A stretch of DNA of 64,000 nt from Bacteroidales bacterium (GTDB lineage Bacteria; Bacteroidota; Bacteroidia; Bacteroidales; UBA932): contig JAFPVJ010000009.1 in assembly GCA_017400135.1 (NCBI GenBank), forward strand, positions 62,001 through 126,000. The letters run 5' to 3'. Shown one piece after another: positions 1 through 64,000 of the stretch. Position 1 is the stretch's first letter. Every line of letters begins with the position of its first letter. The notes beneath the pieces were generated by a model. It had not been told where the DNA came from. It did not search any database and saw only the letters and a list, made by a program, of their open reading frames with translations. Position numbers and translations under genes: made by a program.

Positions 1-71
1 GGAACCGGGTACTCAGTCTATAATGTCTTCTTGTCCCGTTTTCTTGCGAATAACATTCAACACTTGCGGCC

Positions 72-603
72 ATGAGTTATAAGTCTCTATTGTCTTCTGT
101 GTGTCTTATAATCCTCTTTGTGGCATGCAGTGTGCGTGAATCCTGGCCGCCTAAGACAACAGGACCCAATCTTCCTGTCCGTTATTGTGATATCAATAAG
201 GAAGACAAGGACAAAACGATTATCGGTTATGCCTTGGTGGATACCTCAGCCGTGAATTGGTTGGTATCAATCTGTTCAAGAACACGCCTATCACAAAGAT
301 GGTCACTTGTTTGAAGAGGGCGGTCTGAGAAACTTCGCGCGACAATATGTTTTTATGAAAAGCCCTGAGGGAAAGAAGTTCGTTTATGTGAACTTTGTCC
401 TTCTACGTTGGTCCGACCTGGAAGATAAGGAGGCCCCTTTTTATGATCCGAATGACATGGACACTCCTCCGCCACCGCCACCAACCCGCTTTGCACTCAG
501 CCGTTATTGGCTTCGTGTTGATGATGGCGGGGATGGTTTTTGGCGCGCTATGCTGGACCTGGAAGATGGGATAGTAGAGAGGTTATTTATCAATGGACCG
601 TAA
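72..603 (+). pseudogene. Frameshifted lipoprotein of the mobile element
   Basis: The first reading frame starts at 72 with a lipoprotein signal peptide (hydrophobic stretch, then the lipobox FVAC) and stops at 314. The rest is open in another frame, 256-603, ending in a Pro-rich stretch and a conserved-looking tail. Dropping one base near 261 joins the two frames smoothly (VNW then WYQSVQEHAYHKDGHLFEE), giving a protein of about 176 residues. I therefore read it as one gene broken by a single-base insertion, or as a sequence error. No function recognised. It is not clear whether it belongs to the element or to the flanking chromosome. Confidence 0.55.
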
Positions 604-636
604 TCCTGTTTGGCGTAAAAAACATCATTACCTAAA

Positions 637-680
637 AAGCAGAAGAAGGCAACTCACTTTTGAGTCACCTTCTTCTGCTT
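637..680 (+). terminator. Strong hairpin after the frameshifted lipoprotein
   Basis: A 13-bp perfect stem (637-649 with 668-680) encloses a second short stem. It lies 34 bases after the stop at 603. There is no clean U-tract after it on the plus strand, so it may be a terminator or another structured RNA element. Confidence 0.5.
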
Positions 681-1028
681 CGTAGAACAGCACTTGAGAT
701 TATCGAACCGCTTCATCGCTGACTTCAAGAGAATAGTGGCATTCATCAAATGGTGCCGCTACAGGCATATTATAGTGCCAGAACTCGCACCAGATAAACG
801 ATGAAGGGGATAGCTGAAGATGGGGTAGTCATCACCGCTCCCAATCTCCCTCCGTCCAAACAGTTGCGTTCTACCGGTCCTCATTCTATCCGGGTCCTTT
901 CCAGTAAGTATAGCAGGGCTTTACAACTGTTAGACGAAGGGGTTGGAAAGAGTAATCCGGGAAATCACAAGCATCCCTTTACTTTTCCTTCCAATCCTAC
1001 TAATTATAAAGAGAAATACATTGCAATT
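681..1028. other. Intergenic stretch without a convincing gene
   Basis: A plus-strand frame is open from 801, but its first 76 codons show no domain, no start context and a composition unlike a folded protein. The convincing part begins at 1029. This stretch could hold the regulatory or origin region of the element; I see no iterons or other diagnostic repeats. Confidence 0.4.
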
Positions 1029-1232
1029 ATGGAATACAAGAGACAGTACAGAGACCTCCCAGACGAGGTAAGAAAAAAAATCAGCGCCTCAACGAAGGGC
1101 AAAGCGAAAACGTATAGTCATAAAGAACATATCCGTCAGGGCATGCTGAAGTACTGGTCCGGCGTTTCGTACAAGGACCAGAGCCACGAGAATAATGAAG
1201 TCGAACCTCTAAACACCGATGGCGGTATGTAA
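1029..1232 (+). CDS. Small NUMOD3-like DNA-binding protein
   Basis: This predicted 67-residue basic protein carries the segment LPDEVRKKISASTKGK followed by HKEHIRQGMLKYW. That resembles the NUMOD3 nuclease-associated modular motif, a short DNA-binding module usually found in several copies in homing endonucleases. Here the module stands alone, without a nuclease domain. A longer in-frame start exists at 801, but the extra residues look non-coding; the ATG at 1029 has an AT-rich leader. Its 3' end overlaps the next gene by 14 bases, which suggests coupled expression with the Rep-like protein. A regulatory or accessory role in replication of the element is inference. Confidence 0.55.
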   Translation: MEYKRQYRDLPDEVRKKISASTKGKAKTYSHKEHIRQGMLKYWSGVSYKDQSHENNEVEPLNTDGGM

Positions 1233-2073
1233 TCTCGGGACCACCATCATCGACAATCTTGTCATCTGTTTTCTGGCCGCACCGGCACTTCTGGCAGAAC
1301 TCCGGGAATTATATGCTATCAACTATGGTGACTTCCGCCTTTCCCGTGTAGAAGGGCGCTTCCATAGGCATTACTTCAACATAACGACACCCCGAGCCCA
1401 GAAACTCGGCAACTTGTACTTCGACCGCTTCGCCAGTGACGGGAACGAACTCTACCTCTGGATGAAGGTGGAGAATGCCGCCCTATACGACCGAGACCTC
1501 CTCAATGCAGTTAAACTGATTCCAGACCGACTTGGACTACGGTACTATGGCATTTCATCGCTGGACCTTGCCCGGGATTTCGGTTATGATATCGCCTCAC
1601 GAATTCGTAAGATGATGCGCCGGGAGGATATAGCGGTCATCATCAACGGGAAGGAGGTGAAGGACCGGACTGCGATGCTGAAAGGCGTATATCGAACCTG
1701 CGGAATGTCGCTGGCAAAGGATGGGACAAAAGGGCTGACCATCAAGCAGGCGAAGGCGGCAAAGAACAAGCATATGGGAATAACGCTGGACTGCTACGAT
1801 AAGGCAGAGGAAATAGAGAACGCCTCCGGGAAGCAGTATATCAGCGATTTCTACGGGAACAGGAAGCGACTCCGCCGGCTCGAGGTACGGATGAACTGCG
1901 AGCAGATAAAACGGGCATGCTCAAAGACGGGAGTACCCTATGACCTCAACCTGCTCGAGACCCCGGAATCACTGGATGCCCTATACATCTACACGCTCCA
2001 GTCCGTGTTGAGGTTCCGTCACGGTCGCAAGGTTCTGCAGTGGGAATACCTTTTCAAGTGCGGTGTCAGGTAA
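1219..2073 (+). CDS. Replication-initiation-like protein
   Basis: This 284-residue protein begins with a strand-like segment (IIDNLVICF), then has a motif SSLDLARDFGYD near residue 116 and YDKAEEIENASGK followed by RRLEVRMN near residues 193-222. This order of motifs resembles replication initiators of the Rep_trans or filamentous-phage pII/X kind, where an acidic LDL..D motif is followed by a YxK motif and a basic RxEVR strand. I cannot identify the nicking tyrosine with certainty. It overlaps the NUMOD3-like gene and would give the element autonomous or rolling-circle replication. The family assignment is by pattern only; a structure-based search would settle it. Confidence 0.5.
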   Translation: MAVCNLGTTIIDNLVICFLAAPALLAELRELYAINYGDFRLSRVEGRFHRHYFNITTPRAQKLGNLYFDRFASDGNELYLWMKVENAALYDRDLLNAVKLIPDRLGLRYYGISSLDLARDFGYDIASRIRKMMRREDIAVIINGKEVKDRTAMLKGVYRTCGMSLAKDGTKGLTIKQAKAAKNKHMGITLDCYDKAEEIENASGKQYISDFYGNRKRLRRLEVRMNCEQIKRACSKTGVPYDLNLLETPESLDALYIYTLQSVLRFRHGRKVLQWEYLFKCGVR

Positions 2074-2200
2074 TATAACAACATACCCTCCCACTGCATA
2101 TGGTAAGAATGTATCAAAATGAAAATGAGCTATTTTAACATACAGAAACGCCTCCCCGGACTCGAGGAAGCGCTCTACTTTAGCTTTTTGTTATAAGTCG
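2074..2200. other. Intergenic region between converging genes
   Basis: About 127 AT-rich bases between the Rep-like gene and the converging lipoprotein gene. It contains short imperfect inverted repeats around 2148-2172 but no clear terminator and no ORF. Confidence 0.4.
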
Positions 2201-3004
2201 TTACAATGTGTTTAGGGTTTTGCTCTTGTTTTGTTGCATATTCTCGTCATACTGCTTGGAGAGCGACTTGAGCAGTTCTTCAAATACTGGATAACGACTT
2301 TTGCTATAAATCAGAAGCGAATGCTCATAATAGCCAGTGGGTTTTACTCCGGGTTCCATGTGAAAATACTCTGAATTCTTAAAATCCAGAGCAACATTTT
2401 CGTTAGCCCAGGTCCTTATTTCATCGGTAGATGTTGTTGCAGTCACATCATCACCTACCTGAACTCTCGAAGAACTATACTTATAATGCCCCCTACCATT
2501 ACCGTATTTTTCCTTGTAATGGTCAATAACATCAGTTTCTATCTTGTCATTAGGATAGAAAAAGATGGCGACCAAAGTATCATTTAGGAATGCCATGTCG
2601 AACTTGTCAAAATCAAGGTCTCCAATCTTAATTCCACTAAACTGAGGGATTAGTTGTTTAATGCGTCCTTTTGCTTCTTTCTCAATCCATTTCCGCTTAT
2701 CAAATCCGCTTGAGATGTCATCATTCTTCGTTTTCCAGAAGTCATAACCCCAATGACCATTATACAGATTTGTTTCTCTGTCAAAGGAACTGCTACTATT
2801 TTTGAAATCCTTATCGTTGAGGACATTCTTAAAAGTAGTTTTACCAATTATGAACTGACCAATACCCTGTAAGTCAGCACATGCCGTAAATAGTTCTTCA
2901 TCTGTCGGCTCGTATGTTTCGTCAATAGTTTCTGGTTTATCAACCTGAACATTACAAGAGAGGACGGCTAAAACGAGCAATAAAATGGGGTAAAAATGCT
3001 TCAT
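2201..3004 (-). CDS. Hypothetical lipoprotein of the mobile element
   Basis: A 267-residue protein with a signal peptide and lipobox (VLSC, Cys17), so it is expected to be lipid-anchored on the periplasmic or outer face. The mature part is rich in Asp, Lys, Phe and Tyr and shows no domain that I recognise. Its low GC matches the element. It is transcribed against the Rep-like and recombinase genes, with its own -7 box upstream. Such lipoprotein cargo is common on Bacteroidetes elements; its function is unknown. Confidence 0.7.
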   Translation of the reverse strand: MKHFYPILLLVLAVLSCNVQVDKPETIDETYEPTDEELFTACADLQGIGQFIIGKTTFKNVLNDKDFKNSSSSFDRETNLYNGHWGYDFWKTKNDDISSGFDKRKWIEKEAKGRIKQLIPQFSGIKIGDLDFDKFDMAFLNDTLVAIFFYPNDKIETDVIDHYKEKYGNGRGHYKYSSSRVQVGDDVTATTSTDEIRTWANENVALDFKNSEYFHMEPGVKPTGYYEHSLLIYSKSRYPVFEELLKSLSKQYDENMQQNKSKTLNTL

Positions 3005-3028
3005 AATAACGAGTTAGGCGTTGATAAT

Positions 3029-3304
3029 CTATACAAAGGTAGTCTTTTCCTCGGGAAGGACAAGACCTTTCGTTTCGTTTCTCTTTTTTGATGTGACGAT
3101 AATACCCCGTCGAATGATGCACCGGGCGTTACGGAAGGGTTTTTCTTCGCTGATTCCGTAGTTGCGAAGATAGGCGTACGAGACCCCGATGGCATCCTTG
3201 TCCCAATGGTCACAGAGGGCTTTCAAGTTGCCGTAGTAGTAATGGTTGCCGCTGATTTCCAGATGGACGACCATCCTTTCCTGTTTTCCATTTACATTCG
3301 CCAT
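3029..3304 (-). CDS. Small conserved-looking mobile-element protein
   Basis: A 91-residue protein with a two-strand start (VVHLEISGNHYYYGNL), a predicted helical middle (KALCDHWDKDAIGVSYAYLRN) and a basic C-terminus. The layout, an aromatic beta hairpin followed by helices that may form a helix-turn-helix, resembles small accessory proteins seen in Bacteroidetes phages and conjugative elements, but I cannot name a family. It lies just upstream of the lipoprotein gene on the same strand and ends 24 bases before that gene's start, with a second promoter in its 3' end. A regulatory role is only a guess. Confidence 0.6.
   Translation of the reverse strand: MANVNGKQERMVVHLEISGNHYYYGNLKALCDHWDKDAIGVSYAYLRNYGISEEKPFRNARCIIRRGIIVTSKKRNETKGLVLPEEKTTFV
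3034..3041 (-). promoter_or_regulatory. Bacteroidetes -7 box for the lipoprotein gene
   Basis: Minus-strand TACCTTTG fits TAnnTTTG and lies about 30 bases upstream of the lipoprotein start at 3004. Confidence 0.5.
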
Positions 3305-3328
3305 CGTTCCGATATGTTGTAATTGTTA

Positions 3329-3336
3329 CAAAGGTA
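3329..3336 (-). promoter_or_regulatory. Bacteroidetes -7 box for the 91-residue protein
   Basis: Minus-strand TACCTTTG, 24 bases upstream of the start at 3304. Confidence 0.5.
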
Positions 3337-3438
3337 CATATTATAGCCGAAATCTGCAAATGTTAAAAATAATCCCTAAAAAGATTGCATATATTAAATA
3401 ATATCCGTACCTTAGCTATAGATGAAGATAACAGAGAT

Positions 3439-3771
3439 ATGAACACGATGCTTGCAACTACTGACTCAATGACCCTGACCCGGATGGCGGTCATCGGCAA
3501 AAGGACCAACTCCGCCCTGATGGCTGGTGCGAAGGCGATGATGGTGGAGAATGTGAAGAACCAGATGCGGACCGGCGTAGCCCACTTCGTCTATGCGAAG
3601 AAGTCCGGGGAACTCCGTGAGGCATTCGGCACGACTTCCAAGGCACTGGTGGAGCGGTATATCAACGGTAACGGTGTCAGCCGGGAGTACTACGCCACAA
3701 CCGCCTATTTCGATGTCGAGAAGGCGGCGTGGAGGTCTTTTCGGTGGGAGAACATCGTAGCGGTCCTGTAG
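3439..3771 (+). CDS. WYL_2 / SH3 beta-barrel-like protein
   Basis: The predicted protein of 110 residues ends in a small beta-barrel-like domain with the signatures HFVYAKKSGELREAFGTT and YFDVEKAAWRSFRWENI. These match the Sm/SH3-like WYL_2 (formerly DUF2693) family common on Bacteroidetes mobile elements, where the strand pattern KxGxxREAFGT and WRSFxWEN is diagnostic. The family is thought to bind nucleic acid or act as a regulator, but its role is not established. The ATG at 3439 is preferred over an in-frame start at 3385. The stop lies 3 bases before the small recombinase start, so the two are almost certainly one transcript. Confidence 0.7.
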   Translation: MNTMLATTDSMTLTRMAVIGKRTNSALMAGAKAMMVENVKNQMRTGVAHFVYAKKSGELREAFGTTSKALVERYINGNGVSREYYATTAYFDVEKAAWRSFRWENIVAVL

Positions 3772-3774
3772 GTT

Positions 3775-4407
3775 ATGGAGCAGGTAGCAATTCTGGCTCG
3801 GGTGTCCACGCAGCGACAGGACTACGAGCGGCAGGTAATGGAACTGACCGACTACTGCCAGCGGATGCACTGGGCGGTCGTGAAAGTGTTTGCCAACAAG
3901 GTCAGCGGAGCCACCAAAAACGCCGACAGAGAGGAAATCTCCGGGCTGGTGGAGTATGTCAAAGAACATCGCCTAAACCGTGTCGTGTGCCTTTCTATCG
4001 ACCGTCTGGGGCGTAATACCTTGGAGGCGTTAAAGGTCATCAACTACCTCAACGAAAACGGGGTATCGCTCCACATCAAGAACTATAACCTCAACACCCT
4101 CAACGAGGATGGCAAGGTCAATCCGGTCGCCTCGCTTATCTGTACCATCCTGCTCGAGATAGCGTCGATGGAGCGACTGACCATCAAGGAGAGGATGGCA
4201 AGCGGTCGTGACCAATACATCGCAAAATGCCGCCGAGAAGGGGTTAAGATGGGCAGACCGGCGACCTACCGCAAGAGTGACGAGACCTACAGAGACCAAT
4301 ACCAGAAGGAAATCTCCCTGCTCCGGAAAGGCATCTCGCTCCGTAACGTCCAGAAGATAACCGGGACCTCCCTCGGGACACTGCAGAGAGTCAAAAAGTT
4401 CGTGTGA
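3775..4407 (+). CDS. Small serine recombinase (resolvase/invertase)
   Basis: A 210-residue serine recombinase. The N-terminal catalytic domain has ARVSTQRQ with the nucleophile Ser11 and Arg9, and the SIDRLGRN motif near residue 75 with the conserved arginines. A long helix (MERLTIKERMASGRDQYI) leads to a C-terminal helix-turn-helix that binds the crossover site. The length matches resolvases and invertases, not large integrases. On this element it could resolve dimers or invert a segment; no inverted crossover sites are obvious beside it. It is in one operon with the WYL_2-like gene and upstream of the large serine recombinase. Confidence 0.9.
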   Translation: MEQVAILARVSTQRQDYERQVMELTDYCQRMHWAVVKVFANKVSGATKNADREEISGLVEYVKEHRLNRVVCLSIDRLGRNTLEALKVINYLNENGVSLHIKNYNLNTLNEDGKVNPVASLICTILLEIASMERLTIKERMASGRDQYIAKCRREGVKMGRPATYRKSDETYRDQYQKEISLLRKGISLRNVQKITGTSLGTLQRVKKFV

Positions 4408-4568
4408 AACTTCACAGATAAAAATCTTTTTTGTATATCTGCAAATGGAAACGGTTCAGCCCCTCCCATCGGCATTCAACTCGTACTATCGGTCATGGTA
4501 ACGGGGTCGTAAAAGGCAATAACCTTATCTCCATTTCTTGCGGAGACAGAGGACCAATCTCAAGTCAA

Positions 4569-4728
4569 ATGTATTTTAAGAGAGATTTAACCAATGCAAG
4601 AAGAAACCAATTCATTAAACTCGGGATTACGGACGAAGGCGATATGCTCCGTATCCTCAACTATTTCGATGCAATAGCAGAAATCGGCTACAGGTCGTTC
4701 AGGAATAAGCATTCACAATTCGGTTGCC

Positions 4729-4736
<8 letters not shown>
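4569..4736 (+). CDS. Small hypothetical protein upstream of the integrase
   Basis: A 55-residue peptide (MYFKRDLTNARRNQF at the start, a helical middle with ILNYFDAIAEIGYRSF). The frame is open further upstream to 4431, but that part reads like non-coding leader. It overlaps the integrase start by 8 bases, which suggests translational coupling. It could be a recombination directionality factor, since these are small basic proteins encoded beside serine integrases, but there is no motif to prove it. Confidence 0.45.
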
Positions 4737-6374
<1,638 letters not shown>

Positions 6375-6384
6375 ATGTGGATTG

Positions 6385-6392
6385 CAAAGGTA
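6385..6392 (-). promoter_or_regulatory. -7 box of tRNA-fMet
   Basis: Minus-strand TACCTTTG, 10 bases before the tRNA 5' end. Confidence 0.6.
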
Positions 6393-6403
6393 GGGATTTT
6401 TTT

Positions 6404-6411
6404 TATATTTG
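6404..6411 (+). promoter_or_regulatory. -7 box of the aldolase gene
   Basis: TATATTTG ends 4 bases before the ATG at 6416, so the transcript should be leaderless or nearly so. Confidence 0.6.
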
Positions 6412-6415
6412 CAAT

Positions 6416-7183
6416 ATGGAAATCAACAATCTGGAAAAATTCCTCGCCAAGGTGCGGGCCGGACAGTGCCCGCTGGGTGGATGTGTTTCGTTTGCGGATC
6501 CGGCGGTCACGGAGGTGGTGGCGGAAGCCGGATTCGACTTCGTCTTCATCGACGGGGAGCATGGAGAAATCGACCGCAATACGGCTATGCAGCATCTGAT
6601 GGCAGTGCGTGGAACGGACTGCGCGTCGTTCTACAGGGTGCCCGCCTGCGACCATACGGAGATCAAGAAAGTCATCGATTTCGGCCCTGCGGGCATCATC
6701 GTCCCCATGGTAATGAACGCCGAACAGGCGGCTCTGGCCATCGCGGCGATGCGCTATCCGCCCGTGGGCAACCGCGGCTGCGGCTTCCGCCGGGGGCTGC
6801 GCTACGGTGCCGGCGACATGGACGAATATTGGAAAGCCTCGGAACACGATCCGTTGGTCATCCTGCAGATCGAGCACATCGACGCGGTGCGCGACCTGGA
6901 CCACATCCTGGCCCTGCCTGGGCTGGACAGCGTGCTGGTCGGGCCCTACGACCTCTCGGCCTCGATGGGCAAAGCAGGTCAGTGGGACGATCCGGAGGTC
7001 GCGGCTGCCTATGACGAAGTAGCACGCAAGGCCAAAGCGGCCGGCGTGCTGCTGGGCGTATCGCTGGAGGTCGAATATGCCGCCTGGAAGCGGCGGGGCG
7101 TGGATTATATGGCGGTGCGGAGTGACACCGGCGCCATGATCGAAGGCTTCCGCAACTCCATCCGCGCCTTCCGGGAGGCCTAA
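6416..7183 (+). CDS. HpcH/HpaI family aldolase (citrate lyase beta-like)
   Basis: A 255-residue class II pyruvate aldolase-like TIM barrel. Visible signatures are [12 protein letters not shown] (the metal-site region with Glu and His), [27 protein letters not shown] and [12 protein letters not shown], in the family order. Members split or form 2-keto-3-deoxy acids such as 2-keto-3-deoxyrhamnonate or 4-hydroxy-2-oxoheptanedioate with pyruvate as product; the substrate here cannot be read from sequence. I start at the ATG at 6416, directly after the -7 box, and not at the in-frame GTG 6377. Stop codons overlap with the converging hisS in a shared CTAA. No sugar-acid pathway genes are adjacent. 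Confidence 0.85.
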
Positions 7184-8589
7184 CTCAGGAAAGCGAGCAT
7201 CCCGGCGATATCGGTGCGAGGGAAACTCCGCTGCTCGCCGGACGCCAGGCACTTGATCTGAATGCATCCGGCCGCCATCTCGTCGGCGCCGTTGATAGAC
7301 AGGAACGGTATCGCCTTCCTGTCCGCGTAATCAAACTGCTTCTTCAGTTTCGCGGCGTCCGGGTACACCTCGACGGCGACTCCCGCATCCCGCAGCGCGC
7401 CCGCCACCTCCAACACATACTGCGTCTCCTCCCGCCCCATGTTGGCGAAAAGCACGCGCGTGGAGGAGCGCAGGCCGGAAGGGAACTTGTCCAGTCCCTT
7501 CAGCACGTCGTAGATACGGTCGGCGCCGAAAGAGATACCCACACCCGACATGTCCGGAAGCCCGAAAATGCCCGTCAGGTTGTCGTAACGGCCGCCGCCG
7601 CAGATGCTGCCGATCTGCCAGTCCAGCGCCTTCACCTCGAAGATGGCGCCGGTGTAATAATTAAGCCCGCGGGCCAGCGAGAGGTCGATCTCGACCGGGC
7701 TGGCGATCTCCGCCGCCTCGATGAAACCGAACAGCTCCTCCAGCTCGTCCAAACCCTTCAGGCCGGTCTCGGACACCAGGCCCGAAACGCTGCCGCCGTT
7801 CATCAGGGCGCGCATGGCGGCAATCTTCTCCGAGGAAGAACCGCTCAGCTGAAGGATGGGCTCGATCACGGCCACCGCCTCGCGCGTCAAGCCATTCTCC
7901 ATCATCTCCGCCTCCACGGCCTCCAGGCCGATCTTGTCCAGCTTGTCGATAGCCACGGTGATGTCCACCACCTTGTCCGGGAATCCGCAGATCTCCGCGA
8001 ATCCGGTCAGCACCTTGCGGTTGTTGATCTTGATCAGGACATTCACATCCAGTTTCCGGAACACCCGGTCCACGATCTGCACCAATTCCAGTTCATTCAG
8101 CTGCGAGCGGCTGCCAATGACGTCCACGTCGCACTGGTAAAACTCGCGGTAGCGGCCCTTCTGGGGGCGGTCCGCCCGCCAGACCGGCTGGATCTGGAAA
8201 CGCTTGAAAGGGAAGGATATTTCGTTCTGGTGCTGGACCACATAACGGGCGAAAGGCACGGTCAGGTCATAGCGGAGCCCCTTTTCACAGACAGCCAGGG
8301 ACAGGGCCTTGCTGTTGTAGGCCTTGTCTCCCTCGGGAAGCCGGTAAGCGTCATAATCAATGCCCGAAAAGGCGTCACCGGAATTCAGGATGCGGAACAG
8401 GAGCTTGTCCCCTTCGTCGCCGTATTTGCCCAGCAAGGTGGAGAGATTCTCCATTGCGGGCGTCTCGATCTGGGCATAGCCGAAGGTCTTGAACACGGAC
8501 TTGATGGTATCGAAGATATAGTTCCTCTCGGCCGTTTCCTGCTGGCCGAAGTCACGGGTCCCCTTGGGAATGGATGGTTTTTGTGCCAT
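7180..8589 (-). CDS. hisS: Histidyl-tRNA synthetase
   Basis: A 469-residue class II synthetase that charges tRNA-His in the cytoplasm. Motif 2 is seen in [21 protein letters not shown], the HisA signature in [15 protein letters not shown], and motif 3 near [15 protein letters not shown]. The C-terminal anticodon-binding domain begins around residue 370. Length fits the somewhat longer Bacteroidetes HisS. It is divergent from sppA with a shared 93-base promoter region and ends against the aldolase gene with overlapping stops. Confidence 0.97.
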
Positions 8590-8620
8590 GGGCGGATCAA
8601 ATTCAAAAACTGACAGTCTG

Positions 8621-8628
8621 CAAATTTA
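8621..8628 (-). promoter_or_regulatory. -7 box of hisS
   Basis: Minus-strand TAAATTTG, 31 bases upstream of the hisS ATG. Confidence 0.6.
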
Positions 8629-8648
8629 GGATTTTTTACCGATTTTAT

Positions 8649-8656
8649 TAAATTTG
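8649..8656 (+). promoter_or_regulatory. -7 box of sppA
   Basis: TAAATTTG, 26 bases upstream of the ATG at 8683; divergent from the hisS promoter. Confidence 0.6.
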
Positions 8657-8682
8657 CCCTCCGTTATATCACACGCAAGAAA

Positions 8683-10494
8683 ATGAAGGATTTCGTTAAA
8701 ATGGTTCTGGCCGTCATCTGCGGCCTTTTTATCCTCGGCATTATTTGTTTCATCCTTTTCTTCGGTATGATCGGTTCGATGGCGGCCGCCGGCAGCGGCA
8801 CCCCGTCCATCCCCAAGGATGCGGTCCTGAAGATCGACATGGGTGAGATCACGCTGGCCGAGCAGTCTTCGGAAGAGTTTTCCATGCCCACCATGGCATC
8901 CCTGCAGGGCTCCCAGACCGCGACGGTCGGTATCTGGGATGCCGTCCGCGCCATAAACGCCGCTGCGGAAGACAACAATATCAAGTATATCTATCTCCTG
9001 CCGGAGATCACCTCCGCCGGGATGGGACACATCTATGAGTTCCGCACGGCGCTGCAGCATTTCCGCGAGAGCGGGAAACCCATCATCTCCTATATGGACA
9101 ACGTGAGCACGGGTGCCTATTACCTCGCATCCGTTTCGGACAAGGTCTACATGACCTCCCATGATGGCATCACGTCCATGTTCCACGGCATCAGCGGCCA
9201 GATGATCTTCCTCAAGGACATCCTCGACAAACTGGGCGTCAACGTGCAGCTGATCCGCCACGGCAAATACAAGTCCGCCGGAGAGATGTTCGTCCGCAAT
9301 TCCTCCAGCCCCGAAAACATGGAGCAGAACCAGGAGATGATCTCTTCCATCTGGAAGGAGTTCCTGCTCGGAATCTCTACCAGCCGGGCCATCCCCGTCG
9401 AGGAGCTCAATGCCCTGATCGACGGATTGAAGCTCAATTTCCCGCAGGACTTCCTCGATGCGAAGCTCGTGGACGGCCTGCTGACGAAAGAGGAGCTGAA
9501 AGGCAAGCTGGCCGACCTGGCCGTCGTCGACAAGTTCAAGGATGTCAAGATGGTATCCTTCAGCGACTATGTCTCAGCCAAGGCCACAGCCAACGTCAAG
9601 GCGAAGAAGAAGATCGCCGTCGTCTATCTGGACGGTGACATCGTGGACGGGAAGGCCAAGCAGAACATCGCCGGCGACCGTTTTGCCAATGTCCTTGCCA
9701 AGGTGCGGGCCGACTCGACCGTCAAGGCGGTTGTCTTCCGCGTCAATTCTCCAGGCGGCAGCGTCCTGGCCTCCGAGAAGATCCGTGCGGAGGTTGAACT
9801 GCTCAAGGCCGACAAGCCCGTCGTCGCATCCTACGGCAACTATGCCGCTTCCGGCGGCTACTGGATTTCCGCCGGCTGCGACCACATCCTGTCCGATCCG
9901 ACCACGCTGACCGGATCGATCGGGGTGTTTAGCATGATCCCCGACTTCAGCAAGACCATGAAGGACATCGCACACGTCACCTACACCCCTGTCAAGTCCA
10001 ACAAGCATTCCGACATGATGTCCCTGATGCGTCCCCTCGATGCGGATGAGACCGCTTACATGCAAGCTTCCGTCGAGCGCATCTACGACCGCTTCGTCAG
10101 CCTGGTGGCGGAAGGCCGCAACCTGACCTACGACTTCGTGGACGGCGTGGCCCAGGGCCGCGTCTGGACCGGTCGGGACGCCCTTTCCATCCATCTCGTG
10201 GATGAGATCGGCACCCTGGAAGACGCCATCAAATGGGCGGCGGATGCCGTAAGCGAAAGCCTGGAAGAAAGCGAATTGAAGAATTGGAACATCGTCGCAT
10301 ATCCCAAGCCGCAGACGACCATGGAGCAAATGATGGATATGCTGGGCAACAAGCCTTCCGGCGAGGAAATCTTCAGCGGAACGGTCCTGGAACCGGCGGC
10401 GAAAGCCTTGATAAACTGGGTCGATGGCCTTAAGGACGGTCAGCGTTCCGTCATGGTTACGCGTATGCCTTACGAGATCGTCTGGGCTGACTAG
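8683..10494 (+). CDS. sppA: Signal peptide peptidase SppA, 67K type
   Basis: A 603-residue membrane-anchored serine protease that degrades cleaved signal peptides. One N-terminal membrane segment (residues 5-30) is followed by two tandem S49 domains. The catalytic lysine lies in RHGKYKSAGEMFVRN of the first domain and the nucleophilic serine in YAASGGYWIS of the second, as in the double-length E. coli-type enzyme. The second domain also shows VNSPGGSVLASEKI. It stands alone on its strand, with stop overlapping the stop of the converging LacI-family gene. Confidence 0.95.
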   Translation: MKDFVKMVLAVICGLFILGIICFILFFGMIGSMAAAGSGTPSIPKDAVLKIDMGEITLAEQSSEEFSMPTMASLQGSQTATVGIWDAVRAINAAAEDNNIKYIYLLPEITSAGMGHIYEFRTALQHFRESGKPIISYMDNVSTGAYYLASVSDKVYMTSHDGITSMFHGISGQMIFLKDILDKLGVNVQLIRHGKYKSAGEMFVRNSSSPENMEQNQEMISSIWKEFLLGISTSRAIPVEELNALIDGLKLNFPQDFLDAKLVDGLLTKEELKGKLADLAVVDKFKDVKMVSFSDYVSAKATANVKAKKKIAVVYLDGDIVDGKAKQNIAGDRFANVLAKVRADSTVKAVVFRVNSPGGSVLASEKIRAEVELLKADKPVVASYGNYAASGGYWISAGCDHILSDPTTLTGSIGVFSMIPDFSKTMKDIAHVTYTPVKSNKHSDMMSLMRPLDADETAYMQASVERIYDRFVSLVAEGRNLTYDFVDGVAQGRVWTGRDALSIHLVDEIGTLEDAIKWAADAVSESLEESELKNWNIVAYPKPQTTMEQMMDMLGNKPSGEEIFSGTVLEPAAKALINWVDGLKDGQRSVMVTRMPYEIVWAD

Positions 10495-11501
10495 ACCGGC
10501 TTCACGGAATCTCTGACAACAAGACCCGGCGGGAGGAACAAATGAGAGACGTTCTTCTCGCCGGCGATGTTTTTCAGCAGCAGTTTGACCGCCATCAGGC
10601 TGATCTCCTGCACAGGCTGGGCGATGCAGGTGATCCGAGGAGTCATGTAGTTGAATATCAGGTTGTCATCGAAAGAGATGATGGAAACGTCATCCGGGAT
10701 GTGGCGGCCGGACTCCGTTATGGCTTTGACAGCCCCCAGGAGGATCTTGTTGCTGAGAACGATGATGGCGGTCGGACAGTCAGGACCATTTAAAAGCAGG
10801 TTGGTTTCAGCATAGCCGTTCTGGATAGAGAACTTGTCTCCGGAGACATGGATGTGCTCCTCAAGTCCAAAGCGCCGCATTGTGTCCTCATACCCCCTTA
10901 CACGCTCACGGGAGGTCATCGCTCCGAGACTGCCCTGGATGCAGGCAATCCGGCGATGGCCGTTGGCTACGAGGTGCTCCACCGCCATGACGGCACCCTT
11001 GTAATTATCCGTCGTCACGAAGGACCACCGTGCCCCTTTTTCAAAATATCGGTCCACGACCACCATGGGGACATCCGCATTGGCGACCCTTTCGAAGGCC
11101 TTGGTTTCGCGGCCGCAGGGGACGGTAAGAATGCCATCAACCTTGCGCGCCAGCAGCGTGGAAAAGCCCTCGCTTTCGTTTTCTTCGCTCTCCTGGGTGT
11201 CGACGACGATGGTCGTATAGCCCAAGTTCCTCGCCTCTGCGATGATGGAGCTGGCGATCCCGGAAAAGAAAGTATCATCTACGCTGGGAATCAGCAGGCC
11301 GATAGTGTCGGTCTTGCCCTCCCGAAGCCCCTTGGCGAGGAGGGATGGTGTATAGTTGGACAACTTTGCCACTTCCTGTACACGGGCGACCGTCGCTTCA
11401 CTGATGCGATAGCGGTCTGCTTTCCCACTGAGGACGCGGGAAACGGTCGAAACCGAACATTGTGCCTTTTCGGCAATGCTGGCCAGGGTGTCGAGTGCCA
11501 T
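10491..11501 (-). CDS. LacI-family transcriptional regulator
   Basis: A 336-residue repressor-type regulator. The N-terminal helix-turn-helix with hinge (ASIAEKAQCSVSTVSRVLSG, then YRISEATVARVQEVAKLSNYTPS) is standard, followed by a periplasmic-binding-protein-like sensor domain (GLLIPSVDDTFFSGIASSI, and MTPRITCIAQPVQEI near the end). I start at the ATG at 11501. It is divergent from the susC-susD operon with a 152-base spacer holding a palindrome, so it most likely controls that operon in response to a sugar or nucleoside. The effector is unknown. Confidence 0.93.
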   Translation of the reverse strand: MALDTLASIAEKAQCSVSTVSRVLSGKADRYRISEATVARVQEVAKLSNYTPSLLAKGLREGKTDTIGLLIPSVDDTFFSGIASSIIAEARNLGYTTIVVDTQESEENESEGFSTLLARKVDGILTVPCGRETKAFERVANADVPMVVVDRYFEKGARWSFVTTDNYKGAVMAVEHLVANGHRRIACIQGSLGAMTSRERVRGYEDTMRRFGLEEHIHVSGDKFSIQNGYAETNLLLNGPDCPTAIIVLSNKILLGAVKAITESGRHIPDDVSIISFDDNLIFNYMTPRITCIAQPVQEISLMAVKLLLKNIAGEKNVSHLFLPPGLVVRDSVKPV

Positions 11502-11520
11502 AATAAAACCTCCGTTTCCG

Positions 11521-11528
11521 CAAAAATA
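11521..11528 (-). promoter_or_regulatory. -7 box of the LacI-family gene
   Basis: Minus-strand TATTTTTG, 19 bases upstream of the start at 11501. Confidence 0.55.
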
Positions 11529-11582
11529 CACTCAAAAAAGCAAAAAAAACAAGGAGAAAGAATAAAATACCGATAAAATTAA

Positions 11583-11590
11583 TATATTTG
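11583..11590 (+). promoter_or_regulatory. -7 box of susC-susD
   Basis: TATATTTG, followed by an AT-rich leader of about 56 bases before the susC ATG at 11654. Confidence 0.65.
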
Positions 11591-11600
11591 TGCCTATCGT

Positions 11601-11608
11601 TTGCGCAA
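11601..11608. promoter_or_regulatory. Candidate LacI-family operator
   Basis: The perfect palindrome TTGCGCAA has the central CpG typical of LacI-family operators. It falls just after the expected start of the susC transcript, a good place for repression. Inference from position and symmetry only. Confidence 0.4.
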
Positions 11609-11653
11609 CTAAAATCTAACTATAACCACAAACTTTATTAACTCAAAAACGTA

Positions 11654-14600
11654 ATGATTATGAATCAAAAGTTCATTGTTCGTTTCTGCCTGGCAGCTGC
11701 GCTGCTCTGCGGACCGGTCTTCGCGTCCGCATACGCCGCCCCTGCCAAAGCCGATTCCGACCAGACACCGGGCAAGACGGTGACTGTCCGCGGCGTCATC
11801 TATGACGACCAGGGCCAGCCCCTTCCCGGCGCGAGCGTGATGGTCAAGGGCACGACCCAGGGCACCGTCACCGACCTGGACGGTCGCTACTCTCTGAACG
11901 TCCGCCCCGACCAGACCCTCGTGGTCTCCTTCATCGGCATGAAGGACCAGGAGATCCCGGTCAACGGCCGCACAAGCATCAACTCCGCACTGGAGGATGC
12001 CGCCACGACCCTCGATGACGTCGTCGTCGTCGGTTACGGCGCCATCAAGAAGGCCAACCTGACCGGTGCCGTGGACGTCGTCGACTCCAAGGCATTCGAG
12101 AACAGGGTCGCGGCCAACGTCGACCAGATGCTGCTGGGTAACATGCCCGCCGTCGAGATCGCCACCATCGACGGTGCTCCCTACCGTGACGTCAACAACC
12201 TCTCCGGTTATCAGATCCGCGGTACCTGGAACACCCTGGCGTCCAGTTCGGCTGCCGGCGACTACTTCGGCTCCCTGGTCCTCATCGACGGCGTCGAGGG
12301 CGACCCCGCCAGCCTGAACCCCAATGATATCGAGAGCGTGTCCGTGCTGAAGGACGCCGCCGCCTCCGCCATCTACGGAAGCCGCGGTGCCTACGGCGTC
12401 ATGCTCATCACCACCAAGAACGCTCCCAAGGAGGAGATGGTGACCGTCTCCTACAGCGGCAACTACAACTTCATGACCCCTACGGCCACGCCCGACCTCG
12501 TCACCGACGGTGAGCTCTACACCCAAATCCGGGCGGAGGCGTACTATGGCTGGTACGGCAAGTATGCCAACACGGCCAATGTCTGGCCTGCCAGCACCAA
12601 CCTGACGACGATCACCGCCGGCTACCAGGATGCCGAGAAGCAGGCAGCCGCCGTGGGCGGCGTCTATACGACCAACAAGGGCAAGTACGAGTATTATGGC
12701 AACACCGACTGGTGGAAGGCGATCTTCAAGGACCACACCGCCTCGCAGATCCACAACGTTTCCATCAGCGGCAACAACGGCAGAGTCAGCTACCTGCTCT
12801 CCGGCCGTATGTACGACTACGACGGCATCTATGTCGGTAAGTCCGACCCCTACAAGAAATACAACCTCCGTTCGAAGGTCGACATCAAGATCACCGACTG
12901 GCTCTCCATCGGCGAAAACATCGAGTATGCCAAGGACAAGGTCGACTACGGTATCTCTTCCAACGGTAACGGCATGAACGCCCCTCAGGTGCGCGCCAAG
13001 ACCTACGGCGCTCCGACATGGCCCATCTACAACCCGGACGGCACCTTCACCAAGGCCGGCGGCTTCATCCTCTCCGGCTTGGTCGGCGACTCCTACGACC
13101 CGATTTCCTACAAGCGTAAGGGTAAGACCAAGGACGTCAACGCGTTCAGGACTTCCACCTCCCTCGCTGCCGCCTTCTTTGACAACACCCTCCGTTTCCA
13201 CGCTGACTATACCTACCGCACCAAGGACATCGTTTTCGAGACCAAGGATACGGGTATCTGGTACAGCGACAGTGTCGATCCCGCTACGGGCCAGGCCGTC
13301 ATGACCTTCACGCAGCCCGACAACGGCAATCCCGCGAAGAACGACATGTACCGCCAGAGCATCCGCCGCAACACGACCAGCCAGGACTGGAGCGTCGTCA
13401 ATGCTTACGCCGAGTATGAGAACACCTTCGACAGGCACTGGCTCAAGACCATGGTCGGTTACAACTACGAGAAGCGCAACCGTATGGACGAGGAGATCAA
13501 GATGTACGGCCTCGACTACTGGGATGCGGACGCCGCCAACCCTTGGGCCTATGCCCTCGGCACCATCGAGCGCAACGGCGAAGCTGCGACCGGCTATGCG
13601 CAGTACTGGGACGGCAGCAAGGCCAAGCACTGGCGCAACGCGGGTGTCTTCTTCCGCGTGAACTACGCCTTCGACGACCGCTACCTGTTCGAGTTCAACG
13701 GCCGCTACGACGGCTCCTCCGTGTACGTCAACCAGTACCAGTGGGGCTTCTTCCCGTCGGCTTCCGCCGCGTGGCGCGTCTCCCAGGAGCACTGGTGGAA
13801 GGTCAATCCCAAATTCATCAGCGCCCTCAAGTTCCGCGTATCCTACGGCGTGCTCGGCGACTGCATGAGCGCGGGCGCCTACAACACCGAGGATACCTTC
13901 AACATCGACGTCGCCAGCAACCGCGTCATCAACGGAGCCTCCACCTACAGGGTCTATGAGGTTCCCGACGTGACCAACTACCAGTACACCTGGTCGAAGC
14001 TGAAGACCTTCAACGTCGGTGCCGACGCCTCGTTCTTCAACAACAAGCTCGACGTCACTTACGACTACTTCATCCGCCGCAACGTCGACATGCTTACTCC
14101 CGGTACGGAGCACGCTGCCGTCTACGGCCAGTACGGTGCCAACAGCAACCTGGGCAACAACGCCTCGATGTCCACCTACGGATGGGAGCTGACCGTGCGG
14201 TTCAACCAGCCGTTCATGCTGGCCGGCCGTCCCGGACACTTCGGCGTCCACGCCTCCATCAGTGACCACTACGCCATCGTCGACGAGTACAACGGCAACG
14301 AGTCCGGCAGCATCAAGCCCTTCACCTATCACGTGGGACAGCGGCTCGGAGACTTCTACGGTCTGCGCAGCAACGGCCTGTTCAAGACCCAGGACGAGAT
14401 CGACAACGCCTTCGGACAGGGCAAGCCTTACGTCATCGCTGACGAAGACATGCGCTACCACTCCAAGCAGTCCGACATCCGCGTCGGTGACCTCTGGATC
14501 AAGGACCTGAACGGCGACTACAAGATCGACTTCGGCAACATGCAGCTCGACGACATGGGCGACCTTGAAATCATTGGTAACAAGTGGGCCCGGTATCCGT

Positions 14601-15727
14601 TCTCCTTCGGCTTCGACTTCGACTGGGCCAACTGGTACTTGAGCGCCAACTTCCAGGGCATCATCCACCAGGACTTCATCGCGTACGGCGGCTTCATGCC
14701 GTTCAACCTGTACGCCAACCCTTACGGACCGATGACCAAGTGGAGCGTCGACAAGTATGCCAAGTTCGACGAGAACGGCAACTTCATCAACCCCGACACC
14801 GCGATCCTGCCCGGCCTCTCCCAGGGCCACAGGCTCCTGCGTGACCACACCCAGACCAACTGGAACGTCAAGTATGCCGATTTCCCCATCGATGCGTATG
14901 TCTACAACGCCGGTTACATCAACCTGCAGAACCTGCAGTTCGGCTACAACCTGCCCCGCAAGCTCATCAGCAAGGTCGGCATGACCGCCGCGAAGATCTA
15001 CTTCTCCGGCGAGAACCTCTGGAACTGGTCTCCCTTCTATAAGATCTTCGGCCGCGACTTCGACATCACGACCCTCACCTACGGTGGTGACGATCCTACC
15101 GAGGCCCTCAACTGGTTCAACGGTTACGGCTTCCAGTATCCGAAACTCCGCACCTTCTCCCTGGGTCTGAACGTGACCTTCGGCGCCCGCAGCGCCAAGG
15201 CCGCCAACACCGGTGCCAACACGGCCGCCCTGACGGCCGCCCTCACCGCCGCGAACGCCGCCGCTGACGCCGCCAATGCCGCCGCCGCCAAGGCACAGGC
15301 AGAGGCCGATGCCCTCCGCGCCGAGCTCGCCAAGGCCCTCAAGGCCAAGGACGACTGCGAGGCCGCCAAGGATGTCAAGCCCATGGCTGTCCGCCGCGCC
15401 GAGGCTCTCCACCTCGAGGACATCTTCTTCGAGATCAACCAGAGCGTCATCCGCGACTCCGAGGCCCACAAGGTCGACAACCTCGTCAAGGTCCTCAAGG
15501 CCAATCCCACTGCGAAGGTCAGCATCACCGGCTACGCCGACCAGGGTACCGGCACCGAGCAGCGCAATTACGTGCTCACCAAGGAGCGCGCCGAGGTGGT
15601 CGCCGAGGCCCTGAAGGCCGCCGGCATCGGCCCCGACCGCATCTCTACCGAATACTACGGCACCGAGAAGGACTCCTCCTGGACTCCGGAAAACAACCGT
15701 GTCGCCGTCTGCATCGTGAACGACTAA
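11654..15727 (+). CDS. SusC-type TonB-dependent transporter fused to OmpA domain
   Basis: A 1357-residue outer-membrane protein. Order: signal peptide (to about residue 29), carboxypeptidase-D-like regulatory domain (40-110, GASVMVKGTTQGTVTDLDG), TonB box VVVVGYG (about 120), plug domain (LIDGVEGDPASLNPND, SVLKDAAASAIYGSRGAYG), and a long beta barrel whose last strand (FSLGLNVTF) ends at residue 1176. Ordinary SusC proteins stop there. This one goes on without a break into an Ala-rich coiled coil (1177-1245, with repeated AADAANAAAA-like units) and an OmpA-type peptidoglycan-binding domain (DIFFEINQSVI, ITGYAD, NYVLTKERAEVV) with the conserved Asp and Arg that bind diaminopimelate. It should import a SusD-bound ligand while being anchored to the cell wall. 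susD starts 14 bases after its stop. Confidence 0.93.
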   Translation: MIMNQKFIVRFCLAAALLCGPVFASAYAAPAKADSDQTPGKTVTVRGVIYDDQGQPLPGASVMVKGTTQGTVTDLDGRYSLNVRPDQTLVVSFIGMKDQEIPVNGRTSINSALEDAATTLDDVVVVGYGAIKKANLTGAVDVVDSKAFENRVAANVDQMLLGNMPAVEIATIDGAPYRDVNNLSGYQIRGTWNTLASSSAAGDYFGSLVLIDGVEGDPASLNPNDIESVSVLKDAAASAIYGSRGAYGVMLITTKNAPKEEMVTVSYSGNYNFMTPTATPDLVTDGELYTQIRAEAYYGWYGKYANTANVWPASTNLTTITAGYQDAEKQAAAVGGVYTTNKGKYEYYGNTDWWKAIFKDHTASQIHNVSISGNNGRVSYLLSGRMYDYDGIYVGKSDPYKKYNLRSKVDIKITDWLSIGENIEYAKDKVDYGISSNGNGMNAPQVRAKTYGAPTWPIYNPDGTFTKAGGFILSGLVGDSYDPISYKRKGKTKDVNAFRTSTSLAAAFFDNTLRFHADYTYRTKDIVFETKDTGIWYSDSVDPATGQAVMTFTQPDNGNPAKNDMYRQSIRRNTTSQDWSVVNAYAEYENTFDRHWLKTMVGYNYEKRNRMDEEIKMYGLDYWDADAANPWAYALGTIERNGEAATGYAQYWDGSKAKHWRNAGVFFRVNYAFDDRYLFEFNGRYDGSSVYVNQYQWGFFPSASAAWRVSQEHWWKVNPKFISALKFRVSYGVLGDCMSAGAYNTEDTFNIDVASNRVINGASTYRVYEVPDVTNYQYTWSKLKTFNVGADASFFNNKLDVTYDYFIRRNVDMLTPGTEHAAVYGQYGANSNLGNNASMSTYGWELTVRFNQPFMLAGRPGHFGVHASISDHYAIVDEYNGNESGSIKPFTYHVGQRLGDFYGLRSNGLFKTQDEIDNAFGQGKPYVIADEDMRYHSKQSDIRVGDLWIKDLNGDYKIDFGNMQLDDMGDLEIIGNKWARYPFSFGFDFDWANWYLSANFQGIIHQDFIAYGGFMPFNLYANPYGPMTKWSVDKYAKFDENGNFINPDTAILPGLSQGHRLLRDHTQTNWNVKYADFPIDAYVYNAGYINLQNLQFGYNLPRKLISKVGMTAAKIYFSGENLWNWSPFYKIFGRDFDITTLTYGGDDPTEALNWFNGYGFQYPKLRTFSLGLNVTFGARSAKAANTGANTAALTAALTAANAAADAANAAAAKAQAEADALRAELAKALKAKDDCEAAKDVKPMAVRRAEALHLEDIFFEINQSVIRDSEAHKVDNLVKVLKANPTAKVSITGYADQGTGTEQRNYVLTKERAEVVAEALKAAGIGPDRISTEYYGTEKDSSWTPENNRVAVCIVND

Positions 15728-15740
15728 TATGGATACGATT

Positions 15741-17546
15741 ATGAAAAAGATATTCAAACTCTTCGCCATCACGCTTTCCGTTGCGACCGTAGCCGTCTCC
15801 TGCGACTTGTCGGAGTACAACCCCAACGAGCCCGGATACGAGAAGGTCTTCAGCAGCGCGACCAACGTCCAGTACGTGATCAACAGCTTCTACGGCGGCT
15901 TCGGCTCCGTGACCAACGCTTATAGCAAGGACGTTCCGACCGATTACTTCCCCGCCCAGAACCTCTCCGCGAGGTTCCAGAAGGGCTATTCCGCGACTTC
16001 CACCGACACCTGGGGAGAATGGGACGACATCTTTCAGTACAACTACGTGCTGACCCAGCTCAACAGTTCCGCCGCCTCCGCTCTTTCTCAGGCCGAGAAG
16101 GAGAACTTCATCGCCCAGGTCCGCCTGTTCCGGGGCCGGAAGTACTACCAGATGGTCCAGCAGTACGGTGACCTGCCCTGGTACGACCACGTGATCGGCG
16201 CCGCCGACACCGACGACGAGCACAAGGACCGCGAGAGCCGCGACGTCATCATGAAGCACGTTCTTGAGGATCTCGACTATGCCATCGAGCATATCACGGC
16301 CACCAGCCCCGACGCCACCTGCGTCAGCAAGGAGGTCGCCCTGTTCCTCAAGATGCGCGCCTGTCTGTATGAGGCCTCGTTCCGCAAGTACAACAACGTG
16401 ACCGCCTCCGTCAAGGGCGAGCCCTTCACCAACTACACCGTGGAGCAGCTCTACCAGCTCGCCGCCGATGCCGCAAAGCAGATCATCGACGGTGGCAAGT
16501 ACCAGCTGATCTCCGACTGGCGCAGCCTCTTCCTGAGCGACAATCTCCAGACCAAGGAGGTCATCCTCGGCGCACAGACCGCCGCCAACATCCAGGGCAG
16601 CCAGAACCACTACTTCGTCTACACGAAGCAGAACGCTCCCAAGTCCCTGACCCGCACGTTCGTCAACACCTTCCTCATGCAGGACGGCACCCCTTACACC
16701 GACAAGGCCGGTTACGCCACCGAGACCTGGAAGGACGAGTTCACCAACCGTGATCCCCGTCTTGCCCTCACCGTCCGTTATCCTGGCTACAAGTTCGCCG
16801 GTGCCACGGCGGTGCCCGACTTCGGCGCGTCCTTCCTGGGCTACCAGATCCGCAAGTTCTGCCTGGACAAGTATGCGGAGACCAACGGAGCCGATCCGGA
16901 TGAGAACGAAAAGCACAACTCCAACAGCACGCCTATCTTCCGCTATGCCGAGGTGCTCCTCACATATGCGGAGGCCAAGGCTGAGCTGGGCCAGATGGAC
17001 AACACGGTCTGGGCGCAGACCGTCGGCGCGATCCGCCAGCGTGCGGGTATCACCGGCAGTAGCCTGACCACCGTCCCCACGACCGTGGACAACTATCTCA
17101 AGACCAACTACTATCCCGACGTGACCAACGCCGCGATCATGGAGATCCGTCGTGAGAGGGGTATTGAGCTCTGCATGGAAGGTGTCCGTGATTTCGACCT
17201 CCTCCGCTGGGGCTGCGGAAGCCTTCTTTCCACCGCACCTTGGGACGGTATCAACATCGATGCCGTGAACACGGCCCTTGACCTCGACGGTAACGGTACC
17301 GATGATGTTTGCTTCTACACCTCCGCCTCGAACAAGGTTGACGGTGTCGTGAATATCCCTGTTGACGGTTCGACCGGCCTGACGGTCGCCAACAACGGCA
17401 ACAAGAAGCAGCTCAGGTACGATATCGATACCGAACTGCGCTACTGGGCTCCGGACGGTCACCTCATCCTGGATGCCATTCCTTCTCAGGAAATTGCGGC
17501 TTACAGCAAGTTGGGCTACACCCTGACCCAGAACCCCGGATATTGA
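15741..17546 (+). CDS. SusD-like surface lipoprotein
   Basis: A 601-residue SusD/RagB-family lipoprotein that captures ligand on the cell surface and closes over the SusC channel. The signal peptide with lipobox (AVSC, Cys20 or so) is followed by NPNEPGYEKVFSS and the helical TPR-like core, with family motifs FIAQVRLFRGRKYYQMVQQYGDLP, IFRYAEVLLTYAEAKAELG, IRQRAGI and IRRERGIELCMEGVRDFDLLRW. Its start is placed at the ATG 15741 just before the signal peptide. It is the partner of the SusC-OmpA fusion and a terminator follows, so the operon is just these two genes. No glycoside hydrolase is adjacent, so ligand identity is open. Confidence 0.95.
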   Translation: MKKIFKLFAITLSVATVAVSCDLSEYNPNEPGYEKVFSSATNVQYVINSFYGGFGSVTNAYSKDVPTDYFPAQNLSARFQKGYSATSTDTWGEWDDIFQYNYVLTQLNSSAASALSQAEKENFIAQVRLFRGRKYYQMVQQYGDLPWYDHVIGAADTDDEHKDRESRDVIMKHVLEDLDYAIEHITATSPDATCVSKEVALFLKMRACLYEASFRKYNNVTASVKGEPFTNYTVEQLYQLAADAAKQIIDGGKYQLISDWRSLFLSDNLQTKEVILGAQTAANIQGSQNHYFVYTKQNAPKSLTRTFVNTFLMQDGTPYTDKAGYATETWKDEFTNRDPRLALTVRYPGYKFAGATAVPDFGASFLGYQIRKFCLDKYAETNGADPDENEKHNSNSTPIFRYAEVLLTYAEAKAELGQMDNTVWAQTVGAIRQRAGITGSSLTTVPTTVDNYLKTNYYPDVTNAAIMEIRRERGIELCMEGVRDFDLLRWGCGSLLSTAPWDGINIDAVNTALDLDGNGTDDVCFYTSASNKVDGVVNIPVDGSTGLTVANNGNKKQLRYDIDTELRYWAPDGHLILDAIPSQEIAAYSKLGYTLTQNPGY

Positions 17547-17572
17547 TTCCTCCGTTCTGACCTTTGAAACGA

Positions 17573-17602
17573 GCCGGCAGGTTTTCCCTGCCGGCTTTTT
17601 TA
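17573..17602 (+). terminator. Rho-independent terminator of susC-susD
   Basis: A 9-bp perfect GC-rich stem (17573-17581 with 17587-17595), 5-base loop and a T run, 27 bases after the susD stop. Confidence 0.9.
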
Positions 17603-17610
17603 TCCTTCCA

Positions 17611-17645
17611 TATATTTGATTATGGAGTGGAGATTCTTAACTTTG
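17611..17645 (+). promoter_or_regulatory. Two candidate -7 boxes for the nucleoside-hydrolase gene
   Basis: TATATTTG at 17611-17618 and TAACTTTG at 17638-17645 both fit. The second lies 27 bases before the lipoprotein start at 17673 and is the better placed. Confidence 0.5.
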
Positions 17646-17672
17646 AAAAGAATAACGATTGACCTGCCTGCC

Positions 17673-18641
17673 ATGCGCCATTATTTCCTTCTTTTCATTG
17701 CTGCCGCAACGCTTTTCTCCTGCAACGAAGCCCTGACTCCGGAAATCATCCTGGAAGACCTTCAGAGTGACCGGATCAAGGATGTCGTCATAGACAGTGA
17801 CACGTATAACGAGATGGACGACCAGTATGCCATCGCATACGCCCTCGCATCGGACAGGATGAATGTCCTGGCGCTGCACGCCGCCCCCTTCCATAATGAC
17901 AGGAGCACGGGCTTTGCAGAAGGGATGGAACTGAGTTTCAAGGAAATGGAAAGAGTCCTGGAGGTCACCGGATGCCAGGGAAAGTATCCCGTGTTCAAGG
18001 GCGCGGAGAAAAGCGTCAGCGACGACCCGGACCAGTTCGATCCGAATAATCCGGCGGCACAGAACCTGGTAAGCATCGCCCGGAAGGCCCGCAAGCCGGT
18101 CTATGTCCTCTGCCTGGGGGCGATTACGAACGTAGCCGCGGCACTGATGCTGGATCCTTCCATCAAGGGCAGTATCGTCGTCGTCTGGCTGGGTACGAAT
18201 TGTTTCAGCAGGGGGAATCTCGAGGAATTCAATCTTTACCAGGACTATATGGCTGGGCAGAAGGTCGTAGACTCGGGCGTACCGCTGGTGATCCTTCCGG
18301 CCATGGGAAAGCGTGGAGAAGGTACGCAGGTGCTGCGCGTCGATCAGGAAAAAATACAAGCCATCCAGGGGGAAGGCCGTGCCCAGCGGTTCTTCCGTTC
18401 CGAACTGCCGCAGGAGTTCCACGACACGCAGGGGGAATGGCGCCATATCTTATGGGACGTCGCAGCTCCCGGGCTGGTCGCCCATCCGGAATACTACCGC
18501 CTCCGTGTCATTCCTGCCCCCATTCTCACAGATGACCGGCAGTTCGCTTTCGACAGCACGCGGCACCGGATCGTCTGGATGGATTCCCTCGACCCGGATG
18601 CGGTCTTCTCCGACCTGTTCAGCTGTCTGTCAGCGAATTAG
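17673..18641 (+). CDS. Nucleoside-hydrolase-like lipoprotein
   Basis: A 322-residue protein with lipoprotein signal peptide (ATLFSC, Cys17) and a nucleoside hydrolase fold. The calcium-binding motif appears as DSDTYNEMDDQYA, a longer variant of the usual DTDPGxDD, and LCLGAITNVAAAL matches the conserved GPLTNxA segment. Such enzymes cleave the N-glycosidic bond of nucleosides to ribose and base. Being lipid-anchored it would act outside the cytoplasm, which fits a scavenging role beside the SusC-SusD pair, though it has its own promoter after a terminator. The variant motif makes the exact substrate uncertain. I start at 17673, at the signal peptide. Confidence 0.8.
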   Translation: MRHYFLLFIAAATLFSCNEALTPEIILEDLQSDRIKDVVIDSDTYNEMDDQYAIAYALASDRMNVLALHAAPFHNDRSTGFAEGMELSFKEMERVLEVTGCQGKYPVFKGAEKSVSDDPDQFDPNNPAAQNLVSIARKARKPVYVLCLGAITNVAAALMLDPSIKGSIVVVWLGTNCFSRGNLEEFNLYQDYMAGQKVVDSGVPLVILPAMGKRGEGTQVLRVDQEKIQAIQGEGRAQRFFRSELPQEFHDTQGEWRHILWDVAAPGLVAHPEYYRLRVIPAPILTDDRQFAFDSTRHRIVWMDSLDPDAVFSDLFSCLSAN

Positions 18642-18657
18642 AAGAAAGAGCAACCTT

Positions 18658-19722
18658 CTACAGCAGGATCAGCAGCGCCGCGCAGAGCAGCAGTCCGCCC
18701 TGGAAGGTGAAGCGCCCGCGGGACGACGCGGAAGAGGCGGCTTCCATCGGCTCGGAGGACATCAATGCGGTAAGTTCTTCTCCGGAAGGAAGGTTACGGG
18801 GAGTCCATTTGTCCACGATCAGGCCATCTGCCAGATAGGTGGCGCCACCGTTGGAGCGGTTCAGCGTCAAAAGCGTCTTGTAATCAGCGAAATACAGGCA
18901 TTCGCCCAGGGTCATCGGAACCCCGTCCGCCCCAGGGGCCAGGATCAAAGGCCGGATACCGCACACGAAGGCGGCGTCCACCGTCGCAGCGATCTTGCTC
19001 CATTGCAGGGAATCCAGGCGCTCGGGCTCATATGCGGAAAGGATCAGCACTTCCCCGTTGGAGGCCAGGTCGTCGCAATACTCCCCGAACGCGTCGCTGA
19101 AGGAAAGGACGGCCAGGTCCGTCGCCAGGGACTCATCCTCCGGCTGCGACCCGTCTCCGGAAAGGATCTGGGATCCGCAGGAGAAGGCCGTGAAGTCCAT
19201 CATCGGCAGGGTCCGCCAGGAATGAATCGCAAAAAGCACAATCGCCAGGGACACCAGGGCGAAACCCCACCTCTTGGGTTTGCGCGACTCATATCCGTCT
19301 CCCAGCGGGATGAAAGCGATCAGCGCCAGCGCCAGCAGGATGACGTTTTTCAGCAATGACTGGAGATGAGTCAGATGGAATGCCTCGCCGAAACAGCCGC
19401 AGTCCATCTCCGGATTGACCAGATACAGGGCCAGCGTCAGGCCGGTGAAGAAGACGATCAGCGCCAGCACGATGATGGCCGCCACCTTCCGCGCAATGCC
19501 CGAAATCAAAGCTGCGCCGACCAGCGCTTCCAGCAGCGAAAGTGCCGTCCCGAGACCTTTTCCGCCCGGAATGAGGAAATCCAGATGCAAGAAACGGAAG
19601 TATTCAGCCATCTTGAGCCCCGTGCCGACAGGGTCCATCAGCTTGAGCATGCCGGACACGAAGAACACGAGTCCGATCAACAACGCGCAGAAACGACGGA
19701 AACTATGATGAAAGCTATGCAT
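18658..19722 (-). CDS. BT_3928-like membrane protein, DoxX/MauE-like
   Basis: A 354-residue inner-membrane protein. The first half has about four membrane segments in the DoxX/MauE arrangement (VFFVSGMLKLMDPVGTG, GLGTALSLLEALVGAALISG, VLALIVFFTGLTL, then NPEMDCGCFGEA with the paired cysteines and LLKNVILLALALI). The middle part is a soluble thioredoxin-like region (residues about 200-320) and a final membrane helix closes the protein. In Bacteroidetes this family sits beside thymidylate kinase or triose-phosphate isomerase; a role in disulfide or electron handling is inferred from MauE. It starts inside the end of tmk (8-base overlap), so the two are co-translated. Confidence 0.75.
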   Translation of the reverse strand: MHSFHHSFRRFCALLIGLVFFVSGMLKLMDPVGTGLKMAEYFRFLHLDFLIPGGKGLGTALSLLEALVGAALISGIARKVAAIIVLALIVFFTGLTLALYLVNPEMDCGCFGEAFHLTHLQSLLKNVILLALALIAFIPLGDGYESRKPKRWGFALVSLAIVLFAIHSWRTLPMMDFTAFSCGSQILSGDGSQPEDESLATDLAVLSFSDAFGEYCDDLASNGEVLILSAYEPERLDSLQWSKIAATVDAAFVCGIRPLILAPGADGVPMTLGECLYFADYKTLLTLNRSNGGATYLADGLIVDKWTPRNLPSGEELTALMSSEPMEAASSASSRGRFTFQGGLLLCAALLILL

Positions 19723-20401
19723 CGCGTAACTTTTTATCAACCATAGACTTGACCTTCTCGAAAATAGCATCCGGAGGCAGCATCGCGCCTTTCCGGTCCG
19801 AGCAGTCCACCACGATGAAATCCGGATCCAGCGCCGCCTGGGAGCGGTACATGTCCCGGACCCTCCGCTGGAGGGAAAGGTCGGCCTCATGGATGTCTCT
19901 GCCGCCTTCCAGGTAGTCCCGTTCCTCCCCTTCCCGGTGCGCGGAAAGACTCTGCTCCACGAAACCGATCGGCACGTCCAGGAAGATGTTGAGATCCGGT
20001 CTGGGAAGCCCGAAGGGACCGTACTCCGTCTCCAGGATCCAGCGCCGCAGCCGCTCCGCCTCTTCGGGATCGGAGAGCTTGGCGCACTGGTAAGCGACGT
20101 TGGAATAGACATAGCGGTCCAGCAGCACCGTCGCCCCTTCAGCGAGAGCCTCCTTCATTTCAGGCGCAGCCCCATGCCGGTCCTCGGCGAAGAGCAGGGC
20201 CACCAGTTGCGGATGCACGCTCTCCACGGAGCCGAAATCGCCCCGCAGGAAACGCCCGATCAGGTCGCCGTACACAGGCGCGTCATAACGCGGGAAATGG
20301 ATGTACCGGAGCGCCTCGCAGCGGCTCTCGAGATAGGATTTCAATCGCTTGACCTGGGTGGACTTCCCCGCCCCGTCAAGTCCTTCAAGGACAATCAGCA
20401 T
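19715..20401 (-). CDS. tmk: Thymidylate kinase
   Basis: A 228-residue dTMP kinase that makes dTDP for DNA synthesis. P-loop EGLDGAGKSTQ at the N-terminus, the DRY-like motif LLDRYVYSNVAYQCAK, and DLNIFLDVPIGFVEQSL are seen. It is somewhat longer than the usual 200-215 residues. I start at the ATG directly before the first strand (20401); an in-frame ATG at 20419 would add six residues. Divergent from folP, and first gene of a two-gene operon with the DoxX-like protein. Confidence 0.93.
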   Translation of the reverse strand: MLIVLEGLDGAGKSTQVKRLKSYLESRCEALRYIHFPRYDAPVYGDLIGRFLRGDFGSVESVHPQLVALLFAEDRHGAAPEMKEALAEGATVLLDRYVYSNVAYQCAKLSDPEEAERLRRWILETEYGPFGLPRPDLNIFLDVPIGFVEQSLSAHREGEERDYLEGGRDIHEADLSLQRRVRDMYRSQAALDPDFIVVDCSDRKGAMLPPDAIFEKVKSMVDKKLRDA

Positions 20402-20425
20402 CTGGACTGGGTTTTGCAATCGTAC

Positions 20426-20433
20426 AAATATAC
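20426..20433 (-). promoter_or_regulatory. -7 box of tmk
   Basis: Minus-strand TATATTTG, 24 bases before the start at 20401. Confidence 0.55.
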
Positions 20434-20445
20434 CTATTTTTCCTT

Positions 20446-20453
20446 ACTTTTGT
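20446..20453 (+). promoter_or_regulatory. -7 box of folP
   Basis: TACTTTTG ends 6 bases before the folP ATG at 20460; the transcript is probably leaderless. Confidence 0.6.
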
Positions 20454-20459
20454 AATGGA

Positions 20460-21242
20460 ATGAAAACGATCGATCCACAACGCACCGTCCGGGTGATGGG
20501 CATCCTCAACCTCACCCCCGATTCCTTCTACGCCCCCAGCCGCCACAACCTGGCCATCCTGGACAGCGGAGCCGACATCATCGACATCGGCGCCTGCTCG
20601 ACACGTCCGGGCCACACTCCGGTCGGCGCGAAGGAGGAATGGCGCCGGATGAAACGCACCCTCGTGCAGATCAGCCGGGATTATCCCGACCTGCCCCTGT
20701 CCATCGACACCTATTGGTCGGAGGTCGTCCGGCGGGCCTACGATATCGTCGGGCCCTTCATCGTCAATGACGTAACGGCCGGCGATGCGGACCCGCAGAT
20801 GCTCTCCACGGTCGCGGAACTCGGACTGACCTACATTCCCATGCACCACGGTCCCGCCGAAAATGCATCAGACGTACTGGAATGGTACGCGGAGCTCACC
20901 TCAAAGACTGAATATCAAGGCATTAAAGACTGGATCCTCGATCCGGGATTCGGCTTCGGCAAAACCGTGGAACAAAACTTCGGAGTGTTCCACACCCTCG
21001 AAAAACTGCAGGATGCGGGCCATCCCGTCCTCGTCGGCATCTCCCGCAAACGCATGGTCTGGATGCCCCTGGGCCTCACCCCCGACACCGCCGGAGAAGC
21101 CACCCAGCAGCTCCATTTCGAAGCGCTGCAGCGCGGCGCCGACATCCTCCGCGTCCACGACGTCCCCGAAACCCTCCGGACGCTCGCACAGTACGCCGGT
21201 GCGGTGCCAGAGGAGTTCAGAGAGCATTCCCCGAAGGGTTAA
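20460..21242 (+). CDS. folP: Dihydropteroate synthase
   Basis: A 260-residue enzyme joining p-aminobenzoate to the pterin pyrophosphate in folate synthesis. The pterin-binding signature VMGILNLTPDSFY is at the N-terminus, then IIDIGACSTRPGHTPV, PLSIDTYW, IVNDVTAGDADP, LDPGFGFGKT and VGISRKRM. Short relative to many homologues (270-290). The start is set at 20460 from the promoter position and first strand. The final codons lie inside the left arm of a long inverted repeat. Confidence 0.95.
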   Translation: MKTIDPQRTVRVMGILNLTPDSFYAPSRHNLAILDSGADIIDIGACSTRPGHTPVGAKEEWRRMKRTLVQISRDYPDLPLSIDTYWSEVVRRAYDIVGPFIVNDVTAGDADPQMLSTVAELGLTYIPMHHGPAENASDVLEWYAELTSKTEYQGIKDWILDPGFGFGKTVEQNFGVFHTLEKLQDAGHPVLVGISRKRMVWMPLGLTPDTAGEATQQLHFEALQRGADILRVHDVPETLRTLAQYAGAVPEEFREHSPKG

Positions 21243-21280
21243 AATTTCTGCTCTCTGAACTCCTCTGGCACCGTGCCGGC
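21195..21280. terminator. Very long hairpin at the folP 3' end
   Basis: Bases 21202-21226 and 21249-21273 are a perfect 25-bp inverted repeat; with two wobble positions the pairing extends to 21195 and 21280. The 22-base loop holds the folP stop codon. It separates converging folP and the DivIC-like gene and may work as a bidirectional terminator, although no long T run follows on either side. Confidence 0.6.
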
Positions 21281-21293
21281 CCACGCAATTGTG

Positions 21294-21575
21294 CTATTCC
21301 TCGGGAACTAAATAAACGTCGTCGCCCGGCTCAGCGAACAGGAAACGTTCGCGCGCATACTTCTCCAGCGTATCCCGGTCCGTCGACATCGCCTCAATCT
21401 GCTTGTCCAGATCCTTGATCTCCTTGTCATACCACTCGATCTGCTTCTCCTGCTTCTTGATCGTAAACCCCGCCTTGATCCAGCGGATCAGGTTGTCATG
21501 ACGGAAGAAACAGATGATGACGAGAAACGCCACCGTGGACCAAAGGATATAATTGACAAGCGGGCTCTTTTTCAT
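21294..21575 (-). CDS. DivIC/FtsB-like septum formation initiator
   Basis: A 93-residue bitopic division protein. One membrane helix (YILWSTVAFLVIICFF) near the N-terminus is followed by a coiled coil (KKQEKQIEWYDKEIKDLDKQIEAM) and the small C-terminal segment EKYARERFLFAEPGDDVYLV, which is the family signature. It would act with FtsL and FtsQ in the divisome. The ATG at 21575 directly after the -7 box is chosen; the upstream in-frame start is unlikely. Divergent from the nucleotidyltransferase gene. Confidence 0.88.
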   Translation of the reverse strand: MKKSPLVNYILWSTVAFLVIICFFRHDNLIRWIKAGFTIKKQEKQIEWYDKEIKDLDKQIEAMSTDRDTLEKYARERFLFAEPGDDVYLVPEE

Positions 21576-21580
21576 ATCTG

Positions 21581-21588
21581 CAAAAATA
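21581..21588 (-). promoter_or_regulatory. -7 box of the DivIC-like gene
   Basis: Minus-strand TATTTTTG, 5 bases before the ATG at 21575, implying a leaderless mRNA. Confidence 0.6.
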
Positions 21589-21590
21589 AC

Positions 21591-21598
21591 TATTTTTG
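21591..21598 (+). promoter_or_regulatory. -7 box of the nucleotidyltransferase operon
   Basis: TATTTTTG only 2 bases from the divergent -7 box; ATG at 21620. Confidence 0.6.
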
Positions 21599-21619
21599 TC
21601 AATCATAAAAATAGAAATC

Positions 21620-22552
21620 ATGAAACCTACACTCTTAGTTCTTGCAGCCGGAATGGGCAGCCGCTACGGCGGACTCAAGCAGATGGACGGCCTCGGTCCC
21701 AGTGGGGAGACCATCATCGACTATTCCATCTATGACGCCGTCCAGGCCGGCTTTGGCAAGGTCGTCTATGTCGTACGCGAGTATTTCCGGGAGCAGTTCG
21801 AACAGACCGTACGCGAGAAATACAGCGGCGTCCGCTGCCCCGACGGGGAGCCGCTCCAGTTCCAATTCGTCATCCAGGAACTCGACAAAATCCCGGCCCC
21901 GTTCGTCCTCAACCCCGAGCGGCAGAAACCCTGGGGCACCGCCCATGCCGTCCTGATGGCCGCCGAAGTCATAAATGAGCCGTTCGCCGTCATCAACGGT
22001 GACGACTATTACGGCAAGGAGTCCTTCCGGATCCTCGCCGACTGGCTGCGGGAGCACCAAGACAGCGAAGGCGTGTACAGCATCGTCGGTTTCGAACTCG
22101 ACCACACGCTCTCCGAGTCCGGCGGCGTGTCCCGCGGCATCTGCTCCTACGACGGGCAGCAGAATCTGACCGACGTGGCCGAGCACCTCAACATCCAGAA
22201 GGATGCGGACGGCGTCGTACGCGGCGACAATTCCCTCAACGGGGAGCACGTCGTCCTGGACGGCAAGGCCCTGTGCTCAATGAACATGTGGGGCTTCACT
22301 CCCGACTATTTCACCAAGAGCGCCGCCATCTTCAAAGCCTTCCTCGAGAAGAATATCGGCGAACTCAAGAAAGAATACTACATCCCCTACGCCGTCGACT
22401 GCATGATCAAGGCCGGCGAAGCCCGTTGCGAAGTCCTTTCGACGCCGTCCCACTGGTTCGGCGTGACCTACAAGGAAGACCGTCCCGCCGTCGTCGAAAA
22501 ATTCAAGGAGTTCGCCGAGACGGGCGTTTACCCCACTCCGCTTTATCAATAA
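21620..22552 (+). CDS. Sugar nucleotidyltransferase-like protein
   Basis: A 310-residue protein of the NTP-transferase fold. The N-terminal nucleotide-binding loop reads LVLAAGMGSRYGGLKQMDGLGPSG, the acidic pair is in VINGDDYYG, and KPWGTAHAVLMA lies before it. The loop differs from the classical GxGTRL form, with a Tyr-Gly-Gly-Leu-Lys arrangement. It probably joins a sugar-1-phosphate to a nucleotide, but neither substrate can be read. It is first in a co-directional run with a CPBP protease (5 bases downstream) and the AmgK/MurU pair, which points to cell-envelope sugar metabolism. Confidence 0.8.
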   Translation: MKPTLLVLAAGMGSRYGGLKQMDGLGPSGETIIDYSIYDAVQAGFGKVVYVVREYFREQFEQTVREKYSGVRCPDGEPLQFQFVIQELDKIPAPFVLNPERQKPWGTAHAVLMAAEVINEPFAVINGDDYYGKESFRILADWLREHQDSEGVYSIVGFELDHTLSESGGVSRGICSYDGQQNLTDVAEHLNIQKDADGVVRGDNSLNGEHVVLDGKALCSMNMWGFTPDYFTKSAAIFKAFLEKNIGELKKEYYIPYAVDCMIKAGEARCEVLSTPSHWFGVTYKEDRPAVVEKFKEFAETGVYPTPLYQ

Positions 22553-22556
22553 GAGT

Positions 22557-23465
22557 ATGGAAAGAATCAGACGCAAAACACGGAGTTTCAACGTTTTCGA
22601 AGGACACGCGCACTATACCCCCGCCGTTCGCGGGATGTTCGCCCTGCTGGGGCTGCTGCTGGTCGGCGCCCTTTTCGGCTCGCTCGTCACCGTCTTGCTG
22701 ACCCTGATCTACGGAGCTTCCTTCGCCACGGAATACGGCACCCTGGTCGCCTATCCCCTGATGTTCCTCCCGCCGATGATGTACGCCGGATTCAAGAGCC
22801 GCAGCAACGCCGTCTTCGAGCAGGGTTACGCCCTGGACAGCAACCATTTCGGGAAGTTCGGCGGCATCGTGTGCGCCTTGATGGCTACCGCCGCCGTATT
22901 CGCAGCCGCCTTCATGACGGACGCCATCAACGCGCAGATGCCCCCGATGCCGAAATGGCTGGACGACGCGCTTACCTCGATGACGCAGGGCAAGCTCTGG
23001 GTCAACCTCCTGTGCGTCTCCATCTTTGCTCCCCTCTTCGAGGAATGGCTCTGCCGGGGCATGGTCCTGAGAGGCCTTCTGAATGCCAAGAATTATGACG
23101 GGTCCGCCCGCATCGCTCCCGTCTGGGCGATCTTGATTTCCGCCCTTTTCTTCGCCGTCATCCACGCCAACCCCTGGCAGGCAATTCCCGCCTTCATCCT
23201 GGGCTGCCTGTTCGGCTATATTTATTACCGCACCGGCTCGCTGAAGCTTACGATGCTGATGCACTGCGTCAACAACACTTTCGCCGTCATCTGCGGGCAG
23301 ATCGATTCGCTCAAGGAGATGGACAACTGGCTGGATGTGCTTCCGGGCAGGCAATATTGGGTCCTGTTCGCCGCCTGCGCACTGCTGCTGATCCTGATCG
23401 TGCGTGCCTTTGGCAAAATCCCCGTCCAGTCCCCCGCCGGCAACTGCGATCCCGTTTCCGAATAG
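22557..23465 (+). CDS. CPBP family intramembrane metalloprotease
   Basis: A 302-residue integral membrane protein with about seven or eight helices. The family motifs are EEWLCRG (EExxxR, near residue 161), FFAVIHANPWQ and LMHCVNNTF, supplying the glutamates and histidines of the metal site. CPBP (Abi) proteins are type II CAAX-protease-like intramembrane proteases; the bacterial substrates are mostly unknown. It lies 4 bases after the nucleotidyltransferase and 1 base before the AmgK-like gene, so it is part of that transcript. Confidence 0.88.
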   Translation: MERIRRKTRSFNVFEGHAHYTPAVRGMFALLGLLLVGALFGSLVTVLLTLIYGASFATEYGTLVAYPLMFLPPMMYAGFKSRSNAVFEQGYALDSNHFGKFGGIVCALMATAAVFAAAFMTDAINAQMPPMPKWLDDALTSMTQGKLWVNLLCVSIFAPLFEEWLCRGMVLRGLLNAKNYDGSARIAPVWAILISALFFAVIHANPWQAIPAFILGCLFGYIYYRTGSLKLTMLMHCVNNTFAVICGQIDSLKEMDNWLDVLPGRQYWVLFAACALLLILIVRAFGKIPVQSPAGNCDPVSE

Positions 23466-23466
23466 C

Positions 23467-24879
23467 ATGGAAAGATTGGAAACACTGTTTCGGAATCACT
23501 TCGGAAGAGAAGCCGGCTCCATCGTCCCGCTTCCCTCTTCCGGCAGCCACCGCCGCTATTTCAGGATCGGCGACGGGGAGGGCACCCTCATCGGCGTGAT
23601 CGGCACCGATCCGGACGAGAACCGCGCCTTCATCACGGAGGCCCGCCATTTCCGCAGCAAGGGAATACGCGTGCCGGAGGTATATGCCGTCTCCCCGGAT
23701 GAGATGTGTTACATCCAGGAGGATCTCGGCAACGATTCCCTGTATGAGCTCATCGCGGAAGGCCGAAGCACCGGCGTCTATTCGGAAGAAGAGTCCGTCC
23801 TGCTCTGCAAAGCCATCCAGGGCCTGCCGAAAATCCAGTTCGAAGGCGCAGAGGGCCTGGATTTCAGCGTCTGCTACCCCGACTCGGAGTTCAACGCCCG
23901 GATGATCGATTTCGACTTCAACTATTTCAAATATTGCTATCTCAAGACGGCCGGCATCGAGTTCAAGGAGATTCCCCTCCAGGACGACTTCGACCGCCTG
24001 AAGGCAGATCTGCTGGAGACGCATACTGACACCTTCCTCTATCGCGACTTCCAGACCCGCAACATCATGATCCGCGACGGGGAGCCTTGGTACATCGATT
24101 TCCAGGGCGGCCGCAAGGGACCCATCTGGTACGACCTGGCCTCCTTCATCTGGCAGTCCCGTCCCCGTTTCCCCAAGCCGCTCAAGGAGCGGATGATCCG
24201 CACCTACCTCGATTCGATGAAGCCCTATTCCGACATTCCGGAAGACGTGTTCCGCAGCAAGCTGCGTCTCTTCGTGCTGCTGCGCACGCTGCAGGTCCTG
24301 GGCGCGTACGGATACCGGGGAAAATATGAGAAAAAGGCCTATTTCATCGAGAGCATCCCCTACGCGATGGGCAACCTGCGGGAAATCCTCGAGACGCCCT
24401 TCGAGCGCTATCCCTACCTGGATTCCGTGCTGCGGAAACTCTCTTCGCAGGATTCAACGTCCATGGAGACCGATGCGCTTGAGGTGCATATCTACAGTTT
24501 CGCCTACAAGAAAGGCATCCCGGCAGACGAGTCCGGCAACGGAGGTGGCTATGTCTTCGACTGCCGCGGCATGCACAATCCCGGGAAATACGACCGCTTC
24601 AAGAACTCGACCGGACGGGACCTGGACGTCATCGCGTTCCTGGAAGAGCACGGCGAGGTGCAGGAATTCATGAATTCCGTCCAGGCGCTCGTCATCCCGC
24701 ACGTCGAGCGCTACATCGCCCGGGGATTCAGCCACCTCCAGATCTGTTTCGGCTGCACCGGCGGCCAGCACCGCTCCGTCTATTGCGCGGAGACGCTCGC
24801 CCGCCTGCTCCAGCGGAAATACCACATCCGCATCCGCCTGACCCACCGCGAGATGGGTCTTGATACCGTCCTGGGATGA
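23467..24879 (+). CDS. amgK: AmgK-like sugar kinase fused to RapZ C-terminal domain
   Basis: A 470-residue two-domain protein. Residues 1-330 are an aminoglycoside-phosphotransferase-type kinase (GSHRRYFRIG, catalytic LYRDFQTRNIMI near 191, metal-binding WYIDFQGGRKGP near 210), as in AmgK, the anomeric kinase for N-acetylmuramate in murein recycling. Residues about 337-470 match the RapZ C-terminal domain (VFDCRGMHNPG, FGCTGGQHRSVY), which in E. coli senses glucosamine-6-phosphate. The next gene, overlapping by 4 bases, is MurU-like, which supports the AmgK assignment. The fusion suggests that amino-sugar level controls the kinase; that is inference. The start at 23467 is chosen over 23404, which would lie in the CPBP gene. 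Confidence 0.85.
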   Translation: MERLETLFRNHFGREAGSIVPLPSSGSHRRYFRIGDGEGTLIGVIGTDPDENRAFITEARHFRSKGIRVPEVYAVSPDEMCYIQEDLGNDSLYELIAEGRSTGVYSEEESVLLCKAIQGLPKIQFEGAEGLDFSVCYPDSEFNARMIDFDFNYFKYCYLKTAGIEFKEIPLQDDFDRLKADLLETHTDTFLYRDFQTRNIMIRDGEPWYIDFQGGRKGPIWYDLASFIWQSRPRFPKPLKERMIRTYLDSMKPYSDIPEDVFRSKLRLFVLLRTLQVLGAYGYRGKYEKKAYFIESIPYAMGNLREILETPFERYPYLDSVLRKLSSQDSTSMETDALEVHIYSFAYKKGIPADESGNGGGYVFDCRGMHNPGKYDRFKNSTGRDLDVIAFLEEHGEVQEFMNSVQALVIPHVERYIARGFSHLQICFGCTGGQHRSVYCAETLARLLQRKYHIRIRLTHREMGLDTVLG

Positions 24880-25661
24880 AGGCGATGATCTTTGCCGCCG
24901 GTCTCGGCACCCGGCTCCGGCCCCTCACGGACACGATGCCCAAGGCGCTCGTGCCGGTAGACGGCGTGCCCCTGCTGAAGCGGGTGGCCACCCGCCTGCT
25001 GGAGGCCGGGGCGGAAGAACTGGTCATCAACACGCATCATTTTCCCGAACAAATTGCAGCCTACGTAGCCGCTGAACGGGGTTTCGGCGTGCCGGTGCAT
25101 CTTTCGCCGGAGCCGGAGCAGTTATTGGAAACGGGGGGCGGCATCCTGCATGCCCGGAGCTTCCTGGAAGGCAGCGGTCCGTTCCTGGTCCACAACGTCG
25201 ACATTCTTTCCAACCTGGACCTGCGGCGGTTTTTCGCCGAAGCGCGGCCGGAGGCCCTGGCCACGCTGGTCGTCAGCGAACGGCAGACCAGCCGCTATTT
25301 CCTCTTCGACGAAGGGATGAGGCTGGTCGGCTGGACGGATCTCCGCACCGGCGAGGTACGCAGTCCCTTCCCGGGCTTGGTTCCGGGGCGCTGCCGCCGA
25401 CTGGCCTTCGCCGGCATCCACTGGATCTCCGACCGTATCTTCGACGTCATGGACGATTATTGCCTGCAAGGACGGTTCTCCATCGTTGACTTCTATTTGC
25501 GCGCCGCTGCGGAGCATCCCATCTACGGCTATGTACCGGAGGACTTTCGCATGCTGGACGTCGGCAAACTCGATTCCCTGGAGGCGGCCGGCGCGCTAGT
25601 GCGCGAACTGGGCGAGGCGGCGCCCCTTTGCGATTCCGGCGAAAAGTCCATACATTTGTAG
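24876..25661 (+). CDS. murU: MurU-like MurNAc-1-phosphate uridylyltransferase
   Basis: A 261-residue nucleotidyltransferase. The loop MIFAAGLGTRLRPLTDTMPKALVPV is the classical GxGTRxxPxTxxxPKxLxPV form, with VHNVDIL supplying the metal-binding Asp and ISDRIFDV further on. Length and context match MurU, which makes UDP-MurNAc from MurNAc-1-phosphate and UTP and so bypasses de novo synthesis. It overlaps the kinase gene in ATGA. The last codons contain the -7 box of the next gene. Confidence 0.83.
   Translation: MKAMIFAAGLGTRLRPLTDTMPKALVPVDGVPLLKRVATRLLEAGAEELVINTHHFPEQIAAYVAAERGFGVPVHLSPEPEQLLETGGGILHARSFLEGSGPFLVHNVDILSNLDLRRFFAEARPEALATLVVSERQTSRYFLFDEGMRLVGWTDLRTGEVRSPFPGLVPGRCRRLAFAGIHWISDRIFDVMDDYCLQGRFSIVDFYLRAAAEHPIYGYVPEDFRMLDVGKLDSLEAAGALVRELGEAAPLCDSGEKSIHL
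25651..25658 (+). promoter_or_regulatory. Internal -7 box before the porin
   Basis: TACATTTG inside the murU 3' end, 6 bases before the porin ATG at 25665; gives a second, leaderless transcript. Confidence 0.5.
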
Positions 25662-25664
25662 GTT

Positions 25665-28424
25665 ATGATGAGTTTCTTCTCCAAGATTTGGTTCCCCGCC
25701 GCCCTGGTCGGCGCCGTGACTCTCCAGATGGGGGCGTCACACCGGACCGTGGAGATGAATGACCCGCCCATCGCCATCTATGCCGAAGCTCCGGTCGACT
25801 GGGCCGATACCGTCAAATACCCCAAAGCCGGTTACAAGAAACTGTGGTCACCGGAAGAAAAGGCCAGCAAGATCCAGATCGCCGATTCCCTGCTGAAGGG
25901 AGGTGCGGACGAATTTGGCGACGAGGAGGCCATCGTCAAGATCCGGCCCTCGGCCCTCGATTCCCTGGTCCCGCCGGACTCGCTGCTCCTCATCGACACC
26001 TTCCGATACCGTTATTTCGCGGCCCTGTGCGACTCCCTGTCCCATATCTGGGTACGGGATTCGCTGATCGCAGCCAAAGACACGTTGAACTGGCTGAGGC
26101 TTGACTCCCTGTATGCCGTCGACTCCGTCGCCCGGGCGAAAGCGGCCTACTGGGCCTGGTATAACAGCCTGGACAAGAAGGCGCGCAGGAAAGCGGACTT
26201 CGAGCGGGAGATGCCCATCAAGCAAGCGCGGCTGGACAGTCTCAAGAACGCAAAGGAGGAGAAACAGGCCATCAAGGACAGCATCATCCAGAATACGCCC
26301 CGCATCCTGGAGACGTATGTATTCAAGGATTCGATGCTTTATAAGCGCATCCTCAAGTGGACGCACGACCAGGACTTCCACAACATCCACCTCCTGTCTC
26401 AAGAGGACACCAATTACAACTATCGTTTCTACGACTATCCTTTCCTCCGGAAAGATGTCAACGCGTCCTGGCTGGGGGTCGCGGGGTCTCCCCTGCAGTA
26501 CTATGACTATTCGCTGCGGAAATCCCGGGAAGGCGTCGCTTTCTATGATGCGCTGGAGTCCTGGTCCTACAGTCCCTCCGACCTGCCGATGTACAACACC
26601 AAGACTCCCTATACGGAGTTGTCTTACTGGGGTACCCTCCTGGCGGGCGACAAGAAGGAGTCGGACATCCTGCACATCCTGACCTCTCAGAACATCACGC
26701 CCGAACTCAACCTGACGATGTTCTATGACCGCTATGGCGGCAACGGCATCCTGATGAACGAAGGGACCAAGAACAAGACGGGCGTCGTGGAAGCCAATTA
26801 CCTGGGCAAGAAGTATCTGATGCACGCCGGGTTCATCTACAACATGACCTCCCGGACTGAAAACGGCGGCGTCCGCGACATCGGCCTGATCCGAGATACG
26901 ACCATTGAGGTGCGTGAGATCGCGGTCCAGCTGGCCAGCGCCAGCAGCATGGTCAAGAAACAGACCGTGTTCCTGGACCAGCAGGTCCGCATTCCGTTCT
27001 ATTTCCTTGAACGATGGAAACACCGGAAAGATGCGATCGACGAGGAACTCGAAGCCCTGCTCCTGGAAGAAGGGGAAGAAGGCGGGGAAGAAGACAAGTC
27101 CAAGAATCCCGCCGGCAAGGAAGTTAAGGACGAAGATGAGGACGGAGACGAGGAGGACGCCGAAACGGCGCCGGCAGACACGGTGCAGTTCGACGACAGC
27201 AAGATCACGACCGCCTTCATCGGACACAGTACCGAGTTCTCCGTCTACAAGCGGGTATATCAGGACGCACTTACCGATGCGACGGGTAAGGAGTTCTATG
27301 ACAATGTCTTCAACTATCATCCGTCGGCGTCGTACGACTCGCTGCGCGTATCGCGACTGGAGAACAAACTGTTCCTGCGGCTGCAGCCCTGGACGGATGA
27401 AAGCATCGTGTCCAAACTGGATGTGGGCCTCGGCCACCGGCTGATGAGCTATTATACCTTCGATCCCACCTACATCAACCGTCCCGCCAACCATCCCTGG
27501 AACTCCCTGTACCTGTATGCCGGGGTGGAAGGCCAGCTGAGGCAGTATCTCCAATGGAACGCCCACGGGAAATATACCTTCCTGGGAGACGAAATCAACG
27601 ATTTCGACCTGGGCGCCGAGGCCAGGATCAACCTCTATCCCTTCCGCCGCCACAGAGGCAGTCCGGTCAGCATCCTGGCCCGTTTCAATACGATGCTGGA
27701 TGAGCCGGAGTACTACCTGCAGCATCTTTATACCAACCACTTCCGCTGGGACAACGATTTCACCAAGATTTCCACGACCACGGTCGAGGGGGGCATCGAC
27801 ATCCCGCTCTGGCAACTGGGAGCGCGTGTGGCTTACAATCTGCTCGCGGGCAACATCTGGTATGACAACGCCGGCATCGTCCGTCAGAACGCCGAGGCGA
27901 TGAGCATCCTGTCGGCTTCGCTCTACAAGAACCTCACCCTGGGTCCGATCCATCTCGACCACAAGGTCCTCGTCCAGCTGTCTTCCAAACCCGATGTCAT
28001 CCCGCTGCCGCTGGTGGCCGCCAACGCTCGCTACTACATCCAGTTCCCCGTCGGACCGGTCAAGGCGATGACCATGCAACTGGGCGTCAACGCCTGGTAC
28101 AACACGAAATGGTATCTGCCGGCGTGGAACCCCGCTTTGGGCGTGTTCCACAACCAGGAAGAGCGGGAATACGGCAATTATCCGGTCGGAGACCTCTTCG
28201 TCAACATGCAGTGGAAACGGGCCTGCGTCTTCGTCAAATGGGAGAACGCCGGTATGACCCTGTTCGACCACAACGATTATTTCAGCGCCGACCGATACAT
28301 CCGCACGACAAGGGCCGTCAAGTTCGGCCTGTATTGGCCCTTCTACACGCAGCCCGGCAAGAATACGACTTCCTCCTCCCAGGATGGAGGGAAGGGCGGC
28401 AACGCGAAGCATTCCAAGCGATGA
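25665..28424 (+). CDS. Putative porin, Porin_10 family
   Basis: A 919-residue outer-membrane protein. After a short signal-like N-terminus comes a charged periplasmic region (about residues 60-215, with repeated DSL units), then a barrel with many aromatic strands, matching Bacteroidetes putative porins (Porin_10, formerly DUF4289), e.g. NYNYRFYDYPFLRKDVNASWLG. Between barrel strands there is a very acidic low-complexity insert (about residues 460-505, nearly all Glu, Asp, Lys and Gly), expected to be a surface or periplasmic loop. It lies 3 bases after murU and overlaps the lytic transglycosylase gene by 4 bases. The solute is unknown; murein fragments would fit the context. Confidence 0.8.
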   Translation: MMSFFSKIWFPAALVGAVTLQMGASHRTVEMNDPPIAIYAEAPVDWADTVKYPKAGYKKLWSPEEKASKIQIADSLLKGGADEFGDEEAIVKIRPSALDSLVPPDSLLLIDTFRYRYFAALCDSLSHIWVRDSLIAAKDTLNWLRLDSLYAVDSVARAKAAYWAWYNSLDKKARRKADFEREMPIKQARLDSLKNAKEEKQAIKDSIIQNTPRILETYVFKDSMLYKRILKWTHDQDFHNIHLLSQEDTNYNYRFYDYPFLRKDVNASWLGVAGSPLQYYDYSLRKSREGVAFYDALESWSYSPSDLPMYNTKTPYTELSYWGTLLAGDKKESDILHILTSQNITPELNLTMFYDRYGGNGILMNEGTKNKTGVVEANYLGKKYLMHAGFIYNMTSRTENGGVRDIGLIRDTTIEVREIAVQLASASSMVKKQTVFLDQQVRIPFYFLERWKHRKDAIDEELEALLLEEGEEGGEEDKSKNPAGKEVKDEDEDGDEEDAETAPADTVQFDDSKITTAFIGHSTEFSVYKRVYQDALTDATGKEFYDNVFNYHPSASYDSLRVSRLENKLFLRLQPWTDESIVSKLDVGLGHRLMSYYTFDPTYINRPANHPWNSLYLYAGVEGQLRQYLQWNAHGKYTFLGDEINDFDLGAEARINLYPFRRHRGSPVSILARFNTMLDEPEYYLQHLYTNHFRWDNDFTKISTTTVEGGIDIPLWQLGARVAYNLLAGNIWYDNAGIVRQNAEAMSILSASLYKNLTLGPIHLDHKVLVQLSSKPDVIPLPLVAANARYYIQFPVGPVKAMTMQLGVNAWYNTKWYLPAWNPALGVFHNQEEREYGNYPVGDLFVNMQWKRACVFVKWENAGMTLFDHNDYFSADRYIRTTRAVKFGLYWPFYTQPGKNTTSSSQDGGKGGNAKHSKR

Positions 28425-29500
28425 ACAGGAAGAAACGGACCGGGACGATGATTCTGATCCTGCTGGCGGCGGCAGCGGTCATTTCCCTGTTTTTCTCCCA
28501 TATCCTGCATTACCCCGAGCACGACTGGGAAGGGAACCCCTTTGCCGGCCGCGAAATCCGCTGCGCCCTCAACATCGGCCGTTTCGACGATTCCACACGC
28601 ATCCTGATCACGGGTTACAACTATGCCCTGCTGAAGGAATTCGCCCATCAGATCGGATCCACGGCGACCATCCTTCCCGCCCGCGACCGTTCGGCCAACC
28701 TGCTGGATTCGCTCCGGGCCGGAGCCCTGGACATCCTGGTCCTCCCCTGTAAGAGGGGCCTTCCCGCTCCGGAAGGGACGCTCGCTTCCATTCCGATCGA
28801 CAGCCTTTCCGTCTGGCTGGTAGGCAAAGACGACCTGCACGGCCTGCGCGACATCAACGCCTGGCTGAAGAGTTATGCCAAGTCCCCGCTCCACGCCAAG
28901 ATGGAACGGACCTATATTCAAGCCCTTTACGATCCTTTCCAACTGGTGGAGACCGGACGGACGAGGAAGGAACTGAGCCCCTACGACAGCCTGTACAAGG
29001 CATACGCCCCTTCGCTCGGCTGGGACTGGCGGATGCTGGCGGCCCTTTCATTCAAGGAGTCCAAGTTCCGACTGGACGCCCATTCCCACATGAACGCTTT
29101 CGGCCTGATGCAGGTCGGAGAGTCGACCGCCGCCAAATACGGACTGGAAGACCAGCTGGAGCCGGAGGGCAACATCCGCACGGGGGTGAAATATCTTTCT
29201 TTCCTGCAGGGCGTCTTCGCCAAACGCTTGCCCGAAGGAGCGTCGTCCGATCTGACGAAATTCGTTCTGGCTGCCTACAACGGCGGGGAAGGACGCCTGC
29301 TGGACTGCATTGACTTCGCCAAGCAGCTCAACGTATATGACAGTACCTGGGCCTGCCTGCAGAATCTGCCCGAGATCGCGCAGATGTCCCATGTCCAGAC
29401 GGATTCGCTCGATTTGCGGAAATACAACCTCAGCCAGATCGCGGGATATGTGGGCGACGTGCTGGACACCTACGCCGCCTTCCGGACCATCTGTCCGTAA
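28421..29500 (+). CDS. MltF-like lytic transglycosylase
   Basis: A 359-residue envelope protein: one N-terminal membrane helix (residues 8-25), a periplasmic-binding-like domain (about 40-175, with ITGYNYALLKEFA and LDILVLPCKRG), and a C-terminal SLT domain. The SLT catalytic glutamate is in LSFKESKFRLDA and is followed by NAFGLMQVGESTAAKYG and VLAAYNGGEGR. This order is that of MltF, which cleaves murein to 1,6-anhydro-muropeptides. It starts in the porin stop (ATGA) and ends against the converging permease gene with no spacer. Its place behind amgK-murU links murein cleavage with recycling. Confidence 0.88.
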   Translation: MNRKKRTGTMILILLAAAAVISLFFSHILHYPEHDWEGNPFAGREIRCALNIGRFDDSTRILITGYNYALLKEFAHQIGSTATILPARDRSANLLDSLRAGALDILVLPCKRGLPAPEGTLASIPIDSLSVWLVGKDDLHGLRDINAWLKSYAKSPLHAKMERTYIQALYDPFQLVETGRTRKELSPYDSLYKAYAPSLGWDWRMLAALSFKESKFRLDAHSHMNAFGLMQVGESTAAKYGLEDQLEPEGNIRTGVKYLSFLQGVFAKRLPEGASSDLTKFVLAAYNGGEGRLLDCIDFAKQLNVYDSTWACLQNLPEIAQMSHVQTDSLDLRKYNLSQIAGYVGDVLDTYAAFRTICP

Positions 29501-30667
29501 TCACTGGGCCCGTACCGTCCGGGCCGGATCCACTTTCGAAATGAACAGGCAGGGGATCAGCAGCAGAAGCATGATGACCCCGTAGGCCAGCGCGTCCGCC
29601 AGGAGGATCATCGGGAGGTTGACCGATACGGGGACGAATGAGACGAAATAATTGGCCGGATCCAGTTTGATCCAGTGCGTGGTACCCTGGATCAGGCAGA
29701 ACAGCAGCGCCGCCGCGTTGCCGATCAACATTCCCTTCAAAACCAGGGAGGAAGATACCCGAAGGAATACGGAGGAAATGTCCCGGTCCGTCATACCCAT
29801 CGATTTCAGCGTCCCGATGGTGGAAATGTGGCGGAACAGCAGGATCAGCAAGCTGGAAATCATGTTGAATCCGGCGACGATGGTCATCAGGGTCAGGATC
29901 AGCAGGACGTTGAAATCGATCAGGTCCAGCCAGCTGAACAAAGCCGGATATTTCCGGATGACGGACGTAGCGACCGTGGGATCATCCACATCCGTGGACC
30001 GGAGCATCGCCAGGGTTCCGACCTCTCCGCTCATCTGCTCGATCCGGGCCGGAGACTTGTACGCATCCTCAAGCGTCACCTCCAAGGCCGAGATTTCCGA
30101 CTCGTCCCATCCGTTCAGACGCTGCAGGTCATCCAGGTTGGCACGGACCAGCAGGGATTCGTCGGACTCGATGATGCTGGGATAGATGTCCGTAATCTCG
30201 AACTTCCGCACCTTGATCCGCTCGCCGACGAAGTAAGTCAGCATCTTGTCCCCCACCTGCAGCCCCAGGATCTCGGACAGGCGGGAAGGAATGCTCACGC
30301 CCAGCGAGACCGTGTCACCCCTATCGGGCACGCCCTTGAACAGGACTCCCTGGATCAGGTCCCCCGCCTTGACGATGCCTGCCCGGTACACCACCGGAGT
30401 CACAAACTCGACACCCGGAAGGGAATCCAGCGCGGACAGGTAAGCCGGAGAAGCGTTGACAGGATCGTCCTCGCTCACATAGTTGAGCATGGAGGGCGTC
30501 AGTTGAATGTCCCCGGATATGGTGGAGACGCCGGAGCGGATCTCCCGGCGAAAGCCGGAAGAAATGGCGACGGCGATGATCATGATGAAGAAAGAGATGG
30601 CCACGGACAGTACCGCGATCTTCCCTTTGAACCGCAATTTCGACGCTATGAACCGGGGGGCATTCAT
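29501..30667 (-). CDS. FtsX-like ABC transporter permease (LolC/E type)
   Basis: A 388-residue permease with one helix at the N-terminus (residues 17-38), a large periplasmic domain (40-255) and three C-terminal helices (VLLILTLMTIVAGFNMISS, KGMLIGNAAALLFCLI and LADALAYGVIMLLLLIP). This is the MacB/LolCE topology. LolC/E proteins extract lipoproteins from the inner membrane; the N-terminal MNAPRFIASKLRF is typical of the Bacteroidetes members. The ATPase is not adjacent. It lies 1 base behind the TPR-protein gene on the same strand. Confidence 0.85.
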   Translation of the reverse strand: MNAPRFIASKLRFKGKIAVLSVAISFFIMIIAVAISSGFRREIRSGVSTISGDIQLTPSMLNYVSEDDPVNASPAYLSALDSLPGVEFVTPVVYRAGIVKAGDLIQGVLFKGVPDRGDTVSLGVSIPSRLSEILGLQVGDKMLTYFVGERIKVRKFEITDIYPSIIESDESLLVRANLDDLQRLNGWDESEISALEVTLEDAYKSPARIEQMSGEVGTLAMLRSTDVDDPTVATSVIRKYPALFSWLDLIDFNVLLILTLMTIVAGFNMISSLLILLFRHISTIGTLKSMGMTDRDISSVFLRVSSSLVLKGMLIGNAAALLFCLIQGTTHWIKLDPANYFVSFVPVSVNLPMILLADALAYGVIMLLLLIPCLFISKVDPARTVRAQ

Positions 30668-30668
30668 C

Positions 30669-31586
30669 CTACTTCAGCGCTTCCATCCGAACTTTGGCCG
30701 CATTCTTCTCCATCTCGTCCGGGCTGACCCGCATCAGCATCTGAAGATACTTTTTCTCCTGCTTCGAATTGCCCAGTTTACGGGATGCGAGGACACAGTT
30801 CTTGATGGCGGCATAATTGTCGGGATCCAGTTTGAGCGACTTCGAATAGTATTTCATCGCCGACTTGTAATCTTTCTTCGTGGCCAGATAGTAGGATCCG
30901 ATGTTGTTCAGGTAATCCGTATCCTTGGGATAGTAGGACAACAGCTTTTCCGACACGGAACGGAAGGACTCCATGGAAGCCGGAGATGCGGTACGGAAAA
31001 GGAAGAAGCAATAATCCTTCATGGAGGCACGGAAATCCTCGTCCGTAAAAACTTCCTCTCCATATTTCCACTTGGGATGGGAAGTACAGTGGTAGTCAAT
31101 CAGGCTCCGGAGGGCCTGTGTGGCCATATCCGGGGACTCCTTCTCATAGTTGAGCAAGGAGGCGATCTTGGTGAAACGCAGGCTGATATCGTCGCCTCTC
31201 AGGCGGATGGCCTTGTCCAGCGCCTGGGTAGCGAGACCATACATTTCGTCATCATAGATCGTCTCCGTGAAGTAATGGACGTCCACGCCGGTGGAATCCT
31301 TCAGGGTCAGGACGGGATCGGCTCCCAGGAAATGCGCCTGCGACTTTTGCACCACTTCCTCGTGCTGACACTTGGTATGGTAATAATTGTATTTGGCGCA
31401 GAGCATGTCCACGTCGTCGGGATAGTCCGCTTCCCATTTGCCGATCAGGGTCTCGATACCCACGCCGGCCGGTCCCAGTTTATTGACCAGCAGGGTATAA
31501 CGGGACATGTAATCCTGTGCGCTCGTCTGAGCGAAAAGGGCCGGGGCGGCGAGCAAGGCCGCGACAGCCAGTGCAATCTTCTTCAT
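30669..31586 (-). CDS. Periplasmic TPR-containing protein
   Basis: A 305-residue protein with a cleavable signal peptide (LLAAPALFAQ) and tetratricopeptide-like helical repeats, clearest near the C-terminus (DTDYLNNIGSYYLATKKDY, SAMKYYSKSLKLDPDN). It should be a periplasmic scaffold. The ATG at 31586 overlaps the end of the methyltransferase gene by 4 bases; a longer upstream frame is a shadow of that gene. No partner is evident other than the downstream permease. Confidence 0.8.
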   Translation of the reverse strand: MKKIALAVAALLAAPALFAQTSAQDYMSRYTLLVNKLGPAGVGIETLIGKWEADYPDDVDMLCAKYNYYHTKCQHEEVVQKSQAHFLGADPVLTLKDSTGVDVHYFTETIYDDEMYGLATQALDKAIRLRGDDISLRFTKIASLLNYEKESPDMATQALRSLIDYHCTSHPKWKYGEEVFTDEDFRASMKDYCFFLFRTASPASMESFRSVSEKLLSYYPKDTDYLNNIGSYYLATKKDYKSAMKYYSKSLKLDPDNYAAIKNCVLASRKLGNSKQEKKYLQMLMRVSPDEMEKNAAKVRMEALK

Positions 31587-32833
31587 AATCCAGTATCGAT
31601 ATCCATCAGGATCCGCCGCCCCTGCGGAAGCAGGTTGTTGCAGCGGGTTCCCAGATTCTTGACAAAACCAAGCGGCAGACCGGAGTAGGTCAGCAGCAAA
31701 AAACCTTTCGGTGCGTCCGGCAGCACGAGCGTGTCCCGGTGCAGGTAACGGAGCGCCGTCTGACGGTCCACCTCCGCTTCGGGCCATTCTCCGCGGACAC
31801 AGGACAAACTCAGGGCCCAATCCGCAGACGGGATGAAATCGTGCCCCTTCCACTCCCCTTTCAGGACGCCGGAACGCAAGGGGCGCAATCGATCCAGTTC
31901 GGAAGGTTTCTTTCGGGATGCCGCGGGGCCCGAGATCCTGCGCACGGCGGCGACATACTGCCCTTCACCGGGAACCAGGCCCGGCACCAGCAAAGAGCCG
32001 TATTCCGTCGGCAGCACGCCTTCGAAGCGATCCTCCGCCGGGACCGCCTCCGCATCCAGCGTGGAGGTCATCCAGGCCAGGTTGCCGTCGTTCTCGGCAC
32101 GGGAGAACGTGCAGGTCGAGTAAACCAGGGCGCCCCCCGCACGCAAGGCGGGCCAGACGTCGGCCAGGATGCGCTTCTGACGGGCGGAACATAGCTCCAC
32201 GGTCTGCGGGGACCAGTCCTCCACCGCCTTCGCGTCCTTGCGGAACATCCCTTCGCCCGAGCAGGGCACATCGGCCAGGATCAGGTCGAAATAACCCTCG
32301 AACGAGGCGAAGGCCTTTGGATCGACGCTGGTCACGACCACATTGGGATCGCCCCAGACCGCCACATTGTCCGACAGGACGGAAGCGCGGGCACGCATCA
32401 CTTCATTCGCGACCAATTGGAAAGAGTCCCCGTAACGCAGGCGCAGGGACGCGGCCAGATCGGTAGTCTTGCCGCCCGGCGCCGCACAAAGGTCCAGCAC
32501 ACGGACCGGGCGCCCTTCCGGAGAAGGGATCTCTTCCAGCAGGCGGCGCGCTACATGGCCCGCAAACATGGCGGAACTGTCCTGAACATAGTAAGCCCCG
32601 GCATGGAACAACGGCTGCAAGGTGAAGGACGGTCTCCGGTCCAGGATGCGCCCGAAGGGGCTCCAGGGCACGGCAGCCGCCCCTTCCAGCAAGGGATCGG
32701 GCGTCGCAGGCGTCTTGAACGGGTTCAGGCGCACGGAAACGGAGGCCTCTTCTCCGACGGCATCGAGGAAGCGGCCGGCCACCTCGGCGCCGACGGACTC
32801 CGTAAGGGATAATATGAAGCGCTCCGGAAGCAT
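31583..32833 (-). CDS. RsmF-like rRNA cytosine-C5 methyltransferase
   Basis: A 416-residue SAM-dependent RNA m5C methyltransferase of the RsmB/RsmF/NOP family. SAM-binding motif DLCAAPGGKTTDLA, motif IV ADVPCSGEGMFRKD and motif VI YSTCTF with its catalytic Cys are all present. The C-terminal part carries the PUA-like extension typical of RsmF (from about residue 300). It modifies 16S rRNA by analogy. First cistron partner is the SRPBCC-like gene, one base upstream. Confidence 0.9.
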   Translation of the reverse strand: MLPERFILSLTESVGAEVAGRFLDAVGEEASVSVRLNPFKTPATPDPLLEGAAAVPWSPFGRILDRRPSFTLQPLFHAGAYYVQDSSAMFAGHVARRLLEEIPSPEGRPVRVLDLCAAPGGKTTDLAASLRLRYGDSFQLVANEVMRARASVLSDNVAVWGDPNVVVTSVDPKAFASFEGYFDLILADVPCSGEGMFRKDAKAVEDWSPQTVELCSARQKRILADVWPALRAGGALVYSTCTFSRAENDGNLAWMTSTLDAEAVPAEDRFEGVLPTEYGSLLVPGLVPGEGQYVAAVRRISGPAASRKKPSELDRLRPLRSGVLKGEWKGHDFIPSADWALSLSCVRGEWPEAEVDRQTALRYLHRDTLVLPDAPKGFLLLTYSGLPLGFVKNLGTRCNNLLPQGRRILMDIDTGL

Positions 32834-32834
32834 A

Positions 32835-33293
32835 TCACTGGCCGAAACCGGAAGGGAATTGGGAGGGATCGAAGCCCTGCGGCATACGGCCCTCAGAAAT
32901 ATCTACCAGCGCATCGACGACCTTATCCAGTGCGCCCTGTATCTTGCTGCCCAACAACATTTTGAGCATCAGGTTCATCTCGGCGGAAAGGTCGACGTGG
33001 AAGTCGGTCTGTCCCGGAGCGGCGGCCGGATCGAAATGAATGGCCACCTGGAAGTGGAACGGCGCATCGGCGTCTTCCAGCTCGATGAGCGAATACGGGA
33101 CGCGGGACTTGACCCGGACGCCCACATGGAAGCCCTGGACCGTAGCCTCGATGGTGTCGAAATCCGCCGTCACGCCCTGTTTCTTGTCTTCCGGAAGCAT
33201 GTTCAGGAAGTTGCGCATGTCGGAGAAAAGGAGATACAGGTCGTATGGAGGACGGGAAACGATTCCGTGCTTGCTGCTATATTGTGACGCCAT
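32835..33293 (-). CDS. SRPBCC-like small protein
   Basis: A 152-residue soluble protein. The start (SSKHGIVSRPPYDLYLLFSDMRNFLNMLP) and the alternating strands that follow (FDTIEATVQGFHVGVRVKSR, YSLIELEDADAPFHFQVAIHF) fit the START/SRPBCC fold of small ligand-binding proteins common in Bacteroidetes. No catalytic residues can be assigned and the ligand is unknown. It is first in the operon with the methyltransferase, TPR protein and permease. Confidence 0.65.
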   Translation of the reverse strand: MASQYSSKHGIVSRPPYDLYLLFSDMRNFLNMLPEDKKQGVTADFDTIEATVQGFHVGVRVKSRVPYSLIELEDADAPFHFQVAIHFDPAAAPGQTDFHVDLSAEMNLMLKMLLGSKIQGALDKVVDALVDISEGRMPQGFDPSQFPSGFGQ

Positions 33294-33318
33294 GGCTTTC
33301 AGTTTGAAAAAACAATGT

Positions 33319-33326
33319 TAACTTTG
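33319..33326 (+). promoter_or_regulatory. -7 box of the Nudix gene
   Basis: TAACTTTG, 27 bases before the ATG at 33354. Confidence 0.5.
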
Positions 33327-33337
33327 TGTTCCTTCTG

Positions 33338-33353
33338 CAAAGATACAAATATA
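33338..33353 (-). promoter_or_regulatory. Tandem -7 boxes for the SRPBCC-methyltransferase operon
   Basis: Minus-strand TATATTTG (33346-33353) and TATCTTTG (33338-33345) abut, both fitting TAnnTTTG; the first gene starts at 33293. They overlap the divergent Nudix leader. Confidence 0.5.
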
Positions 33354-33965
33354 ATGCGCAAAATCTATTTCGAAAAAAGATGCATCGTCATCTGCTCTCC
33401 GGACGACCAGGCGCTTACGGATCCCAATGCCGTCGAGTTCCATCTAGGCCGGCAGATCGACATCCACGCCCTCGTCGGGATGTTCGAGTTGTCCCGAACC
33501 CTCCGTAAGCTCTACATCCCGGATGAAGACACTGAAGGGACTTACCGCAGGCTTTGCGCGGAATTCAAGGAAGTCAACGCGGCCGGCGGACTGGTCCGCA
33601 ACAGGCGGGGAGACTATCTGCTCATCAAGCGGAACGGACTCTGGGACCTCCCGAAGGGACATCAGGAGGCCGGTGAGGACATCCGTGTCACCGCCCTGCG
33701 CGAAGTACGCGAGGAGACCGGCGTAGATGAACTGGAGTTGCAGGAGCTCATCTGTGTGACGGACCATTGTTATCTGCGCGACGGGATCTGGCACCTGAAA
33801 CACACCTGGTGGTACGACATGCTCTATACCAAACCCGTGGACCTGATCCCGCAGAAGGAGGAGGATATCGCCAAGGCCGCCTGGGTGGCGCGTTCGAGCC
33901 TTCCTCCCTTCCTGAAAAATACTTACCCGTCCATCATTGAAGTGTTCCGCGAGGCGAAAGGATGA
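33354..33965 (+). CDS. Nudix hydrolase
   Basis: A 203-residue protein with a full Nudix box (GHQEAGEDIRVTALREVREE then TGV) near residues 101-123. The N-terminal 70 residues are an extra domain (IYFEKRCIVICSPDD, then FEL..TLRKLYI) of unknown use. Nudix enzymes remove a nucleoside phosphate or pyrophosphate from diverse compounds; the strands after the box do not reveal the substrate. The start is set at ATG 33354. It precedes queA by 53 bases on the same strand. Confidence 0.88.
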   Translation: MRKIYFEKRCIVICSPDDQALTDPNAVEFHLGRQIDIHALVGMFELSRTLRKLYIPDEDTEGTYRRLCAEFKEVNAAGGLVRNRRGDYLLIKRNGLWDLPKGHQEAGEDIRVTALREVREETGVDELELQELICVTDHCYLRDGIWHLKHTWWYDMLYTKPVDLIPQKEEDIAKAAWVARSSLPPFLKNTYPSIIEVFREAKG

Positions 33966-34018
33966 AACTTTTTGACGGATTGGTCCGTATATAATAAGTA
34001 CACGCATTTTAGCCAAAT

Positions 34019-35068
34019 ATGAAACTTTCTCAATTCCAGTTCATCCTTCCCAAGGACAGGATCGCACAGGAGCCCCTCCGGTGGCGTGACGAATGCCGCC
34101 TGATGGTCCTTCACAAAAAGACGGGAGAAATCGAGCACCGTCAGTTCAAGGATATCATTGACTATTTCGGAAAAGGCGACACCTTTGTCTTCAACGACAC
34201 GAAAGTGCTGCCCGCCCGCCTGTATGGCAAGAAAGAAAAGACCGGCGCCGACATCATGGTATTCCTGCTCCGCGAGCTTAACAAGGAGCAGCGCCTCTGG
34301 GACGTGATCGTGGATCCGGCGAGAAAGATCCGTATCGGCAACAAACTCTATTTCGGAGAGAACGACAGCCTGGTGGCCGAGGTCATCGACAATACGACTT
34401 CCCGCGGACGCACCCTCCGATTCCTCTTTGACGGTTCGTACGAGGATTTCAAGGAGACGCTGTTCAGCCTGGGCGAGACACCCGTCCCCAACTTCGTCAA
34501 GCCGAAGGTCACTCCCGAGGACCGGGAGAACTACCAGACCATCTTCGCCGCACACGAGGGTGCCGTCGCCGTCCCCGCAGCCGGTACGCATTTCAGCCGC
34601 GAGCTCTTCAACCGGATGATACTCAAGGATATCAACAAGGCTTTCATCACCGTCCACATGGGTATCGGCCAGTTTCGGAAAGTGGACGTGGAAGATCTTT
34701 CCAAGCACCGGATGGACGCCGAGCGGATGATCATCTCCGAGGAAGCGGCCCGTATCATCAATACCGCCAAGAAAGGCGGGCACAAGATCCTCGCCGTCGG
34801 CACCACGACCGTCCGCGCCCTGGAGACCTACGTCACCACGGACAAGGAGATCAAGGCCAACGACACCTGGACCAACAAGTTCATCTTCCCACCTTACGAG
34901 TTCTCCATCCCCGACGCCATCGTTACCGGTTTCCACATGCCGGAGTCCACGATGCTCATGTCCGAAGCCGCTTTCGGCGGATTCGACAACGTGATGCATG
35001 CCTACCAGGTCGCCCTGGAGGAAGGATACCGCTTCGGCCCCTACGGCGACGCGATGCTGATCCTGTAA
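34019..35068 (+). CDS. queA: tRNA ribosyltransferase-isomerase QueA
   Basis: A 349-residue enzyme that transfers the ribosyl of S-adenosylmethionine to preQ1 in tRNA to form epoxyqueuosine. Family motifs present: LPKDRIAQEP, VFNDTKVLPARLYG, ETPVPNF, and VPAAGTHFS with LFNRM, then VHMGIGQFRKV and FIFPPYEF. Full length. Other queuosine genes are not nearby. A terminator follows at 35096. Confidence 0.96.
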   Translation: MKLSQFQFILPKDRIAQEPLRWRDECRLMVLHKKTGEIEHRQFKDIIDYFGKGDTFVFNDTKVLPARLYGKKEKTGADIMVFLLRELNKEQRLWDVIVDPARKIRIGNKLYFGENDSLVAEVIDNTTSRGRTLRFLFDGSYEDFKETLFSLGETPVPNFVKPKVTPEDRENYQTIFAAHEGAVAVPAAGTHFSRELFNRMILKDINKAFITVHMGIGQFRKVDVEDLSKHRMDAERMIISEEAARIINTAKKGGHKILAVGTTTVRALETYVTTDKEIKANDTWTNKFIFPPYEFSIPDAIVTGFHMPESTMLMSEAAFGGFDNVMHAYQVALEEGYRFGPYGDAMLIL

Positions 35069-35095
35069 AAAACACGACATTTTCCTAAAAAAGAT

Positions 35096-35133
35096 AAAAA
35101 CCTTCGGAGACATCCTGTTTCTGAAGGTTTTTT
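35096..35133 (+). terminator. Terminator of queA
   Basis: A 10-bp stem (35096-35105 with 35123-35132) with A-rich and T-rich ends, so it can work in both directions. Confidence 0.8.
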
Positions 35134-35178
35134 CCGTTTATTATGCCTATGTTGCCACCCGGACTAGAATGATGGACG

Positions 35179-36345
35179 ATGGAAATCGACAGGGAACGGG
35201 CCGCCATGTGCGCCCTCAACCGGGTGTTCGGATACGAGCCGAACGTGACGCACCGGCTTATCGACGTGCTGGGATCAGCTTCAGCTCTTTTTGATCTCGA
35301 CCGGCGGTCGAAAGAGGAACTGCTGAGCCCCTGGTCAAAGCACCTCAACGATCTGGACGCCGGTATGGTGGACCGGGCTGCGCAGGAGTTGGAAAGTCTC
35401 TCGCGGAGGGGCTGCCGTTTCCTCTGTGTCATGGACGAGGGCTACCCCGCCCTGCTTAGGGAATGCGAAGACGCTCCGGCCGGGCTCTATGTCCGCTCCG
35501 TTTCGGACGACGCCACCCTCTTCGGGCAGCGGCCCGCCGTGGCTGTCGTCGGCACCCGGGACCTGTCCTTGTACGGACGCGACTGGTGCCGCAAGATCGT
35601 GGAAGCGATGGCCCGCACGAAAAAGCCCCCGACCGTGGTCAGCGGATTCGCCCTGGGCACCGACATCGTCGCCCATTCCACGGCCGTGGAATGCGGACTT
35701 CCCACCATCGCCGTCCTTCCGACCGGGATCGACGACGTCTATCCCCGGCGGCACTGGAAATGGGCGGAGCGGCTGGCTCAAACCGAAGGCTGCGCCCTGG
35801 TCACGGACTATCCGCCCGGCACGGGAGCCATCGCCGTCAATTTCCTCCGCCGCAACCGCATCATCGCGGGATTGAGCAGGGCGACCATCCTGATCGAGTC
35901 GAAGCAGAAAGGCGGCGGCCTGATCACCGCCGACTTCGCCTTCAACTACAACCGGGATGTCTTCGCACTTCCAGGGCGGGTGGACGACGTCCGGTCTGCG
36001 GGGTGCAACGCCCTGATCCGCAACCGGACGGCCGAGGCCATCACAGATACGGAACAACTGATGGAGGAGCTGGGGCTGGGGGTCCCGACCCGTCGCTCGT
36101 CCGCGTTTGTCCGGGACGAGATCCACGCGCTCTACGACGGGACGATGAATCCGGGAGAGGTCGAATTCCTCATCGCAGTGGCAGATTGCATCAAGAAGAA
36201 CCGCGGCATCACGCCGGACCAGATCGCTACCCGGATGGACTGCGACTTCGGCCGGGTCGCGACGGCGACCGGCCTGCTGGAAGCGGACGGCATCATCGAG
36301 ACCGACTTGCTCCAAGGCTGCGGGATCAAGACGAAAATCGGATAA
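35179..36345 (+). CDS. dprA: DNA processing protein DprA
   Basis: A 388-residue DprA/Smf protein that loads RecA on incoming single-stranded DNA. The Rossmann-like core shows VVGTRDLSLYG, VSGFALGTDIVAHSTAVECG, AVLPTGIDDVYPRRH, FLRRNRIIAGLSRA and ESKQKGGGLITADFAFN. An N-terminal helix-hairpin-helix-like domain (residues 10-60) and a C-terminal winged-helix-like domain (about 325-385) complete it. Gly-Phe-Ala replaces the usual Gly-Leu-Ala, a conservative change. Confidence 0.95.
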   Translation: MEIDRERAAMCALNRVFGYEPNVTHRLIDVLGSASALFDLDRRSKEELLSPWSKHLNDLDAGMVDRAAQELESLSRRGCRFLCVMDEGYPALLRECEDAPAGLYVRSVSDDATLFGQRPAVAVVGTRDLSLYGRDWCRKIVEAMARTKKPPTVVSGFALGTDIVAHSTAVECGLPTIAVLPTGIDDVYPRRHWKWAERLAQTEGCALVTDYPPGTGAIAVNFLRRNRIIAGLSRATILIESKQKGGGLITADFAFNYNRDVFALPGRVDDVRSAGCNALIRNRTAEAITDTEQLMEELGLGVPTRRSSAFVRDEIHALYDGTMNPGEVEFLIAVADCIKKNRGITPDQIATRMDCDFGRVATATGLLEADGIIETDLLQGCGIKTKIG

Positions 36346-36352
36346 AAATATT

Positions 36353-36360
36353 TAAATTTG
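36353..36360 (+). promoter_or_regulatory. -7 box of the TatD gene
   Basis: TAAATTTG, 9 bases before the ATG at 36370; leader is very short. Confidence 0.5.
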
Positions 36361-36369
36361 TACTCTGTG

Positions 36370-37137
36370 ATGGAGTACATCGACACACATACCCATATCA
36401 CCGACGAGGCGTTCGCTTCCGACGAGGAAGGATACATTTCACGGGCCTTGGCCGCTGGCGTCGGCGTCATGCTGCAAGCGGACATCGATTCCCGGGAGCG
36501 CGGACGGATGTTTGCCCTGACGGAGCGGCATCCCGGAGTCTTGTACCCGATGCTCGGTCTCTATCCCGGGTCCGTGGACAAGGGATGGCAACGGGAAATC
36601 GACGAACTGGAGAAATGGACGGACCGCGGCATCGTCGCCATCGGAGAAATCGGCCTGGACTACCACTACGGAGCAGAGTTCGCCGCCGAACAGCGGGAGG
36701 CCCTGCGGGTCCAGTTCGAGCTGGCCGCACGGCTGAACCTGCCGGTCAACATCCACCTGCGCGAAGCCACGGAAGACTTTTTCCGCATCCTGGAGGATTG
36801 CCGCCACCTCGGACTCCGGGGCAACATGCACGCCTACAGCGGCAGCTACGAGTCCTTCCTGCGCCTGCAGAAATACGGAGACTGGTCCCTGGGCATCGGA
36901 GGCGTCGTCACCTTCAAGAAGGCGTCCCTCGCCGAAGTCGTGCGGAAAGTGCCCCTGGAGCGGATCCTGCTGGAAACGGACGCCCCTTACCTGACCCCAG
37001 TTCCCCATCGGGGAGAACGCAACGAGAGTGCCTACATCCCGCTGATCGCCGCCAAGGTCGCGGAACTGAAAGAGACGGATCTGGAGACGGTGGCGGCCGT
37101 CACGACCCGCAACGCCCAAGAACTGTTCGGCTTATGA
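36370..37137 (+). CDS. TatD family metal-dependent hydrolase
   Basis: A 255-residue TIM-barrel nuclease of the TatD family. Metal-binding motifs run in order: DTHTHI, GEIGLDYHYG, NIHLREA, NMHAYSG and ETDAPYLTP. TatD enzymes are 3'-5' exonucleases or deaminating-damage repair nucleases. The start is set at 36370, after the promoter; the GTG or TTG codons upstream are less likely. It shares ATGA with ansA, so both are cotranscribed. Confidence 0.92.
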   Translation: MEYIDTHTHITDEAFASDEEGYISRALAAGVGVMLQADIDSRERGRMFALTERHPGVLYPMLGLYPGSVDKGWQREIDELEKWTDRGIVAIGEIGLDYHYGAEFAAEQREALRVQFELAARLNLPVNIHLREATEDFFRILEDCRHLGLRGNMHAYSGSYESFLRLQKYGDWSLGIGGVVTFKKASLAEVVRKVPLERILLETDAPYLTPVPHRGERNESAYIPLIAAKVAELKETDLETVAAVTTRNAQELFGL

Positions 37138-38171
37138 AAAAGACAAAATCATCCATCCTGATCATCTACACGGGGGGTACCATCGGAATGAAAGCGGATC
37201 CCGGGGACCAGACGCTGAAGCCTTTCGATTTCAGCCAGATCCTCGAGGAGGTCCCGGAGCTGTCCAAGTTCGCCTGCAAGATCGACTCCTACACTTTCGA
37301 CCCCTTGATCGACTCGTCGGACGTCGAGCCCACGATGTGGCAGAACCTGGCCCGTGTCATCCGGGACCGGTATGACGATTACGACGGTTTCCTGGTCCTC
37401 CACGGCACGGATACGATGTCCTATTCTGCCTCCGCGCTGAGTTTCATGCTCGACGGCCTGGGCAAGCCCGTGATATTCACCGGAAGCCAGCTGCCGATCG
37501 GCGTTCCCCGCACCGACGGAAAGGAAAACCTCATCTCCGCCGTCGAGATCGCGTCCGCCAAGACCGAGGAGGGAAAGGCGAGGGTGCCGGAAGTCTGTAT
37601 CTTCTTCGGCGACAAGCTCCTGCGCGGCAACCGGACGACCAAGGTCAGCGCCGAGCAGTTCGACGCGTTCACCTCACCCAACCTGCCGCCGCTGGCGGAA
37701 GCCGGCATCAACATCCGTTACAACGAGGCCCTGATCCGCCGTCCCGACCCGTCCGTTCCCTTCTCCATCGACACGCGCCTCGACACCCGCGTCTCCATCC
37801 TGAAGATCCATCCCGGGATCACGCCCCAGGTCGTCAAGAACATCCTCCTCGGTCCCGAGACGCGCGCCGTCATCATCGAGACCTACGGATCGGGCAACGC
37901 CCCGACGAAACCCTGGTTCCTGGACATCGTCAAGGAGGCCCGCGCGATGGGGAAAGTGCTCGTGAACGTCACGCAGTGCCCCAGTGGCTGCGTCAACATG
38001 AACCTGTATGCCACGGGCAAGCCTTTGCTTGAAGCAGGGACCGTTTCGGGATACGACAGCACGACCGAGAGCGCCCTTGCGAAGCTCTTCCATCTGCTGG
38101 GCGGATGTCCGGACAACGAGCGCGTGAAAGAGCTTTTTGACCTGGATTTGAAGGGAGAAATCAGTAAATAA
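37134..38171 (+). CDS. ansA: Type I L-asparaginase
   Basis: A 345-residue cytoplasmic asparaginase. The first catalytic Thr is in IIYTGGTIGM, the second motif is HGTDTMSYSASA, with GSQLPIG and VCIFFGDKLLRGNRTTKVS further on. There is no signal peptide, which fits the low-affinity type I enzyme that hydrolyses asparagine to aspartate and ammonia. It overlaps the TatD gene by 4 bases. A longer open frame upstream is an empty shadow across dprA and the TatD gene. Confidence 0.94.
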   Translation: MKKTKSSILIIYTGGTIGMKADPGDQTLKPFDFSQILEEVPELSKFACKIDSYTFDPLIDSSDVEPTMWQNLARVIRDRYDDYDGFLVLHGTDTMSYSASALSFMLDGLGKPVIFTGSQLPIGVPRTDGKENLISAVEIASAKTEEGKARVPEVCIFFGDKLLRGNRTTKVSAEQFDAFTSPNLPPLAEAGINIRYNEALIRRPDPSVPFSIDTRLDTRVSILKIHPGITPQVVKNILLGPETRAVIIETYGSGNAPTKPWFLDIVKEARAMGKVLVNVTQCPSGCVNMNLYATGKPLLEAGTVSGYDSTTESALAKLFHLLGGCPDNERVKELFDLDLKGEISK

Positions 38172-38292
38172 GTATTGTGTTTTGGAAATAATTTGCTAAA
38201 TTGCACTGGTTTTATGGGCGCATTGTATGCCGGCCCATTGACACGAAACATATAACTACTTAATACTTTATCAATTAATCACAAAAAACATT
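38172..38292. other. Leader of the exbB operon
   Basis: 121 AT-rich bases with a small hairpin (ATGGGC and GCCCAT around 38213-38238). There is no clean TAnnTTTG box; TAATTTG near 38187 is one base short. The promoter of exbB is therefore not located. Confidence 0.4.
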
Positions 38293-39078
38293 ATGAAAAA
38301 ATTTTTCATGGTTTTGGCAGCCCTGGCCGTAATGGTCATCTCTGCGAACATTGCTTCCGCCCAGGATGAGCAGGCCGCTCCCGCCGCTGCTACCGAGCAG
38401 GTCGAAGAAGCTCCCGCCACCGAGGTCAATCCTTTCGACGTCAAGTCCGAGGTCCCTCTCCATCAGGCTCTCAAGACGAAGTTCATCGAGGGCGGCGCCG
38501 GCTTCATGTCCCTGATCATCATCTGCTTGATCATCGGTCTTGCTCTCGCTATCGAAAGAATACTCTATCTCACCTTCTCCAAGACCAACGCAAAGGCTCT
38601 GGTCGAGAAGGTCGAAGATGCCTTCAAGAAGGGTGGCGTCGAGGCTGCCAAGGATGTCTGCCGTGACACCCGCGGTCCTGTCGCCCGCATGTACTACGAT
38701 GCCCTGATGCATTATGACGAGGGTGTCGACGTCGTTGAGAAGCACCTCATCAACGCCGGCAACGTCGAGCAGAGCCGCCTTGAGAACGGCCTCAGCTGGA
38801 TCTCCCTCTTCATCGCCATCGCCCCGTCCCTCGGATTCCTCGGAACCGTTATCGGTATGATCCAGGCCTTCGATGCCATCCAGGCTGCCGGTGACATTTC
38901 CCCGAACGTTGTCGCAGGAGGTATGAAGGTCGCCCTTATCACCACCGTCGGCGGTCTCATCGTCGCCATGATCCTCCAGGTGTTCTACAACTACATCCTC
39001 GCCAAGATCGAGTCCATCAACATCGACATGGAAGAGTCTTCCATCGATCTCGTCGACATCCTGGCCAAGAACAAATAG
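38293..39078 (+). CDS. exbB: ExbB-type proton channel subunit (MotA/TolQ/ExbB)
   Basis: A 261-residue inner-membrane protein. A signal-like hydrophobic N-terminus (ALAVMVISANIASAQ) and an Ala/Glu-rich stretch precede three membrane helices: one near 70-95 and two in the conserved C-terminal part (WISLFIAIAPSLGFLGTVIGMIQAF and VALITTVGGLIVAMILQVFYNY). With ExbD it uses the proton gradient to energise TonB. First gene of the operon exbB, a membrane protein, exbD, exbD. Confidence 0.92.
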   Translation: MKKFFMVLAALAVMVISANIASAQDEQAAPAAATEQVEEAPATEVNPFDVKSEVPLHQALKTKFIEGGAGFMSLIIICLIIGLALAIERILYLTFSKTNAKALVEKVEDAFKKGGVEAAKDVCRDTRGPVARMYYDALMHYDEGVDVVEKHLINAGNVEQSRLENGLSWISLFIAIAPSLGFLGTVIGMIQAFDAIQAAGDISPNVVAGGMKVALITTVGGLIVAMILQVFYNYILAKIESINIDMEESSIDLVDILAKNK

Positions 39079-39113
39079 GGTTATTTTTTACCGACTGAAA
39101 AGACAAGTTCATA

Positions 39114-39557
39114 ATGAAGAACTATAGTAAAATCTTTAAACTCGTGATGTTGGTGCTGGTCATCATCAGCGTCGCTCTCCTGGTCTGGGGCTTCTTTGCA
39201 GGCTTCGAGGCCAACGACGGCAGAGCTGTTGAGGTCCTTCTGTGGTGGGCTTATATCATCCTCGGTATCGCCATAGCGGCCGTGGTGATATTCGGCCTGA
39301 TCATCAGCGCCAAGAACGATCCGAAGAGCCTTGTCCGGTTGGGAATCGGGCTCCTGGCGATCGCAGCGATCTGCTTCGTCGCCTACCTGCTCGCCCCTGG
39401 CAAGATGCCGCTCCAGTGGAACAACGCGAAGATGCCGACCGCATCCGAGCTCAAGCTTACTGATACCATTCTCAATCTTACTTACTTCACCGGCGCGCTG
39501 GCGATCATCTCCATCATCGTAGGCGAGATCGTCATGGCCGTCCGTTCCAAAAAGTAG
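39114..39557 (+). CDS. Conserved membrane protein of the exb operon
   Basis: A 147-residue protein with four predicted membrane helices (about 9-28, 42-65, 77-95 and 122-141). No known domain. It always appears to be embedded here between exbB and the exbD pair (35 and 7 bases from its neighbours), so a role in the proton-channel complex is likely but unproven. Confidence 0.8.
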   Translation: MKNYSKIFKLVMLVLVIISVALLVWGFFAGFEANDGRAVEVLLWWAYIILGIAIAAVVIFGLIISAKNDPKSLVRLGIGLLAIAAICFVAYLLAPGKMPLQWNNAKMPTASELKLTDTILNLTYFTGALAIISIIVGEIVMAVRSKK

Positions 39558-39564
39558 TTAGGCT

Positions 39565-40143
39565 ATGGCAAAGAAAACACCCGCAATCAACTCAAGCTCG
39601 ACGGCCGACATTGCGTTCCTGCTTTTGTGCTACTTCCTGATGACCACCACCATGGGATCTCAGACGGGTCTGTCCCGTCGTCTTCCTCCCATGCCCGACA
39701 AGGAGCAGAAGGTGGATGACCAGAAGGTCAATCGCAGAAACATCATCATTGTCAAGATCAACTCGGCCGACAGGCTGCTTGCCGGTAGTGAACCCATTGA
39801 CGTTAGCCAGCTCAAAGATAAGATCAGAGAATTCCTCACCAACCCGATGAACGATCCCAATCTCCCCGAGAAGGAAGAGATTGATATCGAAGGATTTGGC
39901 AAATATCCGGTCTCCAAGGGCGTCATTTCCCTGCAAAACGACCGTGGTACGAGCTACCACGCCTACATAGCCGTGCAGAACGAGCTTGTGAAGGCGATCA
40001 ACGAGTTGCGTGACGAGTTTGCAAGAAAGAATTACGGCAAATCCTTCATCCAGCTCTCCGAGGATAAGCAGGACATCGTCAAGAAGGCGATTCCGCAGAA
40101 CATTTCCGAGGCTGAGCCGAAGGATGTCGCCAGGAGAAGATAA
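39565..40143 (+). CDS. exbD: ExbD-type subunit, first copy
   Basis: A 192-residue ExbD/TolR protein: one N-terminal membrane helix with the proton-site region (SSTADIAFLLLCYFLMTTTM, Asp in the helix) and a periplasmic domain with QLKDKIREFL. It is longer than the usual 130-150 residues because of an extended C-terminus. Paired with a second exbD 18 bases downstream, as is common in Bacteroidetes. Confidence 0.92.
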   Translation: MAKKTPAINSSSTADIAFLLLCYFLMTTTMGSQTGLSRRLPPMPDKEQKVDDQKVNRRNIIIVKINSADRLLAGSEPIDVSQLKDKIREFLTNPMNDPNLPEKEEIDIEGFGKYPVSKGVISLQNDRGTSYHAYIAVQNELVKAINELRDEFARKNYGKSFIQLSEDKQDIVKKAIPQNISEAEPKDVARRR

Positions 40144-40161
40144 ACAAAGGAGGAAAAGATT

Positions 40162-40629
40162 ATGTCAAGATTTGGTGGAAACAGAAACAAAGAGGTACCT
40201 GCCATTACCTCCAGTTCCCTCTCCGATATCGTCTTCATGCTTTTGTTCTTCTTCATGGTGACGACGCAACTGCGTGAAACCGAGAACAAAGTCATCGTGA
40301 AGCTCCCCGAAGCTTCCGAGGTTGTCAAGCTTGAAAGAAAGGACCTGGCTTCCTACATCAACATCGGTACCCCGACCCGGAATTACCAGGCTCAGTTCGG
40401 TACGGATGCCCGTATCCAGCTCAACGATTCCTTCAAGACCATCGACGACATCCGTGACTTCATCGCAGCAGAGCGTGAGAGCATGAGCGAAGGCGACCGT
40501 AATTTCATGCAGACGGTCATCCGCGCTGACGAAGATGTCAGAATGGGTATCATTACAGATGTGAAGCAGGAGCTCAGAAGATGCTCCGCGCTGAAGATCA
40601 TGTATGCATCCAGAAAGACCACGGACTAA
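40162..40629 (+). CDS. exbD: ExbD-type subunit, second copy
   Basis: A 155-residue ExbD/TolR protein with the membrane helix SSLSDIVFMLLFFFMVTTQL carrying the conserved Asp, followed by the periplasmic strands EVVKLERKDLASYINIG and a C-terminal TDVKQELRRCSALKIMYA. Last gene of the operon, closed by a bidirectional terminator. Confidence 0.92.
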   Translation: MSRFGGNRNKEVPAITSSSLSDIVFMLLFFFMVTTQLRETENKVIVKLPEASEVVKLERKDLASYINIGTPTRNYQAQFGTDARIQLNDSFKTIDDIRDFIAAERESMSEGDRNFMQTVIRADEDVRMGIITDVKQELRRCSALKIMYASRKTTD

Positions 40630-40651
40630 TCCGTCCGTGTCGCGATAAAGA

Positions 40652-40689
40652 AAACCGGCCGAGTTCAAGACTCGGCCGGTTTCTTTTTT
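40652..40689. terminator. Bidirectional terminator between exbD and tonB
   Basis: A 12-bp perfect stem (40652-40663 with 40671-40682), 7-base loop, T run on the plus side and an A-rich left flank that gives a T-rich tail on the minus strand. It serves both converging operons. Confidence 0.9.
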
Positions 40690-41398
40690 ACTGTGCGATG
40701 AATTGGTAGACGATGTTTCCGATCTGCTTGGGCGGAGCCGATGTCGAAGAGGAGAACTTGGAGAGCCGGGCGGCCCGGATGGCGAAGTTGCGCAGGCACC
40801 CGTCCGCCGAAGAAATGGCATCCTCGATCTTGGCGTTGATGACATTGCCCTGCGGATCCACCGTAATGATGACCGTCACCATACCCGCTCCCATACAGCG
40901 ATAAGCCGGGATGGGCAGGCGGCTGGCTTTCCGGCCTTCCAGCTCCCAGGAAACGACGGAGGGGCCGCTGTAATTGGCCTCGGAGGATTTCTTCGGGCCA
41001 CCGGTCTCCGTCTTTTTATACTCATAGACCAGTTCGTCCTTCGGCAGCGGGGCACCGTTGTTGAGCTCTTGCTGGAGCCGTTCCGCATCACGATACAACT
41101 CTTCCGCATTGGTTCCCCGGTCATCCTTCAGCGCTCCCCTGTCCACGGTGACGTTCCGGATTGGAACGCTCCCGGCCGCGGCCAGCATCCGCTCGATCCG
41201 CTGGGTGATGTCTTCCTTGAAGACCTCTTCTTTCTTTTCCTTCTCGACCTGTTCCTGCTTGGTGAAGTCAAGGACGAAAGAGTTTTCCCTGGCGATGGAG
41301 AAGCCCAGCTGGGTGGCCAGCAGCACGATGATCACCGCGAGATGGAATATCACGGTGATGTACAGTCCGGCCCTGTCTTCCTTGTTGAACTTCGCCAT
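40688..41398 (-). CDS. TonB-like energy transducer
   Basis: A 236-residue TonB-family protein. One N-terminal membrane helix (YITVIFHLAVIIVLLATQLG) follows a short cytoplasmic head; a charged Glu/Lys-rich linker leads to a C-terminal TonB domain (VIITVDPQGNVINAKIEDA and LRNFAIRAARLSKFS). It lacks the usual Pro-rich spacer. It would couple ExbB/ExbD to outer-membrane transporters such as the SusC of this window. Expressed behind asnS and udk on the minus strand, converging on the exb operon. Confidence 0.87.
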   Translation of the reverse strand: MAKFNKEDRAGLYITVIFHLAVIIVLLATQLGFSIARENSFVLDFTKQEQVEKEKKEEVFKEDITQRIERMLAAAGSVPIRNVTVDRGALKDDRGTNAEELYRDAERLQQELNNGAPLPKDELVYEYKKTETGGPKKSSEANYSGPSVVSWELEGRKASRLPIPAYRCMGAGMVTVIITVDPQGNVINAKIEDAISSADGCLRNFAIRAARLSKFSSSTSAPPKQIGNIVYQFIAQ

Positions 41399-41410
41399 GG
41401 CAGCAGAAAC

Positions 41411-42031
41411 TTAAGCGCCCGCCTTCAGGTATTTCTCGATCGTCGCCGAAATGAGATCGATCGCGACCTTGTTGTGACCGCCCTGCGGAACGATGATGTC
41501 CGCAAAGCGCTTGCTGGGTTCGATAAACTGGATGTACATCGGCTTGACCGTCTTGCTGTAACGCTCGATCACCCAGCGCACGTCCTTGCCGCGCTCGGTG
41601 ATGTCACGCAACATCACGCGCATCAGCCGGTCGTCATCGTCCGCGTCGACGAAAATCTTGACATCCAACTGGTCCACCAGTTCCTTGCAGGTAAAGATCA
41701 GGATGCCCTCGATGATGATGACATCCGCCGGTTCCACAGTCACCGTCTCGGTCTTGGACCGAGAGCAGGAAATGTAGGAGTACACCGGCTGCTGGATGGT
41801 CTTGCCGTTCTTGAGATCACAAAGCTGCTCGCAGAGGAGATCCCAGTCGATCGCCTCGGGATGATCGAAGTTGTGGTTGCGCTTTTCCTCATCGGAGGCA
41901 TCCGCCAGATCCTTGTAATAGGAATCCTGGGGGATGACGACCACTCTCGCGTTCTGGAGATTGTCCTGGATGGCCCGGACTACGGTCGATTTGCCGGATC
42001 CGGAACCACCGGCGATACCGATTACCAACAT
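41411..42031 (-). CDS. udk: Uridine kinase
   Basis: A 206-residue nucleoside kinase. P-loop GIAGGSGSGKSTVV, then DSYYKDL, NFDHPEAIDWDLL and RDITERGKDVRWVIERY. It salvages uridine and cytidine to the monophosphates using ATP or GTP. Length is normal. It lies 12 bases from tonB and 17 bases from asnS in the same direction. Confidence 0.94.
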   Translation of the reverse strand: MLVIGIAGGSGSGKSTVVRAIQDNLQNARVVVIPQDSYYKDLADASDEEKRNHNFDHPEAIDWDLLCEQLCDLKNGKTIQQPVYSYISCSRSKTETVTVEPADVIIIEGILIFTCKELVDQLDVKIFVDADDDDRLMRVMLRDITERGKDVRWVIERYSKTVKPMYIQFIEPSKRFADIIVPQGGHNKVAIDLISATIEKYLKAGA

Positions 42032-42048
42032 ATTGTCTATCAGTTATA

Positions 42049-43452
<1,404 letters not shown>

Positions 43453-43475
43453 AATTCAATTGGGCTATAACTTGG

Positions 43476-43483
43476 CAAAATTA
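43476..43483 (-). promoter_or_regulatory. -7 box of asnS
   Basis: Minus-strand TAATTTTG, 23 bases before the asnS start. Confidence 0.5.
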
Positions 43484-43498
43484 AGGTTTTTGCAAATA

Positions 43499-45088
43499 TT
43501 ATTCAATAGCGTGCCATTTCAGGGCCTCCTCGATGACCGTGTCATAATCGATGTACAGGTGATAGAAAGCCTGGTCGCCCAGTTTGGAGTAGCGCCCGAC
43601 CAGCGCCCGGACCTGCGTCATCAGGTAAGGGACCGTCTGCGTCCATTCCTCTTCGGAGGCCGGTCGGATGCCGTCGCGCGAAGCGGCGAAATACCGGAAG
43701 GAATTCTCCAGGGATGCGCCATCCAGATAGCGGACCAGGGCATCGAAATCGTCGATGGACGCCAGTTCCGCCTTGTGCGAATCGAAATACCAGGAAGCGA
43801 AGCGCATGGCCGTCGCCTTGGCACGGACTTTCATATAAAAGTCCGTCACCCGGGTCGTATCGACCGGGACGAACACATCCGGGACGATGCCGCCCCCGCC
43901 ATAGACCTTGCGGCCTTTCAGGGTCAGATACTCCTCGTCCTTGTTGACCTTGATGCTGTCTGCATCATACATCTCCCCGCCCTCGTAACGCTTATAGATA
44001 TCATACTGATAGTCAGAGCTATAGGGCTTCTGGATGCAACGGCCGGAAGGCGTATGGAAACGAGCGATCGTCAGGCGCATGCCGGAGCCGTCCGAGAACA
44101 TGTACGGTTTCTGTACCAGCCCCTTCCCGAAGGAGCGGCGGCCGATGATGATACCCCGGTCGTTGTCCTGCATGGCACCGGCGAAAATCTCGCTCGACGA
44201 GGCCGATCCTTCGTTGATCAGCACGGACAGGCGGGTCTTCTTCATATAGCCCGATCCGTCCGCCTTATAATCCTCGCGGGGACTGTGGAGACCTTCCGTA
44301 TAAACGATGGTCTGTCCCTTGTCCAGGAAGATCTTGGACAGCGTGAGCGCCTGGTCGAGATAACCGCCGGTATTGTCCCGCAGGTCGAAGATCAGGTGTC
44401 TCATCCCATGCTTCAGCAAAGCTTCGGAAGCGGTGACGAATTCCTTGGCCGTATTCTTCGCAAACTTGGACAGGCGGATATAACCGGTCGTGTCGTCGAT
44501 CATGAAGGAAGCGTCGATGCTGTGGACGGGAATCTTGCCCCGGGTGATCTCAAAAGGTATCTCCTCGCCTTCACGAAGGACCGTGATGAGCACCTTGGTC
44601 CCGGAAGGGCCCTTCATCCGGCGTACCATGCTGTCCTGCGGGAACTTGACGCCCGCGATGGTCGTCTGGTCCACCTTGAGCAGGCGGTCGCCTTGCAGCA
44701 TGCCCACCTTCTCGGCCGGTCCGCCGGGAATCACCTCAAGGACGATGGCCGTATCGTTGGGCACGTTGAACTGGATGCCGATCCCTTCGAAATTGCCGGC
44801 CAGTTCCGTCTCGCTGGCTTCCAGCTCCACCGGAGGCATATAGACGGAATGGGGATCCAGGCTAGCCAGGGCCTCCGAGATGGCGGCTTCCGTCACCGTC
44901 TTGTAGTCGATCGTGTCCACATATTCGTTGCTGACGGTCTGCAGGATGAGATTCAATTTCTGCCATCCGGCGTCCGACACCCGGATCTTCCGGGCGGAAC
45001 GCACCGAATTGACCGTCATCGCAAGCAGGATGCCGACCACGATGCCCAGCAGGGCGACCGTCAGGGTATATAGGTCTTTCTTCTTCAT
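43499..45088 (-). CDS. S41 family C-terminal processing peptidase
   Basis: A 529-residue periplasmic protease of the CtpA/Prc type. One N-terminal helix (LYTLTVALLGIVVGILLAM) anchors it; a PDZ domain (GIGIQFNVPNDTAIVLEVIPGGPAEKVG) is followed by the catalytic Ser in EGSASSSEIFAG and Lys in RSFGKGLVQ. A C-terminal extension of about 150 residues is present, as in Bacteroidetes members. It abuts the dCMP deaminase gene directly. Confidence 0.93.
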   Translation of the reverse strand: MKKKDLYTLTVALLGIVVGILLAMTVNSVRSARKIRVSDAGWQKLNLILQTVSNEYVDTIDYKTVTEAAISEALASLDPHSVYMPPVELEASETELAGNFEGIGIQFNVPNDTAIVLEVIPGGPAEKVGMLQGDRLLKVDQTTIAGVKFPQDSMVRRMKGPSGTKVLITVLREGEEIPFEITRGKIPVHSIDASFMIDDTTGYIRLSKFAKNTAKEFVTASEALLKHGMRHLIFDLRDNTGGYLDQALTLSKIFLDKGQTIVYTEGLHSPREDYKADGSGYMKKTRLSVLINEGSASSSEIFAGAMQDNDRGIIIGRRSFGKGLVQKPYMFSDGSGMRLTIARFHTPSGRCIQKPYSSDYQYDIYKRYEGGEMYDADSIKVNKDEEYLTLKGRKVYGGGGIVPDVFVPVDTTRVTDFYMKVRAKATAMRFASWYFDSHKAELASIDDFDALVRYLDGASLENSFRYFAASRDGIRPASEEEWTQTVPYLMTQVRALVGRYSKLGDQAFYHLYIDYDTVIEEALKWHAIE

Positions 45089-45490
45089 CTAATCCACTTT
45101 TACCACTTCAATCCCGGCCCGGCGGAGAAGGTCGATCCCGTCCGTCAGCCTGTACTCGTCCCGGTACACCACACGGCGAATCCCCGACTGGATGATCAGT
45201 TTCGAGCACTCCAGGCAGGGAGAGGCCGTCACATAAAGGGTGGCGCCTTCGCTGCTATTGCCGGATTTGGCGACCTTCGTGATCGCATTCGCTTCGGCGT
45301 GCAGGACGTAGGGCTTAGTCGCACCGGACTCGTCTTCACAGATATTCTCGAAGCCGGAGGGGGTCCCGTTGTATCCGTCCGAAATGATCATCTTGTCCTT
45401 GACGATCAAGGCGCCCACCTGCAGGCGCTTGCAGTAGGAATTCTTGGCCCACACGGAGGCCATCTCCATATATCTCTGATCGAATTTCAT
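45089..45490 (-). CDS. dCMP/ComE-type deaminase
   Basis: A 133-residue zinc deaminase. The metal site is HAEANAI with PCLECSKLI. Length and TPSGFENICEDE match bacterial dCMP deaminases that feed dUMP synthesis. The start at 45490 is the ATG before MKFDQRYMEMA; the longer upstream frame is a shadow of the ligase gene. It ends directly at the S41 start. Confidence 0.9.
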   Translation of the reverse strand: MKFDQRYMEMASVWAKNSYCKRLQVGALIVKDKMIISDGYNGTPSGFENICEDESGATKPYVLHAEANAITKVAKSGNSSEGATLYVTASPCLECSKLIIQSGIRRVVYRDEYRLTDGIDLLRRAGIEVVKVD

Positions 45491-45494
45491 CTTC

Positions 45495-47147
45495 CTAACG
45501 CTGATAAAGGTAACGTTTGATGCTGCGCTTGGGCGTCCGTTCGAAATCCTCGGGCATGAACTCGAAGCGACGGATCTGCGCATAGTTCGGCAGCTGTTTG
45601 TTGATCTCCGGCAGAGCCGCGGTGAGACGCTCCTCAAGCTGGACACGCTTCATTCCGTCCAGTTCCCCCTGATGGTAATCCGGGTAAATCAGGGCCACCA
45701 GACTGCCGCTGTCCTCGATCACGAGCGAATCGACCACGTAGCTGGTGTTGTTGATGACCGCTTCCATTTCTTCCGGATAAATGTTCTGGCCGGAAGGACC
45801 GAGGATCATGCACTTCGACCGGCCCCTCAGATACAGGAAACCGTCCCGGTCCAGCACACCCATGTCGCCGGTACGGAACCAGCCGTCTTCCGTGAACGCC
45901 TGGCGGGTGGCCTCCTCATTCTTATAGTAGCCGATGAAGACGTTATCACCCTTGATCTGGATCTCGCCCGGCACATTCTCCGGATCTTCGGAATCAATGC
46001 GGATACTGCAGCCCGCAATCGGCTTGCCGCAGGAACCGGAACGTGCCTTATACCACTTCACGTATGTGATCAGCGGTGCGCACTCGGTCATCCCATAGCC
46101 CACCGTGAAGGGGAAATGGAGCCTGCGCAGGACCTTTTCCACTTCTGGATTGAATGCCGCACCACCCAGGATCACCTCCTCGAAACGGCCACCGAAAGCC
46201 TCGATCAGCTTACTGCGTATCATCTTGTAAATCACCTGGTTGGCGATCGGAAGGTACAGGAAGGTACGATTACGCTCCAGGACGGGCTTGAGGGAATTCT
46301 TGTAGATTTTCTCAATGACGAGCGGAACGGTGATGATGATGTCCGGCTTGACTTCCGCCAGCGCGTTGAGAATTACCTTCGGGCTCGGCACGCGAGTCAG
46401 GAAATGCACATGCGCGCCGATCGTCATCTCAAAGAGGAATTCGAACATCATCCCGTACATGTGCGCGGAAGGCAGCATCGCCACCACCTCCGAATCCGCG
46501 TTCATCTGGGGCTCCGCATACTCGCCGGCGAAATAGATATTGGCGTACAGGGCCCGGTAGGGCAGCATCACGCCTTTCGAGAAGCCGGAAGTACCCGAAG
46601 TATAGTTGATGAGCGCAAGCTCGTCCGGCTGGTCCTCATGATAGTGCATATCGTCCGGTCCGAAGCCTTCCGGGAAAGTCTTGGCAAAAGTATCCTGCAG
46701 GTTGTGGCGCACCGAGGTCAAGCGCTCGTCGCGGGAATAGAGATACTTCAGGGTATTCATCTGGACGATGACATACAGGCCAGGCATCTCGGACTCGGAG
46801 AGTCCCTCCCAGATCACGTCATCCACGAACAGGACCTTCGCATCCGAATGGTTGACCAGATAATGGATATTGCCCGGTTTGAATTCATGAAGGATGGGTA
46901 CCGGCACGGCGCCGTACGTCATGGCCGCGAGGAAACAGACGCCCCAGTTGGCCTGGTTGCGAGAACAGAGCGCCACTTTATCGCCTTTTTGCAGGCCGCA
47001 CTCCCGGAAGTTGATATGCAACTGCTCGATGCGACGGGCCACATCCTTGTAGCAGAGGGTGACACCGTGGTAATTGGACAGCGCCTCGCGCTCCCAATTC
47101 TCCCTGAAGCTCTTCTCCAGCAGTTTGTTGACAGACTGAAATTGCAT
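45495..47147 (-). CDS. AMP-binding long-chain acyl-CoA ligase-like protein
   Basis: A 550-residue adenylate-forming enzyme. The AMP signature is INYTSGTSGFSKGVM, then VGYGMTECAPLI and GWFRTGDMGVLDRDGFLYLRG, with the ending region SGQNIYPEEMEAVIN. It activates an acid, most likely a fatty acid, to the acyl-CoA through the acyl-AMP. Close resemblance to FadD-type ligases; substrate length cannot be told. It starts 12 bases below the large membrane-anchored protein gene and ends 4 bases before the deaminase. Confidence 0.88.
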   Translation of the reverse strand: MQFQSVNKLLEKSFRENWEREALSNYHGVTLCYKDVARRIEQLHINFRECGLQKGDKVALCSRNQANWGVCFLAAMTYGAVPVPILHEFKPGNIHYLVNHSDAKVLFVDDVIWEGLSESEMPGLYVIVQMNTLKYLYSRDERLTSVRHNLQDTFAKTFPEGFGPDDMHYHEDQPDELALINYTSGTSGFSKGVMLPYRALYANIYFAGEYAEPQMNADSEVVAMLPSAHMYGMMFEFLFEMTIGAHVHFLTRVPSPKVILNALAEVKPDIIITVPLVIEKIYKNSLKPVLERNRTFLYLPIANQVIYKMIRSKLIEAFGGRFEEVILGGAAFNPEVEKVLRRLHFPFTVGYGMTECAPLITYVKWYKARSGSCGKPIAGCSIRIDSEDPENVPGEIQIKGDNVFIGYYKNEEATRQAFTEDGWFRTGDMGVLDRDGFLYLRGRSKCMILGPSGQNIYPEEMEAVINNTSYVVDSLVIEDSGSLVALIYPDYHQGELDGMKRVQLEERLTAALPEINKQLPNYAQIRRFEFMPEDFERTPKRSIKRYLYQR

Positions 47148-47159
47148 CTTAACGATCTT

Positions 47160-49268
47160 TTAGTACACTAAATTCTTGATGGATTTCGCCTTCAGGGGCT
47201 CACCGCCCCAGAAGTCGTACACTTGCTCCCCGCCGGCCGTCTTGACCACCCAGACCTTCTTTCCGTCCGCTTTCGCAAGGACGGGAAGGGACAGGATCGT
47301 GTCCGGACAGGTGATACCCTGCCAGGATGCAGGCTGCACCCCGTGCAGGTCATACATCCCGACCGTATTGTCCCGGTGGAGGACCAGGACTGTATAGCCC
47401 TTGGCCCCGGTGAAATCGTAGGCCTCCGGACCGAGCAGCACTTCCTTGCCCAGTTCCACGGGGAATCCGCTGACAAAACGGCCCAGCCGGTCGATCAGGT
47501 ATAATTTGCTGCCCGCGGCGAAGAGGAACTGCAACTTGCCGTTGGCATAGTAATCGATGCAGGAGACGGCGCCGCAGATCGACCGGTCGAAGGAAACGCC
47601 CCACAGACCCTTGCCGCTCTCCTTGTCCTTCAGGCAGAGGGAGAGATTGGGCGCCTGGTAAAACAGATTGGTCTTTCCGGTGCCGCTGTTGGTCACTTCG
47701 AACGGCCCCTGCGGGATCTCCACATCCGCTTTCCGGCCCGGAGCACCGCCTTTCTTGCCGGACGCCTTCCGCTCCGCATAATCCACGGGACGGGCCGCCT
47801 CCAGGACCAGGCCGTCCGCAGTGCTCGAGAGCACCATCGGCTCCCGGATGACTCCTTCCAGGCTGGATTTCAGATTGTCGGCAAGCAGCGGACGGAACCA
47901 TTCGGCGAAATGGCCGGAAGCATCCGAGGCGGAGAAATAGAAGGCCGCCTTGCCTCCCTTGCCCGGGATCAGGCGCGACTCAGACACATCGGAAAGCGCA
48001 TCTGAGAGCGTTCCCTTCTCTTCGATCAAGGCATCATATTCCGCGAGGGCGGCTTCAGAACCGATGACCCGCCACTCCCCTGCCGTCTTGCAGAAGGAGC
48101 CGGAAGGTGCGAACACATCGCCGAAAACGACGGCGGGGAAAGCGCGGAACGGGAAGGACTCGACGGCCGCTTCACCCTTCGCAGCCTTTCCCGTACGAAG
48201 CAGGACCACGCCCGTACGGGTGCCGGCGGGAGAAGTCCAGGTGGCCTTCACAACCTCGCAGACACCCTCTTTCGAGAACCATTTCACGGGATCCTCACCG
48301 GTCCGGGCGCGCAGGGTATCACACTCCCTGCGGAACACCTGCAGCGACTGGGAGGCATCCAGCCATTTCTCGTACGCCTTGACGTATGCGCCATAATCCG
48401 GCAGCGAGAGGGCAAGCGCCGTCACGGTATTCGCCGGCAGCGCCTGGCTGAAACGCAGTTCGCCGCCCGGGAGGGTTTCCAGCAAATTGGAATAATAGGA
48501 AGGACTCCGTCCGGAGACGGTCTCGCCCGTCATGCGCAGATGCTTTTCACCGGCTTCCCGGATATCGAATCCCGTCCATTCGGCAGCGCTTTTCAGGAAG
48601 GTCGAATAGGGATAGAGCGGCTTCAGGCAAAGGGAGGACAGGATCCGTCCCATGTCCCCGTTGGAAAAGAATACGACGTCCCGCGAGGACAAACCGGCGG
48701 CCAGATCCTTGAAATAAGGATCATCCAGGACGGAAGTGCCGGTGTCCAGATGGCGGCAGGAAGACTCGACCAGCGTACGGGAAGGAGAGACCAGGATGAA
48801 ACCCGCGTCCCCGGCGCCTTTGAGCGCAGCCTGGAGAGCGCAACGCTCCGCATAGTCCAATACGCCCCGGGCCAGCTCCGTCGTATCCTGCGCTTGTCCG
48901 GCATCCAGGATCATCAGGGGGACCAGCGTCTCCGAGTAATGGACGGAAACCGCCATCGGCTGTGCCTTCAGCGAAACGCTGTCCGGCAGCGTCGCGACAA
49001 ACTTGCCGAACGCCGGATGCCCGCCCAGCAAAGAGCGGAAAAGCTTGGTGCGGTCATCCAGCATCGAAACGCCGGACTTGGCGTTCTGGAAACAGAAAAC
49101 CAGCGCCGCGTCGGACGGGACAGCCTGAAGGATTCCCGCATGGGATACCGCAGGCTCTCCGTCGGAAGACTGAGGCTTCCCGGAGTATAACATCTTCACG
49201 CCCACTCCGATAGCGGCTATCAGGAGCGCCAGTACGCAAAGGCAGATTATCAGACTTTTCTTGCTCAC
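47160..49268 (-). CDS. Large membrane-anchored periplasmic protein
   Basis: A 702-residue protein with one N-terminal helix (SLIICLCVLALLIAAIGVGVKM) that anchors a large periplasmic part. The first two thirds contain segments like LQAVPSDAALVFCF and FVATLPDSVSLKAQ, typical of Bacteroidetes DUF3352-like proteins; the last 200 residues show beta-propeller-like repeats (LQFLFAAGSKLYLIDRLGRFVSGFPVELGK, YTVLVLHRDNTVGMYDLHG). No enzymatic motif. It heads an operon with the acyl-CoA ligase, dCMP deaminase and S41 protease. Function unknown. Confidence 0.75.
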   Translation of the reverse strand: MSKKSLIICLCVLALLIAAIGVGVKMLYSGKPQSSDGEPAVSHAGILQAVPSDAALVFCFQNAKSGVSMLDDRTKLFRSLLGGHPAFGKFVATLPDSVSLKAQPMAVSVHYSETLVPLMILDAGQAQDTTELARGVLDYAERCALQAALKGAGDAGFILVSPSRTLVESSCRHLDTGTSVLDDPYFKDLAAGLSSRDVVFFSNGDMGRILSSLCLKPLYPYSTFLKSAAEWTGFDIREAGEKHLRMTGETVSGRSPSYYSNLLETLPGGELRFSQALPANTVTALALSLPDYGAYVKAYEKWLDASQSLQVFRRECDTLRARTGEDPVKWFSKEGVCEVVKATWTSPAGTRTGVVLLRTGKAAKGEAAVESFPFRAFPAVVFGDVFAPSGSFCKTAGEWRVIGSEAALAEYDALIEEKGTLSDALSDVSESRLIPGKGGKAAFYFSASDASGHFAEWFRPLLADNLKSSLEGVIREPMVLSSTADGLVLEAARPVDYAERKASGKKGGAPGRKADVEIPQGPFEVTNSGTGKTNLFYQAPNLSLCLKDKESGKGLWGVSFDRSICGAVSCIDYYANGKLQFLFAAGSKLYLIDRLGRFVSGFPVELGKEVLLGPEAYDFTGAKGYTVLVLHRDNTVGMYDLHGVQPASWQGITCPDTILSLPVLAKADGKKVWVVKTAGGEQVYDFWGGEPLKAKSIKNLVY

Positions 49269-49302
49269 TTCGCCAGGGATCGTGCATTAGGGCACAATCA
49301 TA

Positions 49303-49310
49303 CAAATTTA
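49303..49310 (-). promoter_or_regulatory. -7 box of the large membrane-anchored protein
   Basis: Minus-strand TAAATTTG, 34 bases before the start at 49268. Confidence 0.55.
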
Positions 49311-49331
49311 GGAAAAAAATGAAAAAGTCCG

Positions 49332-49339
49332 TATCTTTG
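49332..49339 (+). promoter_or_regulatory. -7 box of the FNT gene
   Basis: TATCTTTG, 23 bases before the ATG at 49363. Confidence 0.55.
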
Positions 49340-49362
49340 ATTTGTCCAATCTCCTGGCAGCA

Positions 49363-49962
49363 ATGACAAAAGCAAAAATGTTCCGCTCGGCCATCCTGGC
49401 CGGCATCGCGATCGGCATCGGCGGCTTCGGCAACCTGGCCCTGGGTGGCATTGCCGGCGCAGTATTCTTCGCCTTCGGTCTCATCACCGTGGTCCGCTAC
49501 AAGATGAAGCTCTACACGGGCGTCGTCGGCTTCGTCCAATCCTGGAGCGAGATTCCCGACACCTTCCTGGTCCTGCTGGGCAACATCGTCGGATGCCTGC
49601 TGGTCGGCCTGCTGGCCCGCCTGTCCCCCATGGACCTTCAGGGGACCGCGCAGAAGCTACTGGAAGGGCGCCTGGCCAACGGAGCGCTGCGTAGCGGAGC
49701 TCTTGCCATCGGCTGCGGCTTCATCGTCACGACCTCCGTCTTCTGGGGGCGCCAGGAAAAGTGGCTGCCTCTGCTGCTGGGCATCCCTCTCTTCATCCTC
49801 TGCGGCTTCCCGCACTGCATCGCGGACGCCTTCTATTACCTGACGGTGCCGTTCTCCTTCCTGGGAGAGCATCTCTGGGAGGTCCTGGGCCTGTATGCCT
49901 GCCTGGTCATCGGCAACTTCATCGGCTGCAACCTGTACCGGCTGGTGATGTGGGAGAAATGA
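49363..49962 (+). CDS. Formate/nitrite transporter-like channel, short
   Basis: A 199-residue integral membrane protein with about six helices. The start AILAGIAIGIGGFGNLALGGIAGA and KLYTGVVGFVQ match the FNT family, in which the second reads ELFTGN. Families members are usually 250-280 residues, so this is a short form lacking terminal extensions. It would pass small monovalent anions such as formate. Its stop overlaps the phospholipase start in ATGA. Confidence 0.75.
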   Translation: MTKAKMFRSAILAGIAIGIGGFGNLALGGIAGAVFFAFGLITVVRYKMKLYTGVVGFVQSWSEIPDTFLVLLGNIVGCLLVGLLARLSPMDLQGTAQKLLEGRLANGALRSGALAIGCGFIVTTSVFWGRQEKWLPLLLGIPLFILCGFPHCIADAFYYLTVPFSFLGEHLWEVLGLYACLVIGNFIGCNLYRLVMWEK

Positions 49963-50783
49963 GTGCCGTCATGCGCAAGTCCCTCCTGCTCCTTGCGGTC
50001 CTGCTGTCCCTCGGTTTCCGCGCCGCGGCAGACGAGCCGATGCTCAGCATCTTCAAGGAAAACTATATCACGACAGGCCTTCCCCTCAACACCCGGCCGA
50101 ACTGGGACACCAACGACCTGACTTTCCAGATCAGTCTGAAATTCAATGCCTTGCAGAATATCGGAGGCAAGGACTGGGATCTCTTCTTTGCCTACACCCA
50201 GATGGCGATCTGGGAAGTGTACAAGCCTTCGAACCCCTTCAAGAGCAACATTTACACCCCCGGCATCTATGCCTACCACCCGTTCAAGACGGGACCCGAC
50301 GGCGTCGTCAATGACATCCTCTTCGGCTTCGAGCACCGTTCGAACGGCTACGACGGTGCCCTGTCGCGCAGCATCGGCTGTGTGTTCGCAACCTATACGC
50401 ACACCTTCGGAGGTTGTTTCACGGCCCAGCTGACCGGCCGTTTCGGCATCGGATCGATCTACAACGATTTCTCCTTCGAGATGCTGGACAAGTATCAAGG
50501 GTACGTCAATGCGGGCCTGTGTTATCACACGCGGGACCGGCGGCTGATGGTCTCGGCCTCGGTGACTCCCCTCTTCAAGGGTGACATCCCGGCCAACATC
50601 AACGCTGAAATCGCCATCCGGCCCACCCGCAGTTCCGACTGGTTCTACCTGATCGCCCGCTATCACTATGGCTATGACGAGGACCAGCTGGACTGTGCCG
50701 TCCCGGACGTCTTCCTCAAGCACATGCTCCGCTTCGGCCTCGCCATCCAGCCCCACCGCCTGAGTCACAAACTCTTCTTCTAG
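49959..50783 (+). CDS. pldA: Outer-membrane phospholipase A homologue
   Basis: A 274-residue protein with a cleavable signal peptide (LLLLAVLLSLGFRAAA) and a 12-strand-type barrel ending in Phe. The OMPLA core reads EHRSNGYDGALSRSIG. His and Ser of the catalytic site (H142 and S144 in E. coli) and the calcium-site SRS are kept, but the third residue, Asn156, is replaced by Gly. OMPLA hydrolyses phospholipids that stray into the outer leaflet. Whether this homologue is active is open. An alternative start lies at 49971. It is translated together with the FNT channel. Confidence 0.8.
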   Translation: MSAVMRKSLLLLAVLLSLGFRAAADEPMLSIFKENYITTGLPLNTRPNWDTNDLTFQISLKFNALQNIGGKDWDLFFAYTQMAIWEVYKPSNPFKSNIYTPGIYAYHPFKTGPDGVVNDILFGFEHRSNGYDGALSRSIGCVFATYTHTFGGCFTAQLTGRFGIGSIYNDFSFEMLDKYQGYVNAGLCYHTRDRRLMVSASVTPLFKGDIPANINAEIAIRPTRSSDWFYLIARYHYGYDEDQLDCAVPDVFLKHMLRFGLAIQPHRLSHKLFF

Positions 50784-50837
50784 GTAGGAGTTACGAAAAA
50801 AGCATCGCGCAGGCGATGCTTTTTTCGTAGCTCCTAC
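50784..50837. terminator. Long bidirectional terminator joined to tRNA-Arg
   Basis: A 25-bp stem (50784-50808 with 50813-50837, one G-U position), 4-base loop and a T run inside it. It starts at the base after the pldA stop and its right arm includes the 3' end of the tRNA-Arg gene. Confidence 0.85.
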
Positions 50838-50899
50838 AGGAATCGAACCTGTATTTTAGGTTTAGGAAACCCACGTTCTATCCGTTGAACTAAGGAGCC
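50828..50899 (-). tRNA. tRNA-Arg (CCU)
   Basis: The minus strand gives a cloverleaf with acceptor GGCTCCT, anticodon loop TTCCTAA and T arm ACAGGTTCGATTCCTGT; discriminator A, CCA not encoded. It lies 20 bases after rpmF on the same strand, so it may be cut from the yceD-rpmF transcript. Confidence 0.93.
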
Positions 50900-50919
50900 G
50901 TTATAAAAAGGGCGCTGGA

Positions 50920-51102
50920 TTATTCAGCGCTCTTCTCGATGATCTGACGGCCGCGATAGTAGCCGCACTCGGGGCATACCCTGTGGTACATAACGGTAGC
51001 GCCACAGTTCGGGCAGGTCGCCAGGGTCGGAACAGGGGCGAAATCGTGGGTACGCCTCTTGTCTCTTCTCTGCTTGGAGAGTTTGTGTTTCGGATGTGCC
51101 AT
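50920..51102 (-). CDS. rpmF: Ribosomal protein L32
   Basis: A 60-residue ribosomal protein of the large subunit. Start MAHPKHKLSKQRRDKRRTH and two CxxC pairs (CPNC, CPEC) forming a zinc ribbon are typical. Downstream of the yceD gene by 20 bases, the usual arrangement. Confidence 0.97.
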   Translation of the reverse strand: MAHPKHKLSKQRRDKRRTHDFAPVPTLATCPNCGATVMYHRVCPECGYYRGRQIIEKSAE

Positions 51103-51122
51103 GTTACTCTTTTATTTAAATA

Positions 51123-51644
51123 CTATTTCTTTTCCAACAAAGTCTTCAGAGATGCAAAAGGATTCTCCGATTCAGACGCCTCCGGCATTTCAGGGACGGT
51201 CCCTCCCAGGTACTTCACGACCTCGGGGTCGCATTCCCCGTCGGGATGGACACGGACCAGCGGCAGCGATGTGTACACATAGTCGTAGAGGATCTGGCCC
51301 AGGTCGATGCCGGACTCCCGGTCCTCAACCGTGATCACCTCACGGCCATCCTCCTCCGCCAATCCTTCGCCCTCGCCGAAGCGTACCTTCAGGCGGAATC
51401 CGGTCTCCACCGGCAGCTTCAAATCTGCCAGGCAGCGGTCGCAAGCGACCGTGACCGTCCCCTCAACCCGGCTGTCCACCAGGATCGAGGCGCCCGATTT
51501 CTCCACCTCGGCCCGGACGTCGATGTCGGCGTCCAGAATCTCGGAATTCTCAAAATCTCCAAAGAACTTTCCGTCAGCGTGCCACTCAAAATGGCTTCTG
51601 CCGGCCTTCAATCCGTCGAGTCCGATCAGCAATTTCTCGTCCAT
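51123..51644 (-). CDS. DUF177/YceD protein
   Basis: A 173-residue protein of the YceD family, needed for 23S rRNA processing or accumulation in some organisms. The signature CDRCLADLKLPVE (CxRCL) lies near residue 88 and the acidic tail ENPFASLKTLL at the end is also typical. It precedes rpmF in the common operon. Confidence 0.9.
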   Translation of the reverse strand: MDEKLLIGLDGLKAGRSHFEWHADGKFFGDFENSEILDADIDVRAEVEKSGASILVDSRVEGTVTVACDRCLADLKLPVETGFRLKVRFGEGEGLAEEDGREVITVEDRESGIDLGQILYDYVYTSLPLVRVHPDGECDPEVVKYLGGTVPEMPEASESENPFASLKTLLEKK

Positions 51645-51673
51645 CTTGACCTGAAAACAGATTTAGGGATGCA

Positions 51674-51681
51674 AAGGTAAC
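51674..51681 (-). promoter_or_regulatory. -7 box of yceD-rpmF
   Basis: Minus-strand TACCTTTG, 29 bases before the yceD start. Confidence 0.55.
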
Positions 51682-51706
51682 AATTCTTTTCTGAAAAGAA
51701 AAAAAA

Positions 51707-53518
51707 TTATTCGTCCTCCGCATCGGCCCCCGCACGCTTGCGCGCCAGCGGGTCAAGCAGGATCTTGCGGATGCGCATCGCATGCGGCGTCACCTCCACC
51801 ATCTCATCGTCCTGAATGTATTCCAGGGCCTCTTCGAGGGAGAATTTGATGGCCGGGGGAAGGACGACCTTCTCATCCGAACCGGAAGCGCGCACGTTGG
51901 TCAGCTTCTTGGTCTTGCAAATGTTGATGTTGAGATCGCGCTCGCGCGTATGCTCACCCACCACCTGACCGCCGTAAATCGGCTCGCCGGGCTCCACGAA
52001 GAAACGTCCGCGATCCAGCAGTTTGTTCATCGAGTAGGCAATCGCCTCACCGGTCTCCAGGGAGACGAGGGAACCGTTGTTGCGGCGTTCCAGTTCGCCT
52101 TTGAACGGCTGGTACTCCTTGAATCGGTGCGCCACGACGGCTTCGCCCTGGGTGGCGGTCAGCAGGTTGCTGCGCAGGCCCATCAGGCCGCGGGTCGGGA
52201 TCTCGAACTCCAGCAGGGTCCGGTCGCCGCGCGGCTCCATCCGGACCAGGGCGCCCTTGCGGCGGGTCGAAATCTCGATCGCGGCACCCACAAACTCCTC
52301 GGGTACCTCGATGGACAGATCCTCGACCGGTTCGCAGCGCTGCCCGCCGATCGTCTTGTCCAGCACCTTCGGCTGGCCGACCTGCAGTTCAAACCCTTCC
52401 CGGCGCATCGTCTCGATCAGCACGGACAGGTGCAGGACGCCACGGCCGTACACCACGAAGGAATCCGCACCCAGGCCGGGCTTCACGCGCAGGGCCAGGT
52501 TCTTCTCCAACTCTTTTTCGAGCCTTTCCTTCAGGTGGCGGGAAGTGACGAACTTGCCGTCCTTGCCGAAGAAGGGGGAATTGTTGATCGTGAAGAGCAT
52601 GCTCATCGTAGGCTCATCCACCGCGATCGGAGGAAGCGCCTCGGGGTTCTCCAGATCCGCGATCGTGTCACCGATCTCGAATCCGTCGATGCCGACCACG
52701 GCGCAGATGTCGCCGCAGCCGACCCGGTCCACGTTCTTTTTGCCCAGGCCCTCGAAAACCATCAACTGCTTGATCTTCTGCTTCTGGACGATGTCATAAC
52801 GCTTGCACAGGCTGATGGTCGTGCCGGAAACCAGTTCTCCGCGGGTGATGCGTCCGACCGCGATCCGTCCCACGTAAGGAGAATACTCCAGCGAGGAAAT
52901 CAGCATCTGGGGCGTACCCTCCACCTGCGCAGGAGCGGGAATTTCCTCGAGGATCGTGTCCAGCAGCGGAGTGATGTCACCGGTCGGATTCTTCCAGTCC
53001 AGCGACATCCAGCCCTGCTTGGCACTGCCGTAAACGGTCTTGAAATCCAGCTGCTCCTCGGTCGCGTTCAGGTTGAACATCAGGTCGAAGACCTCTTCCT
53101 GCACCTCGTCCGGACGACAGTTGAGCTTGTCCACCTTGTTGATGACCACGACGGGCTTCTTGCCCATCTGGAGGGCTTTCTGCAGTACGAAACGGGTCTG
53201 GGGCATGCAACCTTCGAAAGCATCGACCAGAAGGAGGACGCCGTCCGCCATATTCAGGACGCGCTCGACTTCGCCGCCGAAATCACTGTGCCCGGGCGTG
53301 TCGATGATATTGATTTTCACTCCTTTGTAAGTCACGGACACGTTTTTCGCCAGAATGGTGATGCCGCGTTCGCGCTCCAGGTCGTTGTTGTCCAGGATCA
53401 ACTGGCCGAGATTCTCCGGCTGGCGAACCAGGTTGGCCTGATAGATCATCCGGTCCACGAGGGTGGTCTTGCCATGGTCGACGTGGGCGATGATCGCGAT
53501 GTTTCTGATTTCCTGCAT
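51707..53518 (-). CDS. typA: Ribosome-associated GTPase TypA/BipA
   Basis: A 603-residue translational GTPase. The G domain has IAHVDHGKTTLVD, the switch II segment DTPGHSDFGGEVERV and NKVDKLNCRPDE; domains II, III and V and the BipA-specific C-terminal part (RGLMGLRSNLLTATQGEAV) follow. It acts on ribosome assembly and stress. An in-frame start 9 bases upstream is also possible. It is preceded by tRNA-Leu and a terminator on the same strand. Confidence 0.96.
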   Translation of the reverse strand: MQEIRNIAIIAHVDHGKTTLVDRMIYQANLVRQPENLGQLILDNNDLERERGITILAKNVSVTYKGVKINIIDTPGHSDFGGEVERVLNMADGVLLLVDAFEGCMPQTRFVLQKALQMGKKPVVVINKVDKLNCRPDEVQEEVFDLMFNLNATEEQLDFKTVYGSAKQGWMSLDWKNPTGDITPLLDTILEEIPAPAQVEGTPQMLISSLEYSPYVGRIAVGRITRGELVSGTTISLCKRYDIVQKQKIKQLMVFEGLGKKNVDRVGCGDICAVVGIDGFEIGDTIADLENPEALPPIAVDEPTMSMLFTINNSPFFGKDGKFVTSRHLKERLEKELEKNLALRVKPGLGADSFVVYGRGVLHLSVLIETMRREGFELQVGQPKVLDKTIGGQRCEPVEDLSIEVPEEFVGAAIEISTRRKGALVRMEPRGDRTLLEFEIPTRGLMGLRSNLLTATQGEAVVAHRFKEYQPFKGELERRNNGSLVSLETGEAIAYSMNKLLDRGRFFVEPGEPIYGGQVVGEHTRERDLNINICKTKKLTNVRASGSDEKVVLPPAIKFSLEEALEYIQDDEMVEVTPHAMRIRKILLDPLARKRAGADAEDE

Positions 53519-53544
53519 ATCTTGCAATCTTCACTTCTCAAAAA

Positions 53545-53572
53545 AAGAGGAGGCGTTATTTCGCCCCCTCTT
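53545..53572 (-). terminator. Terminator after tRNA-Leu
   Basis: An 11-bp stem (53545-53555 with 53562-53572, one mismatch) followed on the minus strand by a T run (53540-53546), between tRNA-Leu and typA. Confidence 0.8.
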
Positions 53573-53573
53573 G

Positions 53574-53656
53574 TGCGCGGGATGAGACTCGAACTCACAC
53601 GCCTTTTACAGCACTAGCTCCTGAAACTAGCGCGTCTACCATTCCGCCACCCGCGC
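53574..53656 (-). tRNA. tRNA-Leu (CAG)
   Basis: Acceptor GCGCGGG pairs with CCCGCGC; anticodon loop TTTCAGG; long variable arm (GCTGTAAAAGGC) as expected for Leu; T arm TGAGTTCGAGTCTCA; discriminator A, CCA not encoded. Confidence 0.93.
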
Positions 53657-53670
53657 GCTTTTTAGGACTG

Positions 53671-53678
53671 CAAATATA
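53671..53678 (-). promoter_or_regulatory. -7 box of tRNA-Leu
   Basis: Minus-strand TATATTTG, 14 bases before the tRNA 5' end. Confidence 0.6.
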
Positions 53679-53688
53679 CGAAAATATT

Positions 53689-54480
53689 TTAAACTGCAAT
53701 AGTGAAATAAAGAGTTTTTGACCATTGGTCGATTTTAATCCGGGCGGTTCCGTCCACATAATCGATCTCCAGCGTGATATCCTCCAGATCCGGCGCCTCC
53801 CAGTCATATCCACTGTCCAGGATGTATTCCCCGATGGAGAAAATGCGGTCGAGCTCCCCGTAGCGGTACACGCACAGGGACAGGGATCCGTCGGTCTGGG
53901 CGGGGAGCACGACGTGGCAGCGCCCTTCCCCGTCCGGGGAGAGCGGGACGCGAAAGACACCCGGCAGCGGCTCCAGGTCCGGACCATAGCCACAGACGCT
54001 CCCCAGGACAACGTAGCTCAGGCTCTCCTGCAGCAGGTCGCGCAGTCGGACTTCCAGCCGCGCATGCCGCTTGTAGAGGAGCACGGGAACCCGGACCTCG
54101 GGAAGCGTGGCATCCACGGCAGCCTGGAAGGCGAACAGGGGCGGACAAGATTCCCCTTCCGGAATCCGCAGCCCCTCGTCCGCTTCGAAAAGGCCGTCGT
54201 CTCCGGCGATCACGATCAGAGTTCCCTCCGTACGAGGCGCTTCCACGATGTATTCGGAAGGCAGTTCATCCGCCGGGAAACGACCCGTACGGCGGAAATC
54301 CCCGGCCGAGAGTACCCACGACAATTCGTCGCAGCCCGTCTCTGCCAAAGCTCCGGCATCCAGGCAGGAACAATCGAGGATGACGAGACTCGGGCACTCC
54401 GACCGGTCTTCGCGAATGGAACAGGACGCCAATCCCAGCAAGAGCAATGGAATCCCGCAGCGGAATCCGTCAAAAAACAT
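53689..54480 (-). CDS. Mfa2/FimB-like fimbrial-anchor lipoprotein
   Basis: A 263-residue lipoprotein: signal peptide with lipobox LASC (Cys20 or so), then SIREDRSECPSLVILDC, a start typical of Mfa2/FimB-type fimbrial anchor and minor fimbrilin proteins of Bacteroidales. The rest is predicted beta-rich. In those systems the lipoprotein ends or anchors the fimbrium in the outer membrane. No major fimbrilin gene is in the window. It overlaps the DUF3575 gene by 11 bases. Assignment is from the N-terminal pattern and neighbour. Confidence 0.6.
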   Translation of the reverse strand: MFFDGFRCGIPLLLLGLASCSIREDRSECPSLVILDCSCLDAGALAETGCDELSWVLSAGDFRRTGRFPADELPSEYIVEAPRTEGTLIVIAGDDGLFEADEGLRIPEGESCPPLFAFQAAVDATLPEVRVPVLLYKRHARLEVRLRDLLQESLSYVVLGSVCGYGPDLEPLPGVFRVPLSPDGEGRCHVVLPAQTDGSLSLCVYRYGELDRIFSIGEYILDSGYDWEAPDLEDITLEIDYVDGTARIKIDQWSKTLYFTIAV

Positions 54481-55048
54481 AGGTCAATCCCAGCAGGACT
54501 TCATTCAACATCAGGAATTTCGCATTTCCCTTGTCCAGGGTCCGGCCGCAACTGGGACAGGCATATAAGGTATACCAGTCCTTCCCGGCCCAGACGCCGG
54601 CGCCCGCCTCGAGGTTGAAATGCGGACCCAGCATATAGGTATATCCGGCCGACAGACCCCCTCCGACCCTGTCCCCTTCCCGGGTCTCGGGAGACAGGAA
54701 ACCGCCAATGTTATATTCCTGATACTGCGCCTTGGCCGCGAGCCACCATCCGGAGAAAATGTGCCAGGGCCAGTACCGGGTCCCCAGCGCGACCGTGCGT
54801 TGCCGGAACTCGCGCGGGCCCTCATCGACGCCGCCGGAATAGGTGAACGGGTTGTAACGCAATCCCGCCGTCAGGCTCCAGCGCCTCGCGACGGCCCACG
54901 AGGCCTCGCAGTTGAGCGTACCGAAGTTGGCATATCCCGCCAGATTGGTACCGAGAGATGCGTTTTGGGCAAAGGCCGGGGCTGGAATGCAGGCCGAGGC
55001 CAGGGACAGCGCAAGCACTGCCACACATACTTGAAGCGAAGTTTTCAT
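54470..55048 (-). CDS. DUF3575-like outer-membrane protein
   Basis: A 192-residue protein with a cleavable signal peptide (ALSLASACIPAPAFA) and a small beta barrel ending in YVF. Features such as SLGTNLAGYANFGTLNCEASWAVARRWSL and FNLEAGAGVWAG resemble the DUF3575 family that accompanies fimbrial genes in Bacteroidales. I start at the ATG at 55048; a TTG nine bases upstream would overlap the previous stop. It lies between the HExxH lipoprotein and the Mfa2-like gene, with overlaps, so all three are one operon. Confidence 0.75.
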   Translation of the reverse strand: MKTSLQVCVAVLALSLASACIPAPAFAQNASLGTNLAGYANFGTLNCEASWAVARRWSLTAGLRYNPFTYSGGVDEGPREFRQRTVALGTRYWPWHIFSGWWLAAKAQYQEYNIGGFLSPETREGDRVGGGLSAGYTYMLGPHFNLEAGAGVWAGKDWYTLYACPSCGRTLDKGNAKFLMLNEVLLGLTYVF

Positions 55049-55053
55049 AGTCG

Positions 55054-56628
55054 TCAATATCTATATCTGTCAAATGCCTGGCTGATGACGCTGTAGTGCT
55101 CAGGATACTGGTCGGACAAGGCTTCCTGGAAAGCCTCGCGTCCCACCACATCGGGCCCCAGGACGCTGAAAATCTTGGCGGCGTCCAATCCTCTCTCCTC
55201 CAGGTACATCAGAATCTGGGGATAGAACCATTGCGTCAGTCCTTCCGCCGGCGTCCCCCGCCCGTACCGTGCCCGGAAAAGCAGGTTGCCGAAAAAATAG
55301 CCCCACATCTCGCCGACTTCGCAGTACCCGGCATCCTCCTCCAGCCCGGTCCCGTAGGTAATCCCGAGACTGGTGACATACGATTTGAGGATGAAGCGGA
55401 TAAAACGCTCCCAGTACTCCTTTCCAGCCCGGATGAAATGGCTGGCGTGCGAGAGTTCATGGACCGTTTCAGAATAGATGGAGGCATGGTCATGGCAGTA
55501 TTTCAAACCGAGGGTGATGTCCGGCAGGAACATCTTGACCAGGCTGGCATAATCCCCCAGGAATTCTCCCAGCTTGCCGGAATCGACCATGACGCCCTGC
55601 TGAAGCATCGGCGTGCTGCTCACTCCCAGCGAGCGGAATATCCAGAGCCGCAGGTTCGAGGGCGGAGCGGATACGTCTCCCTCCTCGTTGCAGCGGTCGA
55701 AATACCGGGCCGTCGCATTGTTGACGGCGCATCTCGTAAACAGTTTCCAGTCCGAATCCTTGTCCACCGTGACATCGATCCCTTCCGGGGAATGCTTCCC
55801 CAGCGTGGACATCGACGCCGGGACCAGCACCAGGTTCACCCCGATGGCGAAGCCCCTACGGTTCCGGAAGACCAGGCGGTAGCGCACGTCTTCTGAAAAG
55901 GATTTCGATATCTCGTAACAGCCCTCGTCGTCCGTATAGGCCGTGGCATACTTGACAAAGGAATTGACACAGACCTTCACCCCGGAGAGGCCGGCCGGGA
56001 CGCCGTTGTTGCTCTCCTCATCCAGCACGGTGATGCGCCCGGCCGGGGCGAATGACTCCCCTTCCGCACGTGTGTCCGGAGACAGCAGGGCGCCATTGCC
56101 GGTCAGGCGGAAAGATTCCCGTTCCACCGCCCGCCAGTCGATGTCCTCCGCACGCGTATGCGCATCGTTGTCAGCAATGTAGCATTCGTCCAGCACCTCA
56201 CATAGAATCCCCGTCGGGAAGGAGAAGTCGGCCGGAACGACGGCATACTGCCAGGTAATCTGTCCCTGGCCGATTTCCGGGTCTTGATAATAGTCTCCCT
56301 CCCGGACGATACGGTGGTCCAGGGGATGGTCCACCAGCTCGAGTCCCAGCGCTTCAAGGCGCTCGAACTGGACATCGTCCTTCGGTAGGAAACGGACGTA
56401 AATGTCCGTCGGCCGCAGGTCCAGACGGGCAGCCTTGTCGGGATACAGCGAGCGGACCGCCAGTTGCATGTTATCCAGGGAATAGGGATCGTCCAGTTTC
56501 TCGCCCAGGACGATCATCTCGTGTCCGATACCGGACAAGTCGACGGACCGGGCCCGGTCCGGCTCCAGTCCTCCGTGCGCACAGCCGGCGAGCAGCAGCA
56601 CGGGCAGCAGTCTCAGGAAATTCTTCAT
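55054..56628 (-). CDS. HExxH lipoprotein, putative metallopeptidase
   Basis: A 524-residue lipoprotein (LAGC lipobox, Cys16). Residues 195-280 are a carboxypeptidase-regulatory-like beta sandwich (GRITVLDEESNNGVPAG, TAYTDDEGCYEI). The C-terminal part has the zinc-binding motif TVHELSHASHF (HExxH, about residues 390-394) and a possible third ligand in CEVGEMWGYFFG (Glu437 or Glu440), the layout of gluzincin peptidases. It is expected to act on the cell surface or in the periplasm. It heads the operon with DUF3575 and Mfa2-like proteins, so it may process surface or fimbrial proteins; that is inference. Confidence 0.7.
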   Translation of the reverse strand: MKNFLRLLPVLLLAGCAHGGLEPDRARSVDLSGIGHEMIVLGEKLDDPYSLDNMQLAVRSLYPDKAARLDLRPTDIYVRFLPKDDVQFERLEALGLELVDHPLDHRIVREGDYYQDPEIGQGQITWQYAVVPADFSFPTGILCEVLDECYIADNDAHTRAEDIDWRAVERESFRLTGNGALLSPDTRAEGESFAPAGRITVLDEESNNGVPAGLSGVKVCVNSFVKYATAYTDDEGCYEISKSFSEDVRYRLVFRNRRGFAIGVNLVLVPASMSTLGKHSPEGIDVTVDKDSDWKLFTRCAVNNATARYFDRCNEEGDVSAPPSNLRLWIFRSLGVSSTPMLQQGVMVDSGKLGEFLGDYASLVKMFLPDITLGLKYCHDHASIYSETVHELSHASHFIRAGKEYWERFIRFILKSYVTSLGITYGTGLEEDAGYCEVGEMWGYFFGNLLFRARYGRGTPAEGLTQWFYPQILMYLEERGLDAAKIFSVLGPDVVGREAFQEALSDQYPEHYSVISQAFDRYRY

Positions 56629-56652
56629 AGCTTTCAATGTTTCAGTCCGGGA

Positions 56653-56660
56653 CAAATGTA
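56653..56660 (-). promoter_or_regulatory. -7 box of the HExxH lipoprotein operon
   Basis: Minus-strand TACATTTG, 24 bases before the start at 56628. Confidence 0.55.
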
Positions 56661-56707
56661 AGGATAGCTATCCGTGTGAAAAAATTTAACACGGATAAAA
56701 AGCAAAA

Positions 56708-56736
56708 TCGGCCTCCCACAAATGTAGAAGGCCGAT
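56708..56736 (-). terminator. Terminator of the Dcu transporter operon
   Basis: An 8-bp stem (56708-56715 with 56729-56736) followed on the minus strand by a T-rich run, 24 bases after the transporter stop. Confidence 0.7.
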
Positions 56737-56760
56737 GCAAAGACGGAAAAACGCCCGATT

Positions 56761-58146
56761 TTACTGAATAAACGAGGCGAAATAGCCCGGGAAGATCACG
56801 CTCGTGATCAGATAACCGATGACCGTGGATATGATCACCGCAATCAGCCCCGGCATCATGAAGCTGTGGTTAAGCAGATATTTGCCGATCACCGTCGTTC
56901 CGGAACGGTCGAAGTTGACCGTCGCGATATCCGAAGGATAGTTCGGAATGAAGAAGTAACCGTAAACGCTCGGCAGCACACCCAGCAGGACGGGACCGGC
57001 GATGCCCAACTCGTAAGCCAGCGGCAGCATCGCCACGACGACGGCGCCCTGGGAATTGATCAGGACCGATACCAGGAAGAAGACGAACGCAATGCTCCAG
57101 GGGTAATTGGTCACCAGGTCGGCGAGCATCACCTTCATCTGGTCCATATAATTGCCGAAATAGGTATCCGCCAGCCAGGCAATGCCGTAGATGGCCACGA
57201 CGGCGACCATGCCGGACTGCCAAACGGCACCGCCGACCGCTTTCTTGGGTTTCGCCTTGCAGAACATGATGTTGCAGGCGGCGGCGGTCAGCATGATGAT
57301 CTGGATGATGATATTCATCTTGGGGATGCCCAGGGCGGCGGCCAGGGTGACCGAAGCGCCGTCACGGGTGACATGGATCATCTGGCAGAACGCGAATCCG
57401 ACGATGACCAGCAGGGCGGCCAGAAAGATGAACACGGAGGCCTTCGCCTCTTTGGTGATCACGCGGTCCAGGGTGGTGGCGCTGTTGCCGTACATGTACT
57501 GGTACAGTTCGGGGTCGGCCTTTCTCTTCAGGAATTCGGGATCCTTGTCCAGATCCTTGCCCCTGCGGTAGGATGCCAGTGACGCGAACAACAGGCCGAT
57601 GATGCAGGCGGGAAGGGTGACCATCAGGACCTGGGGAATGGCGACCATGTAGCCGTTGGCGTTGGAGATGGTCACGAAGGCCACCACGGCCGCTGCGATC
57701 GGCGAACAGGTGATACCCACCTGGGAGGCGATGGAAGCCACGCCGCACGGACGTTCGGGACGGATGTTCTTCTTGAGGGCGATGTCACAGATGATGGGCA
57801 TCAGCGTATAGACCACGTGACCGGTGCCGACCAGGACCGTCAGGAAGAAGGTGGTCAGCGGGGCCAGGAAAGTGATGTGGTCCGGATGCTTGCGCAGCAT
57901 CTTTTCCGCAATCTGGATCATCCAGTCCATACCTCCCGAGGCCTGCAAGGTTCCCGCGCAGGTCACGGCGGCGATGATGATGTAAATGACATCCGTGGGA
58001 GGCGTACCGGGTTTCAGGCCGAAGCCGAAAACCAGGATGGCCAGGCCGATGCCGGAAATGGCGCCCAGGGCCAGGCTGCCGTAGCGCGAGCCGACATACA
58101 GGGCGGCCAGCACGATCAGCAGCTGGATAATCATCGAGAAAGTCAT
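56761..58146 (-). CDS. Anaerobic C4-dicarboxylate transporter, Dcu family
   Basis: A 461-residue inner-membrane antiporter with about 12 helices. Family motifs include AVTCAGTLQASGGMDWM, LTTFFLTVLVGTGHVVYTLMPII, RPERPCGVASIASQVGITCSPI and the end region IPNYPSDIATVNFDRSGTT. DcuA/DcuB-type proteins exchange fumarate, malate or aspartate for succinate during anaerobic growth. A and B cannot be told apart here. Last gene of the long minus-strand run, 36 bases after deoC. Confidence 0.92.
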   Translation of the reverse strand: MTFSMIIQLLIVLAALYVGSRYGSLALGAISGIGLAILVFGFGLKPGTPPTDVIYIIIAAVTCAGTLQASGGMDWMIQIAEKMLRKHPDHITFLAPLTTFFLTVLVGTGHVVYTLMPIICDIALKKNIRPERPCGVASIASQVGITCSPIAAAVVAFVTISNANGYMVAIPQVLMVTLPACIIGLLFASLASYRRGKDLDKDPEFLKRKADPELYQYMYGNSATTLDRVITKEAKASVFIFLAALLVIVGFAFCQMIHVTRDGASVTLAAALGIPKMNIIIQIIMLTAAACNIMFCKAKPKKAVGGAVWQSGMVAVVAIYGIAWLADTYFGNYMDQMKVMLADLVTNYPWSIAFVFFLVSVLINSQGAVVVAMLPLAYELGIAGPVLLGVLPSVYGYFFIPNYPSDIATVNFDRSGTTVIGKYLLNHSFMMPGLIAVIISTVIGYLITSVIFPGYFASFIQ

Positions 58147-58182
58147 GGGTTATCGTTTTAGTGGTTTCTTGGATTCGAGGAA

Positions 58183-59076
58183 TCAGAAATAGCTGACAGT
58201 GTTCTGCTCGATGGCTCCCATCAGGCTGTTGCCGAGACGGCTGACACCGAAACGGAAGAAATCCTTGTGCAGCCAACCGGCGCCCAGCACGGAGGAAACG
58301 ATCGAGTAATAGCACAGGGCATCCTTGGCGGAAGAGATGCCGCCGGCAGCCTTGAAGCCGACCTTGCGGCCGGTCTTGGCATAGAAAGCCTTGATCGCCT
58401 CGCACATGACGAAGGCGGCCATCGGCGTGGCATTGACCTCCACCTTGCCGGTCGAAGTCTTGATGAAATCGGCGCCGGCCTCCATCGCGAGGAAGGCTGC
58501 GGCGGCGATGTTGGGCGCAGACACCAGCAATCCCGTCTCAAGGATGACCTTCAGGACAATCCGGCGTCCCTGTTTCGCTCCCGCGGCATCGACAGCCTGT
58601 CTCATGGCCGCGATCTCATCCTTGACGGTGGCATAATCACCGGCCAGGAAAGCATTGAGCGCCAGGACGATGTCAATCTCGTCGGCACCGGTCTCGACGG
58701 CCAGTTCACATTCGCGCACCTTCACTTCCAGGAAACTCTGGGAAGCGGGGAAACAACCGGCGACAGCCGTCACATGGACGGCCGGATCCTTGCGTTCCCT
58801 GGCGACCGTAGCCGCAAAGTTGGGGAAGACGCAGATGGAAGCGGGCAGCGGGTAGGTCGGATAGGCTTGGGGCAGGCCGTTTACCTTCGCGACGAGTTTC
58901 TTCACGGAAGCGACGGTATCCGTCGCGTGAAGCGTGGTGAGATCCATCAAGGAGAAGCAGTCCTTCAGACGGTCGGGCGAAGCGACTTCGTCCAGGCTGG
59001 AAGCGATCAGCTCAAGCGTCCTGCCGATCTTTTCCTGATCCGGGCTATACCCGTATTTTTCAAACAAGTCATTCAT
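58183..59076 (-). CDS. deoC: Deoxyribose-phosphate aldolase
   Basis: A 297-residue class I aldolase that splits 2-deoxyribose-5-phosphate to glyceraldehyde-3-phosphate and acetaldehyde. The Schiff-base lysine is in FIKTSTGKVEVNAT and the proton-relay Lys in VGFKAAGGISS; ETGADEIDIVL is also conserved. Longer than E. coli DeoC by an N-terminal helical extension. It overlaps the radical SAM gene by 8 bases. Confidence 0.95.
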   Translation of the reverse strand: MNDLFEKYGYSPDQEKIGRTLELIASSLDEVASPDRLKDCFSLMDLTTLHATDTVASVKKLVAKVNGLPQAYPTYPLPASICVFPNFAATVARERKDPAVHVTAVAGCFPASQSFLEVKVRECELAVETGADEIDIVLALNAFLAGDYATVKDEIAAMRQAVDAAGAKQGRRIVLKVILETGLLVSAPNIAAAAFLAMEAGADFIKTSTGKVEVNATPMAAFVMCEAIKAFYAKTGRKVGFKAAGGISSAKDALCYYSIVSSVLGAGWLHKDFFRFGVSRLGNSLMGAIEQNTVSYF

Positions 59077-59830
59077 ATATTTGAATATTAAAACCTTCTT
59101 CGATAAGGGGTCGCAGCATCGCTGCCATTTCCGCCGCGGAGAATTTGGTCAGTCCGGCCTGCGGCGTGGGCCGGGCAATCGTATAAACCATGATTTGACG
59201 GGGCCGCAAGTCCCGCACGATATCCATCCAGGCTTGCAGGGAACGCGGTTCGGACGAATCGAATCCCTTTGCCCGGAGAAACATCGTCTGCAAGATGAAA
59301 TCCCCCTCGAACCGGCGCATTCCCTCAATCACGCGGGACACCTCGTAACGCCCGGCAGGGCGGTTGACGAGACGCGCCTGCTCCGTCGTAGGAGCATCCA
59401 GTTTCAGGATCGGGCTGTCCACCTTGCGAAGCGCCTCGAAAACGGCCGGATCGTCCAGACACGTGGCGTTGGTCAGGACCGACACGCGGGCGTCCGGATA
59501 GAAACGGTCGCGCAGTTCCAGGGTCGCATCGATGATCTGGGGAAAAGCGGGATTGAGCGTCGGCTCCCCGTCCCCGGAGAAAGTGATGGAGTCAATTTCG
59601 GTCCCAGCGGCAGCACAAGCGGCCAGTTTGGCCTCCAGCGCCTCCCGGAGCATCTCCAAATCCGGCAGGGACTTGTCGCCCCGGCCGTCCCGGTTCCAGC
59701 CGCATTCACAATAGATGCAGTCGAAATTGCAGAGTTTCCCGCGCTCCGGCAGCAGATTGATGCCGAGCGAGGATCCGAGCCTGCGGCTACGGATGGGGCC
59801 GAAAACGATCTTTTCCCTCAACATACTCAA
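59069..59830 (-). CDS. Radical SAM protein
   Basis: A 253-residue radical SAM enzyme. The iron-sulphur motif is CNFDCIYCECGW (CxxxCxxC), with GDGEPTLNP and VSVLTNATCL characteristic of the wybutosine-related or Fe-S oxidoreductase subfamily. No accessory cysteine domain is seen. Substrate unknown. It lies between the DUF4296 lipoprotein (4-base overlap) and deoC. Confidence 0.88.
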   Translation of the reverse strand: MSMLREKIVFGPIRSRRLGSSLGINLLPERGKLCNFDCIYCECGWNRDGRGDKSLPDLEMLREALEAKLAACAAAGTEIDSITFSGDGEPTLNPAFPQIIDATLELRDRFYPDARVSVLTNATCLDDPAVFEALRKVDSPILKLDAPTTEQARLVNRPAGRYEVSRVIEGMRRFEGDFILQTMFLRAKGFDSSEPRSLQAWMDIVRDLRPRQIMVYTIARPTPQAGLTKFSAAEMAAMLRPLIEEGFNIQIYE

Positions 59831-60321
59831 TTATCCGGCATCCAGGCGCCCCACTCATCCTGTTTCAGTGCAATCCTGAAACCAGCGGCGCGGGCAAAGA
59901 AAGACGAATCGTAAAACGCGGTCGGGACATGGGTGGCGTCCATCAGGCGCTTGATCTCCGACCGGACGCTTTCCATGTCGGAGGAGAGCCGTTCCAGGTA
60001 CTTGGCATGATCTTCCAACTGGATGGAAGCCTGCCGCAGAATACGGGCGAAACGGCGGGAATCCTGCAAATAATAATTGGCGCTTTTGCGAAAGTCCAGG
60101 GTCGTGTAACCGTATTTCCGGAAGATGGGCTCATAGAAACGCATCGTGTCGGCGTTGTAAAACAGATCATCCTGGTCCCGCAGCCATTGGTCGGCAATGA
60201 AAAGATCCGCATAGATATCCGCCATCGTGGCACGCGGGATCACCTTGTCCTTCCGGCTGCAAGCGGAAAGACAAAGCAGGACGGCCAGCAGGACCGCGAC
60301 GGTGGTACGGATCGCTTTCAT
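59827..60321 (-). CDS. DUF4296 lipoprotein
   Basis: A 164-residue lipoprotein (CLSAC lipobox) with the DUF4296 features MADIYADLFIADQWL and PIFRKYGYTTLDFRKSANYYL. The family is small, Bacteroidetes-specific and of unknown function. It overlaps pheT by one base and the radical SAM gene by 4 bases. Confidence 0.82.
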   Translation of the reverse strand: MKAIRTTVAVLLAVLLCLSACSRKDKVIPRATMADIYADLFIADQWLRDQDDLFYNADTMRFYEPIFRKYGYTTLDFRKSANYYLQDSRRFARILRQASIQLEDHAKYLERLSSDMESVRSEIKRLMDATHVPTAFYDSSFFARAAGFRIALKQDEWGAWMPDN

Positions 60322-62762
60322 TATCTCAGGACGGCGCCGAACTGGTTCTGGAAGGTGGAAAGGAGCTTCTCCATCACGCGCTCCACATCCGCGTCGGTCA
60401 GGGTCTTTTCCAGATCCTGGATGGCGAAACTCAGGGCATACTGCTTCTTGCCCGCGGGAATCTTGTCTCCCCGGTACACGTCGAAAAGCGTGACTTGGCG
60501 AATCAGTTTCTTGCCCGCCTTGAAAGCGGCGGCCCGCAGGTCGGCATAGCTCACGGACTCATCCAAGAGCAAAGCGAGATCCCTGCGCACTTCGGGGAAC
60601 TTGGGCAGTTCCTTGAACGCAACCTTGTCGCGCTTGACCAGGGTGAAGAGGGCGTTCCAGTCAATTTCAGCCGCGAAAACCGGCTGCTTCACGCCGAAAC
60701 GGCGGGCCAGTTTGGGATGGACGGTACCCATCACCGCGATCTGCTTGTTCGAGCCGGGCATCAGATAGACCACGCCCTCTGCGAATACATCAGCCGGAGC
60801 GGAGGTCGTATTCATCTGATACAAATCGGCGCCGTAGCGACGGAGCAGCAGTTCGACATAACCCTTGAGCTGGAAGTAATTGCTCTTCGGTGCCTCGACC
60901 CGCCAGGATTTCTCCGGCGTGCCGGTCATCAGCAGGGAGAAGCAGGGATGCTCCTCATAGCCCTCGAGCGTCGTTCCCTCCTTTCCCGGCAAGCGCTGGT
61001 AAACGGAGCCGTATTCGAAGATCTTGAGGGAAGGAATCTGACGGTTGATGTTGTACGCGATGACCTCCAGGCCGTTCAGGATCAGGGTCTGGCGCATCAC
61101 GTTCAAATCGGAACTGAGCGGATTGACGATATGGACGGAACGCTCCGCCGGCCAGGTCTGAAGGCCTTCGTAGTACTCACCCTTGGTCAGGGAATTGTTC
61201 ATCGTCTCCACGAATCCGTTGGAGGCCAGGAAGTTGGAGATGTTGTTGCGGATGGCCTCGGGATCGGGAGTCGGGGATGCGTTGACCGACATCTTCATGT
61301 GCTTCGGCAGGGCGATGCTGTCATAACCGTGGATGCGCAGGATCTCCTCGACGACGTCGCACTCCCGCGTAACATCGACCATGTAGGAAGGTGCCGCCAC
61401 CCGGGCGCCGCCGGGACGCTTCTCGCGGAATTCATACTGGAGCGCGGCCAGAATCTTTTCAATCCGGTCGTGGCCGATCTTCTCGCCGATGAAGGCCTCG
61501 ATGCGGTCGTAGTCCAGGTCGATTTCCACTTCCTTGAACTTGTTGGGATAGACATCCCATACGGGGCCGACGATCCGGCCGCCGGCCAGTTCCTGGATCA
61601 ATAGGGCGGCCCGCTTGAGCGCGTATGGCGCAATCAGCGGATCGGCGCCCCGCTCGAAACGGAAGGAAGCGTCGGTCTGCAGTCCGTGCCGCTTGGACGT
61701 CTTTCGGACGGAGCCCGGATCGAAATAAGCGCTCTCCAGGAAGACATTCTTCGTCGCGTCCGTGACGCCCGAGTCGATGCCGCCGAATACGCCGGCGATG
61801 CACATCGGTCCGTTCGCGTTGGCGATGACCATATCGGAAGTGTCCAGCTTGCGGTCCACCTCATCGAGGGTACGGATGGGCTCTCCCGGCAGGGCACGGC
61901 GCACAATGACGGTGCCGCCGTCCACCTTGTCAGCATCAAAGGTATGCAGCGGCTGTCCCATTTCGAAGAGGACGAAATTGGAGATGTCGACGACATTGTT
62001 GATGGGACGCAGGCCGATGGAAAGCAGTTTCTTCTGCAGCCATTCCGGGGAAGGGGCTATGTTCACGCCCTCGATGGTCACTCCCGTATAGCGGGGAGCG
62101 CCGTCGGGATCCAGCACCTCGACCTTCAGTCCCCCCTCTTCCCCTTTGCGGAAAGCGGAGACATCCGGATAATTGAGCCTGGAGGGCTTGTCATTGGCTT
62201 GGAGCCAGGCATACAGGTCGCGCGCGACACCGATGTGGGAAGCCGCATCCACGCGGTTCGCCGTGATTTCATATTCGATGACGGCTTCCGTCTTGAGATG
62301 CAGGTAGTCCTTGGCCGGCGTACCGACGACCGCCTCGGGCTCGAGCACCATGATGCCGGAATGGTCCTCGCCGATCCCCAGCTCATCCTTGGCGCAGATC
62401 ATGCCCAGGGACTCCACACCGCGGATCTTGGACCGCTTGATCTTGAAGTCACCGGGAAGGACGGTGCCGATCCGTGCAAACAGGACTTTCTGACCGGCGG
62501 CGACATTGGGAGCCCCGCACACGACGGTCAGGGGTTCCCCGCTCCCGTCATTCACCTTCGTGATGTGAAGATGGTCCGAGTCCGGATGGGGCTCGCACTC
62601 CAACACTTCCGCCACGACAACCCCGGCCAGTCCGCCGGGAATCTCTTCCTGCTCCTCCACGGAATCGACCTCGATCCCGATGGCAGTCATGGCCTCGGCC
62701 ACCTGGGCCGGAGTAAGTTCACACTCAAGATAATCCTTGAGCCAACCGTAAGAAAGCTTCAT
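60321..62762 (-). CDS. pheT: Phenylalanyl-tRNA synthetase beta subunit
   Basis: An 813-residue beta subunit. It has the N-terminal tRNA-binding OB fold (VVAEVLECEPHPDSDHLHITKVN), B3/B4 editing region, B5 domain, and the C-terminal FDX-ACB domain (FPEVRRDLALLLDE, VTLFDVYRGDKIPAGKKQYALS). It pairs with PheS encoded elsewhere. It lies 13 bases after ftsY. Confidence 0.96.
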   Translation of the reverse strand: MKLSYGWLKDYLECELTPAQVAEAMTAIGIEVDSVEEQEEIPGGLAGVVVAEVLECEPHPDSDHLHITKVNDGSGEPLTVVCGAPNVAAGQKVLFARIGTVLPGDFKIKRSKIRGVESLGMICAKDELGIGEDHSGIMVLEPEAVVGTPAKDYLHLKTEAVIEYEITANRVDAASHIGVARDLYAWLQANDKPSRLNYPDVSAFRKGEEGGLKVEVLDPDGAPRYTGVTIEGVNIAPSPEWLQKKLLSIGLRPINNVVDISNFVLFEMGQPLHTFDADKVDGGTVIVRRALPGEPIRTLDEVDRKLDTSDMVIANANGPMCIAGVFGGIDSGVTDATKNVFLESAYFDPGSVRKTSKRHGLQTDASFRFERGADPLIAPYALKRAALLIQELAGGRIVGPVWDVYPNKFKEVEIDLDYDRIEAFIGEKIGHDRIEKILAALQYEFREKRPGGARVAAPSYMVDVTRECDVVEEILRIHGYDSIALPKHMKMSVNASPTPDPEAIRNNISNFLASNGFVETMNNSLTKGEYYEGLQTWPAERSVHIVNPLSSDLNVMRQTLILNGLEVIAYNINRQIPSLKIFEYGSVYQRLPGKEGTTLEGYEEHPCFSLLMTGTPEKSWRVEAPKSNYFQLKGYVELLLRRYGADLYQMNTTSAPADVFAEGVVYLMPGSNKQIAVMGTVHPKLARRFGVKQPVFAAEIDWNALFTLVKRDKVAFKELPKFPEVRRDLALLLDESVSYADLRAAAFKAGKKLIRQVTLFDVYRGDKIPAGKKQYALSFAIQDLEKTLTDADVERVMEKLLSTFQNQFGAVLR

Positions 62763-62775
62763 ATCGTTTCAATGT

Positions 62776-63708
62776 TTATTTCTTCAAATCTTCCAGGGAG
62801 AAGAGCGACTCGACAAATTCCTTCTTGTCAAACACTTTCAAGTCATCGATCCCCTCCCCGATGCCGATAAACTTGACGGGCACCTTGAACTGGTCCACGA
62901 CACCGATCACGACGCCGCCCTTCGCGCTTCCGTCCAGCTTGGTGATCGCCAGGGCGCTGACATCGGTCGCCCGGGAGAACTCCTTGGCCTGCTGGAAGGC
63001 ATTCTGGCCCGTGGAGGCGTCCAGCACCAGCAGGACCTCGTGCGGGGCGTCGGGGACGACCTTGCGCATCACGTTGCGGATCTTGGTCAGCTCGTTCATC
63101 AGGTCGACGCGGTTGTGGAGACGGCCTGCCGTATCGATCAGGACCACGTCCGCGCCTTTCGCCACGGCGCTGCTCACGGTATCGTATGCCACCGAAGCGG
63201 GATCCGAACCCATTTTCTGTTTGACAATGTCCACGCCCGCCCGCTGAGCCCAGATGTCCAGCTGGTCCACGGCAGCCGCCCGGAATGTATCGGCGGCACC
63301 GATGATTACCTTCTTGCCCTGGGCCTTGAGGCTGGATGCCAGTTTGCCGATGGTCGTGGTCTTGCCAACGCCGTTGACGCCGACCACCATCATCACGTAG
63401 GGCTTCTTGGAGAAGTCGAAGGGCTCCACAGGGCCTTCCTCGCTGTCCACATCCAGCAGCGCACCGATCTCCTCCCGAAGGATGCCGACCAGCTCTTCGA
63501 AAGACAGATACTTGTCCCTCTCCACCCGGTCCTCGAGATTGTCGATGATCTTGAGCGTCGTGTCGACACCCATGTCGGAAGCGACCAGCGCCTCTTCTAT
63601 GGCGTCCAGCGTCTCGTCGTCGACCTTGGACTTGCCGACCACGGCGCGGGACAGCTTCTGGAAGAAACTCTGCTTTGTCTTCTGTACTCCTTTGTCGAAG
63701 ATTCCCAT
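62776..63708 (-). CDS. ftsY: Signal recognition particle receptor FtsY
   Basis: A 310-residue SRP-type GTPase. GVNGVGKTTTIGKLAS is the P-loop, then DTFRAAAVDQL, DTAGRLHN and TKLDGSAKGG. The N-terminal acidic A domain of E. coli is absent, so membrane binding depends on the short N-terminus. First gene of the six-gene minus-strand run down to the Dcu transporter. Confidence 0.96.
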   Translation of the reverse strand: MGIFDKGVQKTKQSFFQKLSRAVVGKSKVDDETLDAIEEALVASDMGVDTTLKIIDNLEDRVERDKYLSFEELVGILREEIGALLDVDSEEGPVEPFDFSKKPYVMMVVGVNGVGKTTTIGKLASSLKAQGKKVIIGAADTFRAAAVDQLDIWAQRAGVDIVKQKMGSDPASVAYDTVSSAVAKGADVVLIDTAGRLHNRVDLMNELTKIRNVMRKVVPDAPHEVLLVLDASTGQNAFQQAKEFSRATDVSALAITKLDGSAKGGVVIGVVDQFKVPVKFIGIGEGIDDLKVFDKKEFVESLFSLEDLKK

Positions 63709-63729
63709 CAGCGTATTATTCTTATCTTA

Positions 63730-63737
63730 CAAAGATA
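63730..63737 (-). promoter_or_regulatory. -7 box of ftsY
   Basis: Minus-strand TATCTTTG, 21 bases before the ftsY ATG. Confidence 0.55.
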
Positions 63738-63756
63738 ACTCTTTTTATGAAAAATC

Positions 63757-63795
63757 AGCGGCCTCCGCAGGGCAAGTTTGCCCCCGGAGGCCGCT
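63757..63795 (-). terminator. Terminator between the DUF1080-like gene and ftsY
   Basis: An 11-bp perfect GC-rich stem (63757-63767 with 63785-63795) with a second inner stem (GGGCAA/TTGCCC), followed on the minus strand by GATTTTTC. Confidence 0.85.
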
Positions 63796-63820
63796 GAGAT
63801 CGACGGATTCCGATCCGGAA

Positions 63821-64000
63821 TCAGAGAACGGTCAGGACGAAGTTGCGCCAGAGGACCTCGATGTCATTGCCGTCGTGAAGCTGCAGCATGATGCGGCCCG
63901 TGGCAGCGCCGATCTTCTCGTCGTTGATATCGATCATCGGCTCACCGTTGAGCCAGGTCTGGACATGGTCTCCTTCGACGCGCAGGCGCAGCGCATTCCA
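63821..64000 (-). CDS. DUF1080-like protein, C-terminal part only
   Basis: The last 59 codons of a minus-strand gene that runs off the window. The peptide has WNALRLRVEGDHVQTWLNGE and the ending GRIMLQLHDGNDIEVLWRNF, the closing strands of the DUF1080 (3-keto-disaccharide hydrolase, LamG-like) fold with its GxIxLQxHxG and RN motifs. Such proteins act on glycans or are carbohydrate-binding domains. Its terminator lies just downstream. Confidence 0.75.
   Translation of the reverse strand, partial: WNALRLRVEGDHVQTWLNGEPMIDINDEKIGAATGRIMLQLHDGNDIEVLWRNFVLTVL

Follow-up and report, generated by a model that had tools for sequence, protein, structure and literature searches.

A SusC gene that runs on into an OmpA domain

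The stretch of DNA analysed here (the window, 64,000 nucleotides from a Bacteroidales genome) contains a gene, P0001, in which a complete SusC importer and an OmpA-type domain share one open frame. The gene, its parts and its neighbours are as follows.

10491-11531, minus strand: LacI-family regulator, divergent to the fusion gene (PF00356, PF13377; best NCBIfam match RbsR, below cut-off)
11654-15727, plus strand: SusC-OmpA fusion gene P0001, 1357 aa (single open frame, domains)
11786-12028, plus strand: CarbopepD_reg_2 domain, residues 45-125 (PF13715, E 3.3e-20)
12050-12400, plus strand: TonB-dependent plug domain, residues 133-249 (PF07715, E 1e-13)
12401-15181, plus strand: SusC barrel, ending at F1176 (TIGR04056 to its last profile position; structure match)
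15182-15409, plus strand: Ala-rich linker, residues 1177-1252, with a predicted helix at about 1187-1237 (two AlphaFold2 models)
15239-15727, plus strand: replaced 3' part of the fusion gene, best breakpoint after residue 1195 (breakpoint test against the homologous loci L036 and L033)
15410-15724, plus strand: OmpA-type domain, residues 1253-1357 (PF00691; fold matches to PorE, Pal and OmpA, best E 2e-9)
15539-15541, plus strand: D1296, aligned with the Asp that binds diaminopimelate (conserved across 47 of 47 fused tails)
15587-15589, plus strand: R1312, aligned with the Arg that binds diaminopimelate (conserved across 47 of 47 fused tails)
15729-17546, plus strand: SusD partner, 605 aa (PF07980, E 8.6e-38)
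17616-18641, plus strand: inosine-uridine nucleoside hydrolase-like protein, start codon placed mechanically (PF01156, E 6.6e-21)

The frame is without break over its whole length. Both the plug and the CarbopepD N-terminal extension of the SusC family are present, and TIGR04056 matched residues 44-1176 with 704 bits (cut-off 368), covering profile positions 2-981 of 981. The barrel end at residue 1176, which an earlier note had read together with the unbroken frame from the letters alone, is thus the last position of the profile; in the AlphaFold2 model, the last barrel strand spans residues 1165-1178. Unlike the usual SusC, which ends at this strand, the protein continues for 181 residues. 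The Pfam OmpA model matched residues 1258-1348 above its cut-off (E 1e-14), whereas none of the NCBIfam OmpA-type models reached cut-off on the fusion protein; the OmpA label therefore comes from Pfam and the fold.

The two AlphaFold2 models were of moderate confidence (pLDDT 69.8 and 67.7). When the model of residues 158-1357 was compared with SusC structures, TM scores normalised by target length ranged from 0.69 to 0.80 (22 SusC/RagA rows). A helix of about 50 residues was predicted between the barrel and the OmpA domain. A fold search with the tail returned PorE, Pal and OmpA domains, including OmpA bound to diaminopimelate (3td4) and to a pentapeptide (3td5), as well as TolB/Pal complexes; the models thus suggest that the tail adopts an OmpA/Pal-type fold. 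These predictions, together with D1296 and R1312, agree with the Ala-rich coiled coil and the OmpA domain bearing both key residues that the earlier note had described.

The SusD frame begins one base past the stop codon of the fusion gene. The nucleoside hydrolase-like gene is probably part of the same locus; in L033, the gene order is SusC-OmpA, a 600-aa frame, a phosphodiesterase and a nucleoside hydrolase.

Recurrence of the fusion within one genus

In the source genome, 31 SusC proteins and 10 OmpA-domain matches were found, both in the same protein in five cases, on five contigs. The SusC count comprises matches over cut-off, nine further SusC matches lying below it. All 26 unfused SusC proteins over cut-off, judged by their last 25 residues, stop at or within about 1 residue of the last strand, as the earlier note had supposed to be normal. 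A SusD gene directly follows each of the five fusions, and the neighbours identified at four of the five are unlike one another (nucleoside hydrolase, pectinesterase, rhamnosidase, M3 peptidase).

The search for further fusions in Bacteroidales, proposed in the earlier note, was positive within the genus, very probably Candidatus Cryptobacteroides. Fused frames were found in 27 of the 250 sampled genomes, with at least 72 match rows and up to nine per genome; the best 10 candidates per genome were scored at E 1e-50, and weaker or further fusions may escape. The other 223 genomes gave no SusC-OmpA match, and the tail is therefore dispensable. Outside the genus, samples of 393 genomes of the order (E 1e-30) and 395 of the phylum (E 1e-27) yielded no further fused frame with the best 6 candidates per genome, thresholds at which weaker fusions may escape. 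The bacterial group with these tails is one of the gut and rumen.

Across many other assemblies, a fused frame was present at 41 of 80 loci. The junction itself recurs in L036, L035, L034, L033, L037 and L039, which are 88, 66, 66, 60, 54 and 53% identical to the window's protein over residues 158-1357, a span that takes in the tail. The tail can be present in one importer and absent from a close relative, as in L075 (with) and L169 (without). A chimeric assembly or a frameshift joining two genes has a negligible probability, given the five fusions on five contigs and the loci from other assemblies; because relatives there share the junction, such artefacts are excluded for practical purposes.

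Exchange of the tail among unrelated barrels

On a tree of the barrels, which carries long-branch warnings, fused and unfused proteins were interleaved, requiring 16 changes of state, of which 11 were forced by starred branches. The fused label was still more clustered than expected by chance (16 changes versus a mean of 22.2 after shuffling; 1 shuffle of 500 as low). On the tree of the tails, by contrast, 46 of the 47 fused tails formed one group, and 2 changes sufficed; this grouping has a support of 85, is not starred and was obtained from 125 columns. Set against each other, the two trees rule out one ancient fusion followed by vertical descent only, and the 11 forced changes on the barrel tree speak against a single clade of fused barrels. 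The nearest standalone relatives of the 46 tails were two-domain OmpA genes, with only two of the standalone OmpA proteins on this tree known from the source genus.

Pairwise comparisons point the same way. Some barrels only 26-30% identical carry tails that are 80-89% identical; for two fusions of the source genome (C22 and C24), the values are 26% and 83%, respectively, and fourfold sites are alike at 47 of 56 positions in the tail versus 61 of 141 in the barrel. In L036 and L039, which belong to one assembly, the barrels are about 50% identical, whereas the last 83 aligned residues are 97-100% identical in amino acids and 99-100% in nucleotides. Between fusions with unrelated barrels, DNA likeness stops within about 60 nucleotides past the stop codon. 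Slow evolution of the OmpA part, considered as a cause of the high tail identity, was not supported, as tails averaged 75% identity in 38 pairs whose barrels were 70-90% identical. Among distant barrels, mean tail identity was not higher within genomes than between them (689 of 2000 label shuffles gave values as high). Variation within the tail lies in the linker, of which there are two main types, one of them having EVVKEV-like repeats broken by proline; the C7 tail has diverged and is missing the usual end.

The tail of the window's own gene is a replacement, and the tail behaves as a cassette exchanged among unrelated SusC barrels. Both this exchange and the place of the gene in a set of fusions of the genus go beyond the earlier note.

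A putative wall anchor and its alternatives

We consider it probable that the tail anchors SusCD importers to peptidoglycan whatever their substrate, and that recombination has spread it. The fusion would serve as the SusC component in a SusCD importer of the ordinary kind, its helical linker carrying the OmpA domain into the periplasm, where the topology of SusC barrels would place a C-terminal extension. There, the OmpA domain would bind peptidoglycan, as its two ligand residues and its fold suggest, and fasten the importer to the cell wall. The cassette would consist of the linker and the OmpA domain, roughly the last 300-500 nucleotides of the gene; its source was most likely an OmpA gene from within this lineage, recombination then having placed copies of it at the 3' ends of unrelated SusC genes across the genus. 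Since it is found on unrelated SusC genes, its job would be independent of the substrate. The benefit may be that importers are braced against TonB force or fixed in place, as the earlier note had suggested, or that the outer membrane is stapled to the wall. Replacement of a major OmpA, which the earlier note had also raised, is ruled out by two barrel-OmpA genes, accompanied by further OmpA-domain genes, in the source genome; these remaining OmpA proteins also weigh against the anchor reading, since additional anchors would seem less needed. More tentatively, a shared wall-anchor cassette, spread by recombination, could be added to SusCD importers or taken off them whatever the substrate, making chosen importers staples between outer membrane and peptidoglycan, and anchoring an evolvable trait of nutrient import.

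Other roles for the tail appear unlikely, to differing degrees. SusCD complexes are dimers, and the predicted helix of about 50 residues after the barrel would suit a periplasmic dimerisation or packing element of SusC2D2, with wall binding minor or absent; it is, however, the linker that varies, conservation lying in the OmpA part with its two ligand residues, and we regard this role as improbable. Docking of the OmpA domain to another envelope protein instead of the wall is less probable again: Pal, whose fold is a close match, has TolB as a binding partner besides peptidoglycan, but both ligand residues occur in 47 of 47 tails, in line with diaminopimelate binding. Slightly lower still we place a neutral or self-spreading recombination cassette, a periplasmic tail doing little harm to a barrel. 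Repeated gain and exchange, and the presence of the tail in 27 of the 250 genomes of the genus, would fit such an element; against it stand the dN/dS values of the OmpA part (0.00-0.32 in eight chosen pairs), the same invariant ligand residues, and the long, fused-size frames of window-barrel homologues to as low as 49% identity.

If the tail is an anchor, importers would be fastened to the wall in a manner so far unreported, which bears on how SusCD complexes hold against TonB force, on importer mobility and on the linkage between outer membrane and wall. Tailed and untailed close relatives such as L075 and L169 make all of these questions directly testable. The barrel-folding signal normally lies at the very C-terminal end of barrel proteins, and the exchange of tails represents modular evolution at this terminus. 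SusCD importers are described as characteristic and abundant in the Bacteroidota outer membrane (PMC12611786). In the open-access literature, no description of a SusC-OmpA fusion or its setting was found, in keeping with the earlier note, which knew of no example.

The fusion shares with SusC/RagA proteins (TIGR04056; RagA, the Bt1762-Bt1763 levan transporter) the CarbopepD and plug domains, a full barrel and an adjoining SusD, and its model matched their structures; it differs from the 26 other SusC of the genome over cut-off in running 181 residues past the last strand. The top fold match, the type IX secretion protein PorE, also has an OmpA domain within a larger Bacteroidota envelope protein, but is not known to have an importer barrel. 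Pal and OmpA-domain lipoproteins have the OmpA fold, with Asp and Arg that align with those of the fusion tail; they are held by a lipid, whereas the OmpA domain of the fusion is held by an importer barrel in one frame. Finally, the two-domain OmpA proteins of the source genome (L017 and L018) have a similar Ala-rich linker and an OmpA C-terminal domain with Asp and Arg, the fusion having a SusC importer barrel in place of their small N-terminal one.

The fusion gene and its neighborhood

The fusion gene encodes 1357 amino acids in a single frame (window 11654-15727, forward strand), which agrees with the unbroken SusC-to-OmpA frame claimed in the earlier note. The SusC/RagA profile TIGR04056 covers residues 44-1176, reaching its last profile position. 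The following features were found:

Residues 45-125 of the fusion: CarbopepD_reg_2
Residues 133-249 of the fusion: Plug
Residues 1258-1348 of the fusion: OmpA
Start at 15729, one base past the fusion stop codon: SusD frame
Beyond SusD: nucleoside hydrolase-like gene
Upstream of the fusion, divergent: LacI-family regulator

At the related locus L033, the order is fusion, 600-aa frame, phosphodiesterase and nucleoside hydrolase; based on the gene neighbors in both loci, the window locus probably serves nucleoside or nucleotide scavenging. A 1424-aa open frame opposite the fusion (11609-15883, reverse strand) is probably a by-product of base composition. A serine recombinase with Resolvase and Recombinase domains is encoded a few kb from the fusion (4729-6342), and APH-type kinase and RapZ C-terminal domains are combined in one protein at 23404-25661, adjoined by a nucleotidyl transferase.

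Distribution of SusC-OmpA fusions

The window's genome has 28 contigs totalling 2.31 Mb and is 88.6% complete; the OmpA-domain search gave 10 matches in it and the SusC search 40, with 31 above the cut-off. Both domains occurred together in five proteins, on contigs C6 (the window), C7, C19, C22 and C24, each directly followed by SusD; the C19 fusion is without its N-terminal part, its profile match beginning at position 106. The remaining 26 SusC proteins above the cut-off stop at the last strand or within about one residue of it, going by their 25 C-terminal residues. Neighbors were identified for four of the five fusions and were all different: a nucleoside hydrolase (window), a pectinesterase (C24), a rhamnosidase (C7) and an M3 peptidase (C22). 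On contig C18, two closely related SusC genes stand back to back, with about 630 bases between them (L166, 83189-86710, reverse strand; L165, 87337-90858, forward strand); expression of this pair may be controlled by inversion.

At E 1e-50, profile A1, which spans the last strands, the linker and the OmpA domain, matched 27 of 250 genomes of the genus (72 match rows, at most 9 per genome); of the 98 genomes with completeness of 90% or more and contamination no higher than 5%, it matched 12. Some rows came from short frames of 319 to 930 aa, and the frame in L023 begins at a contig edge. In the family sample, 148 of 149 genomes matched one half of the profile and, among the matches listed, rows spanning both halves without a stop came from two genomes: the window's and G097, a member of another genus, in whose fusion the barrel shares 79% identity with that of L022 from the genus member G003. 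Six of the 393 genomes in the order sample matched at E 1e-30, five of them with standalone OmpA frames of 371-400 aa. The search for such fusions proposed in the earlier note thus found them in genomes of the genus and in G097; in the order sample fused frames occurred in the window's genome only, which also gave the only match in the phylum sample (1 of 395 genomes, E 1e-27). Viral sequences contributed two loci, on contigs 168 kb and 94 kb long, both standalone OmpA-domain proteins and no fusion (L031, 5386-6516, 377 aa; L032, 5203-6300, 366 aa).

Among the named genomes, 92 relatives were found; the best 80 comprised 41 fused and 39 unfused proteins, two of the latter cut by a contig start. 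An assembly artefact was practically ruled out by these 41 fused relatives and by the five fusions on five contigs of the window's genome.

Exchange of the tail and the mosaic window gene

The tail is a cassette exchanged among SusC barrels. On a tree of 74 barrels (47 fused and 27 unfused, 26 of the latter from the window's genome), in which long branches meet in places, the fused/unfused label requires 16 changes, 11 of which are forced by starred branches; a FastTree run likewise interleaves both kinds. Even so, fused and unfused barrels cluster more than under shuffled labels, which needed 22.2 changes on average (1 of 500 as low as 16). The tree of 93 OmpA domains (47 fused and 46 standalone, the latter a partial sample picked by likeness to fused tails) requires two label changes: 46 of the 47 fused tails form one group (support 85, not starred), which adjoins the genome's own barrel-OmpAs, L017 and L018. 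The C7 fusion (L014) stands apart, with a third, divergent kind of tail that lacks the usual NRVAVC end, and is perhaps an independent fusion.

Barrels were less than 35% identical in 958 of the 1081 fusion pairs, and the best-matching of these 958 share tails 80-89% identical. In the 26 such pairs with tails at least 78% identical, agreement at fourfold sites was 0.59 in the tail versus 0.44 in the barrel; for C22 and C24, 47 of 56 such sites were alike in the tail versus 61 of 141 in the barrel. In a comparison of 13 chosen gene ends, fusions whose barrels are unrelated were similar in DNA from 310-500 nt before the stop codon to at most about 60 nt past it. In assembly CAMYVB, the barrels of L036 and L039 are about 50% identical and their end parts are the same or nearly the same in DNA, possibly an assembly collapse. 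The opposite is seen as well: the barrels of L024 and L055 are 67% identical but their tails 47%, with different linker types. On average, no excess of tail identity was found within genomes (56.4 versus 55.5% between genomes; 689 of 2000 shuffles as high).

The window fusion gene is itself a mosaic. Its barrel is closest to that of L036 (89% on tree columns) and its tail to that of L033 (97%), a gene with 60% identity over residues 158-1357. The best breakpoint lay after residue 1195: informative sites are divided between L036 and L033 by 840 to 326 before this point and by 17 to 85 after it (p = 1.7e-28, which is optimistic, as the breakpoint was picked for maximal contrast). Mosaicism extends to the N-terminal part (11654-11950, first 100 residues), where residues 1-50 are 94% (amino acids) and 90% (nucleotides) identical to L034 versus 33% and 42% to L036, the nearest barrel. 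Barrel residues 701-1176, searched against 200 genomes of the genus, gave nine rows from 7 genomes: six with 49-100% identity, whose frames measure 1342-1410 aa, and three with 42-44% identity, whose frames of 1083-1180 aa have the size expected without a tail, as judged by length.

Predicted structure and role of the tail

Two main linker types were observed, Ala-rich (as in the window) and with EVVKEV-like repeats. Structure prediction of the C-terminal part, also proposed earlier, yielded a helix at residues 1187-1237 and an OmpA fold (tail alone: pLDDT 69.8, pTM 0.50). An alpha-helix rises 1.5 Angstrom per residue; the 51-residue predicted helix would therefore span about 76 Angstrom, a length compatible with reaching the wall. 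The model of residues 158-1357 (pLDDT 67.7, pTM 0.64) resembled the SusC structures of the levan utilisome (8a9y, TM 0.80) and RagA (6sln, TM 0.76; both by target length). In structure comparison, the tail model matched PorE, Pal and OmpA domains, including Acinetobacter OmpA with diaminopimelate (3td4) or a pentapeptide (3td5, TM 0.75 by target length). The relevant passage of PMC5974059 describes diaminopimelate as bound by Asp271 and Arg286 of that protein. Both ligand residues attributed to the OmpA-type domain are indeed present: D1296 and R1312, kept in all 47 fused tails, correspond to an Asp and an Arg in the alignment with Pal and PorE.

The tail-bearing importers of the window's genome probably serve different substrates, and dN/dS was 0.00-0.32 in eight pairs of our choosing. 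One kind of tail on such importers, its conserved ligand residues and the low dN/dS fit a mechanical role, a putative tethering to peptidoglycan. The idea that the fusion replaces a major OmpA did not hold, since two barrel-OmpA genes remain in the genome.

No description of a SusC-OmpA fusion or its setting was found in the open-access literature searched, within which the absence of a described example still stands. In the passages concerned, a Pfam survey of 34,893 TonB-dependent transporters sets their classes by N-terminal domains (PMC6434023), and PMC12611786 handles SusC, a 22-strand barrel, and OmpA, an 8-strand protein anchoring the outer membrane to the cell wall, as separate proteins.
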